Below, piece by piece: positions 1 to 29,672 of a stretch of DNA of 29,672 bases. Position 1 is the stretch's first letter. Each line of letters opens with the position of its first letter. The notes beneath the pieces are model-generated. The model saw only the letters and a program-made list of their open reading frames with translations, did not search any database and had not been told where the DNA came from. Position numbers and translations under genes: made by a program. This DNA comes from a virus: the IMG/VR virus record IMGVR_UViG_3300050166_000174, positions 1-29,672 of that record; one strand, 5' to 3'.

Positions 1-381
1 ATGAATGAAAAATTTCTTCAAAATGGTATAATGATACCAAATAGACTATTCCAGCTTATTGATTTAACTGAATCTGATTTGGCTCAAATAATTAATTACA
101 GAATACCTGTAAGAATTGCCACTACACAAATTATAACAAATACTATGGATTTTAACGGAGCTATGCAAGTTGCTGGTGTTGAAATGGAATTTGGAAGACC
201 AGCCTTTGTAGCTAACAAAGAAATAATTGCTAGCGTATTAGCAATGTCTTTTACTGGTTCAAATGATTTGAAATCAAGATTCGACACTTTTTTAGTTTTA
301 GTCTTTGCTGTTGGTGGTAGAATATTTTTTACAAATTCTGCAAGTAATGATGTTGATTGTGAAATTAGAGTTGAATTTTAA
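1..381 (+). CDS. hypothetical protein, 126 aa
   Basis: I do not recognise this protein. It has no cysteine cluster, signal peptide or clear catalytic motif. Residues 35-90 alternate hydrophobic and polar residues as a beta-rich fold would, and the stretch around FLVLVFAVGGRIFF (97-110) is hydrophobic but short and followed by charged residues, so more likely a buried strand than a membrane anchor. It begins at the first base of the window, so the true start could lie upstream if the window is linear. It is followed after 12 nt by another small plus-strand gene and then a strong terminator, so the two are probably co-transcribed. If the molecule is circular, the nuclease-helicase gene ending at 29672 directly precedes it. 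Confidence 0.7.
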   Translation: MNEKFLQNGIMIPNRLFQLIDLTESDLAQIINYRIPVRIATTQIITNTMDFNGAMQVAGVEMEFGRPAFVANKEIIASVLAMSFTGSNDLKSRFDTFLVLVFAVGGRIFFTNSASNDVDCEIRVEF

Positions 382-393
382 ATTAATTTATAT

Positions 394-669
394 ATGTCTA
401 AATTCGGAATGGTTATAAAACCAGCTAATCAAGATAATAAAACAAACTATTCAGCTTTAATTGGTCAACGCCAAAATGGTGAATTTGTTCTAACATTATT
501 CAATGATGAATTTATTGTTGTTGAAAGATTTAATGATGTGAATCAAGATAACTTAATTCAAACTACCTTCACTTATATACTTGGTAATATTGGTGATATA
601 CTTGATGTGTTTGAAATACCAAATGACCCATTGTTAATTAATATGTTAAGAAGGTTAAGAGGTAATTAA
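394..669 (+). CDS. hypothetical protein, 91 aa
   Basis: A small soluble protein that I cannot assign. The N-terminal half looks like beta strands (GEFVLTLFNDEFIVVERF, about residues 28-45); the C-terminal half looks helical and ends in a basic NMLRRLRGN tail. The ATG lies 12 nt after the stop of the preceding gene with an A/T-rich leader, normal for Bacteroidota translation initiation. The stop codon is 4 nt before a 10-bp-stem terminator, so this is the last gene of its transcript. Function unknown; it probably works with its neighbour. Confidence 0.7.
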   Translation: MSKFGMVIKPANQDNKTNYSALIGQRQNGEFVLTLFNDEFIVVERFNDVNQDNLIQTTFTYILGNIGDILDVFEIPNDPLLINMLRRLRGN

Positions 670-673
670 AAAT

Positions 674-699
674 AAAGGGTATCTTAATTGATACCCTTT
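674..699. terminator. bidirectional terminator between convergent genes
   Basis: A perfect 10-bp stem, AAAGGGTATC (674-683) with GATACCCTTT (690-699), with a TTAATT loop. T runs follow on the plus strand (697-700) and, read on the minus strand, over 676-669. It separates the plus-strand gene ending at 669 from the convergent recombinase gene, whose stop codon lies in the loop. Confidence 0.85.
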
Positions 700-1304
700 T
701 CTGTTTCTTGTTCCTTTAATATCTTCTTAACCTTCTGAACTGTATCAAGTGATACATCACATATATCAGCGATTTTACGCAATGAATTAACACCAAGCTT
801 TAATTCCTTTACAACCTTCTTATAAGTGCTTAAAAAGTCTTCATTTGAAATCTTGCCACGTGTTGCACGTTGTTGATATTTACCAGCAGCTTTAGCAATT
901 GCAATACCTTGGGCTTGTGATTCTTTGATATTGTTTCTAGTTAGTTCTGCAACGTTTGCAAGTACATCTGAAATCATTTTAAAGATTGGGTTTGGTTTAC
1001 CTTTGGCAAAGCTTTCAATACCTAGATTTTCAACCTTCAAGGTTACATTCCTTGAATTGAAGTACTGGATTGTTTCTTGAATATTGAAGGCATCCCTTCC
1101 AATTCTGTCAATACTTTCGCAGCTGATATAATCAACTGTACCAGTTTCAATTGCTTTTTTCAACTCTTTGGCTGCTGGTCTATCTTTAAAGGGTACAGCA
1201 CCGCTTATTACATCAATAAAGATTAGTTCATCTGGGTGTTTACTTTGCAGTTGGCGTTGATTATTCTGGCTGCTGCTGCTGGTTCTTACATAGGTTGCTT
1301 TCAT
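684..1304 (-). CDS. small serine recombinase (resolvase/invertase family)
   Basis: Site-specific serine recombinase of 206 aa, the usual length of resolvases and invertases. The N-terminal YVRTSSSSQ matches the family's YxRxS block, giving Arg7 and catalytic Ser9. SIDRIGRD (64-71) matches the conserved LDRLGR motif with Arg67 and Arg70. Residues 104-145 match the long helix E region (FKMISDVLANVAELTRNNI, then GIAIAKAAGK). The C-terminus (about 168-195, SLRKIADICDVSLDTVQKV) is a helix-turn-helix of the HTH_7 type. In phages and plasmids such enzymes resolve multimers or invert fibre cassettes; I see no matched pair of crossover sites around the fibre gene, so dimer resolution of an extrachromosomal genome is the better guess. 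It is 1 nt downstream of the 77-aa gene and probably shares its transcript. Family certain, role inferred. Confidence 0.92.
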   Translation of the reverse strand: MKATYVRTSSSSQNNQRQLQSKHPDELIFIDVISGAVPFKDRPAAKELKKAIETGTVDYISCESIDRIGRDAFNIQETIQYFNSRNVTLKVENLGIESFAKGKPNPIFKMISDVLANVAELTRNNIKESQAQGIAIAKAAGKYQQRATRGKISNEDFLSTYKKVVKELKLGVNSLRKIADICDVSLDTVQKVKKILKEQETEKGIN

Positions 1305-1305
1305 A

Positions 1306-1539
1306 TTAGTTAAATTTAATCCAATTAGTTGAATCAGTTATTTCAATCCCTTTGTTAATCAATTGTTTTCTTGTTTGTATCTTAAATCCTTTTAAATCTG
1401 GGTAATTGTTTTTAAGGTCTTCTTTGGTGTATTCTTTGATTGATTCATCATCAACCCCTTTGTAATCCCAACCATCATATATTGTTGAACCGATAACTGC
1501 AAAGTGTGTATATCCTTTACCTAAAATTAATTTTCTCAT
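1306..1539 (-). CDS. hypothetical protein, 77 aa
   Basis: A short protein with no family I recognise. It has a compact YTHFAVIGSTIYDGWDYKG segment (10-28) followed by an acidic and basic helical stretch. It is immediately upstream of the recombinase (1 nt between stop and next ATG), so the two are likely translated from one message. Its start codon lies 3-4 nt after the 3' arm of a 16-bp inverted repeat, which could hide the start in the mRNA or bind a repressor. Confidence 0.65.
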   Translation of the reverse strand: MRKLILGKGYTHFAVIGSTIYDGWDYKGVDDESIKEYTKEDLKNNYPDLKGFKIQTRKQLINKGIEITDSTNWIKFN

Positions 1540-1542
1540 AGT

Positions 1543-1599
1543 GTTTGATTTGAATGTTAATAATTGAAATAACCACCAGAATCAACATTCAAATCAAAC
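1543..1599. repeat. perfect 16-bp inverted repeat before a start codon
   Basis: GTTTGATTTGAATGTT at 1543-1558 is the exact reverse complement of 1584-1599, with a 25-nt spacer. On the minus strand it follows the stop of the 111-aa gene and ends 3 nt before the ATG of the 77-aa gene. No T tract follows, so it is not an ordinary terminator. Plausible roles are a leader hairpin, an operator, or a binding site of the neighbouring serine recombinase. Confidence 0.75.
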
Positions 1600-1606
1600 T
1601 ACTTTA

Positions 1607-1942
1607 TTATTTATATTCGTTTATATATTCTATTTTCTTATCAATCCGTTCTTGTAGTTCATCAAAATAAACTTCGTGAACCGATTCTTTTATAGTTCCA
1701 TCATCATTGATAAGATGAAAACTATAAGTATCATTCCAAGCTAATGTTATAACCAGTAGCCCTTTGTGGTGATGTCCGTTAACAATCAAAAGCAAAGCTT
1801 TATCATAATAGTTAACCTTACTTTCAACGCCCCAACTCCAATATATTGAGCGGTTATGTTGAATAACTTGCAGCGTTTCTGCTGGGTTGAATTCTCTTTG
1901 TGCAAGAGTTTCATACAATTCATTTTTTATTATCTTTGTCAT
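1607..1942 (-). CDS. hypothetical protein, 111 aa
   Basis: A soluble protein of unknown function. Visible features are an HNRSIYWSWGVES segment (29-41), a strand-rich core with VNGHHHKGLLVITLAWND (54-71, a run of three histidines) and a charged helical C-terminus. The alternating strands followed by a helix suggest a small alpha/beta fold. It is the first gene of the left minus-strand group that contains the recombinase. Its upstream region, 1943-2600, holds operator-like repeats that may control it. Confidence 0.65.
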   Translation of the reverse strand: MTKIIKNELYETLAQREFNPAETLQVIQHNRSIYWSWGVESKVNYYDKALLLIVNGHHHKGLLVITLAWNDTYSFHLINDDGTIKESVHEVYFDELQERIDKKIEYINEYK

Positions 1943-1982
1943 ATCTAAATGTGTTTAATTCATTTGAATTGAATGCTGATTT

Positions 1983-2009
1983 AAGCGGTGTTACTAGCAC
2001 CGCTTTTTT
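1983..2009 (+). terminator. rho-independent-like terminator, plus strand
   Basis: Stem AAGCGGTG (1983-1990) with CACCGCTT (1998-2005), 7-nt loop, followed by a T run to 2009. It faces rightward although no convincing plus-strand gene ends here, so it may end a short or antisense RNA over the start of the 111-aa gene. Confidence 0.65.
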
Positions 2010-2084
2010 CTTTGGTGGTATTTCAATATTTCAATGTACTTACTGTTCCTTTTTTGAACACTTCAAAGATAATACTTATTTAAA

Positions 2085-2194
2085 TTGTACGCAAATTAAT
2101 CTATACATTTTTTACCGTACAATTAAAAATAATTTTACAACGTATTTATTGACTTGAAAGTGTACGGTTTGGTAGTACATTATTTACCATACAA
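2085..2194. promoter_or_regulatory. operator-like repeat cluster
   Basis: Two inverted pairs share the half-site TTGTACGG or close variants. The first is TTGTACG (2085-2091) with CGTACAA (2116-2122); the second is GTGTACGG (2160-2167) with CCATACAA (2187-2194). The right arms also form imperfect direct repeats of about 20 nt (TACATTTTTTACCGTACAAT at 2104-2123 and TACATTATTTACCATACAAT at 2177-2196). This is the pattern of repeated sites for a dimeric regulator. Confidence 0.5.
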
Positions 2195-2510
2195 TTTTAT
2201 TTTTTTTGCTGCTAATAAGTGTGTGAGGTTTTGAACTGGATTAAAACAAAAAACCACCAAACTTTTGATTTGATGGTGATTTCTGTTTTTTTTCTGGGGT
2301 TTGAATATTTTTGTGCGGCTGGGCAATATTTTTGAAGATATTTTAAATAATCTACAGCTTTTTATAAGAAGAAATAATTCAGATAGTTTTTATTAAATTG
2401 TAAATAACCGTTGCTATTTCTTTATTCATAGGTATTGTTAAGAACTAAAGCTGATTGTGAATAAGTTTGACTTTCTTTTTTTCTAAATTTTAACAATCTT
2501 TGTAAAACGT

Positions 2511-2540
2511 GAAATGAATCAATTGGCGTTGATTCATTTC
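2511..2540. repeat. perfect 12-bp hairpin/palindrome
   Basis: GAAATGAATCAA (2511-2522) pairs perfectly with TTGATTCATTTC (2529-2540) around a TTGGCG loop. No T tract follows on either strand, so an operator or a structured element in an RNA is more likely than a terminator. Confidence 0.6.
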
Positions 2541-2661
2541 AGATGGTTATCAGTATCCCCGATTAGATATTGAATGTTGTATGGTCTTTGACTTCCTTTA
2601 ATTTAATTGTTTACTATAGAGAAAAATATCTAGTAAACTAATAACTTTTAAAATAACTAAT

Positions 2662-2781
2662 ATGAACATTGAAACACCCCCAGAAGGTTTTGAATACATT
2701 ATACGAAAATGTATTACCGTCAAAGGTATAAGAAGATGTAAAACCAATGGTTGTTACAAATTCTTAGTAAAAAAGAAATAA
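2662..2781 (+). CDS. small basic cysteine-containing protein, 39 aa
   Basis: This ORF encodes 39 residues starting MNIETPPEGFEYIIRKCITV and ending in a lysine-rich NGCYKFLVKKK. It has three cysteines (17, 26 and 31) and is strongly basic in the second half. It has an A-rich leader typical of Bacteroidota starts and its own terminator about 70 nt downstream, which supports a genuine gene. The cysteines and net charge suggest a tiny metal- or nucleic-acid-binding protein, but nothing more can be said. Confidence 0.55.
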   Translation: MNIETPPEGFEYIIRKCITVKGIRRCKTNGCYKFLVKKK

Positions 2782-2852
2782 TTCTGTAGAATTAAATCTT
2801 AATTTTTGTTTGTCAAAACTTCTATAAGAAATTGTTGATTTGCTCTTTACAT

Positions 2853-2888
2853 AAAGGCTCTATAATCGGGTAGAGTCTTTATTTATTT
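2853..2888 (+). terminator. terminator after the 39-aa gene
   Basis: Stem AAAGGCTCTA (2853-2862) with TAGAGTCTTT (2871-2880), one G-U pair, 8-nt loop, followed by a T-rich stretch (2878-2888). Confidence 0.7.
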
Positions 2889-2997
2889 TAAAACTTTGTC
2901 AAATTTAATTTTTTAATTGAATTTGATATAATTTTTATTATTAAAATTTCTTTTCGAAAATAATTTAGAATCATTCTGCATAATATAAATTAAATAA

Positions 2998-3219
2998 TCA
3001 TTTCTGCATCTGGTAAACTATTTGTTCGATTCGTTTGCTAGATAGTTCATAGGTATCAGCTAAAAGCAAGTATCTGGATTCTTTATTAATTTCATCTTTA
3101 TAGTTGGTAAAGGATTCAAATATTTCAATATCTCGTATCACTTGAAAAGAAAGTATTCCAGCTTTTACAAACTGGAACATTGTTTCTTCATTCTGTTTTA
3201 ATAACTCGTATCTGGTCAT
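2998..3219 (-). CDS. small HTH DNA-binding protein, 73 aa
   Basis: A small putative transcriptional regulator. I start it at the ATG at 3219 (MTRYELLKQ), 1 nt after the upstream gene's stop; the ORF could extend upstream by 15 codons of low-complexity Met/Ile residues, which is unlikely to be real. The C-terminal segment RYLLLADTYELSSKRIEQIV has the spacing of a helix-turn-helix like those of Mor-type activators and sigma region 4. It is the last gene of the sigma-factor cluster, so a role in early or middle phage regulation is a reasonable inference. The end of the gene is partly duplicated just downstream (2969-2981). Confidence 0.7.
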   Translation of the reverse strand: MTRYELLKQNEETMFQFVKAGILSFQVIRDIEIFESFTNYKDEINKESRYLLLADTYELSSKRIEQIVYQMQK

Positions 3220-3220
3220 T

Positions 3221-3730
3221 TTAGAAAGGTAAATTATCATCTTCATCATTATCATTGATTTCAAATTCTAATCCGTTTAACAAGCCCCTATCAACTTCAT
3301 TTGTTAGGTTACAATCATATACTTGCGTTGCAACCATTTTTTGATTACCCATTGTTGTTGCTGGCATCAATACTGTATGTTCATCCTTCATTGTGGTAAC
3401 ATCCCAGATTTTAACCGCTTCATCTTTAAAGAAATTGATATAGTGTATCTTGCTTTGTTTTTGTTTCTTAACATCAACCTTTGCTTTAACTTCTTTTAAG
3501 CTATCGTATTTCTTTTTTTCAAGATACCAATCAGCAAATGAATCACTATTATATTCTCTTACTTTGATTTCACCGATACACATAGTACCAGCTGATAAAT
3601 AGCTTATATCCCAAGGGCTAAATTCATCTTTTGATTCTTTGATTACTTTGCACCAAGATTGTTGATTGCAATAGTGTTTGAACATTTCACGTCCTTCTTG
3701 GTCAGCTGTTATAAATTTATTTGTTGTCAT
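3221..3730 (-). CDS. PD-(D/E)XK-like protein with SSB-like acidic tail, 169 aa
   Basis: A probable nuclease-fold DNA metabolism protein. WDISYLSAG...CIGEIKVREY supplies Asp41, Glu54 and Lys56 in the D-x(n)-E-x-K order of the PD-(D/E)XK fold, followed by a helix with KKKYDSL, as in Holliday-junction resolvases and phage exonucleases. The protein ends NDNDEDDNLPF. That acidic tail with terminal Leu-Pro-Phe closely matches the C-terminal tip of bacterial single-stranded DNA-binding protein, which recruits repair and replication enzymes. The gene overlaps the 52-aa gene by 14 nt and is followed 1 nt later by the small HTH gene, so it is part of the sigma-factor operon. Substrate and activity are inferred only. 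Confidence 0.7.
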   Translation of the reverse strand: MTTNKFITADQEGREMFKHYCNQQSWCKVIKESKDEFSPWDISYLSAGTMCIGEIKVREYNSDSFADWYLEKKKYDSLKEVKAKVDVKKQKQSKIHYINFFKDEAVKIWDVTTMKDEHTVLMPATTMGNQKMVATQVYDCNLTNEVDRGLLNGLEFEINDNDEDDNLPF

Positions 3731-3875
3731 TGTTTTCTGTTGTGTTTGTTGGTTCGTTATAGGTTTCTGGGTTGAATAGGTCGTTAAGCATCTTTTCGTT
3801 TCTTTTAAGCTTTCTTAACTCAATTATTATCTTTCTTAATGTTTCATCTTCTGGTAACTTATCAGTTAGTTTCAT
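3717..3875 (-). CDS. hypothetical protein, 52 aa
   Basis: A short ORF filling the gap between the sigma factor and the PD-(D/E)XK-like gene. It begins MKLTDKLPEDETLRKIIIEL and continues as a charged amphipathic helix, then an Asn/Thr-rich tail ending ENNDNK. It overlaps the start of the next gene by 14 nt in another frame, an arrangement typical of translationally coupled phage genes. Its leader is a three-copy 13-nt tandem repeat. Function unknown; a helical adaptor or small regulator would fit. Confidence 0.7.
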   Translation of the reverse strand: MKLTDKLPEDETLRKIIIELRKLKRNEKMLNDLFNPETYNEPTNTTENNDNK

Positions 3876-3913
3876 AGTTTGTTGTTTTAGTTTGTTGTTA
3901 TAGTTTGTTGTTA
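3875..3913 (-). repeat. three tandem 13-nt repeats in a translation leader
   Basis: Three head-to-tail 13-nt units at 3875-3887, 3888-3900 and 3901-3913 (minus-strand unit AACTATAACAACA up to phase, one mismatch). They span exactly from the sigma factor's stop codon to the ATG of the 52-aa gene. Read on the minus strand they contain no G, so the mRNA here would be unstructured and A-rich, as favoured for ribosome loading in Bacteroidota. Confidence 0.75.
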
Positions 3914-4684
3914 TAGTTCAACATCTTTTAAGATGTCTTTTAGCTTGTTTAAAGCTGATTTCTTTAGTTGTGTTATTCTTTGTCTAGTTACACCCAGTAC
4001 TTCCCAGATTTCGCTTGGTGTGCTTGGTTCTTGGTCAATACCGTAAATCATTTTAATCAATTGTTTTTCTTTGGGTGTTAAGTATTTCAATGCAAATGCA
4101 ATCTTTCTTTTTAGTTCAGCGGCTTCATCAAAAATGTTTTCTTGAATTGTATCTTCAATATTAAATTGTGAATCGATACTGATTACTTGTTTACTGGTGA
4201 AATAATGTTTGATTTCATTTTCGTTAAACAATCCTAAATCTTGAATATTTTCTTTTGTTACTTCTGATTCATTCTTTTGAAATAGTTCTTTTACTGCTTT
4301 TAGAATCTTTCTATCTGATTCAATAAGGTTTGATGGTGAACGTATATTATCTTTATTCTTTATGATGCTTTCTTGAATTGTTTTTCTTATCCAATAGACT
4401 GCATAAGAACTGAATTTAACTCCAAATTCAAGCTTGAATTTTTGGCACGCTTGGATAAGTCCAATGTTCCCTTCACATATTAAATCATCAAGTGTTATGA
4501 TATTTGCTGAATTGATTGTTTGATAATATTGTTTTGCAATTACAACTACGAATTTCAAATTAGCTTCAATCATTTCATTGATTGCATTTGATTCACCGTT
4601 ATTGTATCTGGTATAAATATTTGTTATTTGTTCATCATTTAATTGTTTAATTTTTGATAGTTCGTTGTAGTAAATGTTGTTCAC
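3911..4684 (-). CDS. phage-encoded sigma-70 family factor, 257 aa
   Basis: An alternative sigma factor that would redirect host RNA polymerase. Region 2 is clear: EANLKFVVVIAKQY (40-53) for 2.1, DLICEGNIGLIQACQKF (67-83) for 2.2, and FSSYAVYWIRKTIQESI (91-107) for 2.3-2.4. Region 3 is short (about 115-165). Region 4 spans about 195-252, with PSEIWEVLGVTRQRITQLKK (223-242) as the -35-binding HTH. Region 1.1 is absent and the length is half that of RpoD. Against E. coli sigma-70, the -10 recognition residues Gln437 and Thr440 align with Lys101 and Gln104, so specificity may differ from the host factor. Upstream (4685-4896) I see no late-type promoter, consistent with early expression. The five unusual promoters found here are the obvious candidate targets. 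Confidence 0.93.
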   Translation of the reverse strand: MNNIYYNELSKIKQLNDEQITNIYTRYNNGESNAINEMIEANLKFVVVIAKQYYQTINSANIITLDDLICEGNIGLIQACQKFKLEFGVKFSSYAVYWIRKTIQESIIKNKDNIRSPSNLIESDRKILKAVKELFQKNESEVTKENIQDLGLFNENEIKHYFTSKQVISIDSQFNIEDTIQENIFDEAAELKRKIAFALKYLTPKEKQLIKMIYGIDQEPSTPSEIWEVLGVTRQRITQLKKSALNKLKDILKDVEL

Positions 4685-4846
4685 TTTTCATATTGTATTT
4701 GCTTTTATGTTATTGTTGAAGGTTCTTTAATTGCTGGCTTCATTAATAAATATCTAGGATTTTATCAAAAGTCATTTTTGAGCTAAAAAAAGTGGAATTA
4801 TTTTTAAATAATTTTATATTGTATTTATTATCAAATAATTACAATA

Positions 4847-4879
4847 CAAAAAACCTTCAAATATTTTTACTTGAAGGTT
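4847..4879 (-). terminator. terminator ending the virion operon
   Basis: Minus-strand stem from TTGAAGGTT/AACCTTCAA (4852-4860 with 4871-4879), a 10-nt loop, then a seven-T run (complement of 4847-4853). It lies 18 nt past the tape-measure stop codon. The rest of 4685-4846 holds only A/T-rich sequence and the sigma gene's leader. Confidence 0.85.
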
Positions 4880-4896
4880 GATTTTGTATTTATGTT

Positions 4897-7731
4897 TTAG
4901 AAGTTTGCACCTTGTTCAACAACTCGAACTGAATTTTGTGTATAGTTTATATCGTGTACTGATACAACTGGTGCTGGTAGGTTTTTATTTGCTTGTGCCA
5001 TAAGGTTTGCCATAAGTTCAATATCAATTTTTTGACCGCCTTGGCTTCCTAAATTTGAGTTCCCACCGACAAAACCACCACCAGCAAATCCTGGCACTCC
5101 TAGCCCTTTAAAGAACTGCGAACCACCAGCAGATTGTTGTTGTTGCTTGTTAAGAATAACTTCACCTTGACCAACATAAGCAAGTGTATCATCACCATTA
5201 CTTAAAGGAATTGCAAGATTTGCACCGTTATTGATTACACCATTACCCAACGTTGGAATTTCACCACCATCAGCACGTGTTGGTACTTTTGTACTAGTAA
5301 TTTTATTTACTGTTTGTAAACCACCAGCCAAAACAACGGCAGTACTTACAACTTTTGCAGCAGTTCCAAATGGTTCTGGTAAAACTGATTGAGCACCCCA
5401 AACAGCAGCAACCCCAGAATAAGTATTAATTATTGCTTGTGCGATTGCAGCGGCTTTACCAGCAGCAGTTTCTTCACCAAGCAAACTAGCAATATCACCA
5501 AGTGTTTGTGCTGCTGAATCTCTTTTTGCTTGTTCTTTTGCTTCATTGATTTTATTTTGAACTTGTGCGTGTTTTTGTTCAATCAAATCTTTGCTTGCTC
5601 CACTCTTTTCAGCAGCAGCCATTTCAGCATTGTATCTGATTAATTCATTAGCTGTATCAAGGTCAAATTTATTGGTGAAGTTTTCTTCATCAAGTATTCT
5701 TTGATTTTCTAGGTCAACCGCTTGCTGTTCTTTTTTGGCTGCATCTCGTTCAGCTTGTGCAGCATCATTTTGTGTTCTTGTATTTGCATTGATTATATCA
5801 ATTGCATCATTAAATTCTTGTTGATTAATTACACCTTGTTCAAGTCTTACTGATTGATATTTGATTTCTTCATTAGCAAGCAATTGATTTTCTGTTTGCT
5901 TTTGAATAAGTTTATCTTGGGTAAAGAATGTATCATCATCTTTCTTTTGTTGATTTGTTTTTTTATAATCTTCAAGTTCTTTTGCAGCATTTGCAATTGC
6001 AACATCAACTTGTTTTTTTGCAAACTCATCTTTTAGTTTAAGTGATTCAGTTTCATAAGCTGTTTGTGATAATTTCTTTGAATCGTATTCAGTTTTTAAA
6101 AGGGCTAATTTTTTGGTTAAAAGTGATTGTTCAAATGCAAGTTCATCTTCCATTGATTTCTTTTTGTTCCCTTGTTGAGCAACATATAAATCAATTTCTT
6201 CTTTGTTCTTTTGAATTGCACCATCAACTAATTTTGCTTGTGCATCAGCTCTTTTTTGTGCTGCATCTTTTGCATCTTGTGCTGCTTTTTCTCTTTTCGC
6301 TTGTTGGTCTTCTGCAAGTTTATCTTGTGCATTTTGATTCTTTTCAAGTCTTTTAGTTGATTCATCTTGAATAGCAACTTTACCCAATTCAGCTTTCTTA
6401 ATTGCATCAACTTCATCTTGTGTAATTTTACCAGCGTTAAGTAATTTAGTTGCGTATGCAGTACCATATTTTTCAAGGTTTTTAATTTCTTGGTCAAGCA
6501 ATCCACCTTTGATTCTAGCAGCTTCATTTGCTTGTGCAAGGTCTTTATTTGCAAGGTCTGTTCTTTGTTTATAATTAGCGGTTTCAATTGCTTCTGCTTG
6601 TTTTAAAGCTGAAATCCTTTCTTGTTCAGATAGTGTTCTATTCTTACTTTTTAAGATTAATTCATTGTATTGTTGAAGTGCTTTTGCATTTGAAACTTCT
6701 TGAATACTTTGTTGGTCTGCAAGGTCTTGTTGTGCTTCTTTAAGCTTTGCAGCTGCACTTGCAGCGTTACCCATTTCAGCACCTAATTTCTTTAAAGAAT
6801 CAATTGGGTGTGCTATGAAATTACCAAGCTTTGTAAGTGCATCACCAACACTTGTAATACCAGTAATAAATTCACCAAGTACCCTTTGAACAACTCGAAC
6901 TGCTGCACCTAAACCAGCCATCCCTTGTTCTATTTTATCCATCAATGGGTCAAATGTTTTGAAATAACCAATCAATAATGCAACCGCTGCAATGATTAAA
7001 CCAATACCAGTTGCCGCTAATGCAACTGTAAAGATTCTCATAGCACCAGTTCCAAGTGATGTTGCAATTGATAAACTTTTTTGTGCAAGTGTCATTCCTT
7101 CTGTTGCTGTTGCTGAATTTTTCATTTGAGCAGCACCAGCAGTAACTTCACCCTTCATTGCTGTTAACAATGGTGTGAACGCCCCTAATGATTGTTTTAT
7201 ACTTCCAATTGAACCACCAAACAAACCAGTATCTTGAATTGCACCAGTTATTGCAGTACGATAATCACCAATACCAATTTTTTGTTGTTCATAAGCACTT
7301 ACATTTTCTTTGATAAATGCGTTATTCTGGTCAAGCTTTGAATTGATTTGTGTTAATGCAGTTTGCCCTTCAATTGTTTTAAGATTCAATTGATTTCTTA
7401 AAGCAAGTAATTGGGTATTGTTTTCTCTAGCTGATACAATAGATGTATTTTCTTGGTTGATTGCTGATGTGATTGCAGCAGTTGCAGTTGAAAAAGAATT
7501 TTGTGCTGTTGTTAATTGTGTAACAACAGATTTTTGTGCATTGTATGAAGATTGCAACCTACCAATTTCAACAGCATTTTTTGTAAATGAATCACTTGTT
7601 GATTGATTGTTTGATTGTAATGTTTTTTGTGCTGATTGAAGTTTATCAATTTCAGCACGTGTTTCAGTCATTTTTGAAATCAATGCTGATGTGTTAATAT
7701 CGAGATTTAAAATCTCAACTTGGTTTGCCAT
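4897..7731 (-). CDS. tail tape measure protein, 944 aa
   Basis: The ruler that sets siphophage tail length, and the longest gene of the window, as usual. Residues 1-150 are Gln/Asn/Thr-rich coiled coil. A strongly hydrophobic segment at about 232-257 (FTVALAATGIGLIIAAVALL) is the typical tape-measure membrane-active region. Residues 320-760 are long Lys/Glu/Ala/Gln coiled coil (KEKAAQDAKDAAQKRADAQA). The C-terminus (about 815-915) is Gly-rich with ADGGEIP and GGFVGG, as often seen in Bacteroidota phage tape measures. It is the last gene of the virion operon, after the tail-tip genes, whereas most siphophages put it before them. It ends at a strong terminator. Confidence 0.95.
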   Translation of the reverse strand: MANQVEILNLDINTSALISKMTETRAEIDKLQSAQKTLQSNNQSTSDSFTKNAVEIGRLQSSYNAQKSVVTQLTTAQNSFSTATAAITSAINQENTSIVSARENNTQLLALRNQLNLKTIEGQTALTQINSKLDQNNAFIKENVSAYEQQKIGIGDYRTAITGAIQDTGLFGGSIGSIKQSLGAFTPLLTAMKGEVTAGAAQMKNSATATEGMTLAQKSLSIATSLGTGAMRIFTVALAATGIGLIIAAVALLIGYFKTFDPLMDKIEQGMAGLGAAVRVVQRVLGEFITGITSVGDALTKLGNFIAHPIDSLKKLGAEMGNAASAAAKLKEAQQDLADQQSIQEVSNAKALQQYNELILKSKNRTLSEQERISALKQAEAIETANYKQRTDLANKDLAQANEAARIKGGLLDQEIKNLEKYGTAYATKLLNAGKITQDEVDAIKKAELGKVAIQDESTKRLEKNQNAQDKLAEDQQAKREKAAQDAKDAAQKRADAQAKLVDGAIQKNKEEIDLYVAQQGNKKKSMEDELAFEQSLLTKKLALLKTEYDSKKLSQTAYETESLKLKDEFAKKQVDVAIANAAKELEDYKKTNQQKKDDDTFFTQDKLIQKQTENQLLANEEIKYQSVRLEQGVINQQEFNDAIDIINANTRTQNDAAQAERDAAKKEQQAVDLENQRILDEENFTNKFDLDTANELIRYNAEMAAAEKSGASKDLIEQKHAQVQNKINEAKEQAKRDSAAQTLGDIASLLGEETAAGKAAAIAQAIINTYSGVAAVWGAQSVLPEPFGTAAKVVSTAVVLAGGLQTVNKITSTKVPTRADGGEIPTLGNGVINNGANLAIPLSNGDDTLAYVGQGEVILNKQQQQSAGGSQFFKGLGVPGFAGGGFVGGNSNLGSQGGQKIDIELMANLMAQANKNLPAPVVSVHDINYTQNSVRVVEQGANF

Positions 7732-7764
7732 TTCTATTTCATAGTATTTGCTTTTTTCGTTATT

Positions 7765-10341
7765 TTAAATTGTATATTCATTTGAAACTGTGTTTCCTAT
7801 TTTTATTCTTAATTTTAATGGTAATCCAAACATTGTTGATACATCAGCAGTTATTGAATTTATTGAAGTTGAAACACTTGTATATGTTGCCCAACCACCA
7901 AATGAACCACCATAAGGATTACTTGGGTCGAATGGAACTGGTGTTTTATAATCAGCAAAATAAACCGTTCTAGGCAATACAGCGTTTGTTGTGAAATTAA
8001 TCTTGTAAGTATTACTTAATGTTCCAGTACTTAATAATGTAACCCCCGTAATTGTTAATTGACTTGGTGAACTAACAACACAAGATGTTGTATTTTCAAA
8101 ATAACTTGTATTTGAATAAATTGGTGTTGAAACATATCCAGCAGCAATTGATAATTGAATTTGATAGTATGTTCCAGCTTCAAGGTTAAATGATATTGTA
8201 TTTGTTGTTCCTGTATTATTTGTAACTGAACTATAAAGATAAATTGGGTCAATTGGTGTAAATATTGGCATACCAAAATTATTTGGTTGTGCAACAACAT
8301 CAATTGGTGTTCCAATATCGGCATCTGTTGAATAGTTCAATGTAACTTGGCAACCATTAACAACCACACTATTTATTGTTAAATATGTAGCAGCATTAAC
8401 TGGAATAATTGGAATGATTGGTGTTAATGTTGCATTATAATCAACTTCAATTAATTCACATCTGGTTAACTTATTCTGAATAAAATTAGAAATCTTATTA
8501 ACTAAAAAATAACTACCAAACTGGTCAATGTAAACAAGTTTTCTAAAATCAAAATCATTCACATCTTTTGTTGTTAAATTCAAATCAACGTGAAATATTT
8601 TAGAAGTGTTAAGAATGCTTCCAATTGGTTCATAATAATCATTTATTATTTCTTGAAATTTCAATCTTGAATAACTTTCTTTTTTACAACTTGAAATATT
8701 TTGAACTACATTAAGTAATTCTGAACCAATTTTTGAAGGTGAACTAAATGTATGGTCTTCTGAACGTAATAAATAGAATCGATTTTCAAGTGGTTTATAA
8801 TTAATTGTACCATTCTCTTTTAACTCTTTATTCCAGAATTTATAAACATTTGATTGAAAATCAATCATATATTCAGTATTCCTTTCTGGTGTAAATATTC
8901 TACTTTGAATTATTGTTTTTTCATCAGCAATATTTACATTATCAATTGTAATTAACCCATCATTATATAAAGCATCATCATCATTGTATTTATACTTAAA
9001 ACGGTTCTTTTGACAATATCCATTAAGTGTATATGTTGTATTAATCAATTTTGGGCTTTTATTACTCCAGTTGATTAAATCTTTGGTTTGTAACCATTCT
9101 GCTGTTGTTAAAAATGATAACTTGTTTTCATATTTATAAGGGAACATTGTTAATGAAAATCTTTGAAGTACTTCATTAATAAAATCTTTTACTTTAAAAT
9201 CAATGAAAACATCTTCAAAATTCACATCATATCCATCAATCTTTGAAAATCTTTGACTAAATGAAAAATTAGCAACTGGATTAGTCATAATGAATGACAA
9301 TGAATCACCAGCCAAACAATTAAATATTTTTGTTAAACCATCGTTTGAATTATTGGCAACTAAAACACCGTTATCAAATAACGCTCCGCCTCTTCTTAAA
9401 AAATATGAAACACTTGCTGTTACAGAAATTCCACTTAAATCAATTGCATAAGTTCCATTTTGTAAAATATCAATATGGTTTGGGTTTGGTATTACATCAC
9501 CAAAGGTTGTTGTAGTTGAACCAGCTGCTATTACTTTTGCATAAGGTGTTGTAAAAGGTGTATTGAATAACCAAGCAAACCATTGTGAACCACTTAACTG
9601 TGCATAACCAGAATAGGTAGTATAAAAATATTGATGTGGTATAAATGCTTGCTGATTAATTAATACCTTATGTGGTATAAGTGTTGGAATCGGTTTTGGA
9701 TAACTTAACCATAAATTTGAAAATGCTGTTGTATTAAAAATATCACCTTCATAAGTAAACCCAAAGTAATCAAAGATTCTATCCCAGATAAATTTTACAT
9801 TTGCTGCTGGAATTAAATAATCAATATTAATAACTTCTTGTGATGAAGTTGTTCCAGTCGGAACATAAGTTTTTTTACCATTATAATCAGCAACTAAATA
9901 ACGGTATGGTGTATTACCAGTCCAGCTATCAATAACAACATCAACTGTTTTTGTATGGTTCAATCCACTAACACCAACATCTGTAATAAATTTGTTTTCA
10001 ATTGCTTTATAAAAATCAACAATACCATCATAAATATTAAGTTTATAGGTATCACTTGATTCAGAAACATTAGCCCACCCATTGTAAATAAGACATTCAT
10101 TACCCACAAAATAATTTGCTGTATTCTTTTGATATGGTACGTTTGATTCATTACCAATAACACCCAAAAAATCTAATGCTTTCACATTAATTGGGTTCTT
10201 TGGAATGTTAATTGTTCTAGTAAAATTTGCTTGTCTATCAGCAATGCTTCCAATATCATTAACTTGAAGTGTTTTTGCTATTGGTTGACCAATTGGCAAA
10301 ATAATTTCATTACCATTAATGTATAATCTTTCTTCATTCAT
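7765..10341 (-). CDS. large tail-tip/baseplate protein with C-terminal Ig-like domains, 858 aa
   Basis: A structural protein of the tail tip. The N-terminus (YINGNEIILPIGQPIAKTLQ, then SIADRQANFTRTINIPKN) matches what I remember of Bacteroidota phage minor tail proteins that act as hub or baseplate proteins. The middle (about 100-640) is a mixed-fold hub-like region. From about residue 650 there are Thr/Asn/Val-rich segments resembling two Ig or fibronectin-like domains, usually for glycan or surface contact. Its ATG overlaps the stop of the preceding gene as TAATG at 10341, and the tape-measure gene follows after 33 nt. Precise virion position is not established. Confidence 0.75.
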   Translation of the reverse strand: MNEERLYINGNEIILPIGQPIAKTLQVNDIGSIADRQANFTRTINIPKNPINVKALDFLGVIGNESNVPYQKNTANYFVGNECLIYNGWANVSESSDTYKLNIYDGIVDFYKAIENKFITDVGVSGLNHTKTVDVVIDSWTGNTPYRYLVADYNGKKTYVPTGTTSSQEVINIDYLIPAANVKFIWDRIFDYFGFTYEGDIFNTTAFSNLWLSYPKPIPTLIPHKVLINQQAFIPHQYFYTTYSGYAQLSGSQWFAWLFNTPFTTPYAKVIAAGSTTTTFGDVIPNPNHIDILQNGTYAIDLSGISVTASVSYFLRRGGALFDNGVLVANNSNDGLTKIFNCLAGDSLSFIMTNPVANFSFSQRFSKIDGYDVNFEDVFIDFKVKDFINEVLQRFSLTMFPYKYENKLSFLTTAEWLQTKDLINWSNKSPKLINTTYTLNGYCQKNRFKYKYNDDDALYNDGLITIDNVNIADEKTIIQSRIFTPERNTEYMIDFQSNVYKFWNKELKENGTINYKPLENRFYLLRSEDHTFSSPSKIGSELLNVVQNISSCKKESYSRLKFQEIINDYYEPIGSILNTSKIFHVDLNLTTKDVNDFDFRKLVYIDQFGSYFLVNKISNFIQNKLTRCELIEVDYNATLTPIIPIIPVNAATYLTINSVVVNGCQVTLNYSTDADIGTPIDVVAQPNNFGMPIFTPIDPIYLYSSVTNNTGTTNTISFNLEAGTYYQIQLSIAAGYVSTPIYSNTSYFENTTSCVVSSPSQLTITGVTLLSTGTLSNTYKINFTTNAVLPRTVYFADYKTPVPFDPSNPYGGSFGGWATYTSVSTSINSITADVSTMFGLPLKLRIKIGNTVSNEYTI

Positions 10342-11453
10342 TAGTAAGTTATGGTATTAATAGCTGGTAACTCTAAAGAAATTTTGAGTTTGTTATTTGA
10401 CATTTTACTATCAATAGTAAAACCTTCATCACTTACTTTAACACCTATGAAATTGAATTCATTTTGTTTAATAAATGGTGTTTGATGGATATACATTTCT
10501 GTTTTTGGTGACTTGGTTAAATCAAGCAAGTAATCCTTTTCCGTTCTATTATACCTTGTTGTTAATTGAAGTGTATTTGTTGCGGTTTTACCAAGGCTTT
10601 CTGATGTTGATGTTAAGCTTTGAAGGTTGTCCCATTTACCTTGAACATCTGTAAGGTCTTTTGTTTTAAAATTTTCTTTATAGAATTTATCAAATAACCA
10701 ATAAGAATAACCACCATTTTGATTAAACCATTTTACATAAACACCGCATTCAGATTCAACTTTTTTAATATTGATATTTGCTTTAATAACACCATTTACC
10801 CATAATTCAACAACGTTAACATTAGTTGATAATGGTAGTACATTTGAAAGTGTTTCATTAGTTGCACCATCAGATAAGAAGATTCTTTTTACATCTGATG
10901 TTGTTGCTGAATAAGTATTTGAAATCATTCCAGAATTTGAATTTTTGAAATAATAAGTATCACCATTATTGATTCCTCGAATTGAAAAATCAAATGGATA
11001 ACCTTCAAAATAACTTACAGAATAATCAAAGTTATTTTCGCTTGGAAGTAATACCACAACATTATTTGTTGCAAGTATTTTTTGATTGTAAAATGGAAGT
11101 TGTTCAACATTTTTAGTAAATGAATAACTAATATTTATTGTATCACTTGTTAGTGAATTTATAGTTTTTATTGTTCCACTTAAAGTTGTTTGTAGGGTTG
11201 AATCTGAATAGATAAAATTACCAGAAGTTAAATCTGGTAAAATTGAATCTTTAAACCCATTTTGATTAATTGCAACCTTTGCAATATCTTTAAAATTGAA
11301 ACTGAAAAGTTCATTAAATGGGTAAACTGTAAAAGTTGAACCGCTTATAACAATTTCACTTTTTGTCATTCCAGTAATGGTTGATTTATATCTTATAATT
11401 GAATCATTGTAAGCTGGGTTTATGTTTAATAAATTGGTTTGAAATTGAATCAT
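10341..11453 (-). CDS. tail protein, 370 aa (distal-tail-like candidate)
   Basis: A beta-rich structural protein without catalytic motifs. Its place directly before the tail hub-like gene and its length suit a distal tail or tail-tip adaptor, but no diagnostic motif was recognised. Strand-rich segments (SEIVISGSTFTVYPFNELF near the N-terminus; NKLKISLELPAI at the end) support a beta-sandwich architecture. It is coupled on both sides by TAATG stop-start overlaps (at 11453 and 10341), which suggests stoichiometric production with its neighbours. Confidence 0.65.
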   Translation of the reverse strand: MIQFQTNLLNINPAYNDSIIRYKSTITGMTKSEIVISGSTFTVYPFNELFSFNFKDIAKVAINQNGFKDSILPDLTSGNFIYSDSTLQTTLSGTIKTINSLTSDTINISYSFTKNVEQLPFYNQKILATNNVVVLLPSENNFDYSVSYFEGYPFDFSIRGINNGDTYYFKNSNSGMISNTYSATTSDVKRIFLSDGATNETLSNVLPLSTNVNVVELWVNGVIKANINIKKVESECGVYVKWFNQNGGYSYWLFDKFYKENFKTKDLTDVQGKWDNLQSLTSTSESLGKTATNTLQLTTRYNRTEKDYLLDLTKSPKTEMYIHQTPFIKQNEFNFIGVKVSDEGFTIDSKMSNNKLKISLELPAINTITY

Positions 11454-11914
11454 TACTTGTTGTTCACTAATTTTGTTATCATTATTGTTACTTCATTTGC
11501 AAATGCTGTAACATTAACTTTATTTAATCTTTCAAGGATTTTTTCAATCCTTTCTGGTGTTATTATTTGATTATAAATTTGAAGGTGATTTTCTTTTTTC
11601 GTTCCTTCTTTTGCAATCTTTCTAGCAATCAAATACGCTAGACTAGAAATTTTCATTTTACTTTCAATCGGTGTTATTCCTTTTGCTATTAACCACTTTT
11701 CAATTGCTTCAATCGGTGGTTGTTTACCAGCAGCCCTTCCAGCCAAATAAACATAACCAGAAAGTATTGCTGAATTAGGTTGATATTTGATTTCTAAACC
11801 GTTTTCAAATTCACCAGAAGTTCTTTTACCACTTGCATTATAAAGTGCTATTATATCAGCTTTAATTGCTTCTAGTTCTTCTTTAATGATTGTATCATTT
11901 ACATTACTATCCAT
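11453..11914 (-). CDS. putative tail completion/HK97 gp10-like protein, 153 aa
   Basis: A neck or tail-completion candidate. GRAAGKQPPIEAIEKWLIAK (about 68-87) followed by SLAYLIARKIAKEGT (about 100-114) is a block I remember from small morphogenesis proteins of Bacteroidota phages that resemble the HK97 gp10 family, where the pattern is 'KxPPxxAIxxWixxKGi...LAyaIaRkIaKeGt'. These proteins join head and tail or finish the tail. The N-terminus is an acidic helix. It starts 4 nt after the preceding gene's end and ends with a TAATG overlap into the 370-aa gene. The family call is moderate. Confidence 0.65.
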   Translation of the reverse strand: MDSNVNDTIIKEELEAIKADIIALYNASGKRTSGEFENGLEIKYQPNSAILSGYVYLAGRAAGKQPPIEAIEKWLIAKGITPIESKMKISSLAYLIARKIAKEGTKKENHLQIYNQIITPERIEKILERLNKVNVTAFANEVTIMITKLVNNK

Positions 11915-11918
11915 ATAA

Positions 11919-12320
11919 TTATAATGGTAAAGTGATATTATAATTAATAATTAAACCATCAAGATTTACATCAAAAAGATTGATTATTTCAGTTGATTGG
12001 AACTTGTTAATTATGAAATCTGAACAGTTTAAAGAAGATTTAAACGCTTCAACTGATTGTTCCATTATTGGTTTAATATAAGTATTGTATTTATCTGTAT
12101 ATGATTCATCTACATTACTTGAAAGTAAAATCATTAATTTACCAGAAAAGGTTTTTATTTCAAAACCAGAATCTGAAAATTTGGAATCAATTGTAATTGG
12201 GTCAACAAATAAATGTACCTTGTTATATTCCATACCATCATATAAATTTTGGTAATCAGTTCTTGAATATTCAAAGAACCAATCATTATCAGCAGCTAGT
12301 GTTTGTAAAAAGTCATACAT
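11919..12320 (-). CDS. small tail morphogenesis protein, 133 aa
   Basis: A soluble protein placed between the tail-chaperone-like gene and the gp10-like gene. Its mixed strands and the closing strand LDGLIINYNITLPL are compatible with the tail terminator or tail completion fold, but no motif is decisive. It begins with a TAATG overlap with the upstream gene at 12320. It would be one of the first complete genes downstream of internal promoter P5 (12609-12638), so it can be made independently of the terminase transcript. Confidence 0.6.
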   Translation of the reverse strand: MYDFLQTLAADNDWFFEYSRTDYQNLYDGMEYNKVHLFVDPITIDSKFSDSGFEIKTFSGKLMILLSSNVDESYTDKYNTYIKPIMEQSVEAFKSSLNCSDFIINKFQSTEIINLFDVNLDGLIINYNITLPL

Positions 12321-12928
12321 TAATTTTTAAGTTGTTTTTTTCTTTGTAATTCAGCAATTTCTTGGTGAATTTTATTCTTTTCATTATCCATCATCAACTT
12401 TGTAAAAACTGTTAAATAGGGTAATTTTTGAATCTGTTCCCACCTTAAAATATCTTCTTTGGCTAATGAATCAATTGCATTCAAAACACCAAATCTTGAC
12501 ATCCTTTCTTTAGCGTTTACAGTTTCTACATTTATATCAAATGATTCATCTGTTAACTCGTTCAATTCCATATTTGAAATTGCAATAAGTTCTTCTTTGA
12601 TAAAGGAAATTATACCATATAATTGGGTAATTGTAAAGTCTAGTATCTGTTTTTCTGTCAGTCCAGTAACTAGCTTAATTGATTCAAAAACAGAAACAAT
12701 TGTTCCATCATTGAATGAGTTTCTTATATCAGTAACTTCACCAAAAGATAAAGACCTTATAGCTTTAATTGAAAGCATTTTAGGTTCGTTGTTATACCAT
12801 TTAGCTTTAGGGTTGTTTATTGTTTTTAAAGGCTTTAAAACATCTAAAATTGCCACATAACTATTGATGATGTTTTCATCTTGTATCTTAAAAAAATCAG
12901 ATACTTTATAATCTGTTATCTTTTCCAT
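12320..12928 (-). CDS. putative tail assembly chaperone, 202 aa
   Basis: A helical protein with features of tail assembly chaperones, which coat the tape measure during tail assembly. The N-terminal half looks like a helical chaperone domain (SLSFGEVTDIRNSFNDGT, about 60-77). The C-terminus has LRWEQIQKLPYLTVFTKLM, about 162-180, like the 'WEEVLxMPYxxFLxAL' tract of gpG/gpT-type proteins, then a charged helix. I see no slippery site that would extend it. Instead, an exact late-type promoter lies inside the gene, about 30 nt before in-frame Met120, so a separate 83-aa C-terminal product could be made. Its start overlaps the end of the large terminase by 13 nt. It is far from the tape measure, which is unusual for this family. 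Confidence 0.6.
   Translation of the reverse strand: MEKITDYKVSDFFKIQDENIINSYVAILDVLKPLKTINNPKAKWYNNEPKMLSIKAIRSLSFGEVTDIRNSFNDGTIVSVFESIKLVTGLTEKQILDFTITQLYGIISFIKEELIAISNMELNELTDESFDINVETVNAKERMSRFGVLNAIDSLAKEDILRWEQIQKLPYLTVFTKLMMDNEKNKIHQEIAELQRKKQLKN
12609..12638 (-). promoter_or_regulatory. late-type promoter P5 (inside a coding gene)
   Basis: Minus strand: CTTTACA (12638-12632), 17 nt, TATAAT (12614-12609), with TGG just before the -10. A start would fall near 12602, inside the chaperone-like gene and 31 nt before its Met120 codon. Confidence 0.75.
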
Positions 12929-14082
12929 TTTAACCCAAAGTAATTTGATTTCTTACTGAACTTCATTAAGAAAAAATATCTTGCAGCATCCAGAATATGA
13001 TTATAAGTATCAATTGGAACACTTAAAGAATTACCATCTTTATCTTTAGCCCAAACATAATTTTGTAACTCTTTTATAAGATTTACACTTGTTGATGTTA
13101 CTTTAAATGGTTGTTCTTGAATAAGCTGAATTCCATAGTTAATTGAATCTTTTCCTTTAACAACTGGTAATACCGTTAAATTATAAAAACGCAATTCTGC
13201 AATGGTTTTTGGTTCAGCTGAATCAGCATATATAACAGCATTCTTTGCGTTGCTGGATTTTATTAATGCTGCAAGTTGATTGTTAAGTAATCCCTTTTGA
13301 TAAATGATTTCATCAAGTATAATTTCACCGTTATATCTATAAACACCAACAAGTGCTGATGGGTCATTACTAAAACCAAAATCAAGCCCAGAACCTAACA
13401 ATTCAGCTTCTTTTGGTAGGAAATCAATTTCTGACCAATCAGTATAAATTGCACCAGTTTGAATACCCAATTGACCAAGCCCCATAACCTTCCATCTGTT
13501 TTTGTAGTAATCAGATGTTTCTGCTTTTTGCTCCCAGCTTTCAATTTCTTTTATAATTTTCTGGTCAAGAAATTCATTGTCTTTATAGGTTACAATCAAA
13601 AAATCAACATCATCTTTACCAATTAATTCTTTGTGAGCATAAAATGGTGCTGATGGGTTGTAATCAATAAATGTGAACTTTTTGGTTCTTACATTAAGTT
13701 CTTGGAATGCTTCAAACGTTATATTGTTTGCTTCATTCACAAATAAAATATCCCTACGTGAACCTCTTAACTTTGATGAATCTTCAGCTGAAAAAAATTC
13801 AAATGTTGATTTATTTAAAGTATATGTTCTATCTGTTTTGTTATGGTTCTTTTCATCATACAAACCCATTGAAGTAATTATATCAATAAAGTCTTTATAA
13901 GCACCTCTTTTAAGAACTGGAATTGATTCAGCAACGATTGAAACAAGCTGTTCACGCTGCAAAGAATGAATAATTAAATATTGAAGTATTGAATATGTTT
14001 TACCAGCTGATGTACCACCTTGAACAATACGAATTGGTGCTTTCAATGTACCAATTTTTGAAAATGCTGTAGTTGTTTTCAT
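12916..14082 (-). CDS. terL: terminase large subunit, 388 aa
   Basis: The DNA packaging motor: an ATPase plus a nuclease that cuts concatemers or circles and pumps DNA into the prohead. Walker A is GGTSAGKT (22-29); Walker B is ILFVNEAN (112-119) with catalytic Glu117, an Asn replacing the usual Asp before it as in several PBSX-like terminases. The RNase-H-fold nuclease follows with Asp234 (GLDFGFSND), Asp287 (IYADSAEP) and Asp358 or Asp365 (IDTYNHILDAARYF). The length is on the short side for terminases but both domains are complete. The gene starts with a TAATG overlap after the small subunit and overlaps the next gene by 13 nt. It belongs to the terminase_3/PBSX-like group as I remember it. 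Confidence 0.95.
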   Translation of the reverse strand: MKTTTAFSKIGTLKAPIRIVQGGTSAGKTYSILQYLIIHSLQREQLVSIVAESIPVLKRGAYKDFIDIITSMGLYDEKNHNKTDRTYTLNKSTFEFFSAEDSSKLRGSRRDILFVNEANNITFEAFQELNVRTKKFTFIDYNPSAPFYAHKELIGKDDVDFLIVTYKDNEFLDQKIIKEIESWEQKAETSDYYKNRWKVMGLGQLGIQTGAIYTDWSEIDFLPKEAELLGSGLDFGFSNDPSALVGVYRYNGEIILDEIIYQKGLLNNQLAALIKSSNAKNAVIYADSAEPKTIAELRFYNLTVLPVVKGKDSINYGIQLIQEQPFKVTSTSVNLIKELQNYVWAKDKDGNSLSVPIDTYNHILDAARYFFLMKFSKKSNYFGLKWKR

Positions 14083-14633
14083 TAAAATGGTAATTCATCG
14101 GCTTCATCGTTATCAGTTGGTTTAACTTCTGTTTTTTCTTGTATTTGTGATGGTTTGATTTCTTCAAAATCAACATTCATTATTGATTCAATCAAGGCTT
14201 TTTGTTCATTGCTTCCAGCTGTTATTTGAATTACTGTTGATTGTTCATTCTTATTTATGTTTTCTGAAATATGTTTAAGATTCCATTCAGAAAATTTACG
14301 TTCCAGAATCCAAGCGTATCTTGTCCATTGACCAGTTGTATCATTCATTAATCTTTCACCTAAAAGCTGTTTTTGTTTGATAAGTGATATTTCAACACAA
14401 CCTATAAATTCTTTACCTAAATCTTCATTTGGTGCAAATTTTCCAGCCTTCCAATTTTCAAATGTTTTTGATGTAATTCTATTTTCTTCTGGAAGTATTC
14501 GATTAACTAAAAGAACAAGGTCTTTATCACTTAAAAATATTGTTGATTCTTCATCAAGTACTTCATTTAAGGCTCTTAACCAAGCTTCCATTTTAAAAGG
14601 TCTTCCAACTTCTTTTTTATTTTCTAACTTCAT
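14082..14633 (-). CDS. terS: terminase small subunit-like protein with SSB-like tail, 183 aa
   Basis: The DNA-recognition subunit, called mainly from its position directly before the large terminase with a TAATG overlap. VGRPFKMEAWLRALNEVLDE (9-28) and a later helix-turn-helix-like segment (LVNRILPEENRITSKTFENW, 47-66) fit a small terminase DNA-binding domain; helices at about 88-125 fit the oligomerisation region. The last residues, NDEADELPF, follow a disordered linker and match the acidic Leu-Pro-Phe tip of SSB proteins, a feature shared with the 169-aa protein at 3221-3730. It is the first gene after late-type promoter P1. Confidence 0.82.
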   Translation of the reverse strand: MKLENKKEVGRPFKMEAWLRALNEVLDEESTIFLSDKDLVLLVNRILPEENRITSKTFENWKAGKFAPNEDLGKEFIGCVEISLIKQKQLLGERLMNDTTGQWTRYAWILERKFSEWNLKHISENINKNEQSTVIQITAGSNEQKALIESIMNVDFEEIKPSQIQEKTEVKPTDNDEADELPF

Positions 14634-14665
14634 ATTAATTTAAGGCTTTAAGTACCTATAAATCA

Positions 14666-14695
14666 ATTATACCATCACTTTCAAGTAATGTAAAG
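14666..14695 (-). promoter_or_regulatory. late-type promoter P1 (terminase)
   Basis: Minus strand: CTTTACA (14695-14689), 17 nt, TATAAT (14671-14666), with an extended TGG. The predicted start near 14659 gives a leader of about 26 nt before terS. The -35 begins directly after the T run of the preceding terminator, so the module is insulated and re-initiated. Confidence 0.82.
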
Positions 14696-14697
14696 CC

Positions 14698-14725
14698 AAA
14701 AAAAAGACCGCTTAAAAGCAGTCTT
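14698..14725 (-). terminator. terminator after the holin gene
   Basis: Minus-strand stem AAGACTGCTT/AAGCGGTCTT (14716-14725 with 14704-14713, one T-G pair), followed by eight Ts (complement of 14698-14705), 6 nt beyond the holin stop. Confidence 0.88.
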
Positions 14726-14730
14726 AAAAT

Positions 14731-15210
14731 TTATTCTGATGTAGTTGGTTCTGATGGGTCTTTATCTTTTGAATCTGATTTTTTATCTTCAATAAGTTCA
14801 TTCAAATCTTTCTTTAAACCCTTCATTTTTTCAATGAATTCTTTGAATACAATCCAGAAACTTCTGTTACCCATTTTCATTGATGTTTCATCAAGGCTTT
14901 TAATTTCTATATAAATCCAGAAGGCTGTCATTACTTTAGCAAACAATAATTTAATACCCATAAATTCACCTTCAAAAATATATTTATCAATGAAGTAACA
15001 CATAATGATACTAAATAAGTAGAAGAAAGATTTAACAACAATATTAAATAGTTTAGTTGATTTAAAAGATGTTAAACCATTTAGATTAATCGAAACATAA
15101 ATTCCAAAAAAAGTATCACATAAAATGAATATAATCATCATAATTAATAACCCTTGAATTGGGGCTAAAAATGTTGTAATTATTATTAGTATCGTAAGTA
15201 TTGTTTTCAT
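14731..15210 (-). CDS. holin, 159 aa
   Basis: A membrane protein with three or four hydrophobic segments: about 3-32 (LTILIIITTFLAPIQGLLIM and on), 57-73 (IVVKSFFYLFSIIMCYF) and 88-100 (LLFAKVMTAFWIYI). The signature DTFFGIYVS...FKSTKLFNIVVKSF and the later EIKSLDETSMKMGN agree with the phage_holin_4 (toxin secretion/phage lysis) family. The C-terminus is a charged cytoplasmic tail (KKSDSKDKDPSEP). It would permeabilise the inner membrane to time lysis. It is separated by 8 kb from the endopeptidase and u-spanin and is expressed with the tail fibre, ending at its own terminator. Confidence 0.85.
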   Translation of the reverse strand: MKTILTILIIITTFLAPIQGLLIMMIIFILCDTFFGIYVSINLNGLTSFKSTKLFNIVVKSFFYLFSIIMCYFIDKYIFEGEFMGIKLLFAKVMTAFWIYIEIKSLDETSMKMGNRSFWIVFKEFIEKMKGLKKDLNELIEDKKSDSKDKDPSEPTTSE

Positions 15211-15232
15211 TCATAGTTTAAATTATTAATTG

Positions 15233-15433
15233 TTATTTTAAGTCGAAAACACCGTTACTTATTTCTATAGCGTTTTGAATATTTTCTGGTTGTGTGTTGA
15301 TTATTTCAACAATACCATTTGATTGTAAAAAAACTATATAGTTTTGATATAGTTCAGATGCTTCATCCATTGGAATAATAACATCATTAAGTGCTATTAT
15401 TCCATTTTCATTAATTGTATAATTTGTTTCCAT
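15233..15433 (-). CDS. hypothetical protein, 66 aa
   Basis: A small acidic protein that I start at METNYTINENG, whose ATG overlaps the stop of the tail fibre as TAATG at 15433; the ORF could be read 10 codons further upstream but would then overlap the fibre gene by 31 nt. The sequence (IIALNDVIIPMDEASELYQN, then VFLQSNGIVEIINTQ) looks like a tiny alpha/beta domain. Its position between fibre and holin suggests a small virion component or fibre-associated protein. Function unknown. Confidence 0.7.
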   Translation of the reverse strand: METNYTINENGIIALNDVIIPMDEASELYQNYIVFLQSNGIVEIINTQPENIQNAIEISNGVFDLK

Positions 15434-17973
15434 TAAATTTTGTTTGATTTTGTCATTATACAACCATAATCTTTAAACGAAACCGCACCAGATACTGCTG
15501 TATTATTACCCATCCACATTACTGGGTAATAACTAGCCCCAGTATTATAGTCAGTTGTTATTATTGTTGAAGTAACTAAAAGTGAACCATCAGAATTTGT
15601 TATTCTAGTTAGTTCCAAATTGATTGCAGCAACACCATAAGTTTTTGATATTTTCAACTTGTATGTGTAAGCTGTACTTGTAGCTGGAAAATTAGAACCT
15701 AAATCTAAATAACTAGCTGTTCCAGCATTATCATTCCATACAAAACATAAAGTTGAACCAGTTTGTAATTTTGCAACACCGATACTATTAATTTGAACTA
15801 TTGGTTCAATATTTGTTGGTATTGAAGAACCGTATAATGAAGAAATTCCAGTAAAAAATCTTTGGTTTCCATTTGTAGTATTTATTCTGAATTTTCTAAT
15901 TAGTTCAAATTGGAAGTTTAAACTTAAAATTGAACCACCAAAAGGATTTCCATATTGACCAGCAGCTGAACCAACAGCTGTAGAAGTTGTATATAAAATA
16001 CCCATTGGGTTTTCGTTCAAACTTTGAATAGAACCACCAACTGAACCACCCAGTAATGAACCACCAGTTCTTAATGTATCGTAAACTGTCGAACCATCCA
16101 TTGGTAAAAAATACATCAATTGGTTTGTCATTACTTTGTCATAAATTAAGTTATCTAAAGTTGGGCTATTTAATGTTGTTGCTGAAACTGTTGAAGCAGT
16201 TAAACTACCCGAAACAACACCACCAGTTAAGTTTAACTTTGTGTTTAAACCACTATTAACAGCATCAACTGTTGAATACTTTTGACCAGTTCCATCAACT
16301 ACTAAAGAATTTTGTTTATTAGTTAAAACTTCAAAACCAGATACATTTGGAATATCTTCTGTTGTTGCAATTGTTCTATCTGAACCACCAATTTTATTTG
16401 GGGCTTGTAAACGGTAATATTCTGTAGTGTAGTCAGCATTCAAACCAACACCACCACCAGCATCAGTATGTGCTAAAATCAATTGATTGTATTTTAATTC
16501 AGAAAAATTATTGAAATTCCCACCTTCATAAGTATTAATTGAATTTGAACTTGTATTACCATTATTAGTAATATCTTGTAAATTTAGATTTGGTATTAAT
16601 GAAGTTGAATTAACTCTGCATAATTTACCATCTGATTTTCTTGCTAATAATGCAATTTGTGAATCATCTGTATCTAGTGGTGATAAAAAGATTTCACCAT
16701 CATCATTGATTCTTAAAGCTTCATATCCATCACTATTTTGTACCTTAAATGAATTTGTTGAACTTGTGTTACTTTCACCCTTTACCATTAATCTTGCTGA
16801 TGGTGAAATTGTTCCAATACCAAGATTACCTTTATTATCAATTCTTAATCTTTCTTGTGCAATATTTGACCCATCTGGGGTTGTATAGAATGCTAATCTT
16901 GTTGGTAAATCACCAGCACCAGTATTTGAATCAATTGTTGCTTCAATTTTAGCGGCTTCAATGAATCCGTTTGTATTTGAATCATAAGCCCCAAAAATCA
17001 TTTTACCTAATATAGCATTTATTGATGGTGTTGTTGGTGCTGAATAAGTTCCAGAAGCTCTATTTAACCAAAAATCTGACCTTGAACCGTATGAATTTAA
17101 TTCAGCTGTAAATGTTCCAGATTTTCTAACCATTGATAATTCTTTTGATGGTGAATTTGTTCCAATACCAACATATCCATTACCTTGAATACTTAATCTT
17201 TCATTTACATTCGATACATTCCCACCAGCAAATAATGAAACTGATTGATTATATAGATTATTACCTAAAAAGACATTATTACCAGCCCCACCCGATAAAA
17301 AATTTGATGAAAAAAGTAACTTATTTATTGAACTATAAGATGAATTAAAACTTGATAAACCAAAAGTATTATCAATAAGAATATTACCATTTGATACTTG
17401 TAGTTTTTCAGCTGCTGAACCACCAGTTCCAATACCAACATTTGTTCCATTATCATAAATCATTGAATTACCTAAAAAAGTACCATTATTTGTAAATTTT
17501 GATACATAATTTTGTAAACCAGCAATATTATTTGCTGATAAATTGTTTGTAGTTATTGAAGTTGCTGATATTGTATTTGCAGTTAAACCACCATTTATAA
17601 GTGTATTACCCGATACTTCTAATTTTTGTGTTGGGTTTGCTGTTCCAATACCAACATTACCAATATTTGTATTAAATAAATTATCTGTAGCACCATATAA
17701 AGCCCAAGATGGGTTTAATCCAGCAGAATCAATTACTTGCTTTGAAAAAATAAGCGTTGCTAGTGCTGATATAAGATTAACTTGATTTGTGTAAATAACA
17801 CCATTAACACTAACTTGATTAAAAGGTGTGCTTCCAAGTAATTGAAATCTTGTATCAAAAGCATTATGAATACTGATATTATCAGCACCTTGTTTAATAC
17901 ACATAAAGTTTTTTGGGTATTTAATACCATTAAACTTGAATGTACTTGTATCTACGTTTTGAATTATTTGCAT
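15433..17973 (-). CDS. tail fibre/receptor-binding protein, 846 aa
   Basis: A long fibrous protein, probably trimeric. The shaft contains at least four 'VGIGTxxPxxKLxV'-type repeats: VGIGTANPTQKLEVSG (about 116-131), VGIGTGGSAAEKLQVSNG (about 178-195), VGIGTNSPSKELSM (about 266-279) and LGIGTISPSARLMVKG (about 384-399). These are typical of Bacteroidota and phage fibres with triple-beta-spiral folds. Ser/Thr/Asn-rich stretches (ISATSITTNNLSANNI; GSLTASTVSATTLN) join them. The C-terminal 240 residues after about 600 have a different, lectin-like composition (FLPMDGSTVYDTLRTGG onward), with alternating strands, and probably bind the cell surface glycan. It is coupled to the connector gene upstream and the 66-aa gene downstream by TAATG overlaps. 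I see no self-cleaving chaperone domain. Confidence 0.88.
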   Translation of the reverse strand: MQIIQNVDTSTFKFNGIKYPKNFMCIKQGADNISIHNAFDTRFQLLGSTPFNQVSVNGVIYTNQVNLISALATLIFSKQVIDSAGLNPSWALYGATDNLFNTNIGNVGIGTANPTQKLEVSGNTLINGGLTANTISATSITTNNLSANNIAGLQNYVSKFTNNGTFLGNSMIYDNGTNVGIGTGGSAAEKLQVSNGNILIDNTFGLSSFNSSYSSINKLLFSSNFLSGGAGNNVFLGNNLYNQSVSLFAGGNVSNVNERLSIQGNGYVGIGTNSPSKELSMVRKSGTFTAELNSYGSRSDFWLNRASGTYSAPTTPSINAILGKMIFGAYDSNTNGFIEAAKIEATIDSNTGAGDLPTRLAFYTTPDGSNIAQERLRIDNKGNLGIGTISPSARLMVKGESNTSSTNSFKVQNSDGYEALRINDDGEIFLSPLDTDDSQIALLARKSDGKLCRVNSTSLIPNLNLQDITNNGNTSSNSINTYEGGNFNNFSELKYNQLILAHTDAGGGVGLNADYTTEYYRLQAPNKIGGSDRTIATTEDIPNVSGFEVLTNKQNSLVVDGTGQKYSTVDAVNSGLNTKLNLTGGVVSGSLTASTVSATTLNSPTLDNLIYDKVMTNQLMYFLPMDGSTVYDTLRTGGSLLGGSVGGSIQSLNENPMGILYTTSTAVGSAAGQYGNPFGGSILSLNFQFELIRKFRINTTNGNQRFFTGISSLYGSSIPTNIEPIVQINSIGVAKLQTGSTLCFVWNDNAGTASYLDLGSNFPATSTAYTYKLKISKTYGVAAINLELTRITNSDGSLLVTSTIITTDYNTGASYYPVMWMGNNTAVSGAVSFKDYGCIMTKSNKI

Positions 17974-18497
17974 TATATTTTTCTGATTCTAAAGGTTCTT
18001 TCAGAATTAATAAATTCTGCACCACCATATATGTTATTTACCCAATTTGGGTATTTTGGAATGTTTGTATCAAGATATAATTTGATTGTTTCCCAACGTG
18101 AACCAGCTAATTGTACTTGTTGTGTTGAAATATCTTTTAAGCTATTTCTGTCTGCTGGTTCAGAATCATTTGATTGCTTTACAGTAGCCCCAAATGGTGT
18201 GAAATTAGTGTTGATACTCAAAGCATACTTCGCCATTGTATAGTCCGTTAAAAGGGCTTTAATTCCATCTTGGTAATAGCTTACACCCATAAATGTAAAT
18301 GTGCATCCAGAAAGTAAATCTTGATAATTTGCTTGTTCCAAGTTGTTCATCATATCAAAGTAAAATCTTGACCCTAGTAAATCTTTTACATCGGTTGATT
18401 GTGCCATTTCAATTGCTTGGTTAATTTTTTTATCATCAACCTTTTCACCAACATCTTTTGTTGATTTGAATTCATTAACCGTTATTAGCTTCTGCAT
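17973..18497 (-). CDS. head-tail connector protein, 174 aa
   Basis: A connector that would form a ring below the portal. ITVNEFKSTKDVGEKVDDKK (5-24), followed by a helix and LLGSRFYFDM (40-49), is the pattern I remember from Bacteroidota phage adaptors (DUF6712-like). The C-terminal RWETIKLYLDTNIPKYPNWV and the following Arg-rich end (ERTFRIRKI) also fit. The gene overlaps the end of the portal gene by 23 nt and its stop overlaps the fibre's start as TAATG. The position directly after the portal is the main support. Confidence 0.8.
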   Translation of the reverse strand: MQKLITVNEFKSTKDVGEKVDDKKINQAIEMAQSTDVKDLLGSRFYFDMMNNLEQANYQDLLSGCTFTFMGVSYYQDGIKALLTDYTMAKYALSINTNFTPFGATVKQSNDSEPADRNSLKDISTQQVQLAGSRWETIKLYLDTNIPKYPNWVNNIYGGAEFINSERTFRIRKI

Positions 18498-19635
18498 CTT
18501 GTTGTGGTATTTGTACTATTGGAATGATATTCCAATTATTATTTGGATTGACTGGTTTGTGAAATCTTGAAAAGATTAATTCAAACGCTTCAATGATTGT
18601 AATTCGTTCTTCTTCTTTATTTTCCCAGTGCATTAATTTTGCTTGTTTTAATAGTTCACCAGAATTACCAAATACAGAATTATCAGTATCTTCAATTAAG
18701 ATTGAAGGAATTCCAAAAGCTTTTCTAATATTCTTTGCTGAACTTTGTTCAGTACTTTCAAATTTCTTGTTATCAATATTTGAATCAATATTTTGAATAA
18801 TGATGTGTTCAGCTAGATTATCACTTTCAAGGTTTGCTTCTAGTAAAAGAACACCACTTGAATTTTCTGAACCTTTTAAATCTTGAATAGTTTTTTCAAA
18901 ATCCTTTCTTGCATAATCATCTGAAAAGGGTTTTGTAACAAATAATTTTGCACCAAAGAAACCTTTACGTAATCCAGAATTTTTGAATACACTAGCTTGA
19001 TATTCTGAATCGGCATCATAAAGAACTGAATCAACATCAGCAAGTGAATAAATATCATTTAATGATGATGTAATATGAAGTATTTGACCTTTGTATTTAT
19101 TCCAACCACCAGCAGCTTCAACTTGCAATTGTATGATTTCTGGATTTGGATTGAATCTATTTATTATTACAAAATCTTTTTTTTCAATTCTTTTACCTTT
19201 TGATTTATCCCAGTTATCATATACAATGAATTTGCCGCTATATCCAGTTGAATCAGCTTGACCAATACGAACATCTTCACTTGATAGTAAATCAACGCTA
19301 ACAACTTCAAATAATGCGTTATAATTAACGTGTAAGAATAGATTATTAATATCTGAAAACTCTTTTGATGCAACCCTTAAAAGTTGGTTGATATTCAACC
19401 CTTTTTTATTTACAATCAAGGTTGATTTATCAGTAATATCTTTTGTGAATTCAAATCCTTTACCAGCAATAAATTTGCTGTTTAAATCTGAACATTGTTT
19501 TGCTGTAACAGATGAATTGATAAGTGTTTTTATAAGTTGTGGGTAAGCATTATCATCACCCCAATTGTAGATTCCTTCAACTTTATTGTATTTTACAGCA
19601 AGTCTATTATCTACATCTACTAATTTGATTCTCAT
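18475..19635 (-). CDS. portal protein, 386 aa
   Basis: The dodecameric portal through which DNA enters and leaves the head. The N-terminus (NWGDDNAYPQLIKTLINSSV, about 25-44, then SKFIAGKGFEF) and the later LADVDSVLYDADSEYQASVF and SSAKNIRKAFGIPSILI segments are typical of portal proteins of this phage group: a clip/stem region and the crown-proximal 'FGIP...L' motif. The length (386 aa) is within the small-portal range. It is coupled to the 133-aa gene upstream (TAATG at 19635) and overlaps the connector downstream. The transcript probably comes from P2. Confidence 0.88.
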   Translation of the reverse strand: MRIKLVDVDNRLAVKYNKVEGIYNWGDDNAYPQLIKTLINSSVTAKQCSDLNSKFIAGKGFEFTKDITDKSTLIVNKKGLNINQLLRVASKEFSDINNLFLHVNYNALFEVVSVDLLSSEDVRIGQADSTGYSGKFIVYDNWDKSKGKRIEKKDFVIINRFNPNPEIIQLQVEAAGGWNKYKGQILHITSSLNDIYSLADVDSVLYDADSEYQASVFKNSGLRKGFFGAKLFVTKPFSDDYARKDFEKTIQDLKGSENSSGVLLLEANLESDNLAEHIIIQNIDSNIDNKKFESTEQSSAKNIRKAFGIPSILIEDTDNSVFGNSGELLKQAKLMHWENKEEERITIIEAFELIFSRFHKPVNPNNNWNIIPIVQIPQQDAEANNG

Positions 19636-20036
19636 TATTCATCATCATTTTCGCTTTCGTTATTTTGGATTAAATCCATCCAGTTTTCTGGATAAACTTC
19701 AAACATTGAAATTCTATTTGGATTTGCTTTTAAAAATTCGATACATACAGAATTATCAGCTTGATTTTGTGATATAAAATCACCATTTTCAAATGAAATT
19801 TTATTAACCATTAAATCAGTTCTTAATTTGAATAAACTTGTTTTATTAGTCATTTTTTCAACACCATCAATCATAAGTTTTTTGTAGTATGTAGTAAATT
19901 TATTTTTACAACTTGAACACGTTTTTAACCCATAAATGAATTTATAGTATTCCGTTATTTCAATTTGTAATTCTTTGTTATTATTCAATTCATCTAATGA
20001 AATTGATAATAATTCTATTAATCTTTCTTTGTTCAT
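19635..20036 (-). CDS. hypothetical phage protein with CxxC motif, 133 aa
   Basis: A small protein between the putative major tail gene and the portal. It has an N-terminal charged helix, then LKTCSSCKNKFTTYYKKLM (37-55), where CSSC could be half of a zinc site or a redox pair; the only other cysteine is Cys97, so a four-ligand zinc finger is incomplete within a monomer. The remainder is mixed and ends acidic (ESENDDE). It is the first gene downstream of promoter P2 and is coupled to the portal by a TAATG overlap. I know of no function; a portal-assembly helper is a guess from position. Confidence 0.65.
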   Translation of the reverse strand: MNKERLIELLSISLDELNNNKELQIEITEYYKFIYGLKTCSSCKNKFTTYYKKLMIDGVEKMTNKTSLFKLRTDLMVNKISFENGDFISQNQADNSVCIEFLKANPNRISMFEVYPENWMDLIQNNESENDDE

Positions 20037-20051
20037 ATCTGTAGTTTTTTT

Positions 20052-20091
20052 AATAAAAAAAAGGTAGATAGTTTAATACCATCTACCTTTT
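20052..20091 (-). terminator. terminator of the putative major tail gene
   Basis: Perfect 11-bp stem AAAAGGTAGAT (20059-20069) with ATCTACCTTTT (20081-20091) and an 11-nt loop; on the minus strand it is followed by a long T run (complement of about 20054-20060). Promoter P2 fires into its upstream arm. Confidence 0.88.
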
Positions 20092-20092
20092 A

Positions 20093-20122
20093 ATTATACC
20101 TTGACTTTGTACGTTTGTAAAG
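20093..20122 (-). promoter_or_regulatory. late-type promoter P2 (portal module)
   Basis: Minus strand: CTTTACA (20122-20116), 17 nt, TATAAT (20098-20093). It lacks the extended TG (AAGG instead of ATGG). An 8-bp inverted repeat, TTGACTTT (20101-20108) with AAAGTCAA (20119-20126), overlaps the -35 and spacer. The predicted start near 20086 falls inside the terminator hairpin. Confidence 0.82.
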
Positions 20123-20129
20123 TCAATTA

Positions 20130-20705
20130 TTATGCAAATAAGTTATCTACTTTAGTTTTAGTAGTTGCATAAGTTGATTCTAAATATACCAACCAAGGAT
20201 AAGATTCACCAAAGTTTTCTACACTTGAAAGTGTGAATAAGAATGAACCATCATTTTCTAATGAAGTAAATGAACCTTCTGACATTTTCAATCCGTTTTC
20301 TAAACCGAAAACTTTAAATGAATCAGCGTTATTTGTTCCTTTGAATTTGGTTTCTACAACCAAAACAAATTCACCAGTTGATAATTGTTTTATGATTTCT
20401 GCATCTGTTGCAGCTTGTCCGAATACTCTACAAGCAAATGAATGATTGAATGTATCTAAACCATCGTTTACTGAAAATTCAGAAGCGGTGTTACCTAATT
20501 GTTTTACCCAACCGATTTCGTAACCTACTGAACCAGCTTTTAAAGAAAGGTTTGTAACAGTTGCAGCTGATTGTGTAATTGAAGTGAAATCTAAATCTGC
20601 TCTATTTAAGATTACAGCTTTGGTTTCTAATCCACCTTTTGCTCTATGTGCTGTTGTACAGTCGTAAGAGATATTGTGTGTTAATTTTTCTATGCAATTT
20701 GACAT
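20130..20705 (-). CDS. putative major tail protein, 191 aa
   Basis: A probable tail tube subunit. The opening SNCIEKLTHNISYDCTTAH resembles the 'C...I..DC' start of major tail proteins that I remember from Bacteroidota siphophages, and the rest is a beta-rich domain of the right size (KAVILNRADLDF; GEFVLVVETKFKGTNNADSF). It sits immediately after the capsid gene and has its own strong terminator, as expected for a highly expressed virion protein. Another structural role such as head decoration cannot be excluded. Confidence 0.7.
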   Translation of the reverse strand: MSNCIEKLTHNISYDCTTAHRAKGGLETKAVILNRADLDFTSITQSAATVTNLSLKAGSVGYEIGWVKQLGNTASEFSVNDGLDTFNHSFACRVFGQAATDAEIIKQLSTGEFVLVVETKFKGTNNADSFKVFGLENGLKMSEGSFTSLENDGSFLFTLSSVENFGESYPWLVYLESTYATTKTKVDNLFA

Positions 20706-20751
20706 TATATTTTAAATGTTAATACTATTGTTATGTTGTTTTTAAAGCTTT

Positions 20752-20771
20752 GGGTGCTTATTACAGCACCC
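20752..20771 (-). terminator. hairpin after the capsid gene
   Basis: GGGTGCT (20752-20758) pairs with AGCACCC (20765-20771) around a 6-nt loop, 27 nt after the capsid stop. No proper T run follows on the minus strand, so it may be a weak terminator or a 3'-end stabilising or processing hairpin that sets the ratio of capsid to tail mRNA. Confidence 0.55.
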
Positions 20772-20797
20772 TTACTTTATAATATTAGCTTATATAA

Positions 20798-21712
20798 TTA
20801 AGCTACTTTTAAGATTGTTATTTCTTGAGGGAACGCAATCTGACAACCGTATTTGTAAGCGATTTTTAATTTCACTCTTTCGATTGCATCGATATAAACT
20901 GCTGATGCGTTATCTTCTTCTGAATCTAAATCACAACCTACATAGAAGTTTGAAGTACGTCCAGCAACAATACGTTTTGAACCGTTTAATCCATTTAATG
21001 CGTAAATTTTGATTGCTGTACCAGGTACTGTAATTTCACCATCAGTTGAATCAGCACCATAATGGAATAAGTTTGCATTTTTCAAAGCAGTAGTATAAGT
21101 TCTGAAATAATCACGACCCATAAAGATTGCAGTATCTTCTGCATCAAGTATTTCAACTGGAATTGCAGTATAAACCGAATCAACTGTTGCAACTGCATTA
21201 GCAGATGTAAATGTTGCTGCTGTCATTACAGTTGTTCCTGTAGCAGAATCAATTAATTTTAAATATCCGTTGTAGTGTTTTAAATCATCATTTGAAGATG
21301 TAACATCACCAGCCCAAAGTGCTTTTTCATTTTTAGCAGCAATTTGTTTTACAACTGTTTCAACAATTTCTTGTTCAAATACTAATTCGTTATCTTCTGA
21401 ACCAGCTTTGATTTGTGATTGCATCCATTTTGAATTCAATACTTTTGGGTCAAGAAATTCTCTTACTGCAATTGGTGTAACTGATAAGTTTCTTTGTGTG
21501 AAAGTAACTGAACCACCACCATCAACTGCTGAACCAACGCTGTCATTTTGTAATTTTACATCTACACCCATTATGTTTAATGCTGCTGATGATTTGATTC
21601 CAGTTTGTAATTGGAATAAAGAAGCTGTTTTAGCTCCAAGGATTGATTGTCTTAAGATTGGTAATGTTTGTTCATTAGTGTAATCTGTTAACGCTTGTGG
21701 ATTGTATGCCAT
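20798..21712 (-). CDS. major capsid protein, 304 aa
   Basis: The shell protein, called from its place after the protease/scaffold gene and its composition. MAYNPQALTDYTNEQTLPIL, then SSAALNIMGVDVKLQND and TFTQRNLSVTPIAVREFLDP, followed by WAGD and a long alpha/beta region, resembles HK97-fold capsids of Bacteroidota siphophages. The end, KIAYKYGCQIAFPQEITILK, also fits the P-domain. Its codon use is less extreme in A/T than the flanking genes, typical of a strongly expressed protein. Upstream is the protease gene (34-nt gap), so both are transcribed from P3. Confidence 0.87.
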   Translation of the reverse strand: MAYNPQALTDYTNEQTLPILRQSILGAKTASLFQLQTGIKSSAALNIMGVDVKLQNDSVGSAVDGGGSVTFTQRNLSVTPIAVREFLDPKVLNSKWMQSQIKAGSEDNELVFEQEIVETVVKQIAAKNEKALWAGDVTSSNDDLKHYNGYLKLIDSATGTTVMTAATFTSANAVATVDSVYTAIPVEILDAEDTAIFMGRDYFRTYTTALKNANLFHYGADSTDGEITVPGTAIKIYALNGLNGSKRIVAGRTSNFYVGCDLDSEEDNASAVYIDAIERVKLKIAYKYGCQIAFPQEITILKVA

Positions 21713-21746
21713 TTTTTAGTTAATTTTTAGCTTTTTGTTATGTTTG

Positions 21747-22901
21747 TTAGAATTTGGAATTCAAGATTTGAAATGCTCTGCTTGTTACTTCTGAACTAGC
21801 TTTTACATTCGTTTTATTTTGTTTTGTTGTTGGTTGAAAATCACTACCAATTTGTTTTGCTAATGCGTTGAATTTGGTTTCTAATTCAGTTTGTTTTTCA
21901 ACTGATTTTTCAAGTGCATTTAAAAGAGTTTCTTGGTCTTCTGCTGACATTAATTGGTCAATTATTCCTTGTAACTCTGTTATTTTTGCTTGTAATTCTG
22001 CAAGTAATGGTTCATCAGCATCTGGTTCAGTTGTTTCAGTTGGCATTGTATCACCAGATACAGCATCCATTGCTGGTTCAACTGGTTCAGTTGCTTCTTC
22101 TTTTGGTGTTTCAATTTCAGCAACCGCACCACCTTTAAATGTGTAGATTGTGTTATCTGGCATTGTAAATTCACCTTCTGCTGGTTTTGAATCAACCATT
22201 GCTTTGTCTTCTAATGCTGGTACATCACTACCAGATAAATCTGGAAACGTAATTGAAACACCAGTTGCATCTTGAAGAACTAATTCAGCTTTGATTGCTG
22301 GTTTACCAGTTAGCATATTCATAATGCTATCAAGTTTTTTTTCTAGTTTATTCATTAAACTTTCTTCTTTTTGGTCTTTGTTATTGTGTAATTTGGCAAC
22401 AGCTAATTGTGCTGGTTGTAGTTGTGTAGCAAATCCCAATTCAATTGATTGGGTTGCGTTTAAATAAGTTTCTTGATTTAATAAGGAATGAATTGTGTTC
22501 TTGTCAAGTTGAAGTGCTTTTGCATAAAAATCAACAAGTTCATCTTCTGTAGCTTTTAGGTCTTTCAAGTAATCTGTAATTACTTGATGATTACCCACCG
22601 CTTCCATCCAAGGCAAGTGAATCATTAAAGCATTATCTGAACCTTCTGGTATAATTCTAGTTGAACCAGCCATAAATATCATTGATGCAATTGAATAAGC
22701 CTTTGTTGTGAATGTGGTTACTGGAACTGATAAATTAACCAAGTAGTTATAAATATCTTTTCCACTATCAACAAAACCACCAACACTATCAACCTTAACT
22801 AAAAATGATTCTGCTGCTGATTGTGCTTTAACTTGTTTGATTACGTCTAATAGTGTGCAGTCCACACCAATTTCACCTTGTATAAATATTGTTCCTATCA
22901 T
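21747..22901 (-). CDS. ClpP-like head maturation protease with scaffold-like C-terminus, 384 aa
   Basis: A prohead protease of the S14/S49-like ClpP fold. IFIQGEIGVDCTLLDVIKQV (6-25) and VDSVGGFVDSGKDIYNYL (37-54) are the usual N-terminal strand and GG loop; Ser73 in AYSIASMIFMAG is the likely nucleophile and His95 in LMIHLPW the base. After about residue 185 the protein changes to a Glu/Pro/Ala/Thr-rich linker (PKEEATEPVEPAMDAVSGDT) and a coiled coil (about 300-360, ELQAKITELQGIIDQLM), typical of a capsid scaffold fused to the protease. Self-removal of this part during maturation is expected from the family. It is the first gene after P3, with an almost leaderless mRNA predicted. Confidence 0.9.
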   Translation of the reverse strand: MIGTIFIQGEIGVDCTLLDVIKQVKAQSAAESFLVKVDSVGGFVDSGKDIYNYLVNLSVPVTTFTTKAYSIASMIFMAGSTRIIPEGSDNALMIHLPWMEAVGNHQVITDYLKDLKATEDELVDFYAKALQLDKNTIHSLLNQETYLNATQSIELGFATQLQPAQLAVAKLHNNKDQKEESLMNKLEKKLDSIMNMLTGKPAIKAELVLQDATGVSITFPDLSGSDVPALEDKAMVDSKPAEGEFTMPDNTIYTFKGGAVAEIETPKEEATEPVEPAMDAVSGDTMPTETTEPDADEPLLAELQAKITELQGIIDQLMSAEDQETLLNALEKSVEKQTELETKFNALAKQIGSDFQPTTKQNKTNVKASSEVTSRAFQILNSKF

Positions 22902-22910
22902 ATAAAAACA

Positions 22911-22940
22911 ACTATACCATCAAAGCTTCAAGATGTAAAG
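22911..22940 (-). promoter_or_regulatory. late-type promoter P3 (protease/capsid)
   Basis: Minus strand: CTTTACA (22940-22934), 17 nt, TATAGT (22916-22911), with extended TGG. The predicted start near 22904 is only about 3 nt before the ATG at 22901. Confidence 0.82.
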
Positions 22941-22973
22941 ACTTCCTAATAAAAGTTAGGATAAAAGGCTATT

Positions 22974-23000
22974 AAAAAAGCCCGCAAATTTGCGGGCTTT
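22974..23000 (-). terminator. strong terminator after the u-spanin gene
   Basis: A perfect 12-bp palindromic stem (22977-22988 with 22989-23000; core GCCCGCAAATTTGCGGGC) followed on the minus strand by six Ts. It is the most G/C-rich hairpin of the window. A smaller CCTAA/TTAGG hairpin (22945-22949 with 22955-22959) lies between it and P3. Confidence 0.92.
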
Positions 23001-23024
23001 AATTAAGGGGGGTATTTAGGGTCT

Positions 23025-23465
23025 TTATTTAAAGAATTTTAAATAAATAAGTCCAATATTTAAGATTATGGAACATATTAAAGCAATTATTAAACGCCAA
23101 TCTGGAACTATAATTTTCTTGATTACTTCTTTGATTTGAACTTGTTTTTCTTTGTCAATTTTAGTTAGTGTAGTTTCATCTGTTGAAGTCCCTTTCAAGT
23201 CAATATTAGCTGTTATGTGATTGTTTTTACCCTCAATGATAATCTTACCTTGTGGTGTTGAATATGATTGCTTAAAAGGCTTTAAATTACCTAAAGAATC
23301 ACAAGGTGATTTGATGAAAATGGTATCTTTTAAAGGTGGATAAATCAATTTTTGTGATTGAAAATGAATTGAATCAAACTTTTGATTTTCTTTAAAAGTA
23401 TAACTGCTTTTTTTGGTTGAACACCCTAACATAAATACTGTTAAAAATATAATTAGATATTTCAT
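23025..23465 (-). CDS. putative u-spanin (lipoprotein with C-terminal TM), 146 aa
   Basis: A lysis protein candidate that would join inner and outer membranes. The N-terminus MKYLIIFLTVFMLGCSTKK is a lipoprotein signal with a lipobox ending at Cys15. The middle is periplasmic and beta/charged (TPQGKIIIEGKNNHITANID). The C-terminus has one transmembrane segment, WRLIIALICSIILNIGLIYL (about 123-142), and a short basic end. Lipoprotein at one end and TM at the other is the defining layout of unimolecular spanins such as T1 gp11. It follows the endopeptidase gene by 8 nt, fitting a lysis cassette under P4. Confidence 0.8.
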   Translation of the reverse strand: MKYLIIFLTVFMLGCSTKKSSYTFKENQKFDSIHFQSQKLIYPPLKDTIFIKSPCDSLGNLKPFKQSYSTPQGKIIIEGKNNHITANIDLKGTSTDETTLTKIDKEKQVQIKEVIKKIIVPDWRLIIALICSIILNIGLIYLKFFK

Positions 23466-23473
23466 AATTGTAA

Positions 23474-24022
23474 TTATGCTTTTGCTTTTGCTTCTGGTGC
23501 TGGTGCTGGTGCTTCTGCTGCTTCATCAACAATTCTTGGATAAACATATTCAACACCACCAATTTTTTCTTTAATTACTATTCCTTTATCAACTTTTTCT
23601 TTAAGCATTTGCCAAGTATGTTTAAAAGCTTTTTGAAAGTGTGGATAATCTTTGAGAGTTTTCCAATCACCGCCCCATTCCCAACCGTAGTTTCTGAAAC
23701 ATTCCGTTATTCTTTTCCAATTTTCATCAACAACAAATGATGCTGTTTCAAATGTTCCATCATTGTTTTTATCATATAAAAGAACAATATCAAATGCCAA
23801 TCCATAATTGTGCATTGATTGACCACCTTTTGCATTTGTTACTTTTGGTTTTTGTTTATATAAGAAATCTTGTTGTTCAATACTTCTATATGTGAATGAA
23901 AATCTTAATCTTACATCTTTTGGAAGTATTTTTTCATTTACTTCATTATACATTTTCATCACTTCATCCCTTAAATCTGGGTGAATGAATCTTATTCTAT
24001 CTACTGTTATTTTGTCTAGCAT
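23474..24022 (-). CDS. M15-family L-alanyl-D-glutamate-type endopeptidase (endolysin), 182 aa
   Basis: The cell-wall hydrolase. SMHNYGLAFDI (69-79) is the M15 SxHxxGxAxD motif giving zinc ligands His71 and Asp78, and YPHFQ gives the third ligand His128. EWGGDWKT (115-122) supplies the usual acidic and Trp residues. Upstream, TYRSIEQQDFLYKQ (44-57) is the typical substrate-binding stretch of VanY/CwlK-like phage peptidases. The C-terminus is a low-complexity AEAPAPAPEAKAKA tail. There is no signal peptide, so access to peptidoglycan requires the holin. It is the first gene after P4. Confidence 0.92.
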   Translation of the reverse strand: MLDKITVDRIRFIHPDLRDEVMKMYNEVNEKILPKDVRLRFSFTYRSIEQQDFLYKQKPKVTNAKGGQSMHNYGLAFDIVLLYDKNNDGTFETASFVVDENWKRITECFRNYGWEWGGDWKTLKDYPHFQKAFKHTWQMLKEKVDKGIVIKEKIGGVEYVYPRIVDEAAEAPAPAPEAKAKA

Positions 24023-24061
24023 TATTCATATCAATTAAAACTATCTTGTTATTTGAATTGA

Positions 24062-24091
24062 ATAATACCATTGTTCAGATTGAATGTAAAG
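24062..24091 (-). promoter_or_regulatory. late-type promoter P4 (lysis genes)
   Basis: Minus strand: CTTTACA (24091-24085), 17 nt, TATTAT (24067-24062), with extended TGG. The predicted start near 24055 leaves a leader of about 33 nt before the endopeptidase ATG. Confidence 0.8.
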
Positions 24092-24146
24092 GCTATTTTG
24101 GATTGAATGGGCTGGGTAACTTCCTTTAGGTTGATGTTACAAAATG

Positions 24147-24422
24147 TTGCTTCGCAATTTAATTTGGTTGAAGTTGTTCTTGAAAAGTCAAATGGTTGGT
24201 TAACCTATTTTCAATTGATGAAATAAATTGTTGCTTCGCAATTTTGTAAGTTGAAGTTGTTCTATTTAATTTTAGAAATAGATAAAAGAAAAAATAAGTT
24301 GAAGTTGTTCTATTCAGTTTATTTTTAATTATGATGCTTCGCATTTATTCCAGTTGAAATTGTTTTATATTCTTTTATTTTAAATATGTTGCTTCGCAAT
24401 TTCATTAAGTTGAAAAGTGTTC
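24147..24422. repeat. degenerate repeats: TTGCTTCGCAA plus GTTGAAGTTGTTCT
   Basis: Four copies of a small palindrome (TTGC-TTC-GCAA) begin at 24147, 24231, 24334 and 24389. Each is followed 19-20 nt later by GTTGAAGTTGTTCT or a variant (starts 24167, 24250, 24353, 24409); a fifth GTTGAAGTTGTTCT at 24298 lacks the palindrome. The third palindrome reads ATGC-TTC-GCAT, which keeps pairing. Spacing is 48-56 nt except the first (83). Confidence 0.75.
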
Positions 24423-24644
24423 TATGTTTAGTTAAGATAAAAAGAAATTGAAAGTATTTTATTTAAAAACTTTATTTTACAATTTCAACAAAATAAAAAA
24501 TATTAAAATTTAATTTCAATTTTTGAAAAAAGGACATTAGTGTAATAAAGTTTCTTTGTAAATAATAGTTTCTAGTTTTTTAATTTTCTTTAGTTTTTAT
24601 TAAAGAATAGAAAAGTATAATAGTATAGTAATATCTCCCTACCT

Positions 24645-24750
24645 AGTCCAAAAAAAGACTAAACAGTCCAAAAAAAGACTAAACAGTCCAAAAAAAGACT
24701 AAACAGTCCAAAAAAAGACTAAACAGTCCAAAAAAAGACTAAACAGTCCA
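24645..24750. repeat. five exact 20-bp iteron-like direct repeats
   Basis: The 20-bp unit AGTCCAAAAAAAGACTAAAC is repeated without mismatch at 24645, 24665, 24685, 24705 and 24725, then breaks off after AGTCCA at 24745-24750. Each unit has AGTC/GACT ends, so a dimer could bind symmetrically. The 20-bp period is within the 17-22 bp range of plasmid iterons. Read on the minus strand each unit is a tiny GACT/AGTC hairpin followed by seven Ts, so a weak terminator array is an alternative. Confidence 0.85.
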
Positions 24751-25052
24751 ACATCCAAAAAGCAACATTTCAACTGTAAAAACAAGTATTATTCGCTTCA
24801 TATCAATTATTTTACAATAATTTCAACTAAAAACTTGGTATTTGAATATTTCTATAGTAGTGTTGCGTAAATACATCGATAATTCAACTAGTATAAGAAA
24901 TACTTATTATTCGCTTTAACTTTATAAGATAATAATATAGTTGATTTTACTTGACTAATCGGCATTTTAGAAGTATCGTTGAAAATAATTGAAAATATTT
25001 TGGCTTTTGGTTAAATGTTAGATATTTATATAATGTAGTCTGAAATGATTAC

Positions 25053-25105
25053 CTCGGTGCTGGGGAGTAATTACCCCAGCTTCTAGTCCGAGTTACCAAC
25101 TAGAA
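25053..25105 (+). promoter_or_regulatory. pseudoknot-like structured leader of the Rep-like gene
   Basis: Three stems interlock: CTCGG (25053-25057) with CCGAG (25088-25092); GCTGGGG (25059-25065) with CCCCAGC (25074-25080); TTCTAGT (25081-25087) with ACTAGAA (25099-25105). CCGAG lies in the loop of the third stem, so the first and third stems form an H-type pseudoknot. A second ACTAGAA at 25115-25121 could compete. It ends 26 nt before the first ATG. Confidence 0.65.
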
Positions 25106-25131
25106 CAACATAACACTAGAATAAAAAAATT

Positions 25132-25173
25132 ATGAATGTCAACAACATTAACAATCCAAAACACCTATTATGA
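25132..25173 (+). CDS. possible 13-aa leader peptide overlapping the Rep-like start
   Basis: ATG at 25132 opens a 13-codon frame (MNVNNINNPKHLL) that overlaps the Rep-like start at 25136 in another frame. Leader peptides translated with a pseudoknot control Rep synthesis in some enteric plasmids. This could equally be chance. Confidence 0.25.
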   Translation: MNVNNINNPKHLL

Positions 25174-25828
25174 TGCGTTATTTTTCGCATCAGCTTCAAT
25201 GAATGATAAAAAACCATTCCACTTGATGCCATCAGAATTAAGATTACTTCAAAAATTAATTCACTATTCAAGCACCCAAGTAAACATAACTTGGTCAAGC
25301 GAAAATATTTCAAAACACATTTTTACAAGCATTACATCAATTGATAAATCGATTCAACGTCTTAAACAAAAGGGTTATATCAATGTATCAACCACACAAA
25401 GATTTGAAAAGGTAAAATCAAGAACAATTTTCATCAATTGGGAACAAATCGAAATGGTTAACCAATTAGCCATTGATTACATAGATGAAATTGAAGCATC
25501 TATTCAACCAGAAGCTGCCCCAGAACCATTAAAAGAAGTTCACCAGCCAGAAGCTGCACCAGAAGAAATTGAAGAACTGATTCAACCAGAAAATGAAGCT
25601 GATGAAACATCTTTAACCTATGTTAAGAATACATTAATTGAAAATAAGTATTTCAACGATTTAGATTTTCTTATTGCGGTTCAACCAAGATATAACAGAA
25701 AATACAAATTAGATAACAAGTTAATTGACAAAGAATATATGATGTATAAACGCAAAATGATAACCTTTGATGAAATGTTTATTAATCTTGAAGATATGAT
25801 TGAAACAAGCATCCAATTAGCATCTTAA
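25136..25828 (+). CDS. winged-helix protein, candidate replication initiator, 230 aa
   Basis: A DNA-binding protein. Residues about 28-108 form a winged helix: LMPSELRLLQKLIHYSS, then ITWSSENISKHI (50-61) and SITSIDKSIQRLKQKGYINV (64-83) as the recognition helix, followed by a wing. A low-complexity linker with repeated QPEAAPE (about 123-158) leads to a helical C-terminal domain (about 160-230). The layout, a wHTH plus linker and second domain, downstream of iteron-like repeats suggests a replication initiator, but a transcription regulator with the same fold is possible; I did not see a Rep_3 signature. It is the only rightward gene of the middle region and ends at a bidirectional terminator. 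Confidence 0.65.
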   Translation: MSTTLTIQNTYYDALFFASASMNDKKPFHLMPSELRLLQKLIHYSSTQVNITWSSENISKHIFTSITSIDKSIQRLKQKGYINVSTTQRFEKVKSRTIFINWEQIEMVNQLAIDYIDEIEASIQPEAAPEPLKEVHQPEAAPEEIEELIQPENEADETSLTYVKNTLIENKYFNDLDFLIAVQPRYNRKYKLDNKLIDKEYMMYKRKMITFDEMFINLEDMIETSIQLAS

Positions 25829-25834
25829 AATACA

Positions 25835-25860
25835 AAACCCAATCGTAATTGATTGGGTTT
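25835..25860. terminator. bidirectional terminator between convergent genes
   Basis: Perfect 10-bp stem AAACCCAATC (25835-25844) with GATTGGGTTT (25851-25860), 6-nt loop. It ends the Rep-like gene (plus) and lies 7 nt beyond the nuclease stop (minus). Confidence 0.85.
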
Positions 25861-25866
25861 CTTGTT

Positions 25867-26982
25867 TTATTTAACTTGAATTGCGTGTTGTGTGTTGATT
25901 ATGATTTCTGGTTTACCCTTATACATCTTAATCTTACCACCAACACAAATATTTTTTCCTTTATAGTATTCATCTGGTTTAAAATCAAAATTCTTTAATT
26001 TATCAGCATATATAACAATAGTTAATGGTGAATCTGGATATTCTGCACCAACATTTAATAAAATCATTCCATTTGAATCAAGAACCTTTGATGAATAAAC
26101 CTTGCCACAAGTATATACCAATTTACCTTCATATTCAGCTGATTTTGCAACATCAATATTTATAGATGTTTCAACAATATCTTCAACCACCTTTTTAGTA
26201 TCATTAGGGTTTGCAATGTATGTTACATTCTTAAAATAGTGTTCCAAAACAGCTGCAAGTCTTATTCCAGCATAAAGTAATTGATGTTTAATTATTGGAT
26301 AATTTGAATCAATATATTCATCAGTAACTTTTGCACCTTTGAAATCATAAACGTTTTTTAAATATAATCTTGATTCTTTAGCCCAAGCCAAAACATCAAT
26401 TTTCTTCATTGATGAATAATCAATATCCTTTACTGCATTTATTTTAAGAACTTCATCAAGCGTTAAGCCCTTATATTCAATAATATCTGAATCCCATTCA
26501 GCGTGAAGATTTGAACCCTTTCCAAAGAACGATACTTGAATTGTATTACCACCTTTATCATCATTATAACCAACGTGAAGCGGCTGGTGCAAATCACCAA
26601 TCAAGTGAAATAAATAAAATAATCTTGTTCTTACTTCATCATTGGATAAAGTTTTAATATTATCAAGGTCTTTAAGAGTTTTATTTAATATGCTTATGAT
26701 ATTTTCGCCAGATAATTCAGTTACTTCTGAACCCTTTTCAAAATCAATATAATGATATGGTTTCATAAAGTCAAAAGACTTGTCAGAACGCATTGAATCC
26801 ATCCAGTTTGCAGCATCTTCAATACTCATTCCATTAAGATAATTCAACACATTTTGTTTTGTCTTTGCATCAAGGTTATGAAATGCAATTTCAGCAACGA
26901 TTGAATGACCTTTTTTACCCCAAGCAAAACCATTTGTGGTTGATAGTATCAAAACCGATACTAGAAATAATATTTTTTTCAT
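25867..26982 (-). CDS. secreted S1/P1 nuclease with C-terminal OB-like domain, 371 aa
   Basis: A zinc-dependent single-strand nuclease/3'-nucleotidase exported to the periplasm or outside. I start at the ATG at 26982 (MKKILFLVSVLILSTTNGFA), a clear signal peptide cleaved before Trp21; the open frame extends 40 codons further but overlaps the neighbouring gene. Numbered from that start, the family's zinc ligands are all visible: Trp21, His26, Asp62, His77, His126, Asp130, His136, His160 and Asp164 (motifs HLIGDLHQPLHVG and NLHAEWD). After about residue 265 a second domain (about 280-371; YEGKLVYTCGKVYSSKVL to NIDVAK-like strands) has the strand pattern of an OB fold. It starts 10 nt after the membrane protein gene. 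Probably cargo rather than a lytic-cycle gene. Confidence 0.93.
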   Translation of the reverse strand: MKKILFLVSVLILSTTNGFAWGKKGHSIVAEIAFHNLDAKTKQNVLNYLNGMSIEDAANWMDSMRSDKSFDFMKPYHYIDFEKGSEVTELSGENIISILNKTLKDLDNIKTLSNDEVRTRLFYLFHLIGDLHQPLHVGYNDDKGGNTIQVSFFGKGSNLHAEWDSDIIEYKGLTLDEVLKINAVKDIDYSSMKKIDVLAWAKESRLYLKNVYDFKGAKVTDEYIDSNYPIIKHQLLYAGIRLAAVLEHYFKNVTYIANPNDTKKVVEDIVETSINIDVAKSAEYEGKLVYTCGKVYSSKVLDSNGMILLNVGAEYPDSPLTIVIYADKLKNFDFKPDEYYKGKNICVGGKIKMYKGKPEIIINTQHAIQVK

Positions 26983-26992
26983 AGTAATTTTT

Positions 26993-27991
26993 TTATAAAT
27001 CTTTGATTTTACAATATCCAATTTGTGGGATTCCATTTCTATTGATAAATGATATTTTTGCCCAGACTTTATATTTTTTAATAATTTCAACTTCTGAACC
27101 AATTGGTATTATAATAAAATCTTTATAATTATTTATTGCTTTGTGTTTTACACCAATTTCTTTTTTGCTTATTATTTCTTCTGAAATATTTGAAGTGGTA
27201 CTTTCAAAATATTTAGTGAGAAATATACCAACAAGTATCATTGCTAATCCATAAGTATATTGATGGTTAATAAATTTTGATAAACCTTTTAATATCGTAT
27301 TTAATTTATTAAAACTTTCATTTTTATGTTCAATAAGAATTTCAAAAGCTTGATTAATGATATTAAAAATTTCGATTAATTCAGATTCATTAATTTCTGC
27401 ATTTTCACAATCCAAATTTACTGATACAGCTAAACCATCAACTAAAGTTGAATTTTCATCTATAAATTTTAAATCCAGAAACTTTTCAATATTTGAATTA
27501 AACTTATCAAATCCTTTTGAATATTGTTTAACTAAACTGTCATTTATAAATGCTGCTGGATATGTTTCACGCCAATTATAACTGTCTGCTAAATCGAAAA
27601 AACTTGAAAGATATTTAACAGAATTATTTGTTGATAAATTGTCTATAATATTTGAAGCTGTTAAACTCGATAAACTAGCTAAAATATTTTTTGAACTATT
27701 ATTTACTACATCACCTTCATATTGTTTCATCATTTGGGTAACGTTACCAAATACAGCCATTAATGGATTATAAGTAACTGGTTCAACATATATTTTTTTT
27801 AGAAGCATATCAACACCAGACATAGCTGATAATGTTGTATTTTTATGTATAGTATTATACATACTACTATTTAAAATTCCATTTACACCAGATAAAGCGG
27901 CTAATGATGAATTACCAATACCAGCAATATCTTTTATTTTATCATAAGCTGATGTTACACCAGAAATTTTTCTAAACAAGTCATCATTCAT
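26993..27991 (-). CDS. membrane-anchored protein with C-terminal SH3-like domain, 332 aa
   Basis: A protein I cannot name. Residues 1-240 are mainly helical, Ser/Asn-rich with weak internal similarity (IAGIGNSSLAALSGVNGILN and TTLSAMSGVDMLL both contain a 'LSxxSGV' segment). One transmembrane segment is at about 245-262 (YTYGLAMILVGIFLTKYF). The C-terminus (about 281-332) looks like a bacterial SH3 domain (IIIPIGSEVEIIKKYKVWAK then IPQIGYCKIKDL). A helical sensor in front of a single TM and an SH3 domain resembles abortive-infection or cell-wall-sensing effectors, but that is inference. It is preceded by a textbook Bacteroidota promoter, so it is likely expressed in the resting lysogen. Confidence 0.75.
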   Translation of the reverse strand: MNDDLFRKISGVTSAYDKIKDIAGIGNSSLAALSGVNGILNSSMYNTIHKNTTLSAMSGVDMLLKKIYVEPVTYNPLMAVFGNVTQMMKQYEGDVVNNSSKNILASLSSLTASNIIDNLSTNNSVKYLSSFFDLADSYNWRETYPAAFINDSLVKQYSKGFDKFNSNIEKFLDLKFIDENSTLVDGLAVSVNLDCENAEINESELIEIFNIINQAFEILIEHKNESFNKLNTILKGLSKFINHQYTYGLAMILVGIFLTKYFESTTSNISEEIISKKEIGVKHKAINNYKDFIIIPIGSEVEIIKKYKVWAKISFINRNGIPQIGYCKIKDL

Positions 27992-28010
27992 AATATTTTT
28001 TTTACAGCTA

Positions 28011-28042
28011 CAAAGTTAATTTAAAACCTAGTAGCTACCAAA
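28011..28042 (-). promoter_or_regulatory. Bacteroidota housekeeping-type promoter
   Basis: Minus strand: TTTG (28042-28039), 20 nt, TAACTTTG (28018-28011), which matches TTTG-N(19-21)-TAnnTTTG. It lies 20 nt before the ATG of the membrane-SH3 gene. The rest of the 202-bp divergent region (27992-28193) must also hold the helicase promoter; the best candidate is TAAGTTTA near 28106, which lacks a clear upstream box. Confidence 0.8.
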
Positions 28043-28193
28043 ATAAAGAATGTTTTGTAATCGATATAAAACTTTAGAATTTATTCATTTTTCCTATCTG
28101 GAAAAAAATGTGGTGTAAGTTTATAAAACGAACACTAGTAGAATCTAAAGAAAATTCAAGATGTAAGAATTTTTTCTTATTTTTAAACAAAAA

Positions 28194-29672
28194 ATGAGGG
28201 AAGCAAATTTGTTATCAATTATTAGTGCCTATACAAGATTATCAAAAGAATTATTTCTAAAATACTTAAATTATTTCAGAATAGATATTAAACTTGCAGA
28301 ATTAGATGATTTGAAAATATTAATTTCTAATTTAGAATTACTAGATAACGATATTAACATATTTGATAAATACTTTATTGGTTATAAAATACCTCAAATA
28401 GGAAAAGAATTCGATTTGTTAAGAATAGGTGAAAATGAAATTATTAATATTGAATTAAAAAAAGAAAGTACTGTTGAGGAAATAAAAAAGCAGCTAATTA
28501 AAAATAAATATTACTTAGCTTTTTTAAATAAAGAATCTCATTATTTCAGTTATGTTTCATCAGAAAATAAATTTTATAGTATTGATGATAATGATAATTT
28601 AATTGAAGTAAATATTTTACTTATTTTAACTCTTTTAAAAAGTCAAAAAATTGTAACACTAAATAATATTGATGATTTATTTAACCCTTTAGATTATCTA
28701 GTATCACCATTTAATTCAACCCAAAAATTTATTGATGGTAAATATTTTTTAACCCAACAGCAATATTTAATTAAAAAAGAGATACTAAAACTATGTGATA
28801 ATGTACCCTCTTTTTTTTCAATTAAAGGAAAAGCTGGAACAGGGAAAACTTTGCTTACTTATGATTTAGCAAAAGAATATATTGGATTAAAGTTAAGTAC
28901 ACTAATAATTCATTGTGGATATTTAAATAATGGTCATAATGAAATTTGCGAAAAATTAAATTGGGATATTAAACCAGTAAAGTTTGCGTTAAATATTAAA
29001 TATTCAGAATATAGTATTGTTATAATTGATGAAGCTCAAAGAATACAACAACATCAATTAAAACATATTATAGAACAAATTAAAAGCAATTCTAGTATTT
29101 GTATATTTTCTTATGATGAAGAACAATGTTTAAAGAAAGTTGAAATGGACAACAACATAGAATCTTTTATAAATACTGAATCCAATCCTAAAATTTTTAA
29201 GTTAAGTAATAAGATAAGAACTAATAAAGAAATTGCATCATTTATTAAATGTTTGTTTAACAAAAAAGCAATTTACGAAAATCAAATAAATAAAAATGTT
29301 GAATTAAATTATTTCAAAAATAATATAGAAGCAAAACAATATTTAGAATTTTTAAATGCAAATAATTGGACAGTAATAAATTATACAACTTCAAGTTATG
29401 ATGTATTACCTTATGATAAATATTTACTTGAAGATGTTGGCAATGTTCATAGTGTAATAGGACAAGAATTTGACAATGTAGTTGCTGTTATTGATAGTCA
29501 TTTTTATTACAAACCAGATAATACTTTAGCAACAAAAAATTATAAAAAAACTCCACATTTTCATCCATCAAAAATGTTATTTCAAATTATGACAAGAACT
29601 AGAAAAAAAATAAATTTAGTGATAATCAATAATGAAGAGATTTTAGAAAGATGTATGAGCATTCTAAATTGA
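28194..29672 (+). CDS. PD-(D/E)XK nuclease-SF1 helicase fusion (DUF2075-like), 492 aa
   Basis: A two-domain DNA-processing enzyme. The N-terminal domain contains EFDLLRIGENEIINIELKK (72-90) with Asp74, Glu87 and Lys89 in PD-(D/E)XK order. The helicase domain has Walker A GKAGTGKT (212-219), Walker B IVIIDEAQ (275-282), motif III ICIFSYDEEQ (302-311), FKLSNKIRTNKEI (335-347), VGNVHSVIGQEFDNVVAVID (about 437-456) and the late MTRTRKK motif with arginine finger. This order fits the DUF2075 branch of SF1. Such nuclease-helicase proteins occur in anti-phage defence, for example Nhi-type single-gene systems, though the exact family is not established here. The gene is visibly richer in A/T than the virion genes, suggesting separate acquisition. 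It faces away from the membrane-SH3/nuclease pair. Confidence 0.88.
   Translation: MREANLLSIISAYTRLSKELFLKYLNYFRIDIKLAELDDLKILISNLELLDNDINIFDKYFIGYKIPQIGKEFDLLRIGENEIINIELKKESTVEEIKKQLIKNKYYLAFLNKESHYFSYVSSENKFYSIDDNDNLIEVNILLILTLLKSQKIVTLNNIDDLFNPLDYLVSPFNSTQKFIDGKYFLTQQQYLIKKEILKLCDNVPSFFSIKGKAGTGKTLLTYDLAKEYIGLKLSTLIIHCGYLNNGHNEICEKLNWDIKPVKFALNIKYSEYSIVIIDEAQRIQQHQLKHIIEQIKSNSSICIFSYDEEQCLKKVEMDNNIESFINTESNPKIFKLSNKIRTNKEIASFIKCLFNKKAIYENQINKNVELNYFKNNIEAKQYLEFLNANNWTVINYTTSSYDVLPYDKYLLEDVGNVHSVIGQEFDNVVAVIDSHFYYKPDNTLATKNYKKTPHFHPSKMLFQIMTRTRKKINLVIINNEEILERCMSILN

Follow-up and report, generated by a model that had tools for sequence, protein, structure and literature searches.

A covariation-supported leader RNA with two candidate pseudoknot states precedes unrelated replication genes of Flavobacteriaceae phages and prophages

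Introduction

Translation of the IncI plasmid gene repZ depends on a pseudoknot in its mRNA, and the antisense Inc RNA blocks this pseudoknot (PMC8383071). In phage T4, gene 32 is preceded by a 5' pseudoknot, from which a loose tail extends across the start (PMC3014915). Bacteroidia ribosomes use no Shine-Dalgarno pairing (PMC9976891). Flavobacterium johnsoniae mRNAs tend to be unpaired at positions −20 to +20, secondary structure tunes initiation, and bS1 is placed to contact the mRNA at −12 to −15 (PMC6847099).

Here we analyse a leader RNA in a virus record of 29,672 bases (the window, meaning the whole stretch of DNA that was studied) and in related phages and prophages. Like the rep leaders of IncI-alpha, IncB and IncL-M plasmids (e.g., ColIb-P9 repZ), it has a pseudoknot in the leader of an initiator gene, which in the plasmids is thought to set the amount of initiator. 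Unlike those leaders, the phage element has no conserved leader peptide and occurs in hosts without Shine-Dalgarno-based initiation; its knot is compact, of the H type, and carries a separate hairpin within loop 1, and another matching 3' arm lies shortly before the start. With gene 32 of T4 and T2 it shares the setting of a phage replication gene, a 5' pseudoknot and, spanning the start region, a tail that is rich in A+U and unstructured, whereas the hairpin in loop 1, the two alternative 3' arms and the mutually unrelated downstream proteins are its own. No single regulated protein family of the gene 32 type was found across its members. The repressor of the rpsO (S15) operator is the encoded ribosomal protein, whereas the phage element has two candidate pseudoknot states that share one strand. 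The preQ1 and SAM-II riboswitches contain an H-type pseudoknot near the start codon. The phage element resembles them in this respect and differs in having no conserved ligand-binding core. We make no claim that it belongs to the IncI repZ or the gene 32 system.

Results and Discussion

A compact pseudoknot and a repeated arm in the rep leader

The leader lies directly upstream of a gene for a 230-aa Rep-like protein (25136–25828, plus strand, ATG at 25136). In profile comparison it weakly matched DnaD-like proteins and further families involved in replication initiation, pointing to a winged-helix initiator; an AlphaFold model of Rep made without an alignment was uninformative (pLDDT 34). The first-pass annotation of the window had described three perfect stems of 5, 7 and 7 bp in H-type pseudoknot order at 25053–25121, and the exact coordinates, all on the plus strand, agree with it. 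Stem S1 joins CTCGG (25053–25057) to CCGAG (25088–25092). Inside loop 1 of the pseudoknot lies hairpin H (25059–25080), in which the 7 bp of GCTGGGG (25059–25065) and CCCCAGC (25074–25080) enclose the loop AGTAATTA. S3a, the 5' arm of stem S3 (TTCTAGT, 25081–25087), is separated by 0 nt from the 3' arm of S1, and S1 and S3 interlock. This strand has two candidate partners with the sequence ACTAGAA: the proximal C1 (25099–25105), which would form pseudoknot PK1, and the distal C2 (25115–25121, or −21 to −15 relative to the Rep start), which would form PK2. No G occurs among the window's 25 spacer nucleotides.

The exact start of rep in the window is uncertain, as the upstream ATG at 25132 has an A at −3, whereas the ATG at 25136 has a T. 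A 13-codon frame overlapping the start, which the first-pass annotation had pointed out, is real (25132–25173, plus strand). It is not conserved, it opens 4 nt ahead of Rep and closes within rep, downstream of the whole structure, and it is probably not part of the element. The window, L258 and L440 have promoter-like sites at a good distance upstream of the element. In L258 and L440 these are perfect sites of Bacteroidetes type, at −269 and −289, respectively. In the window, the probable promoter of the rep transcript (24951–24981, plus strand) was called solely from its match to the consensus (TTG-N20-TATCGTTG, with one mismatch to TAnnTTTG). Its place upstream of the leader does not suggest that transcription begins downstream of 25053, which was the finding expected to speak against the element.

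Several other features surround rep in the window. Five perfect iteron-like 20-bp repeats lie about 400 bp upstream of the leader and rep; in the array at 24645–24751 the 20-mer AGTCCAAAAAAAGACTAAAC is present in 5.3 perfect copies, and an AGTC..GACT dyad lies in each. A search of viral contigs for this exact sequence found none, and other iteron-like repeats precede rep in L256. The early rep coding sequence holds a perfect hairpin, GATGCG/CGCATC (25171–25190), and a terminator-like hairpin of the intrinsic type is predicted 3' of the gene (25835–25860, plus strand). Directly after rep follows an S1/P1 nuclease gene with a signal-peptide-like stretch (25867–27102, minus strand), which is unusual cargo for a phage, and a Schlafen-type/PhoH-like helicase gene is open at the record end (28194–29672, plus strand).

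Relatives that carry the same architecture

Taken by itself, the window is only moderately unusual. In simulation, 329 windows of the same composition gave 21 matches to the bare 5/7/7 descriptor, an expectation of 0.064 per window, and the nested fold of the leader has a z-score of −2.7. As these chance tests are suggestive and not decisive, relatives were sought. Searches with the Rep protein found no relatives in viral contigs, GTDB genomes, phages or plasmids, and BLAST of leaders against phages and plasmids returned chance matches only. A search of viral contigs for the pattern of stem letters gave 65 matches, all of which were due to chance on inspection. Flavobacterium phages and prophages encode relatives of the window's terminase and capsid proteins, and it was solely via capsid-protein neighbours that relatives were reached.

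Through the capsid protein we reached L258, which is a Flavobacterium aquaticum prophage; strain CGMCC 1.12398 of this species carries a member. The leader of the replication-region gene of L258 reads CTTCGG, hairpin CCTATGGG..CCCATAGG, TTTTGCC, CCGAAG, GGCAAAA and again GGCAAAA; the duplicated arm is present. A strict descriptor run over low-GC loci (4.1 Mb) matched only the window and L258. In L256, whose capsid protein is 50% identical, TTCCTTT faces two copies of AAAGGAA, and in L434, from a Flavobacteriaceae genome, TCCAGT faces two copies of ACTGGA. A capsid profile applied to 400 Flavobacterium genomes yielded three new prophages (L439, L440 and L441), which were picked without regard to the RNA. 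The element was present in all three: TTCTACT with AGTAGAA twice in L441, TTCTACT with GGTAGAA and AGTAGAA in L439, and TTCTGTT with AACAGAA twice in L440. The Rep of L441 is a true homologue of the window Rep (38% identity over 102 aa). Together with the window, these six Flavobacteriaceae phages or prophages make up the seven strong members, whose letters differ and in which the element is always found in the leader of a replication gene.

A weaker, eighth form of the element accompanies the Rep homologues L448/L449, in which C1 (AACCAC) is unlike C2 (ACCCA), yet both are able to pair with GTGGGTT. The element is absent from three further Rep homologues (L450, L451 and L452) and from the winged-helix gene L435. 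A covariance model built from three members recovered those three and one false positive, L446, in an unrelated coding region. One genome holds, 3.2 kb apart, the same Rep homologue twice in identical form (L448 and L454), with the weaker element and flanked by transposase-like genes. The same ComM/Mg-chelatase-like gene lies beside the L439 and L440 prophages (12479–13330 and 198–1049, respectively), marking a common integration place in two Flavobacterium genomes; in L440, a 595-aa serine-recombinase-like protein is encoded next to it (1127–2914).

Winged-helix initiators lie downstream of the element in five strong members. L440 encodes a BT4734-like/PriCT, primase-like protein and L258 a 535-aa protein without a family match, neither of which is a winged-helix homologue. 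Because homology does not extend to all of these genes, a single common autoregulatory protein is unlikely. This bears on autogenous control as in T4 gene 32, in which a phage protein, be it the one for replication or a different one, would repress its own translation by binding to the pseudoknot along with the A-rich tail. The order of a 5' pseudoknot and an unstructured A-rich tail running into the start does resemble gene 32 (PMC3014915), but the RNA architecture is kept in front of at least three unrelated protein types, the helix sequences vary freely and so offer no conserved protein recognition sequence, and the covariation of C2 with S3a would be left unexplained. We therefore consider autogenous control very unlikely. 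The L258 protein (952–2559, minus strand), which has no Pfam or PHROG match, occupies the place of the replication initiator in other members, and its motifs (DLKNSQFAIL... and KHDSLIV) are reminiscent of a family-A polymerase palm.

Covariation supports the helices and both alternative pairings

As MAFFT alignments of the leaders were structurally incorrect, covariation was counted on an alignment of the seven strong members built by hand around the structure. The number of sequences is small, and some of them are related to each other (L439/L441). The paired fraction was 97% for S1 and 100% each for H, S3-C1 and S3-C2, and the pairs that changed on both sides numbered four in S1 and six in each of the other three helices. 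None of 2000 shuffles reached the observed paired fraction. The exceptions to canonical pairing were a broken S1 pair in L256 (an A.G mismatch) and a G.U pair within S3-C1 of L439. In most members, C1 and C2 are each exactly reverse-complementary to S3a, and S3a is complementary to both in all seven, which upholds the first-pass observation that the second ACTAGAA just before the start allows two alternative pairings.

Because a hand-made alignment favours the structure around which it was built, a separate test of specificity was run. A broad descriptor requiring the duplicated arm matched all seven replication-gene leaders (scores 20–24.5), against a single match, at score 14, in 60,000 simulated leaders. 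Among 2963 real ATG-start leaders of low-GC loci, it matched exactly six, all of them members; L258 starts with TTG and falls outside this set. As the descriptor was written after the first members were known, and its loop limit was later widened for L439–L441, its sensitivity is not independent of the members, whereas its specificity is. Covariation together with the simulated and real leaders rules out a chance fold.

The comparison of these sequences thus supports the S1, H and S3 helices as well as both alternative pairings. The first-pass annotation had proposed looking for covariation in homologues; far from lacking it, all three helices covary. No Rfam family matched any of the seven strong members above its gathering score, and no account of pseudoknots in Flavobacterium phages was found in the open-licence literature. 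As far as we found, the element is an apparently undescribed RNA, and the earlier suggestion of a new RNA element is strongly supported by the covariation in relatives and the lack of an Rfam match.

Compact pseudoknots are common in small riboswitches, which could favour reading the element as one of them. Across the members, no unpaired core suited to ligand binding is conserved, which argues against a metabolite riboswitch, as does the lack of an Rfam match. With chance countered by covariation and by the specificity of the descriptor, we regard a riboswitch or a chance fold as extremely improbable.

Complementarity could also arise in DNA, if S3a, C1 and C2 were three half-sites of an operator for a DNA-binding repressor, perhaps Rep itself. 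The exact reverse complementarity in most members would fit such half-sites, as would the winged-helix nature of Rep and the AGTC..GACT repeats upstream of rep in the window. An operator leaves unexplained why S1 and H covary and are packed around S3a nearly without linkers. Its helical phasing would be broken by the free spacing of the strands, with 8–17 nt between S3a and C1 and 8–27 nt between C1 and C2. The G.U pair in L439 and the non-identical C1 and C2 of L448 fit it poorly, and the L440 and L258 proteins are not winged-helix homologues. An operator is accordingly a highly improbable explanation.

A candidate two-state switch in front of the start codon

Linkers and loops are A-rich and conserved in neither length nor sequence, the loop of hairpin H included. 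The place of C2 is constant: it lies between −21 and −9 from the start codon in all members. C2 is thus within or at the edge of the region from −20 to +20, and it overlaps or flanks −12 to −15 (cf. the initiation data from F. johnsoniae). As this is the docking site of the ribosome, PK2 is expected to block initiation. The stacking energy of S3 is nearly constant across the seven members (−10.5 to −12.1 kcal/mol) with differing letters. PK1 and PK2 have equal stem energies and differ in the crossing loop, which is 3–10 nt in PK1 versus 22–42 nt in PK2. Through its longer loop, PK2 is the weaker of the two, and it may be rare without a helper. As C2 stays complementary to S3a, both pairings are apparently under selection.

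These features led us to propose that the leader of the rep mRNA is a two-state translational switch with two mutually exclusive pseudoknots, a reading to which we give a probability of roughly 60%. What the sequence comparison shows is the fold, the conservation of both pairings, the constant position of C2 and the association with replication genes. We infer that control would act at the level of translation, and likewise which state would be on and what would shift the balance. Hairpin H and stem S1 would form a scaffold that presents the 7-nt strand S3a. Pairing of S3a with C1 would give the compact H-type PK1 and leave C2 and the A-rich start region single-stranded. Pairing with C2 would give PK2, with a 7-bp helix at about −20 to −14 from the start codon, where the 30S subunit must dock. 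During transcription, PK1 would form first, favoured by its shorter loop, and the default would be translation on. A factor or condition that blocks C1 or stabilises PK2 would lower translation of the replication protein. That C1 and C2 of L448 are not identical and can both pair with S3a counts in favour of a switch.

Two other readings accept the pseudoknot and assign it a different role. The element may be static, a 5' pseudoknot with a role in mRNA stability or in setting the expression level, for which the two arm copies would be redundant partners. A constitutive pseudoknot would covary too, and the pairing with the shorter loop is expected to dominate thermodynamically. Redundancy does not explain why C2 has a fixed place before the start in all members, nor why its complementarity to S3a is kept at least as well as that of C1. 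We judge a static role unlikely.

The second is copy control of the IncI/IncB type, in which a counter-transcribed antisense RNA would stop formation of a pseudoknot required for rep translation. IncI repZ provides the precedent (PMC8383071), the phage pseudoknot adjoins the start in a replication-gene leader, and antisense promoter-like sites are somewhat in excess (18 versus 7.3 expected, double counting included). These sites occur at no conserved place, and neither the sequence nor the length of the hairpin loop is conserved. To our knowledge, IncI leaders contain no duplicated 3' arm. The first-pass annotation had drawn this parallel, with a leader peptide and a pseudoknot setting Rep copy number. 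With a pseudoknot ahead of a replication gene, the phage element matches it in function only; for the leader peptide the parallel fails, as no small frame is conserved across nine leaders. Such copy control seems unlikely to us.

Returning to the two-state switch, the odds are about even that the element represents a new class among the cis-regulatory RNAs of bacteria: a leader that is bistable through two mutually exclusive pseudoknots sharing one strand, which serves as a module before unrelated replication genes of Flavobacterium phages and controls the start of viral replication in non-Shine-Dalgarno hosts. As it is used before unrelated replication genes, it is the RNA rather than the protein that appears to be the conserved part of the control. 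One strand that is kept complementary to two partners is an unusual and directly testable design. Little is known about leaders that switch translation in hosts without Shine-Dalgarno initiation. If our reading is true, Bacteroidota phages would possess a covariation-backed regulatory RNA at the step that decides whether the prophage replicates.
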